Of a stretch of 64,000 nt of DNA, positions 1-64,000 are shown piece by piece (position 1 is the first letter of the stretch; every line of letters starts with the position of its first letter). A model generated the notes under the pieces. It saw only the letters and a list, made by a program, of their open reading frames with translations, searched no databases and was not told the origin of the DNA. Source of the DNA: Ruminococcus sp. (GTDB lineage Bacteria > Bacillota > Clostridia > Oscillospirales > Acutalibacteraceae); the NCBI GenBank assembly GCA_017457955.1, contig JAFTGL010000001.1, positions 1 to 64,000 of the forward strand, in the 5' to 3' direction. Position numbers and translations under genes: made by a program.

Positions 1-5
1 GAACA

Positions 6-40
6 ATTCCTCATTACTCATTCCTCATTCCTCATTACTA
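6..40. repeat. 7-bp tandem repeat tract upstream of whiA
   Basis: Five consecutive 7-nt units of the form ATTMCTM (ATTCCTC, ATTACTC, ATTCCTC, ATTCCTC, ATTACTA) end 2 nt before the whiA start codon. The same unit recurs in tracts at 13151-13188 and, inverted, at 29085-29107. No Shine-Dalgarno sequence is visible here, so the tract itself occupies the leader of whiA. Confidence 0.8.
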
Positions 41-42
41 AA

Positions 43-960
43 ATGTCTTTTTCAACCGAAACCAAGCGTGAGATATGCCGTACGCTTTCGACGCGCAAGC
101 CGCTCCAGTACTGCGAGCTGTACGCCATGCTGCTGCTGGGCAGGGAATTCACCCCCCGCAGCATCGTGTTCAAAACCGAGAACGAGCATACCTTTTCGCA
201 TTTCATCTTTTTACTCAATCAGCTTTTTAAGGCAAAGTGCGAGGTGATCGCCCCCTTGAAGGGCGAGAGCGGACGCAACCGCTCCTACACCGTCACTGTG
301 GTCTCGCCCGAAAAATGCCGCAAGATCTTCGAGCATTACGGGCATGACGAGCGCGACGTGAATCTCCGCGTCAACCGCGCCAACATCGACGACGAGGATC
401 AGCAGCGCGCCTTTATCCGCGGCGCGTTCCTTGCGGGCGGCTCCGTGACCGACCCCGAAAAGGGCTATCATCTGGAGTTCTCGGTCAGCCACCGCAACCT
501 GTGCATGGATATCTGCCGCCTGATCCGCGAGATACAGGACAGCGATATCAGCATCAAGATGCTCTCCCGCGGCGGCACCTACATCGCCTACATCAAGGAC
601 AGCGAGCAGATCACTGACCTTCTGACCTACATGGGCGCCGTGGTCGCGTCGATGAACGTCATGGGCACAAAGGCATTAAAGCAGGTGCGCAACTCTGCCA
701 ACCGCCGCGCGAATTCCGAGATCGCGAATCTGCAAAAGACCGCCTCGGCGTCCGCTAATCAGATCAAGGCGATCAAAAAGCTGAAAAAGGACGGCAGATA
801 CAACCTGCTGCCCGACGAGCTGAAAACCGTCGCACAGCTCAGATACGACTATCCCGAGCTGACGCTCCGCGAACTGGGCGAAAAGCTCGACCCGCCCATT
901 TCCCGCAGCGGCGTGAATCACCGCTTAGAAAAAATCATCCGCTTAGCGGAAGAAGAATAA
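43..960 (+). CDS. whiA: WhiA-family DNA-binding regulator
   Basis: 305-residue protein matching WhiA, a DNA-binding protein tied to cell division and sporulation in Gram-positive bacteria. The N-terminal part has the family's homing-endonuclease-like fold without catalytic function (family knowledge). The C-terminus holds the helix-turn-helix, seen as LRELGEKLDPPISRSGVNHR. Full length. The ATG at 43 follows a 7-bp repeat tract and lacks a clear ribosome binding site, so the start rests on homology to the usual N-terminus (MSFSTETKREI). In many Firmicutes whiA sits with yvcJ and yvcK; here it precedes xseB. Confidence 0.93.
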   Translation: MSFSTETKREICRTLSTRKPLQYCELYAMLLLGREFTPRSIVFKTENEHTFSHFIFLLNQLFKAKCEVIAPLKGESGRNRSYTVTVVSPEKCRKIFEHYGHDERDVNLRVNRANIDDEDQQRAFIRGAFLAGGSVTDPEKGYHLEFSVSHRNLCMDICRLIREIQDSDISIKMLSRGGTYIAYIKDSEQITDLLTYMGAVVASMNVMGTKALKQVRNSANRRANSEIANLQKTASASANQIKAIKKLKKDGRYNLLPDELKTVAQLRYDYPELTLRELGEKLDPPISRSGVNHRLEKIIRLAEEE

Positions 961-973
961 ACAGAGGAACACT

Positions 974-1213
974 ATGACAGAATTGAAAAACAGCATGGAT
1001 TTTGAAGAAGCCTACGCCGCCCTGCGCGAGATCGTAGCAGAAATGGAAAATCCGAAGAATAAGATAGAAGATAATATCGCTCTGTACGAGAAGGCGTGCC
1101 GTCTTGTCCTGCACTGCCGCAAAAAACTCGACGAAGCGAAAATGCAGATCACCGATATCAACGAGCGTATCGCTGCGCTGAAAAACAGCGGCGGCGACAT
1201 TTTTGAGGATTGA
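974..1213 (+). CDS. xseB: Exodeoxyribonuclease VII small subunit
   Basis: 79 residues, the usual XseB length, containing the family core FEEAYAALREIVAEMEN followed by a second helix rich in charged residues. XseB binds in several copies to the large subunit XseA to form exonuclease VII, which degrades single-stranded DNA. The gene starts 13 nt after whiA and ends 2 nt before ispA, so it is part of the same operon. xseA, normally directly upstream, is not between whiA and xseB and is not in the window. Confidence 0.92.
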   Translation: MTELKNSMDFEEAYAALREIVAEMENPKNKIEDNIALYEKACRLVLHCRKKLDEAKMQITDINERIAALKNSGGDIFED

Positions 1214-1215
1214 GT

Positions 1216-2088
1216 ATGAAGGATTATATCCGTGAGATAGAGACCGCCCTCGAGGGATATCTGCCCGAGGGAAAGCTTGAAGAACAGAAGCTGATCGACG
1301 CGGTGCGCTATTCGCTGAACCTGAAAGGAAAACGCGTGCGCCCCTCGCTGACCCTGGCGTTCGCCGAGCTTTGCGGCGGCAGCGCACAGGCGGCCATGCC
1401 CTTTGCCTGTGCCGTCGAGATGGTGCACACCTACTCGCTGATCCACGACGATCTGCCGTGCATGGACAACGACGATTTCCGCCGCGGCGAGCCGTCGAAC
1501 CACAAGGTGTTCGGCGAGGATATCGCCCTTTTAGCGGGCGACGCTTTGCAGAGCATGGCGTATGAAGCCATGCTGAGCGATGAAGCCGTAGCGGCAGTCG
1601 GCGGCGAAAGAGCGGCAAAAGCCGCGAGGATCCTCGCGAACCGTTCGGGACTTCTCGGCATGGTCGGCGGTCAGGTGATCGACCTGAGCCTTGAAAGCCG
1701 CACGGTCGGCATCGACGTTGTTCAGCTGATGGAAGAGAAGAAAACCGCCTGTCTGATCGAAGCCGCCTGTATGATGGGCTGTGTCGTCGCGGGCGCGACC
1801 GATGATCAGATCAGGGCTGCCGAACGCTATGCTCACGCGATCGGTCTGGCGTTCCAGATCGTGGACGACATGCTGGACGTCACCTCCACCGCTGAGGAAC
1901 TCGGCAAACCCATCGGCAGTGACGCTGAGAATGAAAAGAACACCTACATGTCCCTTTTGGGGCTTGACCGCTGCCGCGAGCTGGTGAAGGAACTGACCGA
2001 TGAAGCGATCGGCGCTTTAGACGCGTTTGACGGCGACACCTCGGGACTTGCCGATTTCGCCGTACAGCTGGCGAACAGGAGAAAATAA
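1216..2088 (+). CDS. ispA: Polyprenyl (farnesyl) diphosphate synthase
   Basis: 290-residue trans-prenyltransferase that condenses IPP with allylic diphosphates to make farnesyl or geranylgeranyl diphosphate. The first aspartate motif DDLPCMD lies near residue 78, the second (VDDMLD) near residue 215; KGKRVRPSL is the substrate-binding block near residue 38. The ATG at 1216 is preferred over an in-frame TTG at 1210 because GAGG at 1205-1208 is then 7 nt upstream. With dxs next door and ispE at 41.6 kb it belongs to the DOXP isoprenoid pathway. Exact product length cannot be read from sequence. Confidence 0.93.
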   Translation: MKDYIREIETALEGYLPEGKLEEQKLIDAVRYSLNLKGKRVRPSLTLAFAELCGGSAQAAMPFACAVEMVHTYSLIHDDLPCMDNDDFRRGEPSNHKVFGEDIALLAGDALQSMAYEAMLSDEAVAAVGGERAAKAARILANRSGLLGMVGGQVIDLSLESRTVGIDVVQLMEEKKTACLIEAACMMGCVVAGATDDQIRAAERYAHAIGLAFQIVDDMLDVTSTAEELGKPIGSDAENEKNTYMSLLGLDRCRELVKELTDEAIGALDAFDGDTSGLADFAVQLANRRK

Positions 2089-2151
2089 CGTGTCATTCCC
2101 GCGGCATTTCACTGTGCCGCGCGGTGACGATTTGATAGTTACAGGTTTATT

Positions 2152-3999
2152 ATGGCTTACGAGATTTTATCGAAAATTGAATCTCCCGCCGACGTCAAGG
2201 CGCTGAGCGATGAACAGACGGCACAGCTGTGCGCTGAGATCCGCGAGAAGCTGATCGACATCGTGTCGGTCAACGGCGGACATCTGTCCTCCAACCTCGG
2301 CGTGGTGGAGCTGACGGTCGCGCTGCACAAGGCGTTCGACTGCCCGCGCGACAGCATTGTCTTTGACGTCGGTCACCAGAGCTATACCCATAAAATGCTC
2401 ACGGGACGCTACGGCGCGATCGACACCATCCGCCGCGAGGGCGGGTTGTCGGGCTTTCCGAAGCGCAGTGAAAGCGACGGCGACGCCTTCAACGCGGGTC
2501 ACGCTTCCACGTCGATCTCGGCGGCGCTGGGTATCGCAAAGGCAAAGCTGCTGACAGGCGATCCGTCCTACACGGTCGCTGTCATCGGCGACGGCTCTCT
2601 GACGGGCGGGCTTGCCTATGAAGGACTGAACAACGCGGGTCAGCACAAAAAGAATTTTATCGTTATCCTTAACGACAACCGCATGTCGATCAGCAAGAAC
2701 GTCGGCGCGATGGCGCGGTATCTGACCTCGATCCGCATGCAGCCGTGGTATCTCAGACTGAAAAAGCGCACCGAGCGCGTGCTCTCGAAGATCCCGCTCT
2801 TAGGCAGACCGATCGGCTATGTATTGAAGCATTCAAAGGCGAAGGTCAAGCACGTGCTGTACCGCCACACGATCTTCGACAAGCTGGGGCTTTCCTACTA
2901 CGGTCCCGTCGACGGACATAACATGGATGAGCTGATGAACGCGCTGAACACCGTGAAGCTCTCCAAAGACCCCGCCCTGCTCCACGTGGTGACGAAAAAG
3001 GGCAAGGGCTACAAATACGCTGAGGACGATTCCGCCTACTACCACGGCGTCGGATCGTTCAATATCGAGACCGGCGAGCCGATCAGCTCCAAGGAGAATT
3101 TCTCTGCCGTATTCGGGCGCAAGCTCTGTGAGCTGGCAGGAGCGGACGAGCGCGTCTGCGCGGTGACTGCTGCTATGCGCACGGGTACGGGATTACTGGA
3201 CTTTTCCAAGATTTACAAAGACCGTTTCTTCGACGTCGGTATCGCCGAGGAACACGCGGTGACCTTTTCGGCAGGACTTGCCGTCAGCGGTATGCTGCCC
3301 GTGTTCGCGGTGTACTCGACCTTTTTACAGCGCAGTTACGACCAGCTCATCCACGACGCGTCTATGCAGAACGCCCATCTGGTGCTGGCGATCGACCGCG
3401 CGGGCGTTGTCGGCGAGGACGGCGAGACCCATCAGGGACTGTTCGACGTCTCTATGCTGAACGCGATCCCCGACACCACCGTCTATTCGCCCTGCTATTT
3501 TGACGGGCTGGAAAATGCCCTGACAGCGGCGCTGTTCGACTGCAAGGGACTCGCGGCGGTGCGTTATCCGCGCGGCGGCGAGGGCGAACGCCCCGATGAT
3601 TATGCGATAGAGAATCTAAATTACGATATGATCGGCGACAAAAATGCCGATACCCTGCTGATCACCTACGGCAGGCTGTTCAGCGAAGCGGTCGCCGCAA
3701 GAGAATTACTCCAACAGCAGGGAAAGGAACTCTGCATCCTCAAGCTCTGCCGTATCAAGCCGATCGACCCCGAAGCGGTGAGCTTTGCGAAGGGTTTCAA
3801 AAAGATCCATTTCTTTGAAGAAGGTATGCGCAGCGGATCGGTCGCCGACAGCTTCCGCGATCTGCTGGAGGAGACGGACTTTGACGGCGCTTATCATGTG
3901 ACTGCTGTTGACGATATTTACGTCCAGCACGCTTCGGTTAAAAGCTCGCTCAAAGCCCTCGGGCTTGACGCTCAGTCGATGGCGGAGGTGCTGTCATGA
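2152..3999 (+). CDS. dxs: 1-deoxy-D-xylulose-5-phosphate synthase
   Basis: 615-residue thiamine-diphosphate enzyme that joins pyruvate and glyceraldehyde 3-phosphate, the first step of the DOXP/MEP pathway. The TPP-binding segment VIGDGSLTGGLAYEGLNNAG is near residue 144; FDVGHQSYTHK carries a conserved active-site histidine; the pyrimidine-binding domain shows AEEHAVTFSAGLA and the transketolase C-terminal domain completes the length. It follows ispA after 63 nt and its TGA overlaps the tlyA ATG by 4 nt, indicating translational coupling. Confidence 0.97.
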   Translation: MAYEILSKIESPADVKALSDEQTAQLCAEIREKLIDIVSVNGGHLSSNLGVVELTVALHKAFDCPRDSIVFDVGHQSYTHKMLTGRYGAIDTIRREGGLSGFPKRSESDGDAFNAGHASTSISAALGIAKAKLLTGDPSYTVAVIGDGSLTGGLAYEGLNNAGQHKKNFIVILNDNRMSISKNVGAMARYLTSIRMQPWYLRLKKRTERVLSKIPLLGRPIGYVLKHSKAKVKHVLYRHTIFDKLGLSYYGPVDGHNMDELMNALNTVKLSKDPALLHVVTKKGKGYKYAEDDSAYYHGVGSFNIETGEPISSKENFSAVFGRKLCELAGADERVCAVTAAMRTGTGLLDFSKIYKDRFFDVGIAEEHAVTFSAGLAVSGMLPVFAVYSTFLQRSYDQLIHDASMQNAHLVLAIDRAGVVGEDGETHQGLFDVSMLNAIPDTTVYSPCYFDGLENALTAALFDCKGLAAVRYPRGGEGERPDDYAIENLNYDMIGDKNADTLLITYGRLFSEAVAARELLQQQGKELCILKLCRIKPIDPEAVSFAKGFKKIHFFEEGMRSGSVADSFRDLLEETDFDGAYHVTAVDDIYVQHASVKSSLKALGLDAQSMAEVLS

Positions 4000-4799
4000 A
4001 AAAGCGGCTCGACGTACTGTTAGTGGAAAAGGGCTTTTTCGAAAGCCGTGAAAAGGCGAAGGCGGTCATCATGTCCGGCTGCGTCTATGTCAATAACCAG
4101 AAGGCGGACAAAGCCGGCGCGAGCTTTGACGAGAACGCGGCGGTAGAGGTCCGCGACAACCGCATGCGCTATGTCTCGCGCGGCGGCTACAAGCTCGAAA
4201 AGGCGATGGAGGTTTTCCCGATCACCCTGAGCGGCAGGATCACCATGGATATCGGCGCTTCGACAGGCGGCTTCACCGACTGCATGCTCCAGAACGGGGC
4301 GGAGAAGGTCTACGCCGTCGACGTCGGCTACGGACAGCTGGCGTGGAAGCTCCGCAACGACGAGCGCGTCGTCAACCTTGAGCGCACCAACATGCGCTAT
4401 GTCACCCATGAACAGGTGCCCGAGGATATCGCCTTCTTCTCGGTGGACGTGGCGTTCATTTCCTTGAAGCTGATATTGCCCGCGGCACGCGGCGTATGCG
4501 CCGATAACGCGCAGGCAGTCTGCCTGATCAAGCCCCAGTTTGAAGCGGGACGCGAGAACGTCGGCAAAAACGGCGTTGTCCGCGACAAAAAGGTGCATGC
4601 CGCCGTAGTGGAGGAGATCGTCTCCTTCTGCCTTGAAAACGGCTTTTCGGTGCTCGGACTCGACTACTCTCCGATCAAAGGACCGCAGGGCAACATCGAG
4701 TATCTCTTATACATACAGCGAAGCGACAGCCCCGAGAATCGACTGGATGTCACACCCGCAGAGGTGGTCGAATCCTCACACAATGAGTTAGATAAATAG
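3996..4799 (+). CDS. tlyA: TlyA-family rRNA 2'-O-methyltransferase
   Basis: 267 residues. An N-terminal S4 RNA-binding domain (RLDVLLVEKGFFESREKAKA) is followed by a FtsJ-type Rossmann methyltransferase domain with the SAM-binding motif MDIGASTGGFTDCML near residue 83. Characterised TlyA proteins 2'-O-methylate cytidines of 16S and/or 23S rRNA; older annotation calls them hemolysins. It overlaps dxs by 4 nt (ATGA) and is followed after 9 nt by nadK, the classical Firmicute order. Confidence 0.94.
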   Translation: MKKRLDVLLVEKGFFESREKAKAVIMSGCVYVNNQKADKAGASFDENAAVEVRDNRMRYVSRGGYKLEKAMEVFPITLSGRITMDIGASTGGFTDCMLQNGAEKVYAVDVGYGQLAWKLRNDERVVNLERTNMRYVTHEQVPEDIAFFSVDVAFISLKLILPAARGVCADNAQAVCLIKPQFEAGRENVGKNGVVRDKKVHAAVVEEIVSFCLENGFSVLGLDYSPIKGPQGNIEYLLYIQRSDSPENRLDVTPAEVVESSHNELDK

Positions 4800-4808
4800 G
4801 GGGTCATC

Positions 4809-5648
4809 ATGAAAGTATCCCTGATCGTCAATAAAGATAAGGCGCGCGCCGTAGAAGCGGCTGAGCACGCCGCAAAGGAACTGCGTTCACTCGGCGTGGA
4901 GCTGTTCACCTGCGCGGATTGCCCGATCGAGGGCACGACAGTGACGGATACCGCCGAAGAAGCCATCCGCGCCTGCGATATCGCGGTGACGGTCGGCGGC
5001 GACGGCACGATCATCCATCACGCAAAGTACGCCGCCTTGTACGACAAGCCCCTTCTGGGCATCAACCTCGGACGCGTCGGCTTTGTCGCGAACATCGAGC
5101 CCGATGAGCTTGATGAACTAAAAAAGCTCGTCTCGGGCGACTACCGTATCCAAAGGCGCATGCTGCTGGATATCACCGTCGACAAGGACGGGGAAGAGCG
5201 CCGGTTCACCGCGGTGAATGAAGCGGTGCTCCACCGCGACTCGCTGTCGAATATGGTCGATATTTCGGTGGAATTGAATGATGAGCGCATCATTTCCTAT
5301 CGTGCCGACGGCATGATCCTCTCCACCCCGACAGGCTCCACCGCTTATTCCTTCTCTGCGGGCGGTCCCGTCATCGAGCCTGATATGCGCTGCATCCTGC
5401 TCACGCCCGTCTGTCCCCACGCGCTGTCCTCGCGGCAGGTGGTGTTCTCGGAAAACTCCGTCCTCACCGCGCGGGTACATCCCGCTTCCACCCTCAAATG
5501 CTACATGACCGTGGACGGTCAGAATTATATCCCCATCTCTTCCGACGACAAGATCACGGTGAAGAGATCGCCGATGGAATTACAGTTGATTATTCTGAAA
5601 GAGAAAAATTTCTATACGCTTCTCAGCGAAAAACTAAAGGAGTTCTGA
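4809..5648 (+). CDS. nadK: NAD kinase
   Basis: 279-residue ATP-NAD kinase that makes NADP. Hallmarks: TVGGDGTIIHHAKYA (GGDGT, near residue 62), NLGRVGFVANIEPDEL, and the NAD-binding loop RADGMILSTPTGSTAYSFSA. Full length for the family. The last codons hold one of the dispersed TTCT-N5-AGAA dyads (5593-5605), in an AT-rich patch unlike the rest of the gene. argR begins 4 nt after the stop. Confidence 0.96.
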   Translation: MKVSLIVNKDKARAVEAAEHAAKELRSLGVELFTCADCPIEGTTVTDTAEEAIRACDIAVTVGGDGTIIHHAKYAALYDKPLLGINLGRVGFVANIEPDELDELKKLVSGDYRIQRRMLLDITVDKDGEERRFTAVNEAVLHRDSLSNMVDISVELNDERIISYRADGMILSTPTGSTAYSFSAGGPVIEPDMRCILLTPVCPHALSSRQVVFSENSVLTARVHPASTLKCYMTVDGQNYIPISSDDKITVKRSPMELQLIILKEKNFYTLLSEKLKEF

Positions 5649-5652
5649 CAAC

Positions 5653-6102
5653 ATGAAAACGACACGACATAACAAGATCCTGGAGCTGATCAATAAATAT
5701 CCGATCACCACGCAGGAGGAGCTGATCGATTATCTGCGCGCCGACGGCTACGACGTGACCCAGTCCACCGTCTCCCGCGATATCAAGCAGCTGCGCCTGA
5801 CCAAGACGCTCCTGCCCGACGGCAAGTACCGCTATCAGGCTTCTCCCAGCTCCGAGAAGGGCGCGAAGAACAATTTCAAGACCATCTTTTCTTCTTCAGT
5901 TATTTCGATCGAGAGCGCAATGAATATCGTGGTCATCAAGACCTTCAGCGGCATGGCTCAGGCGGCATGCGCCGCGCTGGACATGATGTCCTTCGACGCC
6001 GTCGTCGGCACTCTCGCGGGCGAGGATACCATCATGGTCGTCTGTAAGGACACCGAAAGCGCCGCGGTCTGCACCGAAGAATTCACCAAATATCTGGCAT
6101 AG
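5653..6102 (+). CDS. argR: Arginine repressor ArgR
   Basis: 149 residues, full length. The N-terminal winged helix carries TTQEELIDYLRADG and the recognition helix TQSTVSRDIKQLRL; the C-terminal hexamerisation and arginine-binding domain shows AGEDTIMVVCKD. Regulates arginine metabolism genes when bound to L-arginine. The argR-recN pair is conserved across Firmicutes. Confidence 0.95.
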   Translation: MKTTRHNKILELINKYPITTQEELIDYLRADGYDVTQSTVSRDIKQLRLTKTLLPDGKYRYQASPSSEKGAKNNFKTIFSSSVISIESAMNIVVIKTFSGMAQAACAALDMMSFDAVVGTLAGEDTIMVVCKDTESAAVCTEEFTKYLA

Positions 6103-6130
6103 CCGAAAGCGCTGCCAAAGGAAACAACCT

Positions 6131-7801
6131 ATGCTTACGAATCTATATATCGAGAACATAGCGGTTATAGAAAAAAGTAATATTGATTTTACAAGCGGAC
6201 TGAACGTCCTCACCGGCGAGACCGGCGCGGGCAAAAGTATTGTGATCGACTCCATCAACGCGGTGCTGGGCAAGCGTTCCTCGCGCGGGATCATCCGCTC
6301 GGGCGCAGACGCGGCGTTTGTCAGCGCGACCTTCGAGGACGTCTCCGAGCTGGTGCAGAGAAAGCTCGTCACGATGGGCTTTTCCGCTGAGGACGGCACG
6401 CTGATCCTCTCGCGCGAATTATCCGTGTCGGGCAAGAACACCTGCCGTATCAACTCCCGTCCCGCGACTGTCGCGGCGCTCAAGGAGCTGGGCGAGTACC
6501 TCATCAACATCCACGGTCAGAACGACAACCTCGAGCTGATGAATCCCGCCCTGCACATCGTCTATATCGACGCGCTGGCGGATATCGCCGACAAGCTCGC
6601 CGCCTACCGCAGGCTCTACAGAGAGCTCAGAGCGGTCGAGGATGAACTGAACTCCGCCGACACGGATGAAGCGGAGCGCCTGCGAAAGATGGATCTGCTC
6701 TCGTTCCAGATCAGCGAACTGGAGGACGCGGATATCTCCGTGGGCGAGTATGACGCGCTGAGCGAGGAGCGCAACGCCTTGCAAAACCGCGAGAAGATCG
6801 CGAAGGAGCTCATGCGCGCGCGTATCGCGCTCGACGGCGATGAAGACGTCGACGGCATCCTGCGCATGACCGACGACGCGTCAACAAGTGTGATGAACGC
6901 TTCCCGCTGGATGAACAGCCTCGAGGGCACGGCTGACCGCCTGTCCACTGCGCTGTATGAACTGCAGGACATTTCCCGCGAGCTGGAGTCCGCGATGGAC
7001 GACATCGACGCCGACCCCGGGCGTCTCGAAGAGATAGAGGAACGCCTCGATCTGCTGTACCGCCTGAGACACAAGTACGGCGACAGCGAGGAAGAGATGC
7101 TCGCCTATCTCGAAAATGCGAAAAACGAATTAAAATCCCTGAGCGATTATGCGTTCAACCGCGAACAGCTTGAAAAGCGCAGGGATCAGCTATATAACGA
7201 CGCATATATTTCTGCAAAAGAAATATCAGAGATTCGCAAGAAGGTCTCGGAAGAATTCAGAGCAGGCGTGGAACGCGAGATGGCGTTTCTGCTCATGCCG
7301 AATGTGCGGTTAGAGATCCGGCACGAGACCGTCGAGCTGAACTCCCGCGGTATCGACAAGTTAGAATTTTTGATCTCCACCAACCCCGGCGAAGAACCGA
7401 AGCCCGTCAGCAAGATCGCTTCGGGCGGCGAGCTCTCCCGCATGATGCTCGCGATCAAGACTGTGCTGTCCAGAGCGGATTTCGTGCAGACCCTGATCTT
7501 CGACGAGATCGACACGGGTATCTCAGGCTCAGCCGCCGACAGGGTCGGCAAAAAGCTCAGTCAGCTTTCCGCCGACAGTCAGGTGCTGTGCGTCACCCAT
7601 CAGGCGCAGATCGCCGCCTTTGCCGACAACCACCTGTTCATCAGCAAGAGCGTGCATGACGACCGCACCTTCACGCAGGTCGCTTCTCTGGACGACGACG
7701 GCAGGGTGAGGGAGCTTGCGCGTATCGTGGGCGGCGAGGAGATCACCGACAGCGCGCTGAACCACGCAAGACAGCTTTTAAATTCCGCAAGAGAAAATTA
7801 G
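6131..7801 (+). CDS. recN: DNA repair ATPase RecN
   Basis: 556-residue SMC-like protein acting early in double-strand break repair. Walker A is LTGETGAGKSIVID near residue 32; a long coiled-coil middle runs roughly 150-370; the ABC signature (SGGELSRMMLAIK) and Walker B (LIFDEIDTGISG) are near residues 435-470. An AT-rich patch at about 7190-7235 contains a dyad TTCTGCAAAAGAA that departs from the gene's usual codon choice. Confidence 0.96.
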   Translation: MLTNLYIENIAVIEKSNIDFTSGLNVLTGETGAGKSIVIDSINAVLGKRSSRGIIRSGADAAFVSATFEDVSELVQRKLVTMGFSAEDGTLILSRELSVSGKNTCRINSRPATVAALKELGEYLINIHGQNDNLELMNPALHIVYIDALADIADKLAAYRRLYRELRAVEDELNSADTDEAERLRKMDLLSFQISELEDADISVGEYDALSEERNALQNREKIAKELMRARIALDGDEDVDGILRMTDDASTSVMNASRWMNSLEGTADRLSTALYELQDISRELESAMDDIDADPGRLEEIEERLDLLYRLRHKYGDSEEEMLAYLENAKNELKSLSDYAFNREQLEKRRDQLYNDAYISAKEISEIRKKVSEEFRAGVEREMAFLLMPNVRLEIRHETVELNSRGIDKLEFLISTNPGEEPKPVSKIASGGELSRMMLAIKTVLSRADFVQTLIFDEIDTGISGSAADRVGKKLSQLSADSQVLCVTHQAQIAAFADNHLFISKSVHDDRTFTQVASLDDDGRVRELARIVGGEEITDSALNHARQLLNSAREN

Positions 7802-7821
7802 ATCACTGAAAGGAGTCCCGC

Positions 7822-9870
7822 ATGAAGAAATGGATAACCCGAAAACTGAATAAAGACAACGCGGTTGCCATTTCTCAGCGCTACGATCTGCCCATGCTGA
7901 TCGCCATGCTGCTGGACATCCGCGGCATCACCGACGAGGACGCCATCATCGACTTCCTCTCGAACGAGACGCTGACCGCTTCTCCCTTTGAGATCAAGGA
8001 CATGGATCAGGCGGTCGAACGCATACAGGCGGCGATCGAGGACGGCGAGCGTATCTGCGTCTACGGCGACTTCGACGCCGACGGCGTCACCGCGACAGCC
8101 CTCTTATACTCCTATCTCTCCGACATCGGCGCGGACGCGATGTACTACATCCCTTCGCGTGAGACCGAGGGCTACGGCATGAACCGCGAGGCGGTTGACC
8201 GCCTCTATGAGCGCGGCGTGAAGCTGATCATCACCGTCGATAACGGTATCGCCGCCGTGGATGAGATCGCCTACGCCAACACGCTGGAGATCGACACGGT
8301 CGTCACCGACCACCACGCGATCCCCGACGTTCTGCCCGACGCGGTTGCGGTGATCGACCCGCACCGTCCCGATTGCGATAGTTCTTTCAAAGAATTATCA
8401 GGAGTCGGCGTCGCCTTCAAGCTGGTTCAGGCGGTCGAGGGTGATTATGCCGATGTCGAGGGACTCTTAGAGAATTACTCCGACCTTGCCGCCATCGGTA
8501 CCGTCGGCGATATCGTCACCCTGCGCGGCGAGAACCGCGTGCTGGTGAAAAACGGACTCAGACACATCAACAACGGCGACCGCCTCGGTATCGCCGCTTT
8601 GACTCAGGACGCGGGGCTGAGTGGCAAGCACATTTCCGCGGGCAACCTGAGCTTTACGCTGGTGCCGCGCATCAACGCGGGCGGCAGACTCGGGCTGTCG
8701 CAGAAGTCCGTCACCATGCTGCTGTCCGACGATGAAGACTACGCGCTCGATATCGCGGCGGAGCTTTCCGCCGACAACGCCGATCGTCAGCGGATAGAAC
8801 GCGATATCCTCAGCGATATCGACATGATGATCCGCGAGAACCCCTCTTTAGTGAACAACCGCATTATCGTCGTCTACGGCGAGGGCTGGCACAAGGGCGT
8901 CATCGGGATTGTCGCCTCCCGCATCAAGGAGGTCTACATGAAGCCCGCGATCGTGATCTCGCTTGACGGCGACGTCTGCCGCGCTTCGGGGCGGTCGGTA
9001 CAGGGCTTCTCGCTGATCGACGCGGTGTTTGCCTGCTCCGACCTGCTGACCCAGTGCGGCGGCCACCCTATGGCTGTCGGCTTCGGCATCCGCAGGGAGA
9101 AGATAGAGGATTTTATCGAGAAGATCAACCGTTACGCGGCAGATCATCCCGTTCCCGCTCCGACCTTGGAGCTTGACTGCAAGCTCAATCCCGCCCAGCT
9201 CAGCGTAGAACTGGCGAAGGGGCTGTCGATGCTCGAGCCCTTCGGCGCGGGCAATCCGACGCCGCTGTTCGGGCTGTACAACATGACGCTCCGCGATATC
9301 CGCGAGATCGGCGGGGGAAAGCACCTGCGCCTAACCTTGTCGCGGGGGGACAGCACCGTCTATGCCCTGCGCTTCTCAACGACGCTTGCGGAGTTCCCTT
9401 ATCAGGCGGGCGACGTCGTCGACTTAGCGGTTACGCTGGATGTAAATGTCTATAATAATTCCGAGAGCCTTTCCGTCTTTATCCGCGATATGCGCTTCTC
9501 GGGCAGGGAAGAGGACAGCATGCTCCTCTCCAAAGAGCTGTTCGAAGCCTTCTGCCGCGGCGACGGGATAACGCCTGAGCAGGCGCGGTCTCTGACCCCC
9601 AGCCGTGAGGAATTCGCGGTAGTCTACCGTTTTCTCCGTACGGCGGGCGGGTATCATTACTCCTTTGACAGCCTGCTGTACCGCCTGAACGCGGATATCG
9701 GTTACGGAAAGCTCCGCGTGATCTTAGAGTGCATGAATGAGCTTGGACTCATTACCATAGATGAAGGTATGTATGAATTTGAAGTGAAGCTGTGTGAGGT
9801 CAGCGGTAAGGTCGACCTCAACACATCCGTGATCATCACCAAGTTACGGGAGGTGAGCGTTGGTGAATGA
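7822..9870 (+). CDS. recJ: Single-stranded-DNA exonuclease RecJ
   Basis: 682 residues. DHH phosphoesterase domain with GDFDADGVTATALL (near residue 82) and VTDHHAIPD; DHHA1 domain with QCGGHPMAVGFG; an OB fold and C-terminal extension follow. RecJ degrades 5'-ended single strands in recombination and mismatch repair. RBS AAAGGAG at 7809-7815. The dyad TTCTTTCAAAGAA lies at 8392-8404. Its last codons overlap the relA start. Confidence 0.95.
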   Translation: MKKWITRKLNKDNAVAISQRYDLPMLIAMLLDIRGITDEDAIIDFLSNETLTASPFEIKDMDQAVERIQAAIEDGERICVYGDFDADGVTATALLYSYLSDIGADAMYYIPSRETEGYGMNREAVDRLYERGVKLIITVDNGIAAVDEIAYANTLEIDTVVTDHHAIPDVLPDAVAVIDPHRPDCDSSFKELSGVGVAFKLVQAVEGDYADVEGLLENYSDLAAIGTVGDIVTLRGENRVLVKNGLRHINNGDRLGIAALTQDAGLSGKHISAGNLSFTLVPRINAGGRLGLSQKSVTMLLSDDEDYALDIAAELSADNADRQRIERDILSDIDMMIRENPSLVNNRIIVVYGEGWHKGVIGIVASRIKEVYMKPAIVISLDGDVCRASGRSVQGFSLIDAVFACSDLLTQCGGHPMAVGFGIRREKIEDFIEKINRYAADHPVPAPTLELDCKLNPAQLSVELAKGLSMLEPFGAGNPTPLFGLYNMTLRDIREIGGGKHLRLTLSRGDSTVYALRFSTTLAEFPYQAGDVVDLAVTLDVNVYNNSESLSVFIRDMRFSGREEDSMLLSKELFEAFCRGDGITPEQARSLTPSREEFAVVYRFLRTAGGYHYSFDSLLYRLNADIGYGKLRVILECMNELGLITIDEGMYEFEVKLCEVSGKVDLNTSVIITKLREVSVGE

Positions 9871-12055
9871 TGTGATCCATTATCAGGACTTTGATGAATT
9901 ACTGTCGATCATTGACAAAAGCAACGTTAAGTACAACAAGAGAAAGATCAAGAAAGCGTATGAGTTCGCAAATCTTGCCCACGGCGACCAGCGCCGCGTC
10001 TCAGGCGTGCCGTTCATCCTGCACCCGACCTCGGTGGCGTGTATTCTTGCTGAGATGGGCATGGACACCGACTCCATCGTAGCGGCGCTCCTGCACGATA
10101 CGGTAGAGGATACGGACGTCACGCTCAGCCAGATCAAGGAACAGTTCGGCGAAGAGGTCATGAATCTCGTCGACGGTCTGACCAAGATCAGCAAGATCAA
10201 ATACACCGACCGCGAGGAGCGTCAGGCGGAGAATGTCCGCAAAATGCTGATCGCGATGAGCAACGATATCCGCGTCATCATCGTCAAGCTCGCCGACAGA
10301 TTGCACAACATGCGCACCATCGAGTGCGTCAAGGATCAGAAGCGCCGCGACAAGGCGCTCGAGTGCATGGAGGTCTACGCCCCCATCGCGCACCGCCTCG
10401 GTATGAAGGCGATCAAGGATGAGCTGGAGGATCTCTCCATGCGCTACCTCGATCCTGTCGCCTACAACGAGATTGAAAGACAGCTGAGCCTGACCGAGAA
10501 TGAACGCAACGCGTTCATCGAAGAGATCAAGAAGAAAATTTTAGATAAGATCGGCTTTTCTATCCCGCACGTCACCATCTCGGGACGCGTCAAATCGGTG
10601 GTTTCCATCTACCGCAAGACCTATATGCAGGGCAAGGAGCTCGACCAGATCTTTGACGTCTTCGCGGTACGCGTGATCGTCAACACCATCGCCGACTGCT
10701 ACAACGTGCTCGGACTGGTGCACGATATCTTTACGCCCCTGCCCAACCGTATCAAGGATTATATCTCCACCCCCAAGGCGAACATGTACCAGAGCCTGCA
10801 TACCACGGTTTTCGGTCAGAACGGTATTCCGTTCGAGGTGCAGATCCGCACCTACGAAATGCACCATACCGCCGAGTACGGTATCGCGGCGCACTGGAAG
10901 TATAAGCTGAAGCTCCGCGGCAGCAAGCAGGAGAACCTTGCCGAGAATCTCGCGTGGATCCGCAAAATGCTCGAAATGCAGAGCGACTCCGAGGACGCGA
11001 CCGACCTCGTCAAAACCATCAAATACGACCTCTCTCCCAACGAGGTCTATGTTTCCACGCCCAAGGGCGATATCATCAACCTGCCCGCGGGCTCTACGGT
11101 CATCGACATGGCATATGCCATCCACTCGGGCGTCGGCAACCGCATGATCGGCGCGAAGGTCGACGGCAGGATCGTGCCGATCGACTACAAGGTCAAGAAC
11201 GGCGAGATCGTCGAGATCCTGACCCAGAAGGAAGGCACAGGTCCTAAGCGCGACTGGCTGAAGATCGTCAAGACCAACTCTGCGCGCACCAAGATCCGCC
11301 AGTGGTTCAAGAAGGAAAAGCGCGAGGAAAACATCGTCGAGGGCAAGAGCCTGTTTGAGCATGAGCTGAAGAAGGCGGGCATGCAGTTTGCCGACGAGGA
11401 CCTTGAAGAGTGCTTACAGCCCATTTTACAGCGCCATTACTGCAACTCGCTCGACGACTTTTACGCGTCCATCGGCTACGGCGGCATCCAGCTGTGGAAG
11501 ATCATGCCCCGCGTCAGGGAAATCTATGCCAAGAAGTATAAAAAGACCGATGAAGAGCCCAAGCCCATCACCGAGGAACGCAGCTCCAAGCGCAAAAAGC
11601 ACGTCGGGTCGGGCGTGACCATCGAGGGCATGGACGATTGTCTGATCAAGTTCTCCCGCTGCTGCAATCCGCTGCCGGGCGACGACATCATCGGCTACAT
11701 CACCCGTGGCTTCGGCGTGAGTATCCACAAGCGCAATTGCACCAACGTCCCCGAAAAGCTCGAGGACAGCGAAGAGCCGGAGCGCTGGGTCATGGCGCAT
11801 TGGGATGAAGAGATCCATGAGAGCTTCCAGAGCACGCTGGAGATCGTCTGCAACGACCGTACAGGCTTCCTTGCCGACGTGACCAAGGAGCTTTCCGCCA
11901 TGCGTATCTTCATCCACATGCTCAACTCGCGCGAGATCAAGGACAATCAGGCGGTTGTTACCGTCACCATCGAGATCAATAACATGGATCACCTGCGGGC
12001 GGTCATGGCGCACCTCGCCCAGATCAACGGCATCGTGTCCATCACGAGGATATAA
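9863..12055 (+). CDS. relA: Bifunctional (p)ppGpp synthetase/hydrolase
   Basis: About 730 residues with the full RelA/SpoT order: HD hydrolase domain (ALLHDTVEDT near residue 73), synthetase domain near 240-350, TGS domain (VYVSTPKGDIINLPAG), a conserved central region with cysteines (FSRCCNPLPGDDIIGYI) and a C-terminal ACT domain. The intact HD motif supports both synthesis and hydrolysis of the alarmone. The start is GTG 9863 or TTG 9860; GGGAGG at 9848-9853 fits either. Overlaps the end of recJ, suggesting coupling. Confidence 0.95.
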   Translation: MNDVIHYQDFDELLSIIDKSNVKYNKRKIKKAYEFANLAHGDQRRVSGVPFILHPTSVACILAEMGMDTDSIVAALLHDTVEDTDVTLSQIKEQFGEEVMNLVDGLTKISKIKYTDREERQAENVRKMLIAMSNDIRVIIVKLADRLHNMRTIECVKDQKRRDKALECMEVYAPIAHRLGMKAIKDELEDLSMRYLDPVAYNEIERQLSLTENERNAFIEEIKKKILDKIGFSIPHVTISGRVKSVVSIYRKTYMQGKELDQIFDVFAVRVIVNTIADCYNVLGLVHDIFTPLPNRIKDYISTPKANMYQSLHTTVFGQNGIPFEVQIRTYEMHHTAEYGIAAHWKYKLKLRGSKQENLAENLAWIRKMLEMQSDSEDATDLVKTIKYDLSPNEVYVSTPKGDIINLPAGSTVIDMAYAIHSGVGNRMIGAKVDGRIVPIDYKVKNGEIVEILTQKEGTGPKRDWLKIVKTNSARTKIRQWFKKEKREENIVEGKSLFEHELKKAGMQFADEDLEECLQPILQRHYCNSLDDFYASIGYGGIQLWKIMPRVREIYAKKYKKTDEEPKPITEERSSKRKKHVGSGVTIEGMDDCLIKFSRCCNPLPGDDIIGYITRGFGVSIHKRNCTNVPEKLEDSEEPERWVMAHWDEEIHESFQSTLEIVCNDRTGFLADVTKELSAMRIFIHMLNSREIKDNQAVVTVTIEINNMDHLRAVMAHLAQINGIVSITRI

Positions 12056-12057
12056 TC

Positions 12058-12513
12058 ATGAAAGCTGTATTACAGCGCGTGACACGCGCGAGCGTGACCG
12101 TAGAGGGCGAGTGTATCTCTTCTATCGAAAACGGTCTGTTGATCCTGCTGGGCGTAGCGGACGGCGATACCCGCCGTGACGCCGAGGTGCTTGCCGAAAA
12201 GACTGCCAACCTGCGCATTTTCAGCGACAGCGACGACAAGATGAACCTGTCCTTGCTGACGACGGGCGGCGCGGCGCTGGTGGTGTCCCAGTTCACCCTG
12301 TGCGCCAACTGCGTTAAGGGCAGACGACCCGACTTTTTCGGCGCGGCAAAGCCCGATCTGGCAAATGAACTGTACGAATATTTCTGTGAAAGAATAAAGA
12401 TGGCAGGCGTCAAGACCGTAGCCAAAGGCGTTTTCGGCGCGGATATGAAGGTCGAACTGCTCAACGACGGTCCTGTTACGATTATTTTAGACACTACGGA
12501 GTTGAAGAAATGA
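12058..12513 (+). CDS. dtd: D-aminoacyl-tRNA deacylase
   Basis: 151 residues. The signature VSQFTLCANCVKGRRPDF and the C-terminal NDGPVTIILDT (cis-Pro loop region) identify DTD, which removes D-amino acids mis-charged onto tRNA. It starts 2 nt after relA, the usual rel-dtd pairing of Firmicutes. A dyad TTCTGTGAAAGAA lies at 12382-12394. Confidence 0.94.
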   Translation: MKAVLQRVTRASVTVEGECISSIENGLLILLGVADGDTRRDAEVLAEKTANLRIFSDSDDKMNLSLLTTGGAALVVSQFTLCANCVKGRRPDFFGAAKPDLANELYEYFCERIKMAGVKTVAKGVFGADMKVELLNDGPVTIILDTTELKK

Positions 12514-13130
12514 TAAAGATCGCGTGTTTTGTCATCGGTATGATCGGCACCAATTGCTATCTCTTAGAGGATGAAGCGACAGGCGCGCTGGCGGTCATCG
12601 ACCCCGGCGACCACTGTGACGAGCTGATGAAAGCCATCGACGACCGCGGGGGAAAGCTCGACTACATCCTGCTGACCCACGGTCACTACGACCATATCAT
12701 CGGCGCAGGGGAGCTTTGCGACCGCTATCACCCCACCGTCTGCGCTTCAAAGCAGGAGGTCGCCCTGATCGCCGAGCCGAGCTGGAATCTGTCGAAAAAG
12801 CACGGGCTGACGATTCAGCCCTTCACCGTCGACAAGCCCCTCTCCGACAATGAGACCTTCCTGCTGGGCGAGACGGAGATCACCTTCATCCTGACCCCGG
12901 GGCACACGATGGGCAGCGGCTGTTATATCGCGGACGGCTGTATCTTCTCGGGCGATACGCTCTTTTGCACCGGCATCGGGCGCACCGATTTCCCGACCTC
13001 GTCCATGCGCGATATGATGCGCTCCGTGAGCCGTCTGAAAAACCTTAAAGGCGACTATGACGTCTACCCCGGTCACGATAGGTTCACCACCCTCGACCGC
13101 GAACGCAAGTATAATCCATATATGCAGTGA
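12510..13130 (+). CDS. MBL-fold hydrolase, glyoxalase II-like
   Basis: 206-residue metallo-beta-lactamase fold protein with the metal motif THGHYDHI near residue 53 and further ligands in TPGHTMGSGC, SGDTLF and YPGHD. Related to hydroxyacylglutathione hydrolases; these short bacterial proteins follow rel-dtd in many Firmicutes and the substrate is not settled. Overlaps dtd by 4 nt. Confidence 0.88.
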   Translation: MIKIACFVIGMIGTNCYLLEDEATGALAVIDPGDHCDELMKAIDDRGGKLDYILLTHGHYDHIIGAGELCDRYHPTVCASKQEVALIAEPSWNLSKKHGLTIQPFTVDKPLSDNETFLLGETEITFILTPGHTMGSGCYIADGCIFSGDTLFCTGIGRTDFPTSSMRDMMRSVSRLKNLKGDYDVYPGHDRFTTLDRERKYNPYMQ

Positions 13131-13150
13131 TAGTGTATATCAATAGCATA

Positions 13151-13188
13151 ATTCCTAATTCCTCATTCCTAATTCCTAATTCCTAATT
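13151..13188. repeat. 7-bp tandem repeat tract upstream of hemZ-like gene
   Basis: Five 7-nt units (ATTCCTA or ATTCCTC) plus a partial unit, ending 8 nt before the next start codon. Same unit as at 6-40. Confidence 0.85.
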
Positions 13189-13195
13189 ATTTGAA

Positions 13196-14626
13196 ATGAA
13201 TTTATATATCGACAACCACAAATTCCATTATGAGATGGAAAATCTCTGCCGCGCGTTCCTCTTTACCGAGGACGTCGCGGTGATCCATGAATATGATACC
13301 TTAGAGAAGCCCTATATCCTGACCTCTGTCCACGATGAGGTCAGGGTAGAATTATGTACGGACGAAGTGCGTGACGCTCTCTCAGCGCCCCTGTGCGATG
13401 ACAACGAGCTATGCATGGGACAACTGCTGTACCGCCTTCTGTCCAAGGCGTATGACCGCGAACTGCCGTGGGGGATTCTCACAGGCGTGCGCCCGATCAA
13501 GCTCTTTTCCCGCCTGTGCGACAGGGATGGGGAAGAAGCCGCACGCCGCCTGTTTCGCGATACGCTCTATGTCAGCGGGGAGAAAACCGCTCTTGCAAAG
13601 CAGGTGCGCGACAATCAGGCGGCGATCCTGTCCCGCTCTGATAAACGCTCCTTTTCACTGTACGTCAGTATTCCGTTTTGTCCGACGCGGTGCAATTACT
13701 GCTCCTTCGTCAGCCAGACGGTCGAGAAGGCAAAGAAGCTGATCGAGCAGTACATCCCGCTTCTGCTCAGCGAGATCCGATATACCGCGGAGTTGACGAA
13801 AGAACTGGACCTTCGGCTCGAATCCGTCTACATCGGCGGCGGAACACCCACTACCCTCAGTGCTCAGCAGCTCGATATTTTGCTCAGTGAGATCGAAGCG
13901 GACTTTGATTTATCAACCTGCGCCGAATTCACCGTCGAAGCGGGTCGTCCCGATACCGTGACCGCCGAAAAGCTCCAAACGCTCAAAAGCCACCGCGTCA
14001 CCCGTATCTCCATCAACCCCCAGACCTTCAGCGACAGCGTCCTCGAGCACATCGGGCGAAAGCACACTTCTCAGCAGACCATCGACGCGTACAGGCTCGC
14101 AAGAGAACTCGGCTTTGACAACATCAACATGGATCTGATCGCGGGGCTCACCACCGATACGCCCAAGAGTTTTGAGAAAACCATCGACATCGTCCGTGAA
14201 CTCGACCCCGAGAGCGTCACCGTCCACACCCTTGCCGTCAAGCGGAGCGCAAGGCTCAATTCGTCCGACGCTGTCCGTGAGCACGGCTACACTGCCGCAA
14301 TGCTTGCCTATGCCGCAAAGGAGCTGACCGCGGGCGGCTATGAGCCCTACTACCTCTACCGCCAGAGCAAAATGCTTTCTAACCTTGAGAACATCGGCTG
14401 GGCAAAGCCCGGATTTTTCAGCCCCTACAATGTCTACATCATGGAAGAGACGCACTCCATCCTCGCCTGCGGCGCGGGCGCTGTGACAAAGCTCAGGGAC
14501 ACAGGCTCCGACTACCTGGAGCGCATATTTAACTTCAAGTATCCGTATGAATATATCAGCCGTTTTGACGAGATGATACAGCGCAAGGAGCGCGTAAAAT
14601 CTTTTTATGGTGAATACAACGAATAA
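13196..14626 (+). CDS. hemZ: HemZ-like radical SAM coproporphyrinogen dehydrogenase
   Basis: 476 residues. Radical SAM cluster motif CPTRCNYCSF (CX3CX2C) near residue 161, followed by YIGGGTPTTL and the HemN-like core FTVEAGRPDTVT. The ~155-residue N-terminal extension before the radical SAM domain is typical of HemZ rather than HemN/HemW. Likely oxygen-independent oxidation of coproporphyrinogen III, though many members are unproven. No good RBS precedes the ATG; the leader is a 7-bp repeat tract. Confidence 0.85.
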   Translation: MNLYIDNHKFHYEMENLCRAFLFTEDVAVIHEYDTLEKPYILTSVHDEVRVELCTDEVRDALSAPLCDDNELCMGQLLYRLLSKAYDRELPWGILTGVRPIKLFSRLCDRDGEEAARRLFRDTLYVSGEKTALAKQVRDNQAAILSRSDKRSFSLYVSIPFCPTRCNYCSFVSQTVEKAKKLIEQYIPLLLSEIRYTAELTKELDLRLESVYIGGGTPTTLSAQQLDILLSEIEADFDLSTCAEFTVEAGRPDTVTAEKLQTLKSHRVTRISINPQTFSDSVLEHIGRKHTSQQTIDAYRLARELGFDNINMDLIAGLTTDTPKSFEKTIDIVRELDPESVTVHTLAVKRSARLNSSDAVREHGYTAAMLAYAAKELTAGGYEPYYLYRQSKMLSNLENIGWAKPGFFSPYNVYIMEETHSILACGAGAVTKLRDTGSDYLERIFNFKYPYEYISRFDEMIQRKERVKSFYGEYNE

Positions 14627-14638
14627 TCCATGAAAGAG

Positions 14639-14667
14639 TTGAATTCTCCGCATGACTATGCTAAAAT
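14639..14667 (+). promoter_or_regulatory. Sigma-A-type promoter for the flippase gene
   Basis: TTGAAT, 17 nt, TAAAAT, located 37 nt before the flippase start. Good match to the vegetative consensus. Confidence 0.6.
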
Positions 14668-14703
14668 ACTGTTTCAGTAAATCAGAATTATCGAGGCGAT
14701 GAG

Positions 14704-16497
14704 ATGAGCAACGATAGCTTAAAGAAAAGTACATCCCAGACCTTTTTAAAGGGCGCGATGATCATGACCATGAGTATGCTGATCGTCAAGCTGCTCGGCA
14801 TGTTCTACAAGGTCTTTCTGACCCGCCTGTACGCGAATTTCGGCGACGAGCTTGCGGGTATCGGCACGGGTCTTTTGAACAACGCCTATGAGGTCTACAA
14901 CCCCCTGTTCGCGCTGGCGACTGCGGGCTTTCCGATCGCGGTCTCCCGCCTGATTGCCGAGAGCATCGCCCAGAAGCGGTACAAGGACGTAGCGGTCATC
15001 CACAAGACCTCAAAGCCCTTCTTCATTGGCATGGGCGCGGTATGCTTCGGGCTGATGATCGGCATCAGCTTCGTCTATGTCCAGATCATCAAGTCGCCGT
15101 ACTCGATCTACTCGATGATGACGCTTGCTCCCTCGATCTTTATCGGCTGTCTGGTGGCGATCTACCGCGGCTACTACGAGGGACAGCGCAACATGTTCCC
15201 GACCGCCGTCAGCGAGGTGCTCGAGGCGCTGGGCAAGGTGTTCTTAGGACTGAGCTTTGCGTTCATCGTCATGAATGTGGGCATGAACGAGTACTCGGCT
15301 TCCGAGACCGTTTTCGGTCAGCATTTCGCCACCCAGTACGACGCGATGTACACCCTGCTTGCCTACTCGGTCGCGTCCGCCATCGCGGGCATCACCTTAG
15401 GCTCGCTGATTGCGTTCGTTTTCCTGCGTATCTATTACATCAAGCATAAATTCAGCGTACCCGACGAGGCGCTCGAGAATTCCATCGACGCGCGCACACG
15501 GCGCGAGACCTTCAACGCGCTGTTAAAGACGGCGATCCCGATCGGTCTCTCCGCGATCGTCCTGAACCTTTCGGGCTCTATCGATACGCTGGTGGTGCAG
15601 AACGTTCTGTACCACACGGCGCAGGTCAACCGAGAGGGACTGCTCGCCCAGTTCGACGCGTCCCAGATCGAGTCCATGCTGCCGATCAATCCCACCGAGA
15701 CAAATCCGATCACCGTCCACACCTACCTGATGGGCGCGTTCAGCTACGCTCTGACCATCATGCAGCTGGTTACCTCGATCACGCAGGCGTTCGGCACCTC
15801 GGCGCTGCCGAACGTGACCACCGCCTACGCCAAGGGCGATAAGCAGGAGCTGAAAAAGAGTATCGAGACGGTATTGAAGCTGACCATGCTATTTACCCTG
15901 CCGATGGGTCTGGGACTCTTCGCGATCCCGTATCCGATCATCTCCCTGCTGTACAAGGGCTACTCCGCCTACATCGGCTCGGGCGTTCTGCGCGTGATGG
16001 GACTGTCCTGTATCGTGGTCGCCACCTCGACGCCGATCTGCTCCATGCTGCAGGGCGTCGGCAGGATCAGTACTCCGCTGATCCTCACCGCCACGGCAAT
16101 GGTCATTAAGATCACGACCAACTACCTCTTCGTCAGCAACGTCAATCTGAACATCACGGGTGCTGCTGTCGGCTCGCTGGTAGCGTTCACCTACGTTTGT
16201 CTGGTCGGTATGTATATCCTCATCCGTCGCGCGAAGGTCATGCCGAACCTGTTCAACACGGTCTTAAAGCCCCTGATCTCCGCGTCGCTGTGCGCGGTGA
16301 CGGCGTACTTCTCCTACCGGCTGTTCAACCACTTCACGGGCAACGTGATCTCTACCATCCTCGCGGTTATCTGCGCGGCGGTCGTCTACTTCCTCGCGCT
16401 GGTGCTCCTGCGCACCTTTACCGAGACCGAGCTGATGATGCTGCCAAAAGGTAAAAATCTTGTAACAATTCTTGCAAAACTGCACTTATTAGGGTAA
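14704..16497 (+). CDS. MOP-superfamily polysaccharide flippase (SpoVB/MurJ-like)
   Basis: 597 residues with about 14 hydrophobic segments, e.g. MIMTMSMLIVKLLGMFYKVF at the N-terminus. The family moves lipid-linked sugars across the membrane; SpoVB-like members act in spore cortex synthesis, others in envelope glycan export. Placement directly before mazG and the HU gene matches the spoVB/ytgP-mazG-hup region of other Clostridia. Which glycan it handles cannot be told. Confidence 0.85.
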   Translation: MSNDSLKKSTSQTFLKGAMIMTMSMLIVKLLGMFYKVFLTRLYANFGDELAGIGTGLLNNAYEVYNPLFALATAGFPIAVSRLIAESIAQKRYKDVAVIHKTSKPFFIGMGAVCFGLMIGISFVYVQIIKSPYSIYSMMTLAPSIFIGCLVAIYRGYYEGQRNMFPTAVSEVLEALGKVFLGLSFAFIVMNVGMNEYSASETVFGQHFATQYDAMYTLLAYSVASAIAGITLGSLIAFVFLRIYYIKHKFSVPDEALENSIDARTRRETFNALLKTAIPIGLSAIVLNLSGSIDTLVVQNVLYHTAQVNREGLLAQFDASQIESMLPINPTETNPITVHTYLMGAFSYALTIMQLVTSITQAFGTSALPNVTTAYAKGDKQELKKSIETVLKLTMLFTLPMGLGLFAIPYPIISLLYKGYSAYIGSGVLRVMGLSCIVVATSTPICSMLQGVGRISTPLILTATAMVIKITTNYLFVSNVNLNITGAAVGSLVAFTYVCLVGMYILIRRAKVMPNLFNTVLKPLISASLCAVTAYFSYRLFNHFTGNVISTILAVICAAVVYFLALVLLRTFTETELMMLPKGKNLVTILAKLHLLG

Positions 16498-16539
16498 TAT
16501 ATATAAAGATAGCGCAAATGGCTATTTTTCGGAGATTTT

Positions 16540-17325
16540 ATGGATTTTCAGTTTAAAGACGTATATAATATTTCTGATTTGGTTCAGATCATGCATATCC
16601 TGCGCGCCCCCGACGGCTGTCCCTGGGATAAGGTACAGACGCACGAGAGCATCCGCCAGAACTTCATCGAGGAGACCTACGAGGCGGTCGAGGCGATCGA
16701 CAAGAAAGATGTGCCTTTACTGCGCGAGGAACTCGGCGACGTGCTGATGCAGGTGATCTTCCACTGTATCATGGAAGAGGAGCAGGGCACGTTCAGCTTT
16801 GACGACGTGTGCAACGAGGTCTGCCAAAAGCTGATCATCCGCCACCCTCACGTGTTCGGCAATATCGAAGCCGATACCCCCGAAGAGGTCTTGAAAAACT
16901 GGGACGCTATCAAAATGCAGACCAAGTCGCAGGAGAAGCTCGCCGACTCTGTCGACGACGTAGCGAAGTCGCTCCCCGCCCTCATGCGCGCGCAGAAGGT
17001 GCAGAAGCGCTCGGCGAAGTCCGGCATGGACTTCCGTTCTCCCGAGCAGGCTGCCGAAAAGCTCCCCGAAGAACAGCAGGAGTTGTTTGAAGCCGTCAAA
17101 AGCGGCGACAAGGAGAAGATGGAAGAAGAGCTGGGAGACCTCTTGTTCTCCGTCGTCAACATTGCCCGACTGATCGGCGTGGACGCGGAGCTGGCGCTCA
17201 CCCGCTCGACCGACAAATTCTCACAGCGTTTTCGTGCCGTCGAGGAACTCGCCGACAAGCGGGGGATCGACATGAAGAACGCCCCTGATCCGTTAATTGA
17301 TTCCCTCTGGGAAGAGATTAAATAG
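16540..17325 (+). CDS. mazG: Nucleoside triphosphate pyrophosphohydrolase MazG
   Basis: 261 residues with two tandem MazG domains: the first near 30-110 (EETYEAVEAIDKK ... EELGDVLMQV), the second near 150-240 (EEELGDLLFSVVNIARL). Acidic ExxE and ExxD metal sites are visible in both. Hydrolyses NTPs to NMP and PPi, clearing non-canonical nucleotides. Upstream flippase and downstream HU gene are conserved neighbours. Confidence 0.95.
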   Translation: MDFQFKDVYNISDLVQIMHILRAPDGCPWDKVQTHESIRQNFIEETYEAVEAIDKKDVPLLREELGDVLMQVIFHCIMEEEQGTFSFDDVCNEVCQKLIIRHPHVFGNIEADTPEEVLKNWDAIKMQTKSQEKLADSVDDVAKSLPALMRAQKVQKRSAKSGMDFRSPEQAAEKLPEEQQELFEAVKSGDKEKMEEELGDLLFSVVNIARLIGVDAELALTRSTDKFSQRFRAVEELADKRGIDMKNAPDPLIDSLWEEIK

Positions 17326-17379
17326 ATTCATAAAATAGCGGTATTCCTAAACCGCAAAAAATTATTGGAGGAAACTAAA

Positions 17380-17655
17380 ATGAAAAAGTCAGAACTCATC
17401 GCAGTTGTAGCTGAGAAGGCTGCTATTTCCAAGAAGGACGCTGAGGCTGCTGTAGCCGCTACCTTCGACACCATCGTTGACACCATCGCTGCCGGTGATA
17501 AGATCCAGATCGTTGGCTTCGGTACCTTCGAGAGAAGAGAGAGAAACGCTCGTACAGGCGTTGATCCCAGAACTAACGCTAAGATCGAGATCCCTGCTTC
17601 CAAGGTTCCCGCTTTCAAGGCAGGCAAGGCTTTCAAGGACGCTGTTAACAAGTAA
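17380..17655 (+). CDS. hup: HU-family nucleoid DNA-binding protein
   Basis: 91 residues. Family signature [20 protein letters not shown] near residue 47 and the basic arm [20 protein letters not shown]. The ATG at 17380 is chosen because TTGGAGGAAA at 17365-17374 is its RBS; an in-frame TTG at 17365 lies inside that RBS. Codons are strongly biased to GCT, GTT and AAG, unlike its neighbours, as in gap, indicating very high expression. Confidence 0.97.
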
Positions 17656-17675
17656 TTTTCCCGTTTGCAAAAACT

Positions 17676-17706
17676 GAGCTGACAGGCAACTGTCGGCTCT
17701 TTTTTT
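17676..17706 (+). terminator. Rho-independent terminator after HU gene
   Basis: GAGCTGACAG, loop GCAA, CTGTCGGCTC, then seven T. One G-T pair in the stem. Confidence 0.9.
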
Positions 17707-17743
17707 GCTTTACAGGAAACTGCTCGTTTCCGTAAAGCAAAAA
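17702..17743. terminator. Second long hairpin overlapping the HU terminator T-tract
   Basis: TTTTGCTTTAC (bulged A) GGAAAC, loop TGCTC, GTTTCCGTAAAGCAAAA: a 17-bp stem. It starts inside the first terminator's T-tract. Could be a back-up or bidirectional terminator. Confidence 0.65.
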
Positions 17744-17747
17744 ATGA

Positions 17748-18167
17748 TTTGTATGCCCTCCCAGTTTGCTGCTGCGCAGCAACGGGAGATGGCTATGCGA
17801 AATGCGCGCGAAGCGCGATTTCTTGTTTCAGCAAGTGTTGACACGTGTTAACAAATGTCGGCAAGTGTTAACAAACGCCGACAAAATCAACTAAGATAAA
17901 GAGAAAGTAAAGATAAGGTCAAAGGTAAAGAGAAAGTCAAAGATAAAAGATAAAGAAAAAGAGAAAGATAAAAATAATTTCTTAAACAATTCTCAATCAA
18001 AGAAAAAGACAAAACCAATTGCTTTCTCAAAAACCAAATGCTTTTTCAGAAAAGCAAAAAAAGCTAAGATAAAGGTAAAGATAAAGACAAAGTCAAAGGT
18101 AAAGATAAAGTCAAAGATAAAGAATAAAGAAAAAGATAAAAATAATTTCTTAAATAATTCTCAATAA
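17748..18167 (+). pseudogene. AT-rich lysine-codon-rich remnant with duplicated segment
   Basis: One + frame is open from 17748 to 18167 except for a single TAA at 17892-17894. Downstream of that stop it reads 90 codons without any ATG, dominated by Lys, Asp, Glu and Asn, and repeats the peptide KDKNNFLNNSQ twice. Two imperfect direct repeats of about 120 nt (17891-18011 and 18064-18180) make up most of it. Base composition is far more A-rich than neighbouring genes. No RBS or start is visible, so I treat it as a decayed gene or non-coding repeat rather than a live gene. The family is not recognised. Confidence 0.4.
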
Positions 18168-18180
18168 AAAGAAAAAGACA
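17891..18180. repeat. Two imperfect ~120-nt direct repeats, polypurine-rich
   Basis: 17891-18011 and 18064-18180 share a CTAAGATAAA start, many AAAGATAAAG units, the block AATAATTTCTTAAA and the end GAAAAAGACA. The upper strand is nearly all purine over long runs. Upstream at 17831-17882 three looser units of CAAGTGTTAACAAA occur. Confidence 0.75.
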
Positions 18181-18214
18181 ATTCTGTTTTATTTTGTTTT
18201 TTGATTTTTAATAT

Positions 18215-18254
18215 GTGTTCGGCTGTTGTTCAGGGGTGAACAACAGCTGAACAC
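18215..18254. repeat. 17-bp inverted repeat
   Basis: GTGTTCGGCTGTTGTTC, loop AGGGGT, GAACAACAGCTGAACAC: perfect apart from one G-T position. It has no T-tract, so it is not an obvious terminator. Confidence 0.7.
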
Positions 18255-18322
18255 GAATGGAGAAGTCCGTGTACGGACAAGAAATACAGAGAAGAGCTTT
18301 TGAGAAATTTTCGCAAATAAGT

Positions 18323-18350
18323 AGGACTGCCCGAAAGCAGTCCTTTTCTT
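18323..18350 (+). terminator. Terminator-like hairpin
   Basis: AGGACTGC, loop CCGAAA, GCAGTCCT, then TTTCTT. It reads on the + strand although no intact + strand gene lies just upstream, which implies a transcript crosses the island. It also faces the end of the minus-strand lipoprotein gene. Confidence 0.7.
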
Positions 18351-18377
18351 CTGAGATATTCTGTTGACGAAAGGCTG

Positions 18378-18839
18378 TTATTTCAGAGCGGCTTCGATGT
18401 CAGCGGCGATCGCGTCGTGATCCGCGCCGATGACCAGATAAACGTAGTTGCCGTTTGTTTTGACCTCGCAGGCTTCGATCATGCTGACCTGCTCCGCGTC
18501 ATAGCTTTTCGCGTTGCTCAGCTGGGAGCGCAGACGCGCGTCGAGCTGGGCTTTGATATTCTCTGCGGCAGTGCTGTCGACGGCTTCTACGATGACGACC
18601 TCGTTATAGTCCTTTGCGGAGGACGAAAGCTCCGCCGAGAATTGCTTGACGTCCTCGGGAGCGATCTGATAGTAGCGGTTCAGGCTGTCGGTGTCCTCGA
18701 TCACCTTCATGTCGCTCAGCCCGTAGGCGCTGTTGACAGAGTCCGTGACAGCGCTCAGGTCGGCGTTCTTCGCGCCGCAGGCGGTGCAGAGGATCAGAAC
18801 GAGGACGGCGGCGGTGATAAGGGTCAGTATTTTTTTCAT
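18378..18839 (-). CDS. DUF4358-family lipoprotein
   Basis: 153 residues. Start at the complement of 18837-18839, after RBS GAGGT; an upstream extension in frame has no RBS. Signal peptide with hydrophobic core and lipobox-like LCTAC near residue 18, so anchored outside the membrane. The mature part contains the DUF4358 pattern (LSDMKVIEDTDSLNRYYQI, VVIVEAVDSTAAENIKAQLD). Function unknown. A paralogue lies at 21750-22223. Confidence 0.85.
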   Translation of the reverse strand: MKKILTLITAAVLVLILCTACGAKNADLSAVTDSVNSAYGLSDMKVIEDTDSLNRYYQIAPEDVKQFSAELSSSAKDYNEVVIVEAVDSTAAENIKAQLDARLRSQLSNAKSYDAEQVSMIEACEVKTNGNYVYLVIGADHDAIAADIEAALK

Positions 18840-18945
18840 ATAGTTACCTCTTTTCAAGTTATTGAAACCATTATACCGCAACTGTGCGCGAAAATCAACC
18901 GCGGGTTGCCTGTCGGAAATTGTTGTGCTATACTTATCATATATC

Positions 18946-19101
18946 AAGTCTGTTAAGCCTAAAACTTTATAAGCATTGCTTCGTTTATTTGCGCAATACA
19001 TCGTCCTTGCCCTTGACAGGCGCCAGCCTGCCTGCGGGCTCGTCCTCGTCTTGCACAAATATACTTGTAATCAGATATAAACTTTTAGACTTAACAGACT
19101 T
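18946..19101. mobile_element. 156-bp MITE-like inverted-repeat element
   Basis: Ends are AAGTCTGTTAAG.CTAAAA.TTTATA and its reverse complement, 24 of the first 26 positions pairing. Pairing resumes inside (TATTTGCGCAA against TATTTGTGCAA) and the centre holds CAGGCGCCAGCCTG, so the whole element can fold on itself. It carries no ORF and fills the space between divergent genes. No clear target-site duplication is seen. Confidence 0.65.
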
Positions 19102-19117
19102 TTAGGAAGGTGACAGT

Positions 19118-19900
19118 ATGCTGATTACGGTAAATGATATCGAGATGGAATATTTTACGTTCGGCAGGGGAGAAAAGATTTTTGTGATCCTGCCGGGGGT
19201 GGATACCAAGAGCGTGCTCCTGTCCGCGAAGGCGGTGCAGGCGGCGTATCGGGTGTTTGAGGAAGAATACACCGTCTATGTCTTTGACAGGCGCAAAAAC
19301 ATGCCCGATCCGTACCCTGTGCGGCAAATGGCCGCGGATACCGCCGCGGCGATGAAGGCGCTGGGGATAAGGGACGCCGATATCTTCGGCGCGTCTCAGG
19401 GCGGGATGATAGCGATGTGTATCGCGATGGATTCTCCCGAGCTGGTACACGCGCTGGCGCTGGGCTCTACCTCCAGCGCGGCTGACGATAGCGTCAGCGA
19501 AGGTACAGGCAGGTGGATCGCGCTTGCGAAGGCGGGGGATATGACAGCCCTGACCTCTGAATTTATCGACTGCCTCTACTCCGAGAATACGATCGGCAAG
19601 TATAAGGAAATGCTGATCCACATAAACGACAACGTCGGCGAAGAGGGGATCAGGCGGTTCATCATCCAGTGTGAGGCGATCGACGGCTTCAATGTCTATG
19701 GGGAGCTTGACAAGATCACCTGTCCCGTGCTGGTGATCGGCGTCGAGGGCGACAAGGTACTGCCCGCTGCCCACTCCCGCAGGATCGCCGAAAAGCTCGG
19801 CTGTGAGCTGTATCTATACGGTACGGAGTACGGTCACTGCGCCTTTGACGAAGCGCCCGACTACAAACAGCGGTTATTGGATTTCTTTCATCAGGCATGA
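19118..19900 (+). CDS. Alpha/beta-fold hydrolase
   Basis: 260 residues. Nucleophile elbow GASQGG near residue 91, acid in VIGVEGDKVLP near 208 and the histidine in GTEYGHCAFDE near 239 give a complete Ser-Asp-His triad. No signal peptide, so cytoplasmic. Substrate unknown. RBS GGAAGG lies just outside the MITE-like element, so its promoter is probably inside or beyond that element. Overlaps the next gene by 4 nt. Confidence 0.85.
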   Translation: MLITVNDIEMEYFTFGRGEKIFVILPGVDTKSVLLSAKAVQAAYRVFEEEYTVYVFDRRKNMPDPYPVRQMAADTAAAMKALGIRDADIFGASQGGMIAMCIAMDSPELVHALALGSTSSAADDSVSEGTGRWIALAKAGDMTALTSEFIDCLYSENTIGKYKEMLIHINDNVGEEGIRRFIIQCEAIDGFNVYGELDKITCPVLVIGVEGDKVLPAAHSRRIAEKLGCELYLYGTEYGHCAFDEAPDYKQRLLDFFHQA

Positions 19901-20805
19901 ATTATTATTCTCTAAACGAATATTATAAACAGAAATACGGCAAAAAGGTCTATCGTCTTGCCATCAGCGGCGGCATGACCTGCCCCAACCGCGACGGCAC
20001 ACTCGGTACGCGCGGCTGTATCTTCTGCAGTGCGGGCGGCTCGGGAGAGTTCGCGTCGTCGGCGACCTTCTCCGTCGCCGAACAGCTGGAACAGGCGAAG
20101 CGGCGGGTAAAAGCAAAAACGTCGGATAACGCCTACATCGCCTACTTCCAGCCCTTTACCAACACCTACGCCGACGTGGACACGCTCAGGCGGCTGTATC
20201 GGGAAGCCATCGCGCCCGAAGAGATCGTCGGGCTTTCGATCGGCACGCGTCCCGACTGTCTGCCGCCCGAGGTCATCGACCTGCTCGGCGAGATCAACGC
20301 GGTCAAGCCCGTGACCGTGGAGCTGGGCTTACAGACCATCCATGAGGCTACCGCGCAGTATATCCGCCGCGGCTATCCGCTGACGGTATACGACAGGGCG
20401 ATCGAAGCCCTGCATCAAGCAGGCATTGAAGTCGTGACCCACGTCATCCTCGGACTGCCCTATGAGACCGAGGAAATGATGTACAAGACCGTTTCCTACG
20501 TCGGGGAGAGAACCGACGGGATCAAGCTCCAGCTGCTCCATGTGCTTGAAAACACGGATTTAGCGGACGAATACCGCTCGGGGATATTTGACGTACTGTC
20601 CTTAGAGGATTACACGCGGATCCTCTGCCGCTGTATCGAGATTCTGCCCGAAAAGGTCGTCGTTTACCGCCTGACGGGCGACGGCGACAAGCGCTCGCTG
20701 ATCGCGCCTTTATGGAGCGCGGACAAAAAGAAAACGCTCAATTTCATAAATCGCTTCATGCGGGAGAACAATATACAGCAGGGGCGGCTTTATTCACGTA
20801 TCTGA
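19897..20805 (+). CDS. TIGR01212-family radical SAM protein (YhcC-like)
   Basis: 302 residues. Cluster-binding region CPNRDGTLGTRGCIFCSAGG near residue 27 supplies the radical SAM cysteines; VELGLQTIHEAT and HVILGLPYET are typical of the family. No reaction is proven for most members. Coupled to the preceding hydrolase by an ATGA overlap. Confidence 0.88.
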   Translation: MNYYSLNEYYKQKYGKKVYRLAISGGMTCPNRDGTLGTRGCIFCSAGGSGEFASSATFSVAEQLEQAKRRVKAKTSDNAYIAYFQPFTNTYADVDTLRRLYREAIAPEEIVGLSIGTRPDCLPPEVIDLLGEINAVKPVTVELGLQTIHEATAQYIRRGYPLTVYDRAIEALHQAGIEVVTHVILGLPYETEEMMYKTVSYVGERTDGIKLQLLHVLENTDLADEYRSGIFDVLSLEDYTRILCRCIEILPEKVVVYRLTGDGDKRSLIAPLWSADKKKTLNFINRFMRENNIQQGRLYSRI

Positions 20806-20822
20806 ATAATATGCAAAAAATA

Positions 20823-20857
20823 TTCTTATTGAGAAATACTATAATTCTAATATAGAA
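20823..20857. promoter_or_regulatory. Pair of TTCT-N5-AGAA dyads, 22 bp apart
   Basis: TTCTTATTGAGAA at 20823-20835 and TTCTAATATAGAA at 20845-20857. Same-face spacing of two helical turns, upstream of the SGNH lipoprotein gene. Function inferred only from symmetry and recurrence across the window. Confidence 0.4.
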
Positions 20858-20954
20858 ATATATCAGGAAAATCCTGTGCTATACTTTGTCCACATATGTA
20901 GAATTATGTCAAAACACAACGATTGATATAACCTGTGGAGATGAGTAAGACTCT

Positions 20955-21719
20955 ATGAAAAAGAACTTCGTTTGCGTAATGGCTCTTCTGTGCTGTGCCG
21001 CGATGCTGCTCAGCGGCTGTAAAGCGATCGTCGACAAGCAGAAGGCGACCGAGGCTCCCGCTGCCGCAGTGCCCGCTACCGAGGCGAGCGGCTATGACGA
21101 GACCTCGCCCAAGAGCGCCGAGTGGTTCGACGACGCGGTGTTCGTCGGCGACAGCGTCACCTTGAAGCTGAGCTATTACTGTGAATCCCATCCCGAGGCT
21201 CTCGGCGACGCGTCCTTCTTCTGCGCGGGCAGTCTGGGCTATACCAACGCGCTGTGGGATATCGACGATCCCGAGGCGGTGCATCCCTACTACCAGGGCG
21301 AGACAAAGCTCGCGGAGGACTGTGTGAGCGTCACAGGCAAGAAGAATGTATTCATCATGCTGGGCATGAACGATATCGGTCTCTACGGAACGCAGGGCGC
21401 TATGGACAGCTGTAAGACGCTGGTCAGCCATATCGCGGAGAAGTCTCCCGACGCGCGCATCTACATCCAGTCGATCACCCCGATGATCAAGTCCGCCGAG
21501 ATGGAGACCTTCAACAATATGCTGGTCAAGGAATTTGACGGTATGCTCAAATCCTACTGCGAGGAGAATAAGTACAAGTACCTCGACGTTTTCTCCGCCG
21601 TAGCGGACAAGGACGGCAACCTGCCGGACGAGTACTGCAGCGATCCTGACAGCATGGGTCTGCATTTTACGGACGCCGCCTGCGAGATGTGGGCAAATTA
21701 TCTGAAAAACAACGCATAA
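20955..21719 (+). CDS. SGNH/GDSL-type hydrolase lipoprotein
   Basis: 254 residues with a lipoprotein signal ending in LLSGC near residue 22 and a Ala/Pro/Glu-rich linker. SGNH blocks: FVGDSVTLKLSY (catalytic Ser), GMNDIGLYG (block III Asn) and GLHFTDAAC (catalytic His). Probably an extracellular esterase or acyltransferase-type hydrolase acting on wall or glycan ester groups; substrate unknown. It sits beside the DUF4358 lipoprotein gene. Confidence 0.85.
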   Translation: MKKNFVCVMALLCCAAMLLSGCKAIVDKQKATEAPAAAVPATEASGYDETSPKSAEWFDDAVFVGDSVTLKLSYYCESHPEALGDASFFCAGSLGYTNALWDIDDPEAVHPYYQGETKLAEDCVSVTGKKNVFIMLGMNDIGLYGTQGAMDSCKTLVSHIAEKSPDARIYIQSITPMIKSAEMETFNNMLVKEFDGMLKSYCEENKYKYLDVFSAVADKDGNLPDEYCSDPDSMGLHFTDAACEMWANYLKNNA

Positions 21720-21749
21720 ACAATATATAAAATGAAAAGGAAGGATCAT

Positions 21750-22223
21750 ATGAAAAGAATCATCAGCGTGATCGCTCTTGTGCTCGCCGCCGCCATGCTG
21801 TTCTGCGCATGCGGTCAAAGCGCGGCGAAACCCCTGAGCGAGATCTTCGGCTCTATCAAAACTGAGTACAGCGTCACCGACATGGTGGAATTCGACGACG
21901 TCTCGACCCTCGAGCGCTTCTACGGCATCACCGAGGATCAGGTCGACGAGTTCGCGGGCGGGGTCAACAACTCCGGCGTGAAGATGGAGGAGATCGTTCT
22001 GGTCAAGGCAAAGGACAGCGCCGCCGCTTCCGATATCGCCGAAAAGCTCAATAACCGCCTCAGCTCCAAGCTCAACGAGACCAAGAACTACAACCCCGAG
22101 CAGTACGCGATCGTGGAGAAGAGCTCGGTGGATACCAACGATCTCTACGTCTCGCTGATCATCTCCGAGAACGTCGAGGGGATGAAGAAGCTCTACAAAG
22201 AGGGCATCGGCGCGGCTGAATAA
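21750..22223 (+). CDS. DUF4358-family lipoprotein (paralogue)
   Basis: 157 residues starting at 21750 with AAAGGAAGG at 21737-21745 as RBS; an upstream in-frame ATG at 21732 would put the RBS inside the gene. Signal peptide with lipobox FCACG near residue 18. Mature part has the DUF4358 pattern (VTDMVEFDDVSTLERFYGI, EIVLVKAKDSAAASDIAEKL, YNPEQYAIVEK). Paralogue of 18378-18839. 30 nt after the SGNH gene, so likely co-transcribed. Confidence 0.87.
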   Translation: MKRIISVIALVLAAAMLFCACGQSAAKPLSEIFGSIKTEYSVTDMVEFDDVSTLERFYGITEDQVDEFAGGVNNSGVKMEEIVLVKAKDSAAASDIAEKLNNRLSSKLNETKNYNPEQYAIVEKSSVDTNDLYVSLIISENVEGMKKLYKEGIGAAE

Positions 22224-22228
22224 GGCTA

Positions 22229-22487
22229 ATACTAATCCTTAATAAAAACCTTTATCATCTATTGAGCTAAATTTCGCATAGCTTTGTTGGCGTCGTCGCA
22301 CGCTGTACTCGGTAGGCATATCCAGTAGGTATGCCTTGACCTCGCGAAGCGGCTCCTCCTTTCCCCACCGCGCAGGGGCGCGTCGGGGACCCCGATAATT
22401 GACATACGTCAGTATGCCTGCGTCGTCCGCCTCGCTCTGCAAAATTTATCCCTAATATCTGATTAAATCTTTTTTAAGGATTAGTAT
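22229..22487. mobile_element. 259-bp MITE-like element, copy 1
   Basis: Terminal inverted repeat ATACTAATCCTTAA at the left, its complement TTAAGGATTAGTAT at the right. Imperfect complementarity runs about 70 bp inward (AAATTTCGCATAGC against GCTCTGCAAAATTT). The core has GGCATA/TATGCC and CATACGTCAGTATG palindromes. A shorter copy lies at 53438-53592. No ORF. Confidence 0.75.
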
Positions 22488-22509
22488 AAAACAGAATACA
22501 GACAACAAG

Positions 22510-22543
22510 AAAGGTAATGCTCACCGCAGCATTACCTTTTTTA
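22510..22543. terminator. Bidirectional terminator between convergent genes
   Basis: AAAGGTAATGCT, loop CACCGC, AGCATTACCTTTTTT: 12-bp perfect stem between the + strand lipoprotein/MITE and the minus-strand GTPase gene. Confidence 0.9.
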
Positions 22544-22549
22544 GTATGA

Positions 22550-25123
22550 TTATCGGTTTTCTATGATACTTCTGATCTCTTCTTCCGCCGCCGTGATCTC
22601 CTCACGGAATTCCCGCGCCGAAACGCGGATCGCGCCGTTGCCGAGGATGATCAGCTGTTCCATGCCGTCGGAGGTGACGACGCGTACGCGGTTGTTTTTG
22701 GCGAGCTTGTAGGAAGCGCGCTCGATGTACATGTCGGCGGTCTCCGCTTCTTTGGTATAGACGATGGTGATGTTGTTGAACTTCTCCACCTCGCGCTCAT
22801 GCCCCTTGATCTTGTACGCGTCAAAGACGAGGATCAGCTCGCATTTTTTGTAGCCCTGATAGTTGCACAGGGTGTTGATCAGCAGATTGCGCGCGGTATC
22901 CATATGTCCGTCGACCAGCTCCCGCAGATTGTCCCACGCGTGGATGACGTTGTAGCCGTCCACGAGGACGTATTCCACGCCGTTGTAGTCGGACGGCAGG
23001 TTTTTCTTGTGCTTGAGCTTGGTATAGTCGGGCGTTTTGTAGCGCTTCGGCTCGCTGTACTGCTTTCTGCGGACAGGTCCGTAGGTCTGCTCAAAAATCG
23101 CCATCAGCTCTTTGTCCAGCGCGAAGATATCCTTCTGACTTTTGTATTTTGACAGATCGCGGGGAGACGGGGAAGAGGTATCTGCTGTTTTACTGCTGAG
23201 CACGCTCGGCAGGTGCATATGCCGCGGGACTTCGTCCCACTTGACCGTGTGACCCGCTCCGTGGGAGCAGAATACCGAATCCGCGGTGTTTTCCACATCG
23301 CTGTCGGCGTCGTAGCCGATAGCCGCGATGACTTCCTCTGTGTTGTGACACGGCTCATAGCCCTTGAAGGCGGTGTTCAGCCTGCCGCTGCCGTGGGTAT
23401 ACTGCATGACCTCTTTGGTGTAGCCGCGCATGGTCGCGACAGGAGCGGTGCCGCTGAGCGTCGCGGTATCGCCGATGGCTTCGGGCGGGTCAAACGCGCC
23501 GTGCATGCGGGTGATATCGTTCATCGCCCTGCCGAGGTTTTCGGCGGGGACGGTGAGGGTGAAGCGGAACACGGGCTCCAGCAGGATACTGCTTGCGGAT
23601 CGCAAGCCCTGCCTGACCGCGCGGTAGGTCGCCTGACGGAAATCCCCGCCCTCGGTATGCTTGGGGTGGGCTTTGCCGGACTTGAGGACGATCTCCATGT
23701 CGGTGATCGGCGAGCCTGTCAGCACGCCGATATGCGTTTTTTCGTAGAGGTGGGTGAGGATCAGCCGCTGACAGTTTTTGTCGAGCTCGTCCTCGGGACA
23801 TTCGGTCTTGATCGTAAGACCGCTGTCACGCTCAGAGGGCTTTAACAGCAGATGTACCTCGGCGTAGTGGCGCAGGGGCTCGAAGTGACCGACGCCTTCT
23901 ACGGTTTCGGCAATGGTTTCCTTATAGATGATACTGCCCTTGCCGAAGCCGACCGAAAAGCCGAACCGTTCTTCGATGATGCTCTGCAATATTTCAAGCT
24001 GTATCTCGCCCATCAGCTGTATCTGTATCTCGCCGTGGCGTTCATTCCACAGCAGTTTGAGCTGTGGATCCTCTGCTTCCAATATCTTCAGCTTTGACAG
24101 CGCCGTATGCGCGTCGATACCGTCGGGCAGGATGACCGAGTAGGTGAGGACGGGTTCGAGCACCGGCAGAACGCCGTCGCCCTCTGCGCCCAGACCGTCG
24201 CCGGGCAGGGTGAAGCTGATCCCCGTCACGGCGCAGACAGTGCCGCTCTCCGCTTCTTCGAGGGTCGTATACTTTTCGCCCGAATAGACGCGGATCTGGT
24301 TGACCTTTTCGCCGTCGGTATTCTTGCGGCTTGGCAGGACGTCCTTGACCTTCAGCCTGCCGCCGGTGATCTTCAGATGGGTGAGCCTGCTGCCCTGTTT
24401 GTCCTCGGATATTTTGTATACCCGCGCGGCGAATTCCTCTCCGTACTTCTTTTCATCTGTATAGCGAACGAGCAGCTGTAAGAATCCCTCTACGCCGATC
24501 AGCTTCAATGCCGAGCCGAACAGGCAGGGGTACAGCCTGCGCCGCCTGACCGCGTCGATGATATCCTTTTCCGCGAGACTGCCCGTTGAATCAAACTTCT
24601 CCAGCAGTCTGTCGTCACACAGGGCGATATTCTCATATAATTGCTCTTTATCATCGCCGAAGTCGACACAGCGGTCGCTGAGCTTTTCTTTCAGTTCATT
24701 CAGGACGCGTTCCTTGTCGGCGCCGTCCATATCCATTTTGTTGACGAAGATGAAGCACGGGACGCGGTATTTTTTCAAAAGCTCCCATAACGTGGCAGTG
24801 TGGCTCTGCACGCCGTCCGTACCGCTGACGACCAGTATCGCGTAGTCGAGCACCTGTAAGGTGCGTTCCGTCTCGGCTGAGAAGTCGACGTGTCCGGGGG
24901 TATCGAGCAGGGTGAATTCCGTGTCCCCATACCGCATGACCGCCTGCTTGGAGAAGATGGTGATGCCGCGGTCGCGCTCCAGCTGAAAATTGTCAAGAAA
25001 GCTGTCCTTGTGGTCGACTCTGCCGAGCTTCGAGATCGCGCCCGACACATACATCATCGCTTCGGACAAGGTCGTTTTGCCCGAATCAACATGCGCGAGT
25101 ATCCCGACGACCGTTTTTTTCAT
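22550..25123 (-). CDS. TetM/EF-G-like translational GTPase fused to a YacP/Rae1-type NYN nuclease
   Basis: 857 residues; start at the complement of 25121-25123 after RBS AAGGTGA. Residues 1-640 resemble ribosomal protection GTPases: G1 AHVDSGKTT near 10, G3 LDTPGHVDF near 74, G4 VNKMD near 128, plus the later EF-G-like domains. A segment with CSHGAGHTVKWDEVP and a basic linker follow. Residues 718-857 form a NYN domain: VDGYNVI (D722), LVFDAYK (D768), AETADMYIE (D797), TSDGMEQ (D819), the acidic set expected for YacP/Rae1, a ribosome-associated A-site mRNA nuclease in Bacillus. Tetracycline resistance is not implied: the fusion is longer than TetM and lies among chromosomal housekeeping genes. 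Role in rescue or quality control is inference. Confidence 0.85.
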   Translation of the reverse strand: MKKTVVGILAHVDSGKTTLSEAMMYVSGAISKLGRVDHKDSFLDNFQLERDRGITIFSKQAVMRYGDTEFTLLDTPGHVDFSAETERTLQVLDYAILVVSGTDGVQSHTATLWELLKKYRVPCFIFVNKMDMDGADKERVLNELKEKLSDRCVDFGDDKEQLYENIALCDDRLLEKFDSTGSLAEKDIIDAVRRRRLYPCLFGSALKLIGVEGFLQLLVRYTDEKKYGEEFAARVYKISEDKQGSRLTHLKITGGRLKVKDVLPSRKNTDGEKVNQIRVYSGEKYTTLEEAESGTVCAVTGISFTLPGDGLGAEGDGVLPVLEPVLTYSVILPDGIDAHTALSKLKILEAEDPQLKLLWNERHGEIQIQLMGEIQLEILQSIIEERFGFSVGFGKGSIIYKETIAETVEGVGHFEPLRHYAEVHLLLKPSERDSGLTIKTECPEDELDKNCQRLILTHLYEKTHIGVLTGSPITDMEIVLKSGKAHPKHTEGGDFRQATYRAVRQGLRSASSILLEPVFRFTLTVPAENLGRAMNDITRMHGAFDPPEAIGDTATLSGTAPVATMRGYTKEVMQYTHGSGRLNTAFKGYEPCHNTEEVIAAIGYDADSDVENTADSVFCSHGAGHTVKWDEVPRHMHLPSVLSSKTADTSSPSPRDLSKYKSQKDIFALDKELMAIFEQTYGPVRRKQYSEPKRYKTPDYTKLKHKKNLPSDYNGVEYVLVDGYNVIHAWDNLRELVDGHMDTARNLLINTLCNYQGYKKCELILVFDAYKIKGHEREVEKFNNITIVYTKEAETADMYIERASYKLAKNNRVRVVTSDGMEQLIILGNGAIRVSAREFREEITAAEEEIRSIIENR

Positions 25124-25260
25124 GCTTTCACCTTCTTGTGCCTTTTCTGTTTCATAGTTTATAATATCCGCCGGCTGTCTGTCAAGAGCGCATGCGGGCT
25201 GACAGCCGTGCGTATGGAAAGAAAGCTGTGATATTTTAGCGATATTTTCATAAATACACC

Positions 25261-25289
25261 TTGATTTCATGCGCTGTTTGTAGTAAAAT
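25261..25289 (+). promoter_or_regulatory. Sigma-A-type promoter for gap
   Basis: TTGATT, 17 nt, TAAAAT; start of transcription expected near 25296, giving a leader of about 44 nt with RBS AGGAGG at 25327-25332. Confidence 0.75.
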
Positions 25290-25339
25290 AACAATGATGT
25301 AACTAATTACATTTCAATAAATTCTTAGGAGGAATTATT

Positions 25340-26368
25340 ATGTCAGTAAAAGTTGCTATTAACGGCTTTGGCCGTATCGGTCGTCTGGCTTTCCGTCAGA
25401 TGTTCGGTGCAGAGGGTTATGAGGTAGTTGCTATCAACGATCTGACCAACCCCGCTATGCTCGCTAACCTCTTAAAGTATGACACCGCGCAGAAGGGCTA
25501 CTGCGGCGTTATCGGCGAGGGTCTGCACACTGTAGAGGCAGGCGAGAACTCCATTATCGTTGACGGTAAGGAGATCACCATTTATGCTGAAGCTGACGCT
25601 TCCAAGCTCCCCTGGGGCGAGATCGGCGTAGACGTTGTTCTCGAGTGCACAGGCTTCTACTGCTCCAAGGCTAAGAGCCAGGCTCACATCGACGCCGGCG
25701 CTAAGAAGGTCGTTATCTCCGCTCCCGCGGGCAGCGATCTCAAGACCATCGTTTTCAGTGTTAACGAGGACACTCTGACCGCTGACGACACCATCATCTC
25801 CGCTGCTTCCTGCACCACCAACTGCTTAGCTCCCATGGCTAACACCCTCAACAAGTTCGCTCCCATCCAGACCGGTATCATGTGCACTGTTCACGCTTAC
25901 ACCGGCGACCAGATGATCCTTGACGGTCCTCACAGAAAGGGCGACATGAGAAGAGCCCGCGCAGGCGCTGCCAACATCGTTCCCAACTCCACCGGCGCTG
26001 CTAAGGCGATCGGTCTGGTTATCCCCGAGCTGAACGGCAAGCTCATCGGCGCTGCTCAGCGTGTTCCGGTTCCGACAGGTTCCACCACCATCCTGACCGC
26101 TGTTGTCAAGGGTGACAACGTTACCGTAGAGGGTATCAACGCCGCTATGAAGGCTGCCGCTTCCGACAGCTTCGGCTACAACGAGGATCCGATCGTATCG
26201 AGCGATGTTATCGGCATGCGTTACGGCTCTCTGTTCGACGCTACCCAGACCATGGTATCTCCCATCGGCGACGGTCTGTATGAGGTACAGGTAGTTTCTT
26301 GGTATGACAACGAGAACTCCTACACTTCTCAGATGGTCCGCACCATCAAGTATTTTGCTGAGCTGTAA
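25340..26368 (+). CDS. gap: Glyceraldehyde-3-phosphate dehydrogenase
   Basis: 342 residues. NAD-binding [11 protein letters not shown] at the N-terminus, catalytic cysteine in [12 protein letters not shown] near residue 155, and the GAPDH C-terminal [16 protein letters not shown]. Glycolytic enzyme converting glyceraldehyde 3-phosphate to 1,3-bisphosphoglycerate. Codon usage is strongly biased (GCT, GTT, AAG), marking high expression. Its own promoter and terminator make it a single-gene unit. Confidence 0.98.
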
Positions 26369-26459
26369 TCATTGATTCTGCTCAGTTGCTGAGGCGGGAC
26401 ATGCCCTCAGAGAATCCGGCTGAGAGAATGTTTTGCCAAAGTTGATAAATCGCCAAATC

Positions 26460-26495
26460 GCGGCTGTGCTTTCGGGCATAGCCGCTTTGTGCTTT
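26460..26495 (+). terminator. Probable terminator after gap
   Basis: GCGGCTGTGC, short loop, GCATAGCCGC, then a T-rich run. Other smaller palindromes (CTCAG/CTGAG) occupy 26380-26425. Confidence 0.65.
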
Positions 26496-26520
26496 CTATC
26501 GTCATCCGGCACAAAACTTG

Positions 26521-26549
26521 TTGACATCTTTTTCCGATTAGTGTATAAT
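26521..26549 (+). promoter_or_regulatory. Consensus sigma-A promoter of amino-acid ABC operon
   Basis: Perfect TTGACA, 17 nt, TATAAT. A small inverted repeat TCGCGATTTACCGCGA at 26571-26586 lies just past the start point and could be an operator. Confidence 0.85.
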
Positions 26550-26618
26550 TTTAAAAGCTACTTTATTTTGTCGCGATTTACCGCGATAAAATACTAAAAT
26601 AATAAAGGAGAAACGATT

Positions 26619-27386
26619 ATGAAAAAAGTATTAGCAATGCTCATGGTGATCGCAATGGTCGCTTCTGTTGCCGCTCTCGCGGGCTGCGGCAATTCGTCCG
26701 AAACCACCACTGACGCTGAAAAGACCTACATCATCTATTCCGACAACGCTTTCGCTCCGTTCGAGTATCTCGACACCGATACCAACGCCTATGTCGGCGT
26801 TGACATGGATCTGATGGCGGCAATCGCTGAGGATCAGGGCATCAAGTATGAGATGCACAACGAGGGCTTCGACGCTTCTATGGGCGCTGTCCAGAGCGGT
26901 CAGGCTGACGCGATGATCGCCGGCATGACCATCACCGACGAGCGCAAAGAGACCTTCGACTTCTCTGACGCTTATTTTGACGACGGTCAGGTCATCGTTG
27001 CCAAGGCAGGCACCACCATGGATGACCTCAAGGGTAAGACCGTTGCCGCTAAGACCTCTACCGTAGGCGGCGAGTACGCTGAGTCCATCAAGGACGAGTA
27101 CGGCTTCACCATCAACTACTATGAGGGCTCCGACAACATGTATCAGGCTGTTTCCACCGGCGCTGACGTCGCGTGTGTAGAGGACTTCTCCGTTATCGGT
27201 TACGCGATCAAGACCGGTGAGGTCGACCTCGCGATCATCTCCGAAGAGCCCGCTAACGTCAAGGGCTACGGCTTCGCTGTTCAGAAGGGTCAGAACGCTG
27301 AGCTGATCGAGAAGTTCAACGCAGGTCTCAAGAGCATCAAGGCAAGCGGCAAGTACGACGAGATCCTCGCAAAGTACGGTTATTGA
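26619..27386 (+). CDS. Amino-acid ABC transporter substrate-binding lipoprotein
   Basis: 255 residues. Lipoprotein signal with ALAGC near residue 22, then a family 3 (polar amino acid) periplasmic-binding fold: YIIYSDNAFAPFEYLDTD, GVDMDLMAAIAEDQG, IAGMTITDERKETFDFSDAY. Captures amino acids, perhaps cystine or glutamine type; specificity cannot be read. RBS AAAGGAG. First gene of a binding protein-permease-ATPase set. Confidence 0.93.
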   Translation: MKKVLAMLMVIAMVASVAALAGCGNSSETTTDAEKTYIIYSDNAFAPFEYLDTDTNAYVGVDMDLMAAIAEDQGIKYEMHNEGFDASMGAVQSGQADAMIAGMTITDERKETFDFSDAYFDDGQVIVAKAGTTMDDLKGKTVAAKTSTVGGEYAESIKDEYGFTINYYEGSDNMYQAVSTGADVACVEDFSVIGYAIKTGEVDLAIISEEPANVKGYGFAVQKGQNAELIEKFNAGLKSIKASGKYDEILAKYGY

Positions 27387-27433
27387 TCTTTTAGGGAATT
27401 ATAATAGTACCTAAGCTGTAAAAGTGAATTCTG

Positions 27434-27466
27434 ATTCAGCACGGTAATTCTGTTATCGTGCTGAAT
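27434..27466 (+). promoter_or_regulatory. Intercistronic hairpin between binding protein and permease
   Basis: ATTCAGCACG, 13-nt loop, CGTGCTGAAT: perfect 10-bp stem with only a weak T-run. Such hairpins often cause partial termination or 3'-end protection so the binding protein is made in excess (inference). Confidence 0.6.
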
Positions 27467-27488
27467 TTATGTAAGGCAGTTGTAGTAT

Positions 27489-28184
27489 ATGGATTTTGGT
27501 AAAGTGTTCAGCGGAGCAATGCCTCTGCTGTTGGAAGGCTTGAAGCTGACCGTCATCGTGTCGCTGGTGTCCATCGTCATCGGCATGATCATCGGTCTGC
27601 TGGTATGTTTGATGAAGATGTCGAAGAACGTCGTCCTCAGGGCGATCGCGGGCGTCTATATCTGGATCATCCGCGGTACCCCTATGCTGGTACAGGCGTT
27701 CATCGTGTTCTTCGGCGTGCCGCAGGTCGTGCGGATGTTTGTCAGCGACTTTAAATTTACGGCGCTCACGGCGGGTATCATCACCCTGTCGCTGAATGCG
27801 GGCGCGTATCTCGCCGAGATCTACCGCGGCGGTATCATGGCTGTTCCGAAGGGTCAGACCGAGGCGGCGCGTTCTCTCGGACTCTCGCAGGGTCAGGCGA
27901 TGCGCAAGGTCGTTCTGCCCCAGGCGATCAAGTTTTCCATCCCCTCTCTGGTCAACCAGTTCATCATCACCATCAAGGATACCTCCATCCTCTCCGCTAT
28001 CGGTATGGCGGAGCTGGTCAATAAGGCTAAGACCTATGTCGGCAGTACATACACCTTCTTCGAGACCTATCTGGTCGTCGCCGCGATGTATCTGGTGATT
28101 ATTTCGATACTGATGGTCATTTCCAATTATATCGAAAAGAAATTAAAGTATGAAGGGAAGAAGAGACACCGTGACGAACATTAA
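27489..28184 (+). CDS. Amino-acid ABC transporter permease
   Basis: 231 residues, about five membrane segments. HisM/GlnP-type EAA loop seen as [20 protein letters not shown] near residue 139. Forms the transmembrane channel with the neighbouring ATPase. Confidence 0.94.
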
Positions 28185-28920
28185 CAGAGAAAACAAAAAG
28201 GTTGTCGTTACCAACCTTCACAAATACTTTGACAAGAACGAGGTACTGACGGGGATCGACGCGACCATCTATGAGGGCGAGGTCGTCTGTGTCATCGGAC
28301 CCTCCGGCTCGGGTAAATCCACCTTCCTGCGCTGTCTGAATAAGCTCGAGGACGCGACCTCGGGCGAGATCGTCATCGACGGCTTCGATATCACCGACAA
28401 AAAGGTGAATATCAATAAGGTGCGCGAGAACATCGGCATGGTGTTCCAGCAGTTCAACCTGTTCCAGAATATGACTGTCATCAAGAACATCATGATGGCG
28501 CCCGTTATGCTCAAGAAAATGACCAAGGAAGAAGCCGAGGTCAAGGCGAGAGAGCTGCTTGCCCGCGTCGGACTCTCTGACAAGGAGCATGCTTTCCCCG
28601 GCGAGCTGTCGGGCGGTCAGCAGCAGCGTGTGGCGATCGCCAGAGCGCTTGCCATGAATCCCGACATCATGCTCTTTGACGAGCCTACCTCCGCGCTCGA
28701 CCCCGAGATGGTCGGCGAGGTTCTGGACGTTATGAAGGAGCTTGCCGCCGAGGGCATGACGATGATCGTCGTCACCCACGAAATGGGCTTCGCGCGTGAG
28801 GTCTCCGACCGCGTGCTGTTCATGGCGGACGGCGTTATCATGGAAGAGGGTACGCCTGAGCAGGTGTTCGGCAACCCGCAGAACGAGCGTACACAGGACT
28901 TCTTAAGAAAAGTTCTTTAA
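28150..28920 (+). CDS. Amino-acid ABC transporter ATP-binding protein
   Basis: Up to 256 residues. Walker [11 protein letters not shown]-loop [10 protein letters not shown], signature [15 protein letters not shown], Walker [15 protein letters not shown] and the H-loop VTHEMGFA: a complete GlnQ/HisP-type ATPase. The start is uncertain: ATG 28150 overlaps the permease by 35 nt with a poor RBS, GTG 28171 overlaps by 14 nt with GGGAAGAAGAG upstream. Confidence 0.95.
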
Positions 28921-28938
28921 TCGAATAAGGTTTATAGA

Positions 28939-28968
28939 GCGCTGTATCTTCGGATACGGCGCTTTTTT
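28939..28968 (+). terminator. Terminator of the amino-acid transporter operon
   Basis: GCGCTGTATC, loop TTCG, GATACGGCGC, then six T. Confidence 0.93.
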
Positions 28969-29017
28969 CTGTTCCAGAATAATAAGTGCATTTTTGAACA
29001 ATTTGTTAATAATCAAA

Positions 29018-29040
29018 TTTGACCTTGACTTTCTTTGACC
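29018..29040. promoter_or_regulatory. CtsR operator
   Basis: Read on the minus strand it gives GGTCAAA, GAA, AGTCAAG, GTCAAA, matching the tandem heptad CtsR box (RGTCAAA with 3-nt spacer). It covers the -35 element of the ctsR promoter. A partial mirror copy (AGTCAAG, GGTCAGA, GGACAAA) lies at 29056-29078. Confidence 0.85.
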
Positions 29041-29053
29041 AATGCTGTACAAT
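29025..29053 (+). promoter_or_regulatory. Sigma-A promoter of the ctsR operon
   Basis: TTGACT, 17 nt, TACAAT, with its -35 inside the CtsR box, so repression by promoter occlusion is expected. Confidence 0.85.
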
Positions 29054-29084
29054 ATAGTCAAGGTCAGAAAAGGACAAAGACAAC

Positions 29085-29107
29085 TAGGAATGAGGAATCA
29101 GGAATTA
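29085..29107. repeat. 7-bp tandem repeat tract in ctsR leader
   Basis: TAGGAAT, GAGGAAT, CAGGAAT: three units of the same repeat as at 6-40 and 13151-13188 but inverted. Confidence 0.7.
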
Positions 29108-29167
29108 TACAACAGGAAGAATGATTTTCCTTGCGTTTCCTGCTTCTTCTAGGAAAGAAGGATATAT

Positions 29168-29623
29168 ATGCGTATGAGTGATTTGGTCGCCCAGTATATC
29201 AAGGATATGCTGGAGCAGCAGGACGGCGAGGCGGAGATCAAGCGCAACGAGCTTGCCACCACCCTCGGCTGTGTTCCCAGTCAGATCAACTATGTGATCA
29301 CCTCGCGCTTTACGCCCGAGCAGGGCTACATCGTGGAGTCCCGCCGCGGCGGCGGGGGCTACATCCGTATCACGCGGATCAACACCACCCGCGGCGGCGC
29401 GATCATGCACATCGTCAACGCGATCGGGAACTCTCTCGACAAGGCGACCGCCGAGGTGATGATCGACAACATGATGACGCGGGGGATCATCGACCTGCGT
29501 ACCGCGAAGCTGATTGCCGCGGCGACAGGCGAGAGGGCGTATCTCAGCGTCCCCCAGCAGTACCGCGACGCCATCCGCGCCACGGTTTTCAAAAACATGC
29601 TTTTAACATTACTCGACACGTAA
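29168..29623 (+). CDS. ctsR: Transcriptional repressor CtsR
   Basis: 151 residues. N-terminal winged helix with LATTLGCVPSQINYVITSRF and the glycine-rich tip RRGGGGYIRI, the heat-sensing wing of CtsR. C-terminal dimer and McsB-binding domain follows. Represses clp genes; its own box lies in the promoter. RBS GAAAGAAGG. Confidence 0.96.
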   Translation: MRMSDLVAQYIKDMLEQQDGEAEIKRNELATTLGCVPSQINYVITSRFTPEQGYIVESRRGGGGYIRITRINTTRGGAIMHIVNAIGNSLDKATAEVMIDNMMTRGIIDLRTAKLIAAATGERAYLSVPQQYRDAIRATVFKNMLLTLLDT

Positions 29624-29684
29624 ATCAACAGGTATATGATAAAATATAATGAATTGCTTACGGCATGAAAAGGAGGAAAAAACA

Positions 29685-30203
29685 ATGTTATGTCAACACT
29701 GCAAAAAACATGAAGCCACGACTCACGTCAAGACCATGATCAACGGCAAGGTCACAGAATACAGGCTCTGTCCCGAGTGCGCGCACGAGCTTGGCTACGA
29801 TAATATGTTTTCGGATTTTTCCGCTGATTTCGGCGGACTGCTTTCGAGCTTCTTCTCGAACGCTCTGCCCGCTATCTCGGGCGCGGCACACTGCGAAGGC
29901 TGCGGCAGTACGCTGAACGATATCAAGCGCACCGGCAAGGTCGGCTGCGCGGATTGCTACGATACCTTTTTCAGCGAGCTTTTACCCACCATCCGCAGTA
30001 TCCACGGCAACACCGAGCATAAGGGCAAACAGCCCGTGATCGAGTATACCGTCAATGAGGAAGAGAAAAAGACGGATGCATCCGCTGAATCCCCCGAGGA
30101 TAAGATAAAGACCCTGCGGGTCGAGCTGAAACAGGCGATCGCGGACGAGAACTTTGAGCGTGCGGCTCAGCTGCGCGACGAGATCAAGGAATTGGAGGGA
30201 TAA
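29685..30203 (+). CDS. mcsA: McsA, zinc-binding activator of McsB
   Basis: 172 residues starting at 29685 with AGGAGG at 29671-29676; an in-frame upstream ATG at 29649 includes the RBS and is rejected. Four CXXC pairs (CQHC, CPEC, CEGC, CADC) bind zinc; a UVR motif ([16 protein letters not shown]) ends the protein. Activates the arginine kinase McsB. Confidence 0.95.
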   Translation: MLCQHCKKHEATTHVKTMINGKVTEYRLCPECAHELGYDNMFSDFSADFGGLLSSFFSNALPAISGAAHCEGCGSTLNDIKRTGKVGCADCYDTFFSELLPTIRSIHGNTEHKGKQPVIEYTVNEEEKKTDASAESPEDKIKTLRVELKQAIADENFERAAQLRDEIKELEG

Positions 30204-30205
30204 CC

Positions 30206-31183
30206 GTGAGCGAAGCTGTTGTATCGACCAGAATTCGTCTGGCGCGCAATCTGAAAGAATATCCCTTCCCGATCCGTCTCTCCGCCGACAAGGCGCGTGA
30301 GATCGCGGACAAGGTTGGAGAGGCGCTGAAGGACTGCGGAATCAAATTCCACCGTATCGACCTCGACGCCATCCCCGATACCATCCGTGTCGCGATGATC
30401 GAGCGCCACCTCGTCAGCCCCGACTTCATCGACGCGCAGGAAGGACGAGCCGTCTACCTCAGCGACGACAACACCGTGTCTATCATGGTCAACGAGGAAG
30501 ATCACATCCGCCTGCAGGTCATCAAGGACGGCTTTGAGCTGAATGAAGCCTATGCCCTCGCGGATCAGATCGATAATATTCTTTCAAAGAAATTAAATTT
30601 CGCGTTTCACAAGCAGTTCGGCTACCTGACCCAGTGTCCGACCAACCTCGGTACGGGCATGCGCGCGTCGGTCATGCTCCACCTGCCCGCCCTCGAAATG
30701 AGCGGCGCGGTGAACCGCATCGGTGCGAATCTCTCTAAGCTCGGGCTGACCATGCGCGGACTATACGGCGAGAGCACCAAGCCCGCAGGAGCGTTCTTCC
30801 AGCTTTCCAATCAGGTCACCCTCGGTATCTCCGAGAAGGCGGCGATCGACAATCTGCAGAACATCACCACCCAGCTGATCGCGCAGGAAATGCGCGCGAG
30901 AGAAACCGCCCTGAGCAACATCGAGGTCGAGGACAGGATCCACCGCGCTTTGGGCATTTTGAAAACCGCGCGGCTGATGGATCACAACGAGGCGATGCGC
31001 CTGCTGTCGCTGGTGCGCTTGGGCGTCAGCGAAAAGAAGCTCGAATCCCTCTCCACCGACAGCATCGACACGCTCTTGGTCGAGATACAGCCCGCTTCGA
31101 TCATGACGAAATACGGCGACGATATGAGCCCCCGCGACCGCGATATCAAGCGCGCGGAAATCATACGGACGAAATTTAACTGA
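30206..31183 (+). CDS. mcsB: Protein arginine kinase McsB
   Basis: 325 residues, GTG start 2 nt after mcsA with RBS TTGGAGGG. Phosphagen-kinase fold: STRIRLARNLKEYPFP at the N-terminus, GTGMRASVMLHLPAL in the catalytic region, and DRDIKRAE near the end. Phosphorylates arginines to mark proteins for ClpCP. About 20 N-terminal residues shorter than Bacillus McsB, and no upstream in-frame start is available. Dyad TTCTTTCAAAGAA at 30589-30601. Confidence 0.95.
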   Translation: MSEAVVSTRIRLARNLKEYPFPIRLSADKAREIADKVGEALKDCGIKFHRIDLDAIPDTIRVAMIERHLVSPDFIDAQEGRAVYLSDDNTVSIMVNEEDHIRLQVIKDGFELNEAYALADQIDNILSKKLNFAFHKQFGYLTQCPTNLGTGMRASVMLHLPALEMSGAVNRIGANLSKLGLTMRGLYGESTKPAGAFFQLSNQVTLGISEKAAIDNLQNITTQLIAQEMRARETALSNIEVEDRIHRALGILKTARLMDHNEAMRLLSLVRLGVSEKKLESLSTDSIDTLLVEIQPASIMTKYGDDMSPRDRDIKRAEIIRTKFN

Positions 31184-31235
31184 AACAACATGAATAGATG
31201 AATTGCGCACAGCGCATGAAAAGGAGGTAAGGTAT

Positions 31236-33683
31236 ATGAAATACACATTCAAGGGTTTTACGGAAAAGGCGAACAGAGCGCTGAACCTCGCGATCGAAAG
31301 CGCGGAGAAGCTCGGCGCGTCCTACATCGGTTCGGAGCATATTCTGCTCGGACTGTGTCAGGAGAACAGCGGCGTGGCGTACACCGCCCTGAGTGACAGC
31401 GGCGTGACTGCCGACAAGCTCGAAGCGATGGTACAGAGAGACTCCGACAACGCGGGCAGCGGTTCCCTGAACCCCGACGATTTCACCCCGCGCACCAAGC
31501 GCGTCATGCAGACCGCCGTGATGTATTCCGCACGTACCGGCTCCGGTTACGTCGGCACGGAGCATCTGCTGGTCGCGCTCCTGTCTGACCGCGACAGCTA
31601 TGCGATCCGCTATCTGCGCGCCTTAGGCGTCAGCCCCCAGACGATCGCCGACCACATGAGCGCCCGCTTACAGGGCGAGGAGCAGGGCGGCTATGAGAAC
31701 GCGGGCGGCGCTCAGAACGCCCCTGACGGCGACAGCAAGACGCTGGACAGCTTTTCCCGCGACCTGACAAAAGCCGCGAAGAACGGCGAGATAGACCCCG
31801 TGATCGGCAGGGATGAGGAGATCAAGCGTATCATCCAGATCCTCTCCCGCCGCACCAAAAACAATCCCTGCCTGATCGGCGAGCCGGGCGTCGGCAAGAC
31901 CGCTATCGCCGAAGGTCTCGCATTGAAGATCGCCAACGGCGAAGTGCCCGAGCACCTGCGTGACAAGCGCGTCGTCGCCCTCGACCTCACCGGCATGGTA
32001 GCGGGCACCAAGTACCGCGGCGATTTTGAGGATCGTATCAAGAACGCCATTGAAGAGGTCAAGAAGAGCAAGAACATCATCCTCTTCATCGACGAGCTGC
32101 ACACCATCATCGGCGCAGGCGCGGCAGAGGGCAGCGCGGACGCGGCAAATATCCTCAAGCCCTCGCTGGCACGCGGCGACTTCCAGGTCATCGGCGCGAC
32201 CACTCTTGAAGAGTACCGCAAGTATATCGAAAAGGACGCCGCCCTCGAACGACGCTTCCAGCCCGTCAAGGTCGGCGAGCCGAGCGAAGAGGACGCCATC
32301 GAGATCCTGAAAGGTCTGCGCGACCGCTATGAAGCCCACCACAAGGTGAAGATCTCCGACGAAGCGATCGACGCCGCGGTGAAGCTCAGCTCCCGCTATA
32401 TCGCCGACCGCTATCTGCCTGACAAAGCCATCGACCTGATCGACGAGGCGGCTTCCAAGGTGCGCCTGAGCGCCCTGACCTATCCGAACGAGATCAAGGA
32501 CCTGGAAGCGGAGCTGGAGCAGCTTGAAAGCGAAAAGACCGCCGCCATCAACGAGCAGGACTTTGAGCGCGCCGCCCAGCTGCGCGACGAGCAGAAGAAC
32601 ATCACCGCTCAGCTTGAAAAGGCAAAGAACAGCTGGCAGGAGAGCGCGAAGGAAAGCTCCCATGAGGTCACCTCTGAGGACATCGCCGCGATCGTATCCT
32701 CGTGGACGAAGATCCCCGTTGTGGAGCTGACCCGCGAGGAAAGCGAACGCCTGCTGAATATGGAAAAGATCCTGCATGAGCGCGTGGTCGGTCAGGAAGA
32801 AGCGGTATCCGCCGTTTCCCGCGCCATCCGCCGCGGCAGGGTCGGTATCAAGGACCCGAAGCGCCCCATCGGCTCATTCATCTTCCTCGGTCCCACCGGC
32901 GTCGGTAAGACCGAGCTGTGCAAGGCGCTGGCACAGGCGATGTTCGGCGACGAAAATGCCATGCTGCGTCTCGACATGAGCGAGTACATGGAGAAGCATA
33001 CCGTGTCCCGCTTGGTCGGTTCGCCTCCCGGCTACGTTGGCTACGACGAGGGCGGTCAGCTGACCGAAGCGGTTCGCCGCAAGCCCTATTCCGTCGTCCT
33101 CTTTGACGAGATCGAAAAGGCTCACCCCGACGTGTTCAACATGCTCCTGCAAATTCTCGAGGACGGCAGATTGACCGACAGTCAGGGTCGTACGGTGGAC
33201 TTCAAGAACACCATCATCATCATGACCTCGAACGTCGGCGCACGCCGCATTACCGAAAAACAGACCGCTTTCGGCTTCACTCCCGAATCGGAAACTGCCG
33301 AGAATGTCAGCATCCGCGACCTCGTGATGGGCGAACTCAAGCAGGTGTTCCGTCCCGAGTTCCTCAACCGTGTGGACGACATCATCGTGTTCAGCAAGCT
33401 GACAAAGCCCGAGATCAAGGAGATCGCCGGCAAGATGCTCGAGACTCTTTCTAAGCGTCTGGACACCCTCGGCGTGAAGATCACCTTCACCGACAAGGCG
33501 GTCGAGAAGATCGCCGACGAAGGCTTTGACGATACCTACGGCGCGCGTCCCCTGCGCAGGGCGATCGTCACCAACATCGAGGATCAGCTCAGCGAAAAGA
33601 TGCTCGAAGCCGACTTCGACAGCACAAAGCCCCTTGTCTGCGACCACGACGGCGAGCGGTTCACCTTCAACGCGGCAGAGTGA
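31236..33683 (+). CDS. clpC: ATP-dependent Clp protease ATPase ClpC
   Basis: 815 residues from ATG 31236 (RBS AAAGGAGGT; an upstream ATG at 31203 contains it). Order: double Clp_N domain (1-145), AAA1 with GEPGVGKTA and [16 protein letters not shown]-domain with [17 protein letters not shown]2 with GPTGVGKTE and a D2-small domain. Unfolds proteins for ClpP, including arginine-phosphorylated ones. Last gene of the CtsR operon. Confidence 0.97.
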
Positions 33684-33697
33684 TCTGTACACAAACT

Positions 33698-33727
33698 ACC
33701 CCTCAGCTTCACGGCTGAGGGGTTATT
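33698..33727 (+). terminator. Terminator of the ctsR-clpC operon
   Basis: ACCCCTCAGC, loop, GCTGAGGGGT, then TATTGCTTG; the T-run is weak. Confidence 0.75.
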
Positions 33728-33739
33728 GCTTGTCCGAAC

Positions 33740-33768
33740 TTGACAGAAGTCATCAAAAGTATTATCAT
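33740..33768 (+). promoter_or_regulatory. Sigma-A promoter for degV
   Basis: TTGACA, 17 nt, TATCAT, 57 nt before the start codon. Confidence 0.75.
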
Positions 33769-33824
33769 AGGCTTGTTTGTGAAAATACACATGTGTGTAA
33801 TAACTGATTGATATGGAGGGGTAT

Positions 33825-34715
33825 ATGAGACCTGTCAAGATCGTTTCCGATTCCTGTTCGGATCTGGATAAGCATTTACGTGAGAAGTACGACATCGACT
33901 ACCTGCGCATGAAAACCATCATGGACGGCAAGGAGCAGTGGGCGTCACTGGATTTTGAATATTATTCTCCAAAAGAATTATACGATTACATCCGCGCGGG
34001 CAACCGCGTCTATACCGATCAGGTGCCGACCGCGGAGTTTGAGCGCGTGTTCGGCAAGTACGCGCAGCAGGGGATGGACATCGTCTATATCGGCGTGTCG
34101 GATAAGCAGAGCGGCACCGTCGGCGCGGCTCAGATCGTCGCGAAAGAGATGATGGACAAGGACCCCGATCTGACCATTCATTGTATCAATTCCCTCAACG
34201 CCTGCATGGGCGAGGGACTGTTGGCGATCCGCGCGGCAGGCTATCGCGACGCGGGTATGAACGCCGACGAGATCTGCGAGAAGATCATGTCCGAGCGCAA
34301 CAACATCCTCGAGTATACCACCGTCCACAACCTCGACACCCTGCGTCGTACCGGACGCGTGAAGGCTTCCGCCGCCTTTTTCGGCAACATGCTGGGCATC
34401 AAGCCCATCAACATTGCCGACGCCGCGGGTTACCAGACGCCGATCAAGAAGGTCAAGGGCCGCTACAACTCCCTTTGCGAGCTGGTGAATCTGATGAAAG
34501 AGAACGTCATCGCTCCCGAGGAGCAGTGCATTTACATCGTGCATTCCGACTGCCTTGACGAGGCGGAACAGCTCCGCAACATGGTCATGAAGGAGATCCC
34601 CTTTAAGGAGTCCTATATCAGCAACCTCGGTCCGATCATCGGCGGCGCGATGGGTCCCGGCTCTCTCGCTCTGCTCGCCTACGGAAAAGAAGTCACCTAT
34701 AAGGTGGCTGACTGA
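33825..34715 (+). CDS. DegV-family fatty-acid-binding protein
   Basis: 296 residues from ATG 33825, after GGAGG at 33815-33819; the upstream ATG at 33813 overlaps that RBS. DegV fold: VKIVSDSCSDL at the N-terminus, DQVPTAEF, and the C-terminal lobe with IIGGAMGPGSLALLAYG. Family members bind fatty acids and the FakB branch hands them to the kinase FakA; no fakA is in the window. Dyad TTCTCCAAAAGAA at 33965-33977. Confidence 0.92.
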   Translation: MRPVKIVSDSCSDLDKHLREKYDIDYLRMKTIMDGKEQWASLDFEYYSPKELYDYIRAGNRVYTDQVPTAEFERVFGKYAQQGMDIVYIGVSDKQSGTVGAAQIVAKEMMDKDPDLTIHCINSLNACMGEGLLAIRAAGYRDAGMNADEICEKIMSERNNILEYTTVHNLDTLRRTGRVKASAAFFGNMLGIKPINIADAAGYQTPIKKVKGRYNSLCELVNLMKENVIAPEEQCIYIVHSDCLDEAEQLRNMVMKEIPFKESYISNLGPIIGGAMGPGSLALLAYGKEVTYKVAD

Positions 34716-34724
34716 TCGATCATG

Positions 34725-34761
34725 AAACCTGCTTTTGACGAAGCAGGTTTTTATTTTTTTT
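34725..34761 (+). terminator. Terminator after degV
   Basis: AAACCTGCTT, loop TTGACG, AAGCAGGTTT, then a long T-run. Confidence 0.93.
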
Positions 34762-34829
34762 GATGTCAACCGCATATCGTTTTCTTTGCGGAGCATACTA
34801 TCATTACCAAATCACATGGAGGTAATGAT

Positions 34830-35003
34830 ATGACCGACAAAGAGTTGCTCTATATCGAGGACGCCCTCGGACATGAGCAGTATTTTCAACAGAAGTGCAA
34901 AGAGACCGCACAGAGTCTGACCGACCCTGAGCTGAAAACCTGCGTAGAAAATCTCAGCACCCGCCACTCCCAGATTTTCAACCGCTTTTATTCACTGCTG
35001 TAA
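34830..35003 (+). CDS. Small CotF-like spore coat protein
   Basis: 57 residues. ATG 34830 after RBS TGGAGGT. Acidic and glutamine-rich helical protein beginning MTDKELLYIEDALGHEQYFQ. This opening resembles CotF-type coat proteins, and it lies 9 nt before a clearer CotF-like gene. Too short for many gene finders. Probably a forespore-coat component; role inferred. Confidence 0.65.
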   Translation: MTDKELLYIEDALGHEQYFQQKCKETAQSLTDPELKTCVENLSTRHSQIFNRFYSLL

Positions 35004-35012
35004 GGAGGTACG

Positions 35013-35267
35013 ATGATGGACGACAAGAATCTCATGCAGAATTTACTGTTTCTCGAAAAGGGCTGCTGTGACCTGTACCTGCACGGCGCGGTAGAATCAT
35101 CCACCCAAAACGTCCTCGGCGCGTTCAACTCCGCGCTCGACGACTCCCTGTCCATGCAGGACGAGATCTACTCGAAGATGACCAACAAGGGCTGGTACAA
35201 CGTCGCTCAGGTCGAACAGCAGAAGATCGACCAGCTGCGTCAGCAGTATTCCGCTTCGCAGGGCTAA
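35013..35267 (+). CDS. CotF-like spore coat protein
   Basis: 84 residues (ATG at 35013 or 35016) after AAGGAGG at 35002-35008. Contains the C-terminal CotF-type pattern MQDEIYSKMTNKGWYNV followed by a glutamine-rich tail. Two-gene unit with the 57-residue protein upstream. Surface coat role is inferred from family. Confidence 0.82.
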   Translation: MMDDKNLMQNLLFLEKGCCDLYLHGAVESSTQNVLGAFNSALDDSLSMQDEIYSKMTNKGWYNVAQVEQQKIDQLRQQYSASQG

Positions 35268-35287
35268 GTCAAAATACAGGCATAACA

Positions 35288-35325
35288 AAAGAGGTAATGG
35301 CTTTCGTCATTACCTCTTATCTTTC
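35288..35325. terminator. Bidirectional terminator between coat gene and gpsA
   Basis: AAGAGGTAATG, 8-nt loop, CATTACCTCTT, then TATCTTTCT on the + strand; A-rich on the other side. Confidence 0.9.
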
Positions 35326-35367
35326 TCATAAAGAATTAAAACGTTGGTATATTATTCTGAATATGAA

Positions 35368-36330
35368 TTAAAACTCCTCTTTGATCGAGCGGGTGAACAG
35401 GGCGGAGAGTTCTGTTTTAGCGTCACCGTTTTCGAAGAGGATGTTGTACACCGCCGTGGTGATGGGCAGGTCTACATCTAACTGCTTACCGAGCTTGACC
35501 ATTGCCTTGGATGTCATCACGCCCTCGGCGAGCTTTTCGAATTTCTCGCCCTTTATGTACGCTTCGCCGTAGCGGCGGTTGTGACTCCACGGGGAGAATA
35601 AGGTCGCTTCATAGTCGCCGAGGTGGCACAGTCCGTAGGCGGAGATCTCGTTGCCGCCCGCGGCATGGATCAGCCTTGCGACCTCGCGCGTGCCGCGCGC
35701 CATCAGCGCACCCTTAAGGGATGTATAGCCCGCTCCGTCCAGCATGCCCGCGGCGATACCGACGACGTTCTTTGCCGCCGCGCCAATCTCGGAGCCGATC
35801 AGGTCGGTGCCAAGGTAGAAGCGGATCAGCTCGCTGTTGAAGCTGTGCACCAGCTTGCTTTTGACCTCTTCGTTATCGGAGTCGATGACCATGCAGTTCG
35901 GGATACCCTTGACATAGTCCTGCGGATGACCGGGACCGACCCATACGGCGACAGGCGTTTTATCGGTATCGACAAAGTCTGAGACGACCTGCGTCAGGCG
36001 CTTGCCGGTCTTTTCCTCGATGCCCTTCATGCACAGCACGATGACTTTGCCGTCAAGGTCGAACTGTGAGATCGTCCGCATGTAACCGCGCAGGTACTGC
36101 GACGAAATGGAGATCACGATGACCTCGGCGCGTTCCACGGCGAGCTTGTGGTCATAGGTGACGGTAATGCTGTCGGGGAAGGTGAGGTAATCGTTGTGAT
36201 GCGTTTTCAAAAGCTGCTGCAGCTCGGGGGCGTTTTCAAGACCGCAGGAGTATACCTCGTGACCGATACGGTCGAGATACCACGCGATACAGCTGCCCCA
36301 TCTGCCGCAGCCTAAGACAGAAATCTTCAT
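35368..36330 (-). CDS. gpsA: NAD(P)-dependent glycerol-3-phosphate dehydrogenase
   Basis: 320 residues; start at the complement of 36328-36330 with RBS AAGGTGAT. Rossmann motif VLGCGRWGSCIA, WVGPGHPQDY and the catalytic-lysine block AAKNVVGIAAGMLDG. Reduces dihydroxyacetone phosphate to glycerol 3-phosphate for phospholipid synthesis. Lies alone on the minus strand. Confidence 0.96.
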   Translation of the reverse strand: MKISVLGCGRWGSCIAWYLDRIGHEVYSCGLENAPELQQLLKTHHNDYLTFPDSITVTYDHKLAVERAEVIVISISSQYLRGYMRTISQFDLDGKVIVLCMKGIEEKTGKRLTQVVSDFVDTDKTPVAVWVGPGHPQDYVKGIPNCMVIDSDNEEVKSKLVHSFNSELIRFYLGTDLIGSEIGAAAKNVVGIAAGMLDGAGYTSLKGALMARGTREVARLIHAAGGNEISAYGLCHLGDYEATLFSPWSHNRRYGEAYIKGEKFEKLAEGVMTSKAMVKLGKQLDVDLPITTAVYNILFENGDAKTELSALFTRSIKEEF

Positions 36331-36364
36331 CGGAATCACCTTCAATATATTTCGAAAATAGAAT

Positions 36365-36370
36365 TATAAT
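36365..36370 (+). promoter_or_regulatory. -10 box of the candidate 6S RNA
   Basis: Consensus TATAAT, 5-6 nt before the proposed RNA start. The -35 region (TTCAAT around 36341) is weak. Confidence 0.5.
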
Positions 36371-36375
36371 AAAAG

Positions 36376-36563
36376 AATCCCACCTGACCGTAACGGTCTT
36401 GAGATAACCTGCCTACAGAATGACAGGTGGGTGCCAGCCCTGCGGCTTTAGGCTCCCTTCTTCCATACGGATGGGAGGTCTGCACACCGCCGAAGGAGCG
36501 AAGCTCCCGATTTAAGGGTTGTAGGGTTATTTGCGACCGATACGCGAATCAGGCAGGATATTG
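36376..36563 (+). ncRNA. ssrS: Candidate 6S RNA
   Basis: About 188 nt, the usual 6S size. The two ends pair as a closing stem: ATCCCACCTGA at 36377-36387 with TCAGGCAGGAT at 36549-36559, with a 2x2 internal loop. Next, ATAACCTGCCTACA pairs with TGTAGGGTTAT, leaving a large central bubble that has a small hairpin on each side (GACCGTAACGGTC; TTGCG/CGCGAA). A terminal stem includes CTCCC/GGGAG and GGAGCGAAGCTCC. 6S RNA binds sigma-A RNA polymerase and dampens transcription in stationary phase. Strand is chosen from the TATAAT upstream. Not checked against a covariance model. Confidence 0.55.
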
Positions 36564-36589
36564 ACTTGGTTATGGTTGATATCTGAGGA

Positions 36590-36892
36590 TCATTCCTCGT
36601 CCTCGACGTCGTCGAAGAGCTCTTCGAAGTGCTGCTCGAACACGGCGGCTAACTCATCCAAGAGAGCGTCATCTTCGACCTCGGCAAGCTGTTCCTCGCC
36701 GTCCTCTTCGATGACCTCCATGATGTAATACTCGCCGCTGTCCTCGACGGATTCATCAGCGCTGTCGAAGATGGGATACAGAGCGTAGAACACGCCCTTC
36801 TCGTTCTCAATGGTATCGAGGATCTCAAAGTTATGCTCGACGTTGTCTTCATCGATCAGGGTGATGAGGTCGGGCTTGTATTCGTTGTCCAT
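36590..36892 (-). CDS. DUF1292 / UPF0473 family protein
   Basis: 100-residue very acidic protein; start at the complement of 36890-36892 with RBS AGGGAG. DUF1292 pattern DLITLIDEDNVEHNFEILDT and EKGVFYALYPI. Function unknown; in Firmicutes this family often lies by yrrK/yrzL and alaS. Here it stands alone with its own promoter. Confidence 0.88.
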   Translation of the reverse strand: MDNEYKPDLITLIDEDNVEHNFEILDTIENEKGVFYALYPIFDSADESVEDSGEYYIMEVIEEDGEEQLAEVEDDALLDELAAVFEQHFEELFDDVEDEE

Positions 36893-36923
36893 GGGACTGT
36901 CTCCCTTCTGTTTTTCTACTCTC

Positions 36924-36952
36924 ATTTTACTATCATCAGGGCATGAAGTCAA
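36924..36952 (-). promoter_or_regulatory. Sigma-A promoter for the DUF1292 gene
   Basis: On the minus strand TTGACT, 17 nt, TAAAAT, 31 nt before the start codon. Confidence 0.75.
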
Positions 36953-36997
36953 GGGATTTTGCGAAGATTTCATGATACAGTATTTTTCGATAATATA

Positions 36998-37026
36998 TTG
37001 AAAAAACAGCCAAAATATAGTATAAT
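36998..37026 (+). promoter_or_regulatory. Sigma-A promoter for the sugar transferase operon
   Basis: TTGAAA, 17 nt, TATAAT, about 80 nt before the start codon. Confidence 0.75.
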
Positions 37027-37106
37027 AAATAAGATTGCAGGCCGTTGATTCATAAGCCTGTTTTGCAGACGCATATAATGATATGATTTCTTCGTTTGGA
37101 GGAAGT

Positions 37107-37802
37107 ATGTTTCTCTTGCCTTTTGAACGTTTACCTCGGGAGTTCCGATGCGACGAGGTAAAGAAATATTATGATATTTTAGATAAGAAACGTCCGAGCC
37201 TTTTCCTCAAGCGTGTGATGGATATTTTTCTGGCTCTGATCATGATCGTCCTGCTCCTGATCCCGATGGCGGTCATCGCCGTCATCATCAAGGCGACGTC
37301 GAAGGGACCCGTGCTGTATAAGCAGGAGCGCGTGACGACCTATAACAAGCACTTCATGATCTGGAAGTTTCGCACGATGAGGGTCGGCGCCGATCAGGCA
37401 GGCGCGCTGGTGACCTCGGCGCACGATAACCGCGTCACGGGGATCGGCGGCACGCTCCGCAAATTCCGCCTTGACGAGCTGCCGCAGGTGTTCCACGTGC
37501 TGTCGGGCAAGATGAGCTTTGTCGGCACGCGTCCCGAGGTTCCGAAGTTTGTGGAGCGTTACACGCCCGAGATGATGGCGACGCTCCTGATGCCCGCGGG
37601 TATCACCTCGCTCGCGTCGATCCGCTTCAAGGATGAGGACGCGATCATCGGCGACGTCAGCGACCCCGACGAGGTCGACCGCATTTATGTGGAAAAGGTC
37701 CTGCCCGAGAAGATGAAGTACAATCTGAAATACATCTACCGTTTCGGTTTTCGCAGAGACATCTATCTGATGTTGTCGACCGTAAAACATGTGATCTCAT
37801 AA
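37107..37802 (+). CDS. Undecaprenyl-phosphate sugar phosphotransferase
   Basis: About 231 residues from ATG 37107 (TTTGGAGGAAG just upstream; ATG 37083 is an alternative). One membrane segment near 40-62, then the bacterial sugar transferase signature: KGPVLYKQERV, WKFRTMRVGAD, RKFRLDELPQVFHVLSGKMS, FVGTRPEVPKF. Loads the first sugar phosphate on undecaprenyl phosphate for capsule, teichoic or exopolysaccharide. Followed by an O-antigen-ligase-like gene. Confidence 0.92.
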   Translation: MFLLPFERLPREFRCDEVKKYYDILDKKRPSLFLKRVMDIFLALIMIVLLLIPMAVIAVIIKATSKGPVLYKQERVTTYNKHFMIWKFRTMRVGADQAGALVTSAHDNRVTGIGGTLRKFRLDELPQVFHVLSGKMSFVGTRPEVPKFVERYTPEMMATLLMPAGITSLASIRFKDEDAIIGDVSDPDEVDRIYVEKVLPEKMKYNLKYIYRFGFRRDIYLMLSTVKHVIS

Positions 37803-37859
37803 GGGAGTTTTTAAGGGTTAGCTTCTTTATGACGTTCTGATGATCCAAAGAGGATGGTT

Positions 37860-39326
37860 ATGAGTAAGTTCAAAAAAGCTGTTCTGGACACCTCATTGTT
37901 CCGGCGCAGTTATGTGATCTGCCTGTTTTGCAGTAATATCTCCTTTGTGCTGATACCGGCGTATTTTTTGCTGATATTCCTGTTTCTCTGGGGCGTATTT
38001 CTGCTCATTTATAATGAGGCAAAGTACCGTACCGTTCTGAAAACGCGTTACGGCTTCTGGCTTCTGGCGTTTCTTCTAACGTCGCTGATCACGGTGATCG
38101 TCCACTTGGCAAGCACATTTCTCTATAACGCCTACAATTTGATCATGCTCCTGCATATGGCGATATGCTTCTTTGTGCTTTACTCGGTGCATACCGAAAA
38201 GCACCTGAATTTCCGACGGGAGCTGTATTCCATCTGCCGTTTTATCGTATACGCCACGACGGTGCTGGGAATTCTCGGACTGTCATTCCTGATGGCTGAG
38301 ATCAGCTTTGAGGTGCTGTGGTTCAAGTTCATCGTGTATGAAAACCGCTTTGACGGCATGTTTATCAATCCGAACCAGCTCGGCTTTGTCGCCGTGGTCG
38401 CGATCTTCTGCTCCCACATGCTGCTGAAAAAGGATTTTATCTCTATCTCGGGACGCGAGCGCGTCAGCCGTATCTGGATCGGCTCCTGCGTTGCGGTCAA
38501 CGCGATCTCGCTGCTGCTTTGCGACAGTAACGGCGCGATGATCCTGATGATAGGATACGCGATTTTCTTCGTGATATACAAGATGTTCGGCTCGGAGAGC
38601 AAATTCAGCTTAAGACAGATCGTCACCAAGTCGGCGGCATGCTTATTGGCAGGACTGGTCATCGTAGCGTCGGTATTCTTTGTGCGCAACATCACGCAGG
38701 CGGGCTTTGTACAGATCATGAAAACCGCTTCCGCGTCAAAGATCGTCTCGACCGACAGCCTGACCGACAGGATCGCTCACGACGAGGCTGCCGTGACCTT
38801 CGAGCATGAAAACAAAAACCTCGATTCGGGACGCTTCAAGCTGTGGCAGCAGGCGGCGAAGATGTTCATGCAGAACCCCGTCATCGGTATCGGCAAGGGC
38901 AATATCTATGAATACGGCAACCGCATGTTTGAGGACGGTATCAAGTTCTCGAAGAGCTACGGGATACTCGCTCCGATCATGACGGATTTCCACAACGGAT
39001 ATATCACGATTCTGGTGTGCTCGGGCGTTATCGGATTCGTGCTGTTCTGTATCTTCGGACTGCGGTTCTTCAAGCACATCACCATCCACGTGTTCCGTGA
39101 CGACAGTTTACACGAAAGCGTTCTGCCGTGCATGTACTCGTTCCTGTGCTCTTATGTGATCTACTCGTTCATCGAAGTAGGGCTGCTGTATAACCTGAAC
39201 TTCATGGTCATTTTCTTCTGGCTGATCCTCGGCTATACCTCCTGCTTCCTTGTCAAATATGAGCCGTCAAGGGCATTGGGAACCTTCGTGGTATTCGGCA
39301 AGACCTTCAGAAGAACCTTATTATAA
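37860..39326 (+). CDS. O-antigen ligase/polymerase-like membrane protein
   Basis: About 488 residues with 10 to 12 membrane segments and a large outer loop near 280-380 containing DSGRFKLWQQAAKMFMQNPV and GIGKGNIYEYG, the Wzy_C/WaaL signature. Probably polymerises or ligates lipid-linked glycan. No glycosyltransferase genes follow, so the rest of the pathway is elsewhere. Confidence 0.85.
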   Translation: MSKFKKAVLDTSLFRRSYVICLFCSNISFVLIPAYFLLIFLFLWGVFLLIYNEAKYRTVLKTRYGFWLLAFLLTSLITVIVHLASTFLYNAYNLIMLLHMAICFFVLYSVHTEKHLNFRRELYSICRFIVYATTVLGILGLSFLMAEISFEVLWFKFIVYENRFDGMFINPNQLGFVAVVAIFCSHMLLKKDFISISGRERVSRIWIGSCVAVNAISLLLCDSNGAMILMIGYAIFFVIYKMFGSESKFSLRQIVTKSAACLLAGLVIVASVFFVRNITQAGFVQIMKTASASKIVSTDSLTDRIAHDEAAVTFEHENKNLDSGRFKLWQQAAKMFMQNPVIGIGKGNIYEYGNRMFEDGIKFSKSYGILAPIMTDFHNGYITILVCSGVIGFVLFCIFGLRFFKHITIHVFRDDSLHESVLPCMYSFLCSYVIYSFIEVGLLYNLNFMVIFFWLILGYTSCFLVKYEPSRALGTFVVFGKTFRRTLL

Positions 39327-39371
39327 TAAAAATGTATTTATCCGCAAATATTTCCGATAATATCCGTGGTG

Positions 39372-39860
39372 ATGACAGTGAAATTATATTTACAATGTGA
39401 TACATCCGATATTAACGCGCGCTATACGGTGGCGGATGAAAAGGGCTGTCTGCGCTACACGGTGACAGGCAAGCGCAATCCCTCGGGCGAGACCATCCGT
39501 ATTTGTGACACGCACGGCGAGACGGTCTGCAAGATCCGCGGGCTGGGCTTTTCGGCGCTGTCGGTGTACAGTATCAGCGCGGGCGGCGAGAGCATGCGGC
39601 TGAATATCGCGGTCGGAACGGACCGTGCCGCGGTGCGCTTCCGCGGGATCAGCTTCTTTGTCCGCGGCGACGTGCTGATGGGCTCCTACTCCATCCTCGA
39701 CGCGGATACCGCGGCGGTGTGTACGGTGGGCAGGGACTTTGCCCGCGGGTGCACACAGCTTTTGATAGAACAAGAAGAAAGAGAGATCTTCTGCCTGGCG
39801 GCGGCAATATGCATCAACAGTCTCAACGTCGGTCATATCCCCGCTTTGCAGATGTCATGA
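39372..39860 (+). CDS. LURP-one-related (YxjI-type) protein
   Basis: About 162 residues of beta-rich tubby-like barrel pattern: YTVADEKGCLRYTVTG at the N-terminus, ALSVYSI and FFVRGDVLMGSYSILDADTA later. Family includes Bacillus YxjI; function unknown. Start unclear (ATG 39372 or GTG 39378; weak RBS). Confidence 0.7.
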   Translation: MTVKLYLQCDTSDINARYTVADEKGCLRYTVTGKRNPSGETIRICDTHGETVCKIRGLGFSALSVYSISAGGESMRLNIAVGTDRAAVRFRGISFFVRGDVLMGSYSILDADTAAVCTVGRDFARGCTQLLIEQEEREIFCLAAAICINSLNVGHIPALQMS

Positions 39861-39865
39861 TAAAA

Positions 39866-39902
39866 TAAGAACTAAGAACTTAAGAATAAGAAAGAATAGA
39901 AA
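39866..39902. repeat. Short TAAGAAC-type tandem repeats
   Basis: TAAGAAC twice, then TTAAGAA, TAAGAA and AGAATAG, in the leader of the Lrp/AsnC gene. Unit differs from the ATTCCTM tracts but has the same 7-nt period. Confidence 0.5.
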
Positions 39903-39917
39903 GGTAAGGTATATCGT

Positions 39918-40394
39918 ATGGACAAGTTATTACAGTTACTCAGCGAGAATTCTTCACTGACCACCGCTCAGCTTTCGCTGATGCTCGGCGAGCCTGAGGA
40001 TTACATCAAGGCGCAGATCGCGGAATATGAGAACAGCGGCGTGATCCGCGGTTATCAGGCGGTCGTCAACTGGGACGAGGTCCCCGACGCGGGCGTTATG
40101 GCGATGATCGAGTTAAAGGTCGCGCCTCAGCTGCAGAAGGGCTTTGACGAGATTGCCGAGAGGATCCTCGAGTACGATGAGGTCGAGTCCGTATACCTGA
40201 TGGCAGGCTCTTACGACCTGCTTCTGACCGTCAAGGGCAAGACGATACAGGACGTCTCGTCCTTTGTCGCGAAGCGTCTCGCCGCGATGAACGGCATCCT
40301 TTCGACCGCGACGCACTTCATGCTCAAGCGCTATAAGGAAAAGGGCGTTTCGCTGATCGACGCGAAAAAAGACGGAAGGGAAATGATTTTTTGA
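39918..40394 (+). CDS. Lrp/AsnC-family transcriptional regulator
   Basis: 158 residues: N-terminal helix-turn-helix (AQLSLMLGEPEDYIKAQIAEYEN) and a C-terminal RAM ligand-binding domain (EVESVYLMAGSYDLLLTVKG). Probably an amino-acid-responsive regulator. Overlaps the next aminotransferase gene by 1 nt, so it likely controls or senses that reaction. Confidence 0.9.
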   Translation: MDKLLQLLSENSSLTTAQLSLMLGEPEDYIKAQIAEYENSGVIRGYQAVVNWDEVPDAGVMAMIELKVAPQLQKGFDEIAERILEYDEVESVYLMAGSYDLLLTVKGKTIQDVSSFVAKRLAAMNGILSTATHFMLKRYKEKGVSLIDAKKDGREMIF

Positions 40395-41578
40395 TGGATT
40401 ATTCCGATAAGCTGACGCAGTCGATCCAATCGGTGAAGCCCTCGGGAATCCGCCGCTTTTTCGACATCGTCAATGAGATGGATAACGTGATCTCCCTCTC
40501 GGTCGGCGAGCCTGATTTCCAGACGCCGTGGCATGTGCGCCAGGCGGGTATCACCTCGCTCGAACAGGGCAGGACTTGGTACACCCCGAACCGCGGCTTC
40601 AAGGAGCTGTGCAGGGAGATTTCAAATTTCTATAAAAGAAAATACAATCTTACATATGACCCGACCGAGGAATGTGTTGTCACGGTCGGCGGCAGCGAGG
40701 CGATCGACATCGCTATCCGCTGTCTGGTATCCCGCGGCGACGAGGTGCTGATACCCCAGCCGTCCTTCGTCTGCTACGAGCCGCTGACGATCATGGCGGG
40801 CGCGACGCCCGTGATTATCGAGACAAAAGCGGAGAACGCCTTCCGTCTGACCCCCGAGCAGTTGGAGGAAAAGATCACCGACAAGACAAAGCTGCTGATC
40901 CTGCCGTTCCCGAACAATCCGACCGGCGGTATCATGGAGCGTGATGACTTGGAAGCGATCGCGAAGGTCATCAGAGACCACGATCTGATGGTGCTGTCCG
41001 ACGAGATCTACTCCGAGCTGACCTATGAAGGAAAACGGCACGTTTCCGTCGCGTCCATTGACGGTATGCGCGAGCGCACGGTGGTCATCAACGGCTTCTC
41101 GAAGTCGTACGCCATGACCGGCTGGCGGCTGGGATATGCGCTCGGACCGAAGGAGATCATCTCCATGATGGTGAAGCTCCACCAGTTCTGCATCATGTCC
41201 GCGCCGACGACCGCGCAGTACGCCGCGATCGAGGCGCTGCGCAACGGTGACGTCGATATCGAGAACATGCGCAATGAATACGACATGCGCCGCCGTTTTG
41301 TGGTAGGCTCGCTCAATGAAATGGGGCTGACCTGCTTTAACCCCGAGGGCGCGTTCTACTGCTTCCCGTGTATCAAGTCGACAGGGCTCAGCAGTGAGGA
41401 GTTCTGCACACGCCTGCTCCATAGCAAGCGCGTCGCGCTCGTACCCGGCTCCGCGTTCGGTGAATCGGGCGAAGGTTATGTGCGCCTGAGCTATTCGTAT
41501 TCTATCCAGCACCTGATCCGCGCGATGGAATTGATCAGAGATTTTTTGAAGGAACTGAAAGATGAAAGCAACGGTTAA
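40394..41578 (+). CDS. PLP-dependent aminotransferase (class I/II)
   Basis: 394 residues. PLP-lysine segment GFSKSYAMTGWRLGYALG near residue 236, FPNNPTGGIM and SYSYS near the C-terminus. AspC/PatA-type fold; aspartate or aromatic amino acid aminotransferase likely. Start ATG 40394 shares the stop of the Lrp gene. Dyad TTCTATAAAAGAA at 40628-40640. Confidence 0.92.
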   Translation: MDYSDKLTQSIQSVKPSGIRRFFDIVNEMDNVISLSVGEPDFQTPWHVRQAGITSLEQGRTWYTPNRGFKELCREISNFYKRKYNLTYDPTEECVVTVGGSEAIDIAIRCLVSRGDEVLIPQPSFVCYEPLTIMAGATPVIIETKAENAFRLTPEQLEEKITDKTKLLILPFPNNPTGGIMERDDLEAIAKVIRDHDLMVLSDEIYSELTYEGKRHVSVASIDGMRERTVVINGFSKSYAMTGWRLGYALGPKEIISMMVKLHQFCIMSAPTTAQYAAIEALRNGDVDIENMRNEYDMRRRFVVGSLNEMGLTCFNPEGAFYCFPCIKSTGLSSEEFCTRLLHSKRVALVPGSAFGESGEGYVRLSYSYSIQHLIRAMELIRDFLKELKDESNG

Positions 41579-42449
41579 AGCGCCCGCGAAAATCAACCTG
41601 ACGCTCGATATCGTCGGCAAACGCGCCGACGGCTATCACGATGTGGCGATGGTCATGCAGGCGGTTTCTCTGTACGATACCGTTACCGTAGAGCTTTTGG
41701 ACGGCGAGGGCGACACGATCGCGGTTTGCTGTCCCGCTTATCCCGACGTGCCGACGGATGAAAGCAATATCGCGTGTAAGGCTGTCAGGGCGTTTTATCA
41801 GGCAACTCAGGTGAAACCCTCTCCTCTGTCCATCACCATCGACAAGGTGATCCCGACGCAAGCGGGCTTGGCGGGCGGTTCCGCTGACGGCGCGGCGGTC
41901 GTGCTCGCGCTCAATCAGCTTTTTGAGACCCATCTGAAAATGGAAGAGATGGCGGATATCTGCTCTCACTTCGGTTCCGACGTGCCGTTTTGTCTGTTGG
42001 GCGGCACCATGCTCGCGACAGGGACAGGCACGACGCTGAAAAAACTGCATCCCCTGCCGAACTGTCATATCGTCATCTGCAAGCCCGATATCTCCGTCTC
42101 CACCGCGGCGGCATACGCGGCTTGCGACGCTCGACCGCCGAAGGGCTTTCTCTATACCGACGAGCTGATCAAGCGGCTGTACAGCCGTGATATCCGAGGG
42201 CTTTCCACCTGCCTGTACAACGAGTTTGAACAGGTGATGGAGCTGCCCGAGATCAACGCGATCAAGCGCGACATGCTGTCCTGCAAGGCGCTGGGAACGT
42301 CTATGAGCGGCTCAGGGTCGGCGGTGTACGGCATTTTCATCAGCGAGAAAAAGGCGCAGGCATGCGTTGAATTTCTGAAAAAGAATTATAACCATGTGTT
42401 CCTGACCAAACCGCTGAAAGACGGCTGTAGAGTCGAAGCTGTAAGTTAA
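41562..42449 (+). CDS. ispE: 4-diphosphocytidyl-2-C-methyl-D-erythritol kinase
   Basis: 295-residue GHMP kinase. PAKINLTLDIVGKRADGYH near residue 6, ATP loop AGLAGGSADGAAV near 104, and the C-terminal GTSMSGSGSAVYGIF. Fourth step of the MEP pathway, tying in with dxs and ispA. Overlaps the aminotransferase by 17 nt. Dyad TTCTGAAAAAGAA at 42373-42385. Confidence 0.95.
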   Translation: MKATVKAPAKINLTLDIVGKRADGYHDVAMVMQAVSLYDTVTVELLDGEGDTIAVCCPAYPDVPTDESNIACKAVRAFYQATQVKPSPLSITIDKVIPTQAGLAGGSADGAAVVLALNQLFETHLKMEEMADICSHFGSDVPFCLLGGTMLATGTGTTLKKLHPLPNCHIVICKPDISVSTAAAYAACDARPPKGFLYTDELIKRLYSRDIRGLSTCLYNEFEQVMELPEINAIKRDMLSCKALGTSMSGSGSAVYGIFISEKKAQACVEFLKKNYNHVFLTKPLKDGCRVEAVS

Positions 42450-42466
42450 ACTGAATAAACCCATAG

Positions 42467-42511
42467 TTACCTGCCAAAGATGATAATAACCGAACATTGA
42501 AAGGCAGGTAA
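42467..42511 (+). promoter_or_regulatory. Hairpin masking the spoIIR ribosome binding site
   Basis: TTACCTGCC at 42467-42475 is perfectly complementary to GGCAGGTAA at 42503-42511, which contains the Shine-Dalgarno GGCAGG of spoIIR. The loop is 27 nt. A 9-bp stem would block ribosome entry. Confidence 0.55.
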
Positions 42512-42516
42512 TTCTT

Positions 42517-43107
42517 TTGAAGAAATATATTCACCTCTTTGTCGCGTCCGTGATCCTCGCGGGGATGCTCTTGAGCATACCGTTTTTTGATTCTTGTGAA
42601 GACCTGACCGAGGATGTACTGCGCGTACATATCCTCGCGAATTCCGACTCCGCCGCTGATCAGAGCCTGAAGCTCAGCGTGCGCGACAGGGTCGTTTCGG
42701 AGTGCTCCGCGTACTATGACGCCTGCTCCGATAAGGACGAAGCGCTCGCGGTGACCCGTGAGCACCTCAGCGAGATCGAAGAGATCGCCGAACAAGAGAT
42801 CAGGGATCACGGTTTTTGCTATCCCGTGCATGCGCAGATCGGCGAGATGCGCTTTGACACCCGCTATTATGAGGACTTCACCATGCCCGCGGGTCGGTAT
42901 GACGCCCTGCGGCTGACCATCGGCGGGGGAGAGGGTCAGAACTGGTGGTGCGTGATGTATCCGTCGCTGTGCGTCGGCGCGGCGTGCAAAGACGAAATGC
43001 GCGACAAGCTCGACGACGGCGAGTACAAGGTGGTGACCTCCGACAAATTCGACTTTCGCTTCAAGATCGTCGAATACTGGGAGGATATCAAAGGGTGGTT
43101 TCAATGA
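42517..43107 (+). CDS. spoIIR: Stage II sporulation protein R
   Basis: 196 residues with an N-terminal membrane/signal segment and the SpoIIR signature LRVHILANSDSAADQSLKL, then GEMRFDTRYY and GGGEGQNWWCVMYPSLC. In Bacillus it is made in the forespore under sigma F and triggers SpoIIGA to cleave pro-sigma E. Start is TTG 42517, the only in-frame start that fits the RBS at 42503-42508. A dyad TTCTTTTGAAGAA overlaps the start region. Confidence 0.93.
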   Translation: MKKYIHLFVASVILAGMLLSIPFFDSCEDLTEDVLRVHILANSDSAADQSLKLSVRDRVVSECSAYYDACSDKDEALAVTREHLSEIEEIAEQEIRDHGFCYPVHAQIGEMRFDTRYYEDFTMPAGRYDALRLTIGGGEGQNWWCVMYPSLCVGAACKDEMRDKLDDGEYKVVTSDKFDFRFKIVEYWEDIKGWFQ

Positions 43108-43170
43108 TATCCCTTTTTAGGGACATCAAAAGAGATATGATACATTTGAGAATCGGGAGGTTCAGATCAG

Positions 43171-43665
43171 ATGGATGAAGTGAAATTAAGGCGGTACCGC
43201 AATCTGCTGACCATCAGCGGTACTGGCGTGATCGCGTTCGGCGTATGGAGCGTTATCAAGACGATCCTGTTTATGACGCTTACCCCCGATTATCTGCGGC
43301 TCAACGACATCGGCGACATCGGGGACATCGGGGAAGCAGGGATGACGGTGGTCAAGATCTTTGCTTTTACTGTTCTCGGCGTGATCATGGCGATCGAGCT
43401 GTTATTGCGCCTGTACATAGGGCTTTCGGCGCGCGCCGAGGGCAATGGCAAAAAGAAGCGCATCGTGTATGTCGTCGTTGCCGCAAGCCTTCTCCTGCTC
43501 TCGCTGTGGTCGATCATCACCAGCCTGCATGTGAGCGAATATGGCTCTCTGCTCGATATGGCTGTCTCTCTCTTGTTGGAGCTGACCTCCGCGGCGGCGT
43601 TCTTTGAGACGATCTATGCCTCCTGCATGGTCAGGAGACTGCAGAAGAAAGCGAAAGAGGGGTGA
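43171..43665 (+). CDS. Hypothetical four-TM membrane protein
   Basis: 164 residues with four hydrophobic segments, near 9-35, 55-82, 92-116 and 120-150. I do not recognise the family. Between TM1 and TM2 three 9-nt units (GACATCGGS) encode GDIGDIGDIG. RBS GGGAGG. 4 nt before the DUF6765 gene. Confidence 0.75.
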   Translation: MDEVKLRRYRNLLTISGTGVIAFGVWSVIKTILFMTLTPDYLRLNDIGDIGDIGEAGMTVVKIFAFTVLGVIMAIELLLRLYIGLSARAEGNGKKKRIVYVVVAASLLLLSLWSIITSLHVSEYGSLLDMAVSLLLELTSAAAFFETIYASCMVRRLQKKAKEG

Positions 43666-43669
43666 GGGG

Positions 43670-44842
43670 ATGAACAAGGATTTTCATTACTACGCCACCT
43701 ACTGCGCCGCGTACCTTGCGGGCTATTCGCATGAAGAGAGCCTTGCGATCTGCTACAGCGCTCAGTTTGTCGACTGGTGCACCGTCACCTACCTCTCCAC
43801 GCTGAAAGCGCCGCGTTCCGCCGCGACGACCCAGCTGCAGCTCGAGATGATGGACGTCAAGATGAACGCCGTCGGCTTACAGGATATCACGCGTATCTGG
43901 GCGTCGTTCCATTTCCTGCCTTATGATCTTTATGCGCAGAAGCCGCATTGCTCCAAGCGCTATCTTAACAAATACCGTCTGATCTGCAAGCCGAACGGCG
44001 ATCTGCTGGTCGATACCGTCAAGCTGGCGAAGGATAAGAGCCTGCAGGCGGTCGGCGTCGCGATGCACGTCCTCGCAGATACATGGGCGCACAGCAACTT
44101 CGCGGGCACGCCGTCTCTGGTCATCAACAACACCGATCATTATTTTTATGAGCTGATCCCTGACGGCGACGGCTTCAGGGAGCGCCCCATCAAGTTCAGC
44201 CACAACCCCGGCGCGGGGGACGACATCGAGAAGGGCGTGTATGTCAACACCCTTTACCGCACTGAGGAAAACACTATCATGAACCTCGGTCACGGACGCG
44301 CGGGACACCTGCCCGACTACAGCTTCATCCGCTACAAGTACCTGCCCGCGTGGGGCGATTATGAGGAGGTCGTCAAGGACAACCCTTCGGACTATTATCA
44401 TGCCTTCTGCCAGATGGTCTGCGCGATGCGTTATCTGCGCGGAGAGCTGCCTGAGTTTGAAAAGGATACATATGATACGGAAAAGACCGCTCCCTGGGAG
44501 AAAGAGATCAAAGCGATCATCACAAAGCGTCAGCCCGATTCCTGCGGCGACTGGCGCGCGCTGGGCGAGAAGCTGTCGGGGCGGGCGATAGAGGACTTTG
44601 ACCTCGACAAATACCGTGACGAGTATCTCGCCGCCGATAAGGACGGAAAGGACGATACCTTCCTCGGCAGATTCATCCTCGCCGCGCTTTCTCAGAAAAG
44701 CATGGTCACGGGAAAGATCTTCCGCTCGGGCAACAAGCTCGCGGGCTATTCGGTCGATATGAAAAAGGGTTTTCGCGGGATCCGCGATTACCGCAAGCTG
44801 ATAAAAGAAACAAAGGGGGCGCAAAAGGATGACAGGCGGTAG
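43670..44842 (+). CDS. DUF6765-family protein
   Basis: 390 residues from ATG 43670 (RBS GAGGGG). Opening MNKDFHYYATYCAAYLAGYS and VDWCTVTYLSTL match DUF6765, with a histidine in AMHVLADTWAHSNFAGTP. The HxxxDxWAH pattern resembles metal-dependent phospholipase C/HD-like sites (inference). Function unknown. Soluble, no signal peptide. Confidence 0.75.
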   Translation: MNKDFHYYATYCAAYLAGYSHEESLAICYSAQFVDWCTVTYLSTLKAPRSAATTQLQLEMMDVKMNAVGLQDITRIWASFHFLPYDLYAQKPHCSKRYLNKYRLICKPNGDLLVDTVKLAKDKSLQAVGVAMHVLADTWAHSNFAGTPSLVINNTDHYFYELIPDGDGFRERPIKFSHNPGAGDDIEKGVYVNTLYRTEENTIMNLGHGRAGHLPDYSFIRYKYLPAWGDYEEVVKDNPSDYYHAFCQMVCAMRYLRGELPEFEKDTYDTEKTAPWEKEIKAIITKRQPDSCGDWRALGEKLSGRAIEDFDLDKYRDEYLAADKDGKDDTFLGRFILAALSQKSMVTGKIFRSGNKLAGYSVDMKKGFRGIRDYRKLIKETKGAQKDDRR

Positions 44843-45362
44843 ACGTGTGACGGATATTCTTGTCGGCGTGCTGACAATGCTGCTGGGATTTGCGCTGATC
44901 CTTTTCCCCAAACACGGTCTGTCGATCGTGGCAGGCATCCTCAGCATGACGATGATCGTTTACGGCGTCCGCATGCTGATCTATTACTGCTCCATGGCGC
45001 GCCATATGGTCGGCGGCAGGACGATGCTGTACATCGCCGTGATCGTGCTGGATCTGGGCGTGTTCGCGTGGACGCTGACGGATATCCCCAAGATCTATAT
45101 CGTCCTCTATCTGGCGGTAGTACACGCTTTCTCGGGAGTGATCGATATCATGCGCGGACTGGAAGCAAAGAAGTATAAGGCGCCGTCGTGGAGACTGAGC
45201 GCTCTATCCGGCGCGGTGAATCTCACCGTCGCGATATTGTGTATCGTTTTCCTCGGCTCAACCGATATGATCGTGTATATCTACAGCGCGGGACTGATCT
45301 ACTCCGCCGTGACCCGCATCATCACCGCGTTCCGCAAGACGGCGATCGTATATATCCAATAA
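44829..45362 (+). CDS. DUF308/HdeD-like membrane protein
   Basis: 177 residues with about six short membrane segments; pattern GVLTMLLGFALILFPKHGLS and GVIDIMRGLEAKKYK matches HdeD/DUF308. Overlaps the DUF6765 gene by 14 nt. Function not known in Gram-positives. Confidence 0.8.
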   Translation: MTGGRRVTDILVGVLTMLLGFALILFPKHGLSIVAGILSMTMIVYGVRMLIYYCSMARHMVGGRTMLYIAVIVLDLGVFAWTLTDIPKIYIVLYLAVVHAFSGVIDIMRGLEAKKYKAPSWRLSALSGAVNLTVAILCIVFLGSTDMIVYIYSAGLIYSAVTRIITAFRKTAIVYIQ

Positions 45363-45381
45363 ATACATAACGGAGAGAATT

Positions 45382-48300
45382 ATGCTGCGTTTTATCCTCG
45401 GCCGTTCCGGCTACGGAAAAAGTGAATATCTGCGCCGTCGGTTTGCCGACCTCGCTGGGGCGGGGGAGACCAAACTGCTGTTCCTCGTGCCCGATCAGAT
45501 CTCGTTCGAGACCGAAGCGGCGCTTCTGAACATGCTCGGACCCGCTTTGTCGCGCAACATTCTGGTGCTGGGCTTTTCGCGCTTGTGTGATTATGTCTTT
45601 GAAGCGACAGGCAACCGCTACGCGGCGTTTGCCGACGACGGCGTGCGCCATCTGATGATGAGCCTTGCGCTCGAGCAGGTGCGCGATCGGCTGACGGTGT
45701 TCGACAAGCGCTCCGACGCGTCCGATACGCGCGAGCTGATGCTCTCCGCGGTGAAGGAGTACAAGAAGTGCGCGATCTCTTCCGATACTCTGCGTAAAGC
45801 CGCAGAGGCCGTCGGCGACGATACCCTGCGCGGCAAGCTGAACGACACCGCGCTGGTGTACGACGCGTACAACGCCGTGATGGAGCGCAGTTACATGGAC
45901 CCGCTCGATTCGCTGACGAAGGTGTATGAGCTGCTGCTCGACAACAGACTGTTCGCGGGCTATACGATCGCGCTCGACGCGTTTTACGGCTTCACCTCAC
46001 AGGAGTACGATGTGGTAGAGCTGTTGATGGCAATGAGCGCCGAGACCTATGTCGCCCTGACCGACGACGGACGCGCTGACAGCGAAAGCCTGTTCTTTGT
46101 ACCGCGCCGAACCCGCGCGCGGCTGACGCGCTTTGCACGCGAGAACGGCATTGATATCGCGCCGATCGTGACGATGACAACGCCGTATCGCTTCGCAAAT
46201 GAGACGCTGATCACGCTCGAAGAAAACGCCTACCGCATGAACAAAGAGCCGTATCCCGAGGAAACGGACGCGGTGACGGTATACCGCGCGTCGGGTATCT
46301 ATGATGAATGTGACTTCGTCGCGCGTACCATCCGCGCTTTGACAGAGAAGGGTTACCGCTACCGTGATATCGCGGTCATTTCTCGCTCCGCGGAGCCGTA
46401 TATCGGCGTTCTCGACGCGTGTCTGGATAAATACGACATCCGGTACTTCATGGACAGACCGCAGGACATCGACGCCATGCCTATCGTCCGTCTGGTGACC
46501 TCAGCCTTTGAGATCGTCAACCGCGGTTTTCAGCGCGAGGATATCCTGACCCTGCTGAAAACGGGTCTGTGCTCCTACAGCGTTGAAGAGATCGCGGATT
46601 TTGAAAACTATCTCTTTGTATGGGACGTTGGCGGCAGGGGCTTTTACGACCCCTTCACCGCCCCGCCCGACGGCTTCTCCGATCAGATGACCGATGAGGA
46701 CAAAGAGAAGCTGGATCGGATCGAGACGCTTCGCGCCGATATCATCGGCAAGCTCAGACGCTTTGCGAAAGCGGTCAGGGATACCGAAGGCAGAGCGGTT
46801 TGCGCGGCGCTGATGAAGCTGCTGTACGATCTGAAGGTCGATGAAAATATCAACGCTTTATGCGATACATATGAGGATGACGGCGAGCAGGAGCTTGCTC
46901 AGGATCTGATCCGCAGCTGGAATGTGCTGTGCGAGATCCTCGACAAAACCGTCGCGGTCATCGGTGATTACGCGATCACGCCGAAGCGTTTTGCCGAACT
47001 GCTGCACACCAACTTCGCCGCGTCGCAGGTCAGCACCATTCCCCGCTCGATGGACGAGGTGGATATCGCGACCGCCGACCGTTCGCTGATCTCGGACAAG
47101 AAGATCGTATTCCTGATCGGCGTCTTAGAGGGCGAATTTCCGCATACTCCCGTGGAAGCGGGCGTGTTCACCGACAGCGAGCGTGTGCGTCTGAAAGATT
47201 CGTTTCATCTGCCGCTGTCCGACTCCATCGAAGAGCTGATCGCGACGGAGCGCTACTATGCCTATTCCGCGCTGACCGCCGCAAGCGATCAGCTTTATAT
47301 CAGCTTCTCTGCCGCCGATATGCGCGGCGAGATCCTGACCCCGTCCGACATGATCGGCGAGGTCGAGACGAGCTTGCCAAAGCTGAGTTTCATCAATTAT
47401 GATATGGTTCCGACAGAAGAACGCCTGCGCAGTAGACGCGCCGCGTTCGATTACCTCGTCAGCCGTTATCACAGCTGTTCTCCCGAGATCACTGCATTGA
47501 AAGCCTATTTCGGCACGGACGGCGAATACGGCGACAGGATCGCGTCGATCGAAGCGGCGCTGGACCGCCGTGCCCGCAGGATCAGCGATCTGAAGCTGAC
47601 GCGTGAGCTGTACGGCAAAGAAATGCGCCTGTCCTCGACCAAGATCGACGTCTATCACAAGTGCCCGTTCCGCTACTTCTGCGAGTATGGTCTGAAGATC
47701 CGTGAACGCCGCAAAGCCGCTGTCGACGCGCTGGAATACGGCACGCTCATGCACCATATCTTTGAGTGCTTTTTCAGCCGCTTTACGCGCGAAGAGTATG
47801 TCGATATGGACGAGACCGTGATCGCCGAGACTGTCTCCGAAATCCTTGACGAGTATATCGACACCCACTTCGGCGGGACAGAGGATAAGTCCGACCGCTT
47901 CTTATACCTGCTGTACCGTATCAAATCCACCGCGGCAAAGCTGGTGTACCATATGACGCGGGAGCTTTCTCAGAGCGATTTTACACCCGTTGATTTTGAA
48001 CTTGGCGTCGGTACGGACATCCCCGATTATACGGTGGAATTGCAGGACGGCTTGAAGCTGACCGTGCGCGGCAGTGTTGACCGTGTCGACCGCTGTGACG
48101 CCGACGGCGTCAGCTATATCCGCGTCATCGACTACAAGACAGGCACCAAAGAATTCAACATCAATGATATTCTGTACGGCTTGAACCTGCAGATGTTTAT
48201 ATACCTGTACGCGATCGAGCATAACGGCAAGGAGCGTTACGGTGAGATCACGCCTGCGGGCGTACTGTATATGCCCGCGGTGTCGCCTGTGATCCCTGCC

Positions 48301-48735
48301 GATCCCGATACGTCCGAGGCGAAGATCCGCGCCGAGGTGATGAAAAAATACGCGATGAAGGGCGTTGTCCTTGCGGACGCCGATGTGGTGGAACACATGG
48401 AGCACGACGGTAAGGGCGTCTATATCCCCGCAAAGCTCAAGGACGGCACCGTCAGCGCAAGTCCCGGCAGTATCGCGACTTTAGCCGAGCTTGGAGCTAT
48501 CTTCCGCCATATCAACGTATTGATGGCGCAGATGGCACAGTCGCTGTACGACGGCGACGTCGACGATCTGCCGCTGAAGGGAAAGAAGTATGACGGCTGT
48601 GCCTACTGTGTGTATCAGTCGGTATGCCTGCACACGGAGGACGATCCCTGCCGAGAGGCTGAGGATCGCTCTGCCGCCGAGGTATTTGAAGAATTGACGC
48701 GAGAGGGGGATGACCATGCCGAGAAACTGGACTGA
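45382..48735 (+). CDS. addB: ATP-dependent helicase/nuclease subunit B
   Basis: 1117 residues. N-terminal P-loop GRSGYGKSEYLRR; C-terminal RecB-like nuclease with VIDYKTGT, and an iron-sulfur cluster site made of the cysteine in CPFRYFC together with CAYCVYQSVC near the end. Works with AddA to process double-strand breaks. Ends inside the addA start region. Confidence 0.95.
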   Translation: MLRFILGRSGYGKSEYLRRRFADLAGAGETKLLFLVPDQISFETEAALLNMLGPALSRNILVLGFSRLCDYVFEATGNRYAAFADDGVRHLMMSLALEQVRDRLTVFDKRSDASDTRELMLSAVKEYKKCAISSDTLRKAAEAVGDDTLRGKLNDTALVYDAYNAVMERSYMDPLDSLTKVYELLLDNRLFAGYTIALDAFYGFTSQEYDVVELLMAMSAETYVALTDDGRADSESLFFVPRRTRARLTRFARENGIDIAPIVTMTTPYRFANETLITLEENAYRMNKEPYPEETDAVTVYRASGIYDECDFVARTIRALTEKGYRYRDIAVISRSAEPYIGVLDACLDKYDIRYFMDRPQDIDAMPIVRLVTSAFEIVNRGFQREDILTLLKTGLCSYSVEEIADFENYLFVWDVGGRGFYDPFTAPPDGFSDQMTDEDKEKLDRIETLRADIIGKLRRFAKAVRDTEGRAVCAALMKLLYDLKVDENINALCDTYEDDGEQELAQDLIRSWNVLCEILDKTVAVIGDYAITPKRFAELLHTNFAASQVSTIPRSMDEVDIATADRSLISDKKIVFLIGVLEGEFPHTPVEAGVFTDSERVRLKDSFHLPLSDSIEELIATERYYAYSALTAASDQLYISFSAADMRGEILTPSDMIGEVETSLPKLSFINYDMVPTEERLRSRRAAFDYLVSRYHSCSPEITALKAYFGTDGEYGDRIASIEAALDRRARRISDLKLTRELYGKEMRLSSTKIDVYHKCPFRYFCEYGLKIRERRKAAVDALEYGTLMHHIFECFFSRFTREEYVDMDETVIAETVSEILDEYIDTHFGGTEDKSDRFLYLLYRIKSTAAKLVYHMTRELSQSDFTPVDFELGVGTDIPDYTVELQDGLKLTVRGSVDRVDRCDADGVSYIRVIDYKTGTKEFNINDILYGLNLQMFIYLYAIEHNGKERYGEITPAGVLYMPAVSPVIPADPDTSEAKIRAEVMKKYAMKGVVLADADVVEHMEHDGKGVYIPAKLKDGTVSASPGSIATLAELGAIFRHINVLMAQMAQSLYDGDVDDLPLKGKKYDGCAYCVYQSVCLHTEDDPCREAEDRSAAEVFEELTREGDDHAEKLD

Positions 48736-51700
48736 GCACCAGCTTGACGCGATAACGGCGCGGGGCGGTTCGGTGATCGTATCCGCGGCGGCGGGCTCGG
48801 GCAAGACCGCCGTGCTTGTCGAGCGCGTCATCCGCCTGATCACCGACAGCGAAAGCGGCGTTGACGCCGACCGACTGCTGGTCGTGACCTATACCCGCAA
48901 AGCCGCCGCTGAGCTGAAAGGCAGGCTCAAAGAGGCGCTGACCGAATGTATTCGTCAGAACCCAACCGACCCGTTCCTGATCCGTCAGCAGTCGCTGTTG
49001 TCCAAAGCGAGTATCTGCACGGTCGACTCGTTCTGTATGTCGCTGTGCAAGGAGTACTTTTATCTTTTGGACATCGACCGCAATATCCGTATCGCGGATG
49101 CGGGCGAGCTGAGCGTCCTGCGCTCCGACGCGATGCGCCTGACGCTCGATACCCTCTATGCAGAGAAAGACCCCCGTTTCCATAATTTGGTGGAGACCTT
49201 TGCTTCCGCGCGGGACGACAGCCGTCTGGAGAACAATATCTTCCAGCTGTACGACTTCCTGCGCTCACATCCGTTCCCTGAAAAATGGCTCAGCGAGAAG
49301 CTGTCCTACTACACCGACTTCCGCGACGTTTCGGATACGGTATGGGGGAAGATCATCGCCGAGTATACGACCGAAGCGGTCGAGTATCTCGGACAGCTGT
49401 ACGAACGCGGCTGTGACGCGATCTCGCTCGACGATAAGCTGTATGAAAAGCTGTTCCCGCTGTTCGATACCTACCGCGTGTTTCTGGAACGCCTTAACGA
49501 CGCTGTGGAACAGAAGAGCTGGAACGCTGTTCGCGGCGTATTGCAGTCCTTTGAAGCGGGCAAGCTCCTAACGCCCAAGGGCTATAAGGATCATCCCTTG
49601 AAGATAGCCGCGGCGTCCGCGCGCGACGTTTTTAAAGATACCGTCAAGACCCTGCAAAAGCTCTATACGCAGGAAGAAGCGATGTGTCTCTACGACATTG
49701 AACGGCTCAAGGATTATGCCGAGCAGATCTTTCGCGCGGTCACCCTGTTCGGAGAGAATTACGCCATGCTGAAGAAGGAGCACGGCGTAGCGGATTATGC
49801 CGACATCGAGCACTGGGTGCTCTCGCTGATCGTCGACAGGGACAGTATGGAAAAGACCGCCGTCGCCGAGGAGATCTCTTCCCGCTTCGACTATATCATG
49901 GTCGACGAGTATCAGGACGCGAACGAGGTGCAGGACACCATCTTCAAGACCGTGTCCCGCGGCGAGACCAATCTGTTTGTCGTCGGCGACGTGAAGCAAA
50001 GTATCTACGGCTTTCGTCAGGCAATGCCGGAATTGTTCTTAAAAAGAAAAAACGAAGCCGCTTTATTTCAAAAAGAAAACGCGGAGTTTCCCGCAAAAAT
50101 AATTCTTGAAAAGAATTTCAGAAGCGACAGCGCCGTATTGTCGGCGGTCAACTTCTTTTTCACCAAACTGATGTCGCCCGCTGTCGGCGATATCGAATAC
50201 AACGAAGAAGAAAGGCTCGTCGCGGGCGCGGAGTACGCGCCGCAGAATGAGCCTGCCGTAGAGCTGAACATCATCGACAAAGAAGTTGTCGGCGAGGAGG
50301 ACGCCGCCATAGCCGAAGCGCGGTATATTGCCGAACGGATCTTACAAATGACGGCGGACGGCTATCCCGTGAAGGACGGCGACGGCTACCGTCCCGCGAC
50401 CTACAGCGATTTTGCGGTGCTGATGCGCAACCTGTCGAGCTACGGCGCGGTGTACCGCGAGGTGTTCGAGCAGTACGGCATCCATGCCCACAGCGAGAGC
50501 AGTGCGGGCTTCCTCGGCGCGAGGGAGATCATGCTGCTCACCAACTTCCTGAGGGTCATCAACAACCCCGCTCTGGACATCGAACTACTCAGCGTGGTGA
50601 TGAGCCCGATATTTGCCTTTGACGAGGACGATCTGGCGCGAATCCGTATCGGCTCGCGGAACAGCTCGCTCTACACGGCGATCACACTCGACGCGGAAAA
50701 CGGCAGTGAGAAGAGTCAGGCTTTCCTGAAAGAGCTGAGCTACTACCGCGGCTTATCGGTGACGCTGCCGCTGTATCGGCTGATCGCGGTGATTTTTGAG
50801 CGGTCGTCGTTCCTGTCGATCATTCCGGCGTCCGACAGCTCCGGCGGGGCGGTCAATAACCTGAGACTGCTTCTCGATTACGCCCGCGCCTTTGAACAGA
50901 ACACCCACCGCGGACTGTCCTCCTTCGTCAACTACCTTGACCGCCTGTTGGAGGACGGAACCGACCTGCCCTCTGCGGCGCGCGACAGCGGCGGCGACTT
51001 CGGCGTGGAGCTGATGACCGTCCATTCCTCGAAGGGTCTGGAGTTCCCGATCTGCTTCATCGCGAACACCGCCCGCAAATTCGTCTCCGACGCGTCAAAG
51101 CCCGTATTGCTCCATTCGCGTTACGGCTACGCGCAAAAGCTCTTTGATCCTGCCCTTTCCGCGAGCTTCAACACCATGCCGCGCACTGCGCTGGCGATGG
51201 AGATCAGCCGCGATGAAATGAGCGAGGAACTGCGTATTTTATACGTCGCGATGACGCGTGCAAAGCAGAAGCTGATCATGCTTGCAACGCCCTCGCGCGG
51301 CGCGGGGAGCTATATTTCCTCTGTCGCGAAAAAGCTCGCCGGTCAGCGCGATATCTCGCCCTTCGCGGTGCGCTCCGCAAATTCGCCTGCCGACTGGCTG
51401 ACGATGTGCGCGCTGCTTCATCCCGACGGTGAAGTATTGCGAAGCTATGCCGAGTCGGAAACCGACTTTGAGCCTGAGTCGGATTTCCGCTTCACCTGCC
51501 GCGTGATCGATACGCCCTTTGACAGCGGCGAAGATGCGGGTCAAAAAGCTGACTTTGAACTCCCCGACGGCGATCCTGCCGTACTGCAGGCGCTGAAACA
51601 GCACGCGGATTACCGCTATCCGTATGAGGGGCTGAACCGCCTGCCTGTGAAGGTCGCGGCGTCTGTTCTGGCGCATCAGCTGACCGAAAAAACTTATGAC

Positions 51701-52261
51701 CGCTATCTGAACCGCCCCGCTTTTCTGAGTCATGAAAAGCTCAATTCCGCCGAAAAAGGCACTGCCCTGCATACGTTCATGCAGTTTGCCGATTTCGCGG
51801 CGGCGAGAGCGGATATGGATGGTCAGTTGAAAAAGCTGACGGCAGACGGCTACCTGACCGAAGTACAGGCAGACAGCGTGGACAGGGAACGCGCGAAGCG
51901 CTTTATCGAAAGCTCCCTTGTTACACGCTGTCTCAAAGCGGATGAAGTCTATAAGGAATACCGCTTCAACGTGAAGATTCCTGCCCACATGGTGGACGAA
52001 GAGATGGAAGATGCCTTCCGCGAGGAAGAGATCATTCTGCAGGGCGCTGTTGACTTGGCGTTTGTCGAGGACGGCGAGCTGGTCATCGTGGATTATAAAA
52101 CTGACCGTGTGAAAAAGCCCGAGGTTCTCGCCGAGCGTTACGCAAAACAGTTGCTGCTGTACAAGGACGCGATGGAAGCGTGTCTCGGATTGCCCGTGAA
52201 GGAATGTCTGATCTATTCCATCTATCACAGCGCCGAGGTTGAGGTATATCGGAAATCCTAA
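48716..52261 (+). CDS. addA: ATP-dependent helicase/nuclease subunit A
   Basis: 1181 residues from ATG 48716 (GAGAGGGGG 6 nt upstream). UvrD-type helicase: VSAAAGSGKTAVLVERV, VDEYQDANEVQD, GDVKQSIYGFRQA, AMTRAKQKLIML; C-terminal nuclease motif VIVDYKTDR. Overlaps addB by 20 nt. An AT-rich patch at about 50030-50130 contains two TTCT-N5-AGAA dyads (50036, 50103) and departs from the gene's codon usage. Confidence 0.96.
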   Translation: MPRNWTEHQLDAITARGGSVIVSAAAGSGKTAVLVERVIRLITDSESGVDADRLLVVTYTRKAAAELKGRLKEALTECIRQNPTDPFLIRQQSLLSKASICTVDSFCMSLCKEYFYLLDIDRNIRIADAGELSVLRSDAMRLTLDTLYAEKDPRFHNLVETFASARDDSRLENNIFQLYDFLRSHPFPEKWLSEKLSYYTDFRDVSDTVWGKIIAEYTTEAVEYLGQLYERGCDAISLDDKLYEKLFPLFDTYRVFLERLNDAVEQKSWNAVRGVLQSFEAGKLLTPKGYKDHPLKIAAASARDVFKDTVKTLQKLYTQEEAMCLYDIERLKDYAEQIFRAVTLFGENYAMLKKEHGVADYADIEHWVLSLIVDRDSMEKTAVAEEISSRFDYIMVDEYQDANEVQDTIFKTVSRGETNLFVVGDVKQSIYGFRQAMPELFLKRKNEAALFQKENAEFPAKIILEKNFRSDSAVLSAVNFFFTKLMSPAVGDIEYNEEERLVAGAEYAPQNEPAVELNIIDKEVVGEEDAAIAEARYIAERILQMTADGYPVKDGDGYRPATYSDFAVLMRNLSSYGAVYREVFEQYGIHAHSESSAGFLGAREIMLLTNFLRVINNPALDIELLSVVMSPIFAFDEDDLARIRIGSRNSSLYTAITLDAENGSEKSQAFLKELSYYRGLSVTLPLYRLIAVIFERSSFLSIIPASDSSGGAVNNLRLLLDYARAFEQNTHRGLSSFVNYLDRLLEDGTDLPSAARDSGGDFGVELMTVHSSKGLEFPICFIANTARKFVSDASKPVLLHSRYGYAQKLFDPALSASFNTMPRTALAMEISRDEMSEELRILYVAMTRAKQKLIMLATPSRGAGSYISSVAKKLAGQRDISPFAVRSANSPADWLTMCALLHPDGEVLRSYAESETDFEPESDFRFTCRVIDTPFDSGEDAGQKADFELPDGDPAVLQALKQHADYRYPYEGLNRLPVKVAASVLAHQLTEKTYDRYLNRPAFLSHEKLNSAEKGTALHTFMQFADFAAARADMDGQLKKLTADGYLTEVQADSVDRERAKRFIESSLVTRCLKADEVYKEYRFNVKIPAHMVDEEMEDAFREEEIILQGAVDLAFVEDGELVIVDYKTDRVKKPEVLAERYAKQLLLYKDAMEACLGLPVKECLIYSIYHSAEVEVYRKS

Positions 52262-52294
52262 AGAGAATTGGACTTGACATGGAATAAATAGAAA

Positions 52295-52332
52295 AGTCAT
52301 TGCACGACGAACTCGAGCTGCAATGGCTTTTG
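52295..52332 (+). terminator. Terminator after addA
   Basis: AGTCATTGCA, 14-nt loop, TGCAATGGCT, then TTTGTTT; one G-T pair. Confidence 0.8.
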
Positions 52333-52338
52333 TTTATA

Positions 52339-52367
52339 TTGACAAACGAGCGACAGCGTGTTATAAT
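52339..52367 (+). promoter_or_regulatory. Consensus promoter for lipoprotein gene
   Basis: Perfect TTGACA, 17 nt, TATAAT. A stem-loop GTTAGC-TCAT-GCTAAC at 52375-52390 sits right at the expected start of transcription, as an operator or 5' mRNA hairpin. The leader is about 135 nt. Confidence 0.85.
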
Positions 52368-52508
52368 TAAACTGGTTAGCTCATGCTAACACTGCGGTTT
52401 TAAGATGGTGCTTTGATAGAACGAATTGTCATAGCTTTTGTTTTATATGCAACACTTTAATGGACTTTTTTACTATATTAGCAGACGATAAATGGAAAGC
52501 AAGGTTTT

Positions 52509-53438
52509 ATGAAAAGACGTATCGCATTTTTGCTTGTTTTGGTTTTGATAATGTCTATGGCGGCAGGCTGTACGCCGCCGGAGATTCTCTCTCCGACTGA
52601 GGCGGCAGCCGTAGCGGCAACGGAGAGAGAAAAACTTCCGTTCGATGAAACAGAGTGGGAGCACGTTGTCGACCAGTATGATGACGACATCGGTATCGGC
52701 GGCAGTGTGATCCCCGATTTATATGATTACTGCCTTGCTGCTATTGTGGCTAAGGTGACGGAGTGGACAGAGCACGGCTGTGAGGCTGAGGTAATAGTGC
52801 CGTACGAGGTGGATTATTACACAGACGTGCGGCAGGAACACTACTTTTTGCAGGAAATCTGCGGACGGCTCAAGGCGGGCGATACGGTATCGGTCAGCTT
52901 TGCGGACAGGAGCTTGATCGTTAATGGTGATCATCGTTATACGGCGTGGGAGCACGGCGTACCGAACGACGGTGATTTTCCCGCGGGTACGGTTGTGTCA
53001 CTCGGCGTAAGCAGGATAGAAGCCGATCATCAGATTATTTCGGATTTTATTGCCAATAACGGCTATGTAGGAGAAAATGATATCAGTGTGGCGCGGGTCG
53101 ATTTACAGGAGTGGAATATGGAGGACGGCTGGGGTGCGACGATGAAGCCGTTGTCCGAACTGCCGTACGCTGTCGTCAGGCTGAGAAGCTGGTCGGTCAA
53201 CAATCAACGTGTGTTCAGTTTTTCCTGCGATATCTTGGATAAGAGTGATAACCTTACATGGACTCCCCTCAGCGTAATCAATCAGGGTAATATTATGTAT
53301 GCCCTGCCCGAACAGGATATCGTTGGGTTCAACCCCCCGTCCCCGGACGATTTCCCCGAGGGCACGGTGTTGAAGATTTACTATGTAGAGGATACCCGAC
53401 AGCCGGTGTATATCGAACCGATAGAATGGAATGAATAA
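52509..53438 (+). CDS. Hypothetical lipoprotein
   Basis: 309 residues. Signal peptide with lipobox MAAGC near residue 21, then an acidic, aromatic-rich extracytoplasmic domain. No family recognised. Strong promoter, long leader and lack of partners suggest an independently regulated surface protein. Its TAA stop is the first edge of MITE copy 2. Confidence 0.8.
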   Translation: MKRRIAFLLVLVLIMSMAAGCTPPEILSPTEAAAVAATEREKLPFDETEWEHVVDQYDDDIGIGGSVIPDLYDYCLAAIVAKVTEWTEHGCEAEVIVPYEVDYYTDVRQEHYFLQEICGRLKAGDTVSVSFADRSLIVNGDHRYTAWEHGVPNDGDFPAGTVVSLGVSRIEADHQIISDFIANNGYVGENDISVARVDLQEWNMEDGWGATMKPLSELPYAVVRLRSWSVNNQRVFSFSCDILDKSDNLTWTPLSVINQGNIMYALPEQDIVGFNPPSPDDFPEGTVLKIYYVEDTRQPVYIEPIEWNE

Positions 53439-53592
53439 TACCAATCATTAATAACTTTTATCGTTTATGGGGCTGAATTCCGCATAGCTTTGTTGGATTC
53501 TTTGACATACGTCAGTATGCTTGCGTCATCTGCCGCGTTCTGTGAAATTTATCCTTCATATCTGATTAAATCTTTTTATTAAGGATTAGTAT
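53438..53592. mobile_element. 155-bp MITE-like element, copy 2
   Basis: Same ends as copy 1 (ATACCAATCATTAATAA at left, GGATTAGTAT at right) and shared internal blocks GCATAGCTTTGTTGG, TTGACATACGTCAGTATGC and ATCTGATTAAATCTTTTT. It lacks about 100 bp present in the middle of copy 1. Left end abuts the stop codon of the lipoprotein gene. Confidence 0.75.
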
Positions 53593-53599
53593 AAGCGAA

Positions 53600-53627
53600 G
53601 GCTCCCCGAAATTGGGGAGCCTATTTA
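53600..53627. terminator. Bidirectional terminator-like hairpin
   Basis: GGCTCCCC, loop GAAATT, GGGGAGCC, between convergent genes. T-run weak on + strand, A/T-rich on the other. Confidence 0.75.
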
Positions 53628-53641
53628 ATGTTTCTATATTT

Positions 53642-55225
53642 CTATGAAAGAATGATTTTTTCAGCGACCTTGATACCGTCCACCGCGGCGGATACGATAC
53701 CGCCCGCGTAGCCCGCGCCTTCGCCGCAGGGATACAGTCCTTTCAGACTCACGCTCTGCAGGCTGTCGTCGCGCGTGATGCGGATGGGGGAGGAACTGCG
53801 GCTTTCCACGGCGGTGAGCACCGCGTCGGGATGGTTGAAGCCGTGCAGCTTGCGGTCGATCAGCGGGATCGCTTCACGCATGCTGTCGGTGACGAACCGC
53901 GGCAGGATATCTTCCATCCTCGCAAACCGCGTACCAGGCTGATAGCTTGGTAAAACCTCGCCGAAGCGGTCGGACTTTTCGCCTTTGAGGAAATCGCCGA
54001 CCCTTGTCACAGGCGCGTGATAATCACCGCCGCCCGCGATGAACGCCTTGCGTTCCAGCTCTCTTTGCCAGTACATGCCCTTGAGCGCGTGTTCCCCGGG
54101 GATATCCTCGGGATTCACCGATACCAACAGCGCCGCGTTGGAGTTTACCTTGTCGCGGGCAAATTCGCTCATGCCGTTGGTGACGACGCTGTCCATCTCG
54201 CTCTGTGCCGCGACGACAACGCCGCCCGGGCACATGCAGAAGGTGTATACGCCGCGCCCGTCCCTCAGATGGACGCTTTGCTTATAATACGCGGCGGGCA
54301 GCTGTTTGTATGCCGCGCCGTACTGGGAGCGGTCGATGTTCTCCCGCAGATGTTCGATACGCGCGCCGACAGAAAAAGGCTTCGGCGCAGTATGGACTCC
54401 CATGCCGTGGATCAGCTCAAAGGTATCGCGCGCGCTGTGACCGATAGCGAGGACGATCTCACTGCAGTCGATCAGCCGCTTTGCGCCGTTGTGCTCGACC
54501 TCGGCGGCGGTGATTTTGCCGTCGACCGTTTTGATGTCGGTCAGCTTGGTGTCGAAGTAAACGTCCGCGCCTGAAGCGATCAGCTCCTCGCGGATATTTT
54601 TGACCGTGTCGCGCAGCTTATCCGTGCCGATATGGGGCTTTGCGTTGTAAAGAATTTCTTCGGGAGCGCCGTGCGCGGCAAATTCCAACAGCACCTTGCG
54701 CGCTCTGCTGTCCTTCGTACCCGTGTTGAGCTTGCCGTCCGAGAAGGTGCCCGCGCCGCCCTCGCCGAACTGCACGTTACATTCGGTGTTCAGCTCCGCG
54801 TTCTCCCACAGACAATGGATGACCTTCGTGCGTTCCTCTACGCACGATCCGCGTTCGATGACGATGGGGCGAATTCCGCTCTGCGCGAGCGTAAGCGCGC
54901 AGAACAGCCCCGCGGGGCCTGTGCCGACGATCAGCGGGCGTTTGCTTTTGTCCTTTGGAGTAAGCGGGATGTAGCGGTATTCTTCGGCAATGGCGGCGTT
55001 CTTGTTTTTCGCTTTGTTCAGAACCGCCTTTTCGTCGCTGTTCAGATAGACGTCCACGCTCGTTGTGTAGTGGATATTGTCCTTGTGCCGCGCGTCGATC
55101 GAGCGGCGGTAAAGCGCGGTTTTCGCGATCGCTTTCGGGGAGACTCTCAGCTCCTTTGAGCAGGCTCTGACGATATCTTCATCGTCGTAGCCGATCGGGA
55201 GCTTGACGTTATTGATACGGATCAT
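53642..55225 (-). CDS. FAD-dependent oxidoreductase
   Basis: 527 residues; start at the complement of 55223-55225 with GGGAG upstream. An ~80-residue N-terminal domain precedes the dinucleotide fold LIVGTGPAGLFCALTLAQSG. Further blocks: NVQFGEGGAGTFSDGKLNTG and YPCGEGAGYAGGIVSAAVDG. Large NAD(P)/FAD-dependent dehydrogenase family found in Clostridia with unproven substrate. ATGA overlap with the upstream flavoprotein. Confidence 0.88.
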   Translation of the reverse strand: MIRINNVKLPIGYDDEDIVRACSKELRVSPKAIAKTALYRRSIDARHKDNIHYTTSVDVYLNSDEKAVLNKAKNKNAAIAEEYRYIPLTPKDKSKRPLIVGTGPAGLFCALTLAQSGIRPIVIERGSCVEERTKVIHCLWENAELNTECNVQFGEGGAGTFSDGKLNTGTKDSRARKVLLEFAAHGAPEEILYNAKPHIGTDKLRDTVKNIREELIASGADVYFDTKLTDIKTVDGKITAAEVEHNGAKRLIDCSEIVLAIGHSARDTFELIHGMGVHTAPKPFSVGARIEHLRENIDRSQYGAAYKQLPAAYYKQSVHLRDGRGVYTFCMCPGGVVVAAQSEMDSVVTNGMSEFARDKVNSNAALLVSVNPEDIPGEHALKGMYWQRELERKAFIAGGGDYHAPVTRVGDFLKGEKSDRFGEVLPSYQPGTRFARMEDILPRFVTDSMREAIPLIDRKLHGFNHPDAVLTAVESRSSSPIRITRDDSLQSVSLKGLYPCGEGAGYAGGIVSAAVDGIKVAEKIILS

Positions 55226-56442
55226 AGGCTGTCTCCCGCGCACAATCCGCTCGCAAAGGCGAATTGCAGGTTGTAGCCGCCGCAGTCGCCGTCGATGTCC
55301 AGCGCTTCACCGAGGATGTACAGTCCGCGGTGGCGTTTGCTCTCAAAGGTGCGCGGGTCGATCTCGCTCAGCCTTACGCCGCCCGCGGTGACCTGCGCTT
55401 TTTTGAAATCCCTGCTTTCTTCACAGGTAAAGCGCCAGTCGGAAATATGGCGGCAGATGAATTTAATTTCTTTATCAAAAATATCTTTGCACGGTAACGA
55501 GGGCTTTATCCCGCTTGCTTTCAGGATCGCAAGCCCGAGGTTTTTATGGAACATGCCTGTGAAGATCTCGCTTGCGGGCGCGTCGGGATCACGCTGTACA
55601 CGCGCGTAGATCTCATTCCTGATCTGCTTGTCGGTACACTCGGGCAGAAGGTTCAGGCTGATTTCACACCCGCCCTTGTTCGCTTCGCGCGACAGGTTGA
55701 AGATGCAGATACCCGACAGCGCGTTTTCGGTAAACTGTACCTCGCCGCGTTCGGTTTTGATGATGTGATGATTCTGTACCAGACTCGCTTGTGCCTGCGC
55801 TCTGATCCCTTTCAGAGAACGTAAGAGATCGCTTCTGACCTTGACGGGGGACAGGGACGGCGTCAGCTTCGTCAAGTTCAGTCCGAGCGAGCGCAGAAGT
55901 TCCCTGCCGCCGCTTTCACGCCCCGCGTAGTCGGCTTTTCCGCCGAACGCGGCGACGCATTTTTTTGCGTAAATGCGCATATCCGCCGCGGCTATCTCAT
56001 AGCCCTCGGCGGTTTTTTGGATGCTTTGGATATCGGCATTGCAGATTTCTTCAATGTTGAGCTCCGCCATCCGCTTGCGCAGGACGTCGAGAACGGAGCT
56101 TGCCTGATTGGACAGGGGATAGACCCTATTTTCGCTGTCGGCATGCGTCAGCAGTCCGAGACCGTGAAAATGTCGAAGGACGACCTCAGAGTTATATTTC
56201 GAAAAAAGAATATTGATCAATGCGTCACTGCCCTCACCGTGGTAGCTCTTTTCATCTGCCCCGACGTGGCTGAGGTTGCACCTGCCGTTGCCGGTGACCA
56301 ACAGCTTTTTGCCGACGCGGTCGGCTTTTTCGAGGATGACGATCTTTTTATCCCTGTGGTTCTCTGCGGCGCGGATGGCGCACAGCATTCCTGCCGCGCC
56401 GCCGCCGATGACTGCCGCGTATACGCTCTTCTTTTTCATCAT
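55222..56442 (-). CDS. HI0933/YhiN-family flavoprotein
   Basis: 406 residues. N-terminal FAD-binding AVIGGGAAGMLCAIRAAE and VTGNGRCNLSH; C-terminal GEALDIDGDCGGYNLQFAFA. Family members bind FAD; their reaction is not settled. Coupled to genes on both sides by 4-nt overlaps, giving a three-gene minus-strand operon with the transporter at 56439-56945. Confidence 0.9.
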   Translation of the reverse strand: MMKKKSVYAAVIGGGAAGMLCAIRAAENHRDKKIVILEKADRVGKKLLVTGNGRCNLSHVGADEKSYHGEGSDALINILFSKYNSEVVLRHFHGLGLLTHADSENRVYPLSNQASSVLDVLRKRMAELNIEEICNADIQSIQKTAEGYEIAAADMRIYAKKCVAAFGGKADYAGRESGGRELLRSLGLNLTKLTPSLSPVKVRSDLLRSLKGIRAQAQASLVQNHHIIKTERGEVQFTENALSGICIFNLSREANKGGCEISLNLLPECTDKQIRNEIYARVQRDPDAPASEIFTGMFHKNLGLAILKASGIKPSLPCKDIFDKEIKFICRHISDWRFTCEESRDFKKAQVTAGGVRLSEIDPRTFESKRHRGLYILGEALDIDGDCGGYNLQFAFASGLCAGDSL

Positions 56443-56945
56443 GCCTGAGGAACGCTGGTGGTGAAGATGTTCGCCAGGAATCCGAAGGTTTCGGGCAGCA
56501 GTACCACCAGAGAAACGATGACGCCCGCGATCAGTACGCCGCAGAACACAGCCAGCATGGATTTTTTGAAACCCATATCGAGGATGGACGCCGCCAGCGT
56601 ACCTGTCCAGGCGCCCGTTACGGGGAGCGGGATACCGACAAAGAACATCAGGGCGACAAAGAGTCCCTTGCCGCTTTTCGCTTTCAGCTTTTCGCCGCCC
56701 TTCTCACCTTTTTTCAGGCAGAAGGTAAAGAATTTGCCGATGTACTTTTTATCCTTGCCCCATTCAAGCACCTTGCGGGCAAAGAGATAGATGAACGGCA
56801 CAGGGATCATATTGCCGATCACGGCAATGATATAGGCGACGATGGGATGGATATGATATCCCCACACCGCGGCGGGGATCGCGCCTCTGAGCTCAAAAAT
56901 CGGGATCATGGCAAAGCCTATCGTCAGAAGGTAATATTTCAGCAT
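56439..56945 (-). CDS. Small multi-drug export family protein (PF06695-like)
   Basis: 168 residues, four membrane segments. Signature IPIFELRGAIPAAVWGYHI near residue 14 and FVGIPLPVTGAWTGTLAAS near 105. Export role in the family name is weakly supported. First gene of the flavoprotein operon. Confidence 0.85.
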   Translation of the reverse strand: MLKYYLLTIGFAMIPIFELRGAIPAAVWGYHIHPIVAYIIAVIGNMIPVPFIYLFARKVLEWGKDKKYIGKFFTFCLKKGEKGGEKLKAKSGKGLFVALMFFVGIPLPVTGAWTGTLAASILDMGFKKSMLAVFCGVLIAGVIVSLVVLLPETFGFLANIFTTSVPQA

Positions 56946-57060
56946 ATCGTTACTCCTTACAGATCAATGATATCGAATCGCATACACTTAGCATTATAAC
57001 TGAAAAACGACTCTATTTCAACTCTTATTTAGATTATCCTTAAAACTTATATGAATCCGT

Positions 57061-57089
57061 TTGACATCTTATACGGAATTGATTAAAAT
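57061..57089 (+). promoter_or_regulatory. Sigma-A promoter for vanZ-like operon
   Basis: TTGACA, 17 nt, TAAAAT, 30 nt before the start codon. Confidence 0.8.
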
Positions 57090-57119
57090 ATTACCGTATT
57101 AAATGAAACGGGTATAACT

Positions 57120-57599
57120 ATGGGTAATCGTAAATCCACTGCCGCGCGGATCATCCTGACCGTGCTGACGGTCACGGCTGTCGCGGCGATCTTTTATAAT
57201 TCTTCTTTGAGCGCGGTGGAATCCACCGAACAGAGCTCTCCGCTGACGGAGTTGATCAACAGCTTTTTGAGTTCTCTGCACATTCCGCTGACGTTGGAGG
57301 AAACAGTGATCCGCAAGGCGGCGCATTTTACGGAGTACGCGGTGTTGGGCACACTGCTGACCGTGACTGTCCATCTGTATGTGAAAAAGCGGAGCAGGAC
57401 GCTGTTGCTGGCGCTGCCGCTGGGAGCTGTTGTCGCGGTATGTGACGAGCTGATCCAGCTCTTTCCCGCGGGACGGTCATGTGAAGTGCGGGACATGCTG
57501 ATCGACTTCTGCGGTATTTTATTCGCCGCGCTGATCGTAACATTGATTATTTCTAATATAGAAAAAAGACGAAACAAAAAGGGAATGAAGGAAGGGTAA
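57120..57599 (+). CDS. VanZ-family membrane protein
   Basis: 159 residues with four membrane segments and VanZ signatures RKAAHFTEYAVLGTLL near residue 64 and DELIQLFPAGRSCEVRDMLI near 111. VanZ relatives are not by themselves glycopeptide resistance. Dyad TTCTAATATAGAA at 57551-57563 close to the C-terminus. Confidence 0.88.
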   Translation: MGNRKSTAARIILTVLTVTAVAAIFYNSSLSAVESTEQSSPLTELINSFLSSLHIPLTLEETVIRKAAHFTEYAVLGTLLTVTVHLYVKKRSRTLLLALPLGAVVAVCDELIQLFPAGRSCEVRDMLIDFCGILFAALIVTLIISNIEKRRNKKGMKEG

Positions 57600-57602
57600 A
57601 AC

Positions 57603-58994
57603 TTGAGTGAAGTAACACAGAACAAAATGGGCGTCAAGCCGATGCTTCCGCTCTTGATGGGGATGTCGCTGCCCGCGATGTTCTCGATGATGATACAGGC
57701 GCTGTACAACGTGGTCGACAGCATTTTTGTCGCGCGGTTCCATCCCGACGCGCTGCAGGCGGTGTCGCTGGCATATCCGCTGCAGATGATCCTGATCTCG
57801 TTCGGCGTCGGTACGGCGGTGGGCGTCAACTCGCTGATAGCAAGGCGTCTGGGCGCGAAAAATTATCAGGAGGCGAACGCCGCCGCGACGACAGGCTTGG
57901 TACTGGCGGTGATCAACTGGCTGGTATTCCTGGTGATCGGACTTGTTCTTGCGCGTCCGTTCATCGCGCTGTTCACCTCGGATGAAACGGTCATCGGCTA
58001 CGGTCACCAGTATCTGACCGTGGTGCTGTGTATCTCCTTCGGTATGCAGATCTCCTGCATGGGTGAGAAGATCCTCCAGTCGACCGGCAACATGATCTTC
58101 CCGATGATCACCCAAATGCTCGGCGCTGTGATCAACATTATTTTCGACCCGCTGCTGATCTTCGGTATCGGCTTTTTCCCGCGCTTAGGCGTTCTCGGCG
58201 CGGCGATTGCGACGGTGCTCGGACAGATCTGCTCGATGATCTTTATACTGATCGTCCTCTTTGCCCGCAAGCATGAGGTGAAGATCTCCTTCAAAGGCTT
58301 CCGCATGCAAAAAATAGTTTTGAAAAACATCTACGCGGTCGGGTTTCCCGCGATCATCATGCAGAGTATCGGCTCGGTGATGGTCTCGGGTATCAACGCG
58401 ATCATTTCCATGGCGGATATCACCGCCGAGTATGCCGCGGCGTATATCAACGCTTTCGGTATCTACTTCAAGCTCCAGAGCTTCATCTTCATGCCCGTGT
58501 TCGGTCTGAATCAGGGCGTTTCGCCGATCATCGGCTACAACTACGGCGCCCGCAATAAGAAGCGCATGTACTCCGCGTTCCGTCTTGGAATTATCATCGC
58601 AGCGCTGATCATGGCGGCGGGAACACTGCTGTTTCATCTTGCTCCCTCATGGCTGTTGTCGCTCTTTGAGTCCGACGCTGCCGCCGATCTTGCGGCGAAC
58701 GCGCTGTTGGGCGAAGTCGGCGTTCCTCTGCTTCGTATCATCAGCCTGTCCTTTATCTTCGCGGCGCTCGGTATCATGTTCTCCACGCTGTTCCAGGCGG
58801 TCGGCAAGGGACTGTACAGCATGGTGATGTCGGTATCCCGACAGCTGGTCGTGCTGCTGCCTGTCGCTTTCGCGCTGTCAAAGGTCAACATGATCGTGAT
58901 GTGGTACGCGTTCCCCATCGCGGAGGTCGTGTGCTTAGGTATCGCTGTCGTATTCTTTATTCTGTTGCAGAAAAAAGAACTCAGCCGATTGTAA
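57603..58994 (+). CDS. MATE-family efflux transporter
   Basis: 463 residues, 12 membrane segments. TTG start at 57603 after GGAAGGG, 3 nt beyond the VanZ stop. Blocks LPAMFSMMIQALYNVVDSIF, GVNSLIARRLGAKNYQEAN and MPVFGLNQGVSPIIGYNYG are typical of DinF/NorM-type MATE proteins. Cation-coupled export of drugs or metabolites; substrate unknown. Confidence 0.93.
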   Translation: MSEVTQNKMGVKPMLPLLMGMSLPAMFSMMIQALYNVVDSIFVARFHPDALQAVSLAYPLQMILISFGVGTAVGVNSLIARRLGAKNYQEANAAATTGLVLAVINWLVFLVIGLVLARPFIALFTSDETVIGYGHQYLTVVLCISFGMQISCMGEKILQSTGNMIFPMITQMLGAVINIIFDPLLIFGIGFFPRLGVLGAAIATVLGQICSMIFILIVLFARKHEVKISFKGFRMQKIVLKNIYAVGFPAIIMQSIGSVMVSGINAIISMADITAEYAAAYINAFGIYFKLQSFIFMPVFGLNQGVSPIIGYNYGARNKKRMYSAFRLGIIIAALIMAAGTLLFHLAPSWLLSLFESDAAADLAANALLGEVGVPLLRIISLSFIFAALGIMFSTLFQAVGKGLYSMVMSVSRQLVVLLPVAFALSKVNMIVMWYAFPIAEVVCLGIAVVFFILLQKKELSRL

Positions 58995-59035
58995 TATTAA
59001 AAAGCATCATCTCATAGAATTTACGGGGTGATGTT

Positions 59036-59401
59036 ATGAGTGAGATACAACGCAGCGAGATCATCTACGAAGAGGGATGGCATGACGCCGCTCCTCCCGC
59101 TGAACCTGAGATTCCTCTTGATGAAGCGGAAAAGAAGCCCGAAGGCGAGCCCGAGATCAGGGAAACGTCAAAGCCCTTGCTGATCAGTATTCAGCTGGCG
59201 CTGTGCCTGTTGGCGGCGCTTGCGCTGTTTTTGCTCAAGGCGATGGACAGCGTCGGGTATCACGAGTTCATGGACTACTACCATGAGGAGCTGAATAAGC
59301 CCGTCGTGTCGCAGGGCGTATTTGAAGCGCTGGATATCAGCAAGCTGTTCACAGAGGATGTGACCGTACAGGCGACGCCCGATGAAGCTCAGGATCGCTA
59401 A
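59036..59401 (+). CDS. Small single-TM protein next to SpoIVFB-like protease
   Basis: 121 residues: acidic N-terminal half, one membrane segment near 49-67 (LLISIQLALCLLAALALFLL), and a ~50-residue outer tail. No family recognised. It overlaps the M50 protease gene by 20 nt. By position and topology it could play the part of SpoIVFA or another regulator of the protease (inference). Confidence 0.7.
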   Translation: MSEIQRSEIIYEEGWHDAAPPAEPEIPLDEAEKKPEGEPEIRETSKPLLISIQLALCLLAALALFLLKAMDSVGYHEFMDYYHEELNKPVVSQGVFEALDISKLFTEDVTVQATPDEAQDR

Positions 59402-59951
59402 GTTACAAATTTATTTAGGCTATGAGGTCGTGGCGGCGATGACCGCCGTTCTCCTGCTCGACCGCGAGAACCGTGTGATCTGCTGTTTTATAGCGGCGCT
59501 GCTGCATGAGCTGGGACATATCCTGATGATGCGGCTGTTCGGCGTGAGGGTACGAAGGCTCAGACTGCGGCTGTTCGACGTGCTGATCGAAGCGGATGAG
59601 CCCGCGGATTTTTTGTCCGATGTCTGGATCACCCTCGGCGGCGTGATGATGAATTTCCTCTGTGCCGCTTTCTTTTGTCCGTTCAGCCTGAAGCTCGGAT
59701 TGCCGCACCTTTTGCTCGGCATATTCAATCTCTTGCCCGTGATGAGTCTGGACGGCGGACACCTGCTGACGATCTGCTTATCCCGACGGTTTTCTCCGCG
59801 CGTCTGCGATACGGCGCTGAAAATCACTACCTTTGTCTTTCTCCTGCCGCTGATGACGGCAGGCTTGTATATACTGTTTCAGAGCGGATATAACTACTCG
59901 CTTCTGCTGATATCCCTCTATCTGTTGGCATTGTTACTTTTGAAAAAATAG
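59382..59951 (+). CDS. SpoIVFB-like site-2 (M50) metalloprotease
   Basis: 189 residues with several membrane segments, zinc motif HELGHILMMRLFG near residue 43 and the second metal site NLLPVMSLDGGHLL near 116. In Bacillus SpoIVFB cleaves pro-sigma K; here sequence and the spore-forming context support the same family. Substrate is inferred. Confidence 0.82.
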   Translation: MKLRIAKLQIYLGYEVVAAMTAVLLLDRENRVICCFIAALLHELGHILMMRLFGVRVRRLRLRLFDVLIEADEPADFLSDVWITLGGVMMNFLCAAFFCPFSLKLGLPHLLLGIFNLLPVMSLDGGHLLTICLSRRFSPRVCDTALKITTFVFLLPLMTAGLYILFQSGYNYSLLLISLYLLALLLLKK

Positions 59952-59960
59952 GAGAAGTCT

Positions 59961-61820
59961 ATGTATCCCGAGAAAATCGAAAAATTGCTCCTGAAGGTGC
60001 AGAAGCCGGGACGCTACGTCGGCGGCGAGATGGGAGCGGTGATCAAGGACAAGCAGGATGTGGACGTGCGGTTCGCGTTCTGTTTTCCCGATACCTATGA
60101 GATCGGCATGTCGCACCTCGGCATCAAGATCCTGTACAGCCTTTTCAACGAGAAGCCGTACATCTGGTGCGAGCGTGTTTTTGCGCCGTGGCTGGATATG
60201 GAGGAGCAGATGCGTGCGCACGATATCCCGCTCTACGCCCTCGAGTCCGGCGACCCGATCTCCGACTTTGACTTCATCGGCTTCACCCTGCAATATGAGC
60301 TGAGCTACAGCAACATCCTCAACATGCTGAGCTTGGGCAATATCCCTGTTCTGTCAAAGGACAGGCATGACCTCAACCATATCGTCGTCGCGGGCGGTCC
60401 CTGCGCCTGCAACCCCGAGCCGATCACCGATTTCATCGATATCTTTTTCCTCGGCGACGGGGAAGAGGTCGACCTCGAGGTCATCGAGCTGTACCGTCAG
60501 TGCAAAAAGGACGGCAAAAGCCGTGAGGAATTCTTACAGCTTGCTTCTCAGATCAAGGGCGTCTACGTGCCCTCGCTCTACGACGTGAGCTACAATGACG
60601 ACGGCACCGTAGCAGCTGTCACGCCCAAGAACGGCGCTCCCGCGGTCATCGAAAAGCGCGTGATGATGAACATGGACGAGAGCTACTATCCCGATAATTT
60701 CGTCGTTCCGAATATCGAGATCGTTCACGACAGAGCGGTCGAAGAGATCTTCCGCGGCTGTATCCGCGGCTGCCGCTTTTGTCAGGCGGGCTTTTTGTAC
60801 CGCCCTGTCAGAGAGAAGTCGGTCGAATGTATCAGCAAGCAGTGCCACGCCCTGTGTCAGAACACGGGCTATGACGAGGTGTCGCTGTCCTCGCTCAGCT
60901 CCAGCGATTACACGCAGGTCGTGCCCATGCTCCGCGAGCTGAACTCGTGGGCAAAGCCTGAGAACGTCAGCCTGTCCCTGCCGTCTCTGCGTGTGGACGG
61001 CTTTTCCGACGATATCCTCAACGAGATCAAAACCGTGCGCAAAAGCGGTCTGACCTTCGCTCCCGAAGCGGGCAGCCAGCGTCTGCGCAACGCGATCAAT
61101 AAAAACGTCTTTGAGGATGAGCTGATGAACACCTGCCGCGTCGCGTTCGAGGGCGGCTACACCACCGTGAAGCTCTATTTCATGATCGGCTTGCCGACCG
61201 AGACGATGGACGACGTTGCCGATATCCCGCTCCTCGGCAAAAAGGTGCTGGATACCTTCTACAGCACGCCCAACCGCCCGAAGGGCAAGTCCCCCCGCGT
61301 GACGGTATCCGCGTCCTCCTTTGTGCCTAAGCCCTTTACCCCCTTCCAGTGGGAGCCGCAGGACACGATGGACGTCTTGCGTGAAAAGCAGCAGCACATC
61401 AAAAAGACGATGGCGGAGAATCATATCTCTCCGAGCAAGATGTCATATAACTATCATGACTCCGATACCTCGTATCTTGAGGCGGTGTTCGCCCGCGGCG
61501 ACCGCAGGCTCAATAAGGTCATGTATGAAGCCTACAAGCGCGGCATGCACTTTGACGGCTGGAGCGACTGCTTCTCCCTGCAGGCATGGTTCGACGTCTT
61601 TGAAGCCTGCGGTATCGATCCGTCCTTCTACGCGAACCGCCGCCGTTCGTTTGACGAGGTTCTCCCGTGGGATCACCTTGACTACGGCGTGTCCAAGGCG
61701 TTTTTGCGCCGCGAGTGCGAGCGCGCGTACCGCTCCGAGGCTTCTCCCAACTGCCGTGAAAAGTGTATGGGCTGCGGCGCGATGAAATACGGCGGAGGTG
61801 TGTGCTATGAAAAACGTTAG
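59961..61820 (+). CDS. TIGR03960-family B12-binding-type radical SAM protein
   Basis: 619 residues. Radical SAM motif CIRGCRFCQAGFLYRPVREK near residue 270; N-terminal region resembles a B12-binding domain (FPDTYEIGMSHLGIKIL); C-terminal cysteines in CREKCMGCGAMKYGG. Always found beside the DUF2344 protein encoded next. Substrate unknown; some relatives are linked to rRNA/tRNA processing genes. Confidence 0.92.
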   Translation: MYPEKIEKLLLKVQKPGRYVGGEMGAVIKDKQDVDVRFAFCFPDTYEIGMSHLGIKILYSLFNEKPYIWCERVFAPWLDMEEQMRAHDIPLYALESGDPISDFDFIGFTLQYELSYSNILNMLSLGNIPVLSKDRHDLNHIVVAGGPCACNPEPITDFIDIFFLGDGEEVDLEVIELYRQCKKDGKSREEFLQLASQIKGVYVPSLYDVSYNDDGTVAAVTPKNGAPAVIEKRVMMNMDESYYPDNFVVPNIEIVHDRAVEEIFRGCIRGCRFCQAGFLYRPVREKSVECISKQCHALCQNTGYDEVSLSSLSSSDYTQVVPMLRELNSWAKPENVSLSLPSLRVDGFSDDILNEIKTVRKSGLTFAPEAGSQRLRNAINKNVFEDELMNTCRVAFEGGYTTVKLYFMIGLPTETMDDVADIPLLGKKVLDTFYSTPNRPKGKSPRVTVSASSFVPKPFTPFQWEPQDTMDVLREKQQHIKKTMAENHISPSKMSYNYHDSDTSYLEAVFARGDRRLNKVMYEAYKRGMHFDGWSDCFSLQAWFDVFEACGIDPSFYANRRRSFDEVLPWDHLDYGVSKAFLRRECERAYRSEASPNCREKCMGCGAMKYGGGVCYEKR

Positions 61821-62472
61821 AGTCTTTTACCGCAAGTTCGGACCTTGCAAGTATATCTCCCACCTTGATACCAACCGCGTGATGATCCGCGCCATCGGAA
61901 AAAGCCGGCTGAACATCTGGCGCACCGAGGGCTTCAACCAGCACGCCTATATCACCTTCGCGCTCCCGCTGTCCCTCGGCTTTGCCTCCGAGTGTGAGAG
62001 CATGGATTTCCGTGTGCTGGACGATGACGAGGATCTCTCGGCGATCCCCGCACGGCTGAACGAATGTCTGCCCGAGGGCATTCGTGTGTTCCGCTGTGCC
62101 GAAGCGGTGTATAAGCCCGCCGCGATCGACTCCGCGAAATACGCTGTGACACTGGAGCCGATGAACGAAAGTGAAATTTCTAATATAGAATTATCAGAGA
62201 AATGGGAAGCCTTCTTACAGCTCCCCGAGATCAACGTCGAGAAAAAGACGAAGAAGGGCATGAAAACCGTTGATTTAAAGCCCTATATCCTCGCGTATGA
62301 AGCGCGACAGGGGGAGAAGGTCTGCTTTGATCTGACCCTGCCCGCAGGCTCTACGCTGAACATCAACCCGAACCTGCTGATCCAGGCGTTTTCCGACTCC
62401 ATCGGTACGGAGCTGTATGCCGACATCACCCGCGTCGGTATCTACACCAAGGAGGGCGAGGACTTTGCGTAA
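61807..62472 (+). CDS. TIGR03936-family radical SAM-associated protein (DUF2344)
   Basis: 221 residues from ATG 61807 (GGAGG at 61794-61798). Opening VRVFYRKFGPCKYISHLDT is the family signature. Works with the upstream radical SAM protein, overlapping it by 14 nt. Dyad TTCTAATATAGAA at 62178-62190 sits in an AT-rich patch. Confidence 0.92.
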   Translation: MKNVRVFYRKFGPCKYISHLDTNRVMIRAIGKSRLNIWRTEGFNQHAYITFALPLSLGFASECESMDFRVLDDDEDLSAIPARLNECLPEGIRVFRCAEAVYKPAAIDSAKYAVTLEPMNESEISNIELSEKWEAFLQLPEINVEKKTKKGMKTVDLKPYILAYEARQGEKVCFDLTLPAGSTLNINPNLLIQAFSDSIGTELYADITRVGIYTKEGEDFA

Positions 62473-63157
62473 GCGTTTCGATATCGTTCTGCTCGACGCG
62501 GACGAAACGGTCTATGACTTCAGGCTCGCCGAAAAGACCGCCGTCAGCCTTGCGCTCGCTGAATTCGGCGTTGATCCGACGGATGCGGTGACCGCGGAAT
62601 ACAGCGCTATCAATCTGCGTTGCTGGAAGGCGCTCGAACTGGGCGAGCTGAGCCGCGAGAGTCTGAAACCCACCCGCTTCCGCATGTTGTTCGAAGCCAT
62701 CGGCGCACCGCCGTGCGATTATTACGCGGTCAACATGACCTACGAGCATAACCTCGCTCAGCAGTCCTTTCTTCTCGACGGCGCGCCGGAATTTGTGCAG
62801 AAGCTCCATGAGCACTGCAAAATCTACCTCGCTACCAACGGTCTGACCATTCCCCAGACAGGGCGGTTCAGCCGCAGCGCGATCAAGCCCTATGTCGACG
62901 GTATCTACATCTCCGAGCAGATCGGTCACAGTAAGCCCGACGCGGCGTATTTCGACTATATCTTCCGTGATCTGGACATCACGGACAAGAGCCGCGTCAT
63001 CATCCTCGGCGACAGCCTGACCTCCGACATGCAGGGCGGCCGCAACGCAGGGATCACGACCTGCCATTTTCTGAACGGAGAGTGTCCCTCAAACAGCGAT
63101 CTCTGCGATTATGAGATACAGGATTACGACGGGTTTTTCGACATTCTATTTCAATGA
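62465..63157 (+). CDS. YjjG-like HAD nucleotide phosphatase
   Basis: 230 residues from TTG 62465, 8 nt inside the previous gene, with AAGGAGGG at 62449-62456. HAD motifs: LLDADETVYDF (I), LATNG (II), HSKPDAAYFDYIF (III) and ILGDSLTSDMQGG (IV). Likely dephosphorylates non-canonical pyrimidine nucleotides. The longer ATG form at 62417 has no RBS and is rejected. Confidence 0.9.
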   Translation: MRKRFDIVLLDADETVYDFRLAEKTAVSLALAEFGVDPTDAVTAEYSAINLRCWKALELGELSRESLKPTRFRMLFEAIGAPPCDYYAVNMTYEHNLAQQSFLLDGAPEFVQKLHEHCKIYLATNGLTIPQTGRFSRSAIKPYVDGIYISEQIGHSKPDAAYFDYIFRDLDITDKSRVIILGDSLTSDMQGGRNAGITTCHFLNGECPSNSDLCDYEIQDYDGFFDILFQ

Positions 63158-63160
63158 TAA

Positions 63161-63198
63161 AACGCCTGCTGTGAAAGAAATCACAGCAGGCGTTTCTG
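63161..63198. terminator. Bidirectional terminator after yjjG-like gene
   Basis: AACGCCTGCTGTGA, loop AAGAAA, TCACAGCAGGCGTT: 14-bp perfect stem between convergent genes. Confidence 0.92.
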
Positions 63199-63220
63199 CG
63201 TTATTCGTTTGTCAGACAAG

Positions 63221-63520
63221 CTACTGACGGATCTCGAGCTTTTCCACCGCGTTCATGACCCTCTCGGCTGTTCCGTCGCCGCCGCAGTCGCGGTACGGTA
63301 TCCAAAGATAGTCATGCAGGGTTTCATATTCGTCTTTGGTGATCCATCCGCGGTTGATGTAGGTCATACCGAGGTGTACGATCCGATCACACGCCAGTCC
63401 GAGGAGCAGTTTTGTTTCCGTACTCTTTTTGTCCATCCGTTTCATGATGAACGCCCAAAACCCCGATGAAGCGATCACAGCCGTGACAATGGCTGCGGAT
63501 ATCTGCCATACTTCAAGCAT
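63221..63520 (-). CDS. Holin-like small membrane protein
   Basis: 99 residues: one N-terminal membrane segment (near 4-26), a basic stretch, and a soluble tail with TKLLLGLACDRIVHLGMTYI and GWITKDEYETLHDYLWIPY. This resembles small proteins beside phage lysis/tail modules in Clostridia (holin-like). RBS AGAAAGGA. No other phage genes are near, so it is an orphan or remnant. Confidence 0.65.
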   Translation of the reverse strand: MLEVWQISAAIVTAVIASSGFWAFIMKRMDKKSTETKLLLGLACDRIVHLGMTYINRGWITKDEYETLHDYLWIPYRDCGGDGTAERVMNAVEKLEIRQ

Positions 63521-63583
63521 TTGCGTCCTATCCTTTCTATATGAATGAATACCCCTCTATCTATGGCGCGATAATCGAAAAAA

Positions 63584-63601
63584 TTGCATAAAACTATGCA
63601 A
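63584..63601. repeat. Palindrome TTGCATA-AAAC-TATGCAA
   Basis: 7-bp perfect arms upstream of the holin-like gene; possible operator. Confidence 0.45.
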
Positions 63602-63675
63602 CTGTATAAATATGTATTTTATTTCGGGAATACAAGAAGTGAAACCGATCACAAGTGATTCTATGCTTTGTAACA

Positions 63676-63704
63676 GAAAACGCGAGGAAATACTCCCTCG
63701 CGTT
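63676..63704 (-). terminator. Terminator of the GHKL ATPase gene
   Basis: CGCGAGG and CCTCGCG stem; on the minus strand it is followed by TTTTCTGTT. It lies 117 nt past the stop codon of the partial gene. Confidence 0.75.
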
Positions 63705-63820
63705 GATCCGTTTTCTTATTTTATATCGGCGTCAGGACTTTTTGATTGATGGCAAATCCCGACGGGGAGACCATGTCAGCCGTTTTGGATGAGCGGTGTC
63801 GATGACGCTGGCTTCTGCTT

Positions 63821-64000
63821 TCAAGTTGATAATTGAAAACACTTTTTGATTGTAAGAATATTTCTGCCGTCCTTATATTCGTATGAGACGTTATCCATCA
63901 GCTTCTTGGTCATGAAAATGCCCAAGCCTCCGATCGGGCGATCCTGAGCATTAAGCGTAACATCAGGGTCGGGTTTCTTGAGCGGATCATACGGGATCCC
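63821..64000 (-). CDS. GHKL (RsbW/SpoIIAB-like) ATP-binding protein, C-terminal part
   Basis: Cut by the window edge; 59 C-terminal residues are visible, reading in from 64000. They hold the G-box region DRPIGGLGIFMTKKLMDNV and the end YKDGRNILTIKK, matching HATPase_c domains of anti-sigma-factor kinases. Such a protein would phosphorylate an anti-anti-sigma factor or hold a sigma factor. N-terminus lies beyond the window. Confidence 0.75.
   Translation of the reverse strand, partial: GIPYDPLKKPDPDVTLNAQDRPIGGLGIFMTKKLMDNVSYEYKDGRNILTIKKCFQLST

Follow-up and report, generated by a model that had tools for sequence, protein, structure and literature searches.

A translational GTPase joined to a YacP/Rae1-type NYN nuclease appears to replace the free nuclease in gut Clostridia

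Comparison of gene sequences indicates that, in a group of gut Clostridia, a protein joining a translational GTPase to an NYN nuclease seems to have taken the place of the free nuclease. The gene analysed here is located at 22550..25123 on the minus strand of the window, i.e. the whole stretch of 64,000 nucleotides of Ruminococcus sp. DNA under study, and encodes an EF-G/TetM-like GTPase and a YacP/Rae1-type NYN nuclease in one uninterrupted frame of 857 residues (start ATG 25123, stop at 22550).

The architecture itself is already recorded in print, as Tet-NYN fusions of ten Clostridiales species, with a suggested function in resistance, were described in Atkinson 2015 (PMC4342817). These fusions share the architecture of the window protein and very probably belong to the same family; they were called Tet proteins, whereas we describe a separate subfamily, the replacement of a free gene and an emptied operon site. 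The sequence-only reading had considered it possible that related GTPase-NYN proteins exist in other Clostridia, which were indeed found, but knew of no function described for them; in fact, the published fusions have carried since 2015 a tetracycline-resistance suggestion which that reading had not raised. A literature search whose reach did not include key Rae1 papers gave no earlier mention of four points described below, namely the gene replacement, the emptied operon site, the split of the subfamily and the loss of the tail; priority is therefore not claimed.

The fusion gene and its conservation

Pfam placed all domains of the protein above cut-off, in agreement with the initial reading of a GTPase followed by a YacP/Rae1-like NYN domain: GTP_EFTU (residues 5–222), EF-G_D2 (231–311), EFG_III (323–394), EFG_IV (397–510), EFG_C (514–594) and NYN_YacP (PF05991; 719–855, E 1.1e-48, 165.8 bits versus a cut-off of 24.6). 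The GTPase part, comprising domains G to V (residues 1–588; 23360..25123, minus strand), has the five-domain architecture of the EF-G/EF2 family and G motifs with the catalytic histidine. Sequence searches identified TetO/TetM as the best solved relatives of residues 2–592 and B. subtilis YacP (5mq8/5mq9) as that of residues 717–851, and the matches listed in a structure comparison of the predicted model were GTPase-type chains over residues 1–628. The nuclease domain (residues 717–857; 22553..22975, minus strand) aligned with B. subtilis Rae1/YacP over 135 residues (E 8.3e-26) with the acidic residues kept. Each of the GTPase residues D13, K16, T17, T55, D74, H78, N128, K129 and D131 and of the nuclease residues D722, D768, D797, E801 and D819 is present in 107/107 aligned fusions, among them the four acidic residues predicted for the NYN fold (D722, D768, D797 and D819).

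The two halves are connected by a family-specific C-terminal extension of the GTPase (residues 589–640; 23204..23359, minus strand), which unfused sisters share and at which they end, and by a K-rich linker (residues 641–716; 22976..23203, minus strand). About 70 residues of this linker are predicted to be disordered (pLDDT under 50 at 644–713) and are poorly conserved overall. A short conserved motif at residues 667–683 (23075..23125, minus strand) contains a helix predicted with low confidence at 671–681, and its pattern was detected in 84/107 fusions. A basic stretch follows this motif in the otherwise variable linker.

Relatives were found in 251 stretches of genome_contigs, and both halves were encoded in all 80 of the best 80 of 251 that were kept for examination. 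With 26 loci picked for long frames, 106 other fused loci were obtained; fused relatives include R. bromii ATCC 27255 and one complete Ruminococcus chromosome. An assembly artefact, which had been named beforehand as an explanation should relatives lack the fusion, was rejected on the strength of these 106 loci. Comparison with close relatives revealed dN/dS values of 0.11–0.16 for the GTPase (domains G–V) and 0.06–0.14 for the NYN domain in six of eight pairs, the other two being saturated. The fusion is a real protein under selection. Synonymous divergence was roughly two times lower in the NYN part (0.54–0.62) than in the GTPase part (0.96–1.25) in five of the six unsaturated pairs, namely for window positions 22553–22975 compared with loci L014–L017 and L023, L022 being the exception; recombination or RNA constraint could lie behind the lower value.

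Immediately 5′ of ATG 25123, the sequence AGAAGGTG was read as ribosome-binding-like. A promoter-like site TTGACA-18-TAAACT (25156..25185, minus strand), a consensus match only, precedes the start codon by about 33 bases; five such sites occur in the stretch versus 2.1 in shuffles. Directly 3′ of the stop codon, a terminator-like hairpin of 12 pairs (22510..22539, minus strand; a consensus match only, with six in the stretch versus 3.6 in shuffles) suggests a single-gene unit. A start at TTG 25294 (914 aa) was rejected, since the alignment with relatives begins at ATG 25123 and the promoter-like and ribosome-binding-like sites precede this codon. The neighbours in the window are gapA (assigned by inspection of its sequence), a GDSL lipase and DUF4358, with relA, a Clp ATPase and addAB further off. 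No neighbour gene was shared among the fused loci, the commonest upstream gene occurring in 7/106 and the commonest downstream gene in 6/103. A mobile or resistance cassette was rejected for the window, as its neighbours look housekeeping and none is common to relatives.

Fused and free nuclease genes across genomes

Among 146 genomes of the class that were searched, 99 contained an NYN_YacP match, which was fused in 51, free in 44 and unclear in four. The open frames were distributed bimodally, with 51 of 734–937 aa (all but one reaching at least 852) and 44 of 168–216 aa; in-between frames of 295–376 aa in 4/99 genomes are perhaps cut genes. No genome with both a fused and a free NYN above cut-off was found among the 95 classifiable ones; independence would predict about 15, kinship ignored. 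In one genome (G495) a further match was detected that scored below the cut-off. This mutual exclusion was counted in the 146-genome sample. In another search, 219/398 genomes had a match, and two of them (G205 and G300) hold two matches each. Three families contain both kinds. No free yacP was found in the window's own genome, an observation that is weak alone given an assembly only 74% complete; together with the 95 genomes it nevertheless bears out the earlier suggestion that absence of a stand-alone copy would speak for a takeover. An NYN match was absent from one genome of the same family as the window genome (G377) and from three of the same order (G247, G289 and G308), which indicates that the function is dispensable.

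The genes rlmB, yacP and sigH are contiguous in 16/20 free loci, and free yacP adjoins rlmB, encoding a 23S methyltransferase, in 13/16 free genomes. The rlmB regions were fetched for 11 of 12 fused genomes (G003 was left out), and in eight of these 11 rlmB and sigH are immediate neighbours and yacP is missing; in the other three, the window's own included, sigH is not beside rlmB. For these regions, rlmB was identified by family search, SigH and ThyX were named by search, and cysS and mrnC were assigned by reading of the sequence, the mrnC candidate giving no NCBIfam hit at 1e-30. The window's own genome carries rlmB on contig C9 and the fusion on C2, without the order rlmB-yacP-sigH. As this rlmB region (L160, C9 55500–61500) is rearranged and has no sigH adjoining, the vacated yacP site is visible only in relatives. 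Taken together, exclusion and the empty site speak for replacement of the gene, not for identity of function. At two loci (L127 and L128) of family f157, which also holds the fusion, a free yacP stands beside sigH but parted from rlmB, a possible intermediate.

Trees of the GTPase and NYN parts were built with 29 fused proteins, comprising the window protein, two from plasmid records and 26 encoded at the 106 other loci; the structure alignment comprised 78 of the 106 and four unfused proteins. In the tree with free NYN domains, 28 of the 29 fused rows formed one clade at 97/85 and a single one (L152) fell outside; all 29 as one clade was not rejected (p-AU 0.56). The fused NYN domains are compatible with one origin, and most likely the nuclease gene departed from its operon a single time and became attached after the complete end of the GTPase gene. 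An unfused protein of L. salivarius falls among fused proteins in the GTPase tree (support 84), so loss of the NYN domain is possible there.

The acidic active-site columns of the fused NYN domains are also invariant in 20 free homologues. Differences were found at the C-terminus, since the window protein ends 20 residues from position 838 and is devoid of the basic tail with the equivalent of Rae1 R166. In 85/107 fusions the chain ends 18–28 residues from that position; the other 22/107 have tails of 40 residues or more, in which the basic motif is missing except in L098. By pattern, a basic EKWRR-type C-terminal helix was detected in 16/20 free proteins versus 2/107 fused ones, and one of these two matches (L014, with a short end) is attributed to chance. 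Rae1 and the majority of the free homologues carry such a tail, which is no proven family-wide criterion; in B. subtilis Rae1, the tail substitution R166P is a loss-of-function suppressor allele (PMC6613710). The nuclease changed after fusion by losing its basic tail in most members. The tail may help free Rae1 to reach the ribosome and would then be dispensable once the GTPase does so. B. subtilis Rae1/YacP thus differs from the fusion in being a free protein encoded in rlmB-yacP-sigH, with a basic C-terminal tail and no GTPase.

A GTPase subfamily beside the tetracycline-protection proteins

Scores, loops and tree position indicate that the GTPase is a subfamily of its own, which is sister to the tetracycline-protection proteins (RPPs) rather than within their clade and has unfused members. 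The designation TetM/EF-G-like given by the sequence-only reading therefore holds for an EF-G-like relative of TetM, but not for a TetM/RPP protein proper. With the tetracycline-protection model NF012153, the window protein scored 414.1 bits, under the curated cut-off of 775. Twelve family members reached 245–443 bits (the lowest being a partial match) and five others 398–442, while EF-G proteins of the same genomes scored up to 402.5, little below the family members. The domain IV loop (Y/F)SPVSTP(A/S)(D/E)FR was present in 6/6 RPPs (TetM-type, TetQ and Tet36-like) and in 0/36 family members, and sequence comparison revealed no Tet C-terminal tail in the subfamily. In the window protein, the domain IV loop at residues 414–425 is FEPLRHYAEVHL; loop 3 at residues 483–496 (23636..23677, minus strand), a subfamily signature replacing the Tet loop, is GKAHPKHTEGGDFR. 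Both are common to the unfused proteins, and of 14 further unfused proteins all matched the first pattern and 12 the second. A tree obtained by a quick method, with long branches flagged, placed the six RPPs on one branch (99), the 36 fused and unfused family members on another (99) and EF-G outside (100). Domain IV is the most conserved domain, with a mean of 0.846 versus 0.69–0.74 in the other folded domains.

Tet(M)/Tet(O) resemble the fusion in their EF-G-like five-domain GTPase with intact GTPase motifs (29.6–30.5% identity among the matches listed) and differ in their domain IV loops, their C-terminus, their position in a sister clade and the lack of a nuclease. Closer are the unfused proteins annotated as "translation factor GTPase family protein", e.g. 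that of Ligilactobacillus salivarius pMP118, which have the same extension and domain IV loops and 45–50% identity to the window protein but end at the extension without linker or NYN domain. The unfused proteins mostly comprise 642–654 residues (one has 724), their ends coinciding with the end of the extension. Their distribution is patchy: they were found in 3/17 chosen genomes with free yacP and in 19/299 genomes of one Bacillus-like order, one genome being counted in both tallies.

Proposed function and competing explanations

On balance, the protein is probably a single-chain, ribosome-targeted mRNA endonuclease replacing free Rae1/YacP; its docking, A-site cleavage, the order of events and the trigger are what we infer. 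If the fusion replaced the free nuclease, it probably delivers an mRNA cut to ribosomes. To our knowledge, Rae1 in B. subtilis needs no GTPase, and no nuclease that cuts mRNA in the A site and carries a translational GTPase of its own has been tested so far; the literature search, which did not extend to key Rae1 papers, returned none either. RelE-type nucleases have a toxin fold and no GTPase. They resemble the proposed enzyme in action only, namely in A-site mRNA cutting (PMC12320835).

Rae1 was described as an A-site mRNA endonuclease in B. subtilis (PMC6613710; PMC12320835), and in TetM it is domain IV that binds the A site (PMC7456112). The GTPase body of the fusion would accordingly dock at the factor site of the ribosome, its domain IV extending into the A site; after GTP hydrolysis has released the GTPase, the tethered NYN domain would cut the A-site mRNA codon of a paused ribosome, which tmRNA would then rescue. 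Genes for tmRNA scored above cut-off in 12/12 genomes checked, eight of them fused. Alternatively, the NYN domain might act on an adjacent ribosome with the GTPase still bound. As Rae1 and a TetM-like domain IV would compete for the A site, their actions must be consecutive or take place on separate ribosomes, and the sequential scheme (dock, hydrolyse GTP, leave, cut) is the simplest because both cannot sit there together. The high conservation of domain IV was counted for the endonuclease reading, since EF-G and TetM insert this domain into the A site; so were the invariant GTPase and nuclease residues, the mutual exclusion of fused and free forms, the emptied operon site in relatives, the clade of fused NYN domains, the tail loss and the tmRNA genes. 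Counted against it were the competition for the A site, the independence of B. subtilis Rae1 from a GTPase, the dispensable function, the incomplete tail loss and the lack of a vacated site in the window's own genome. It is a more tentative idea that the GTPase vacates an A-site block and its dissociation hands the site to the NYN domain ("clear then cut"), so that cleavage would be gated by GTP hydrolysis.

According to the proposal of Atkinson 2015, the NYN domain contributes to antibiotic resistance (PMC4342817). We consider it rather improbable that the fusion is such a drug-protection factor, in which the GTPase would eject tetracycline or a different ligand of the A site and the NYN domain would add an RNase step. 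TetM/TetO are the closest solved relatives of a GTPase whose subfamily is a sister clade of the RPPs, and the chromosomal TetM-like gene Btoyo_0322 of B. toyonensis (307023–308966, 647 codons and a stop) confers resistance to tetracycline, its deletion lowering the MIC from 16 to 1 (PMC5209696). The length of its product equals that of two unfused sisters (647 aa; TetM has 639), a likeness in length only. NF012153 scores far under the cut-off and little above EF-G of the same genomes, the missing RPP loop and the absent Tet tail argue against drug protection, although the loop is not decisive, as a TetM triple loop mutant was reported active (PMC4750697). Moreover, the promoter-like site (consensus only) does not allow for a long leader, relatives have no neighbour gene in common, and one of six fused genomes (G065) carries a true RPP besides the fusion.

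Somewhat less probable still are two independent enzymes on one chain, i.e. an EF-G-like housekeeping GTPase and a Rae1 working as when free, with the fusion fixing their ratio only. The flexible, poorly conserved linker and the separate existence of each half would fit this arrangement, but no genome of the 146-genome sample keeps both forms, the nuclease tail is decayed and the linker motif is kept in 84/107 fusions. We give the lowest probability to a factor for rRNA/tRNA processing or turnover, or a defence nuclease, acting on ribosomal RNA rather than mRNA. NYN/YacP proteins were earlier proposed to function in rRNA and tRNA maturation (cited in PMC4342817), in line with the position of the free gene beside rlmB; against this stand the description of B. 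subtilis Rae1 as an mRNA nuclease (PMC6613710; PMC12320835) and, for defence as well, the housekeeping look of the scanned window neighbours.

Ribosome-associated mRNA cleavage in gut Clostridia may thus run through a GTPase-nuclease often labelled as tetracycline resistance. If the protein is a ribosome-targeted mRNA endonuclease, it would represent a natural, covalently tethered system for studying the way in which Rae1-type nucleases locate stalled ribosomes, and gut surveys would be freed of a class of false resistance calls; if it is a drug-protection factor, it would represent a resistance mechanism with a nuclease. Ten of the 12 family records among the matches listed, fused or unfused, carry the label "TetM/TetW/TetO/TetS family tetracycline resistance". 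These labels are a possible source of false resistance calls, because the family members scored here, a set apart from these records, lie far under the NCBI cut-off. Two human faecal records that are filed as "Bacteriophage sp." and lack annotation, MT835563 (56.5% identity) and MT835514 (50.7% identity), hold a relative over 97% of the query and are perhaps bacterial contigs filed as phage.
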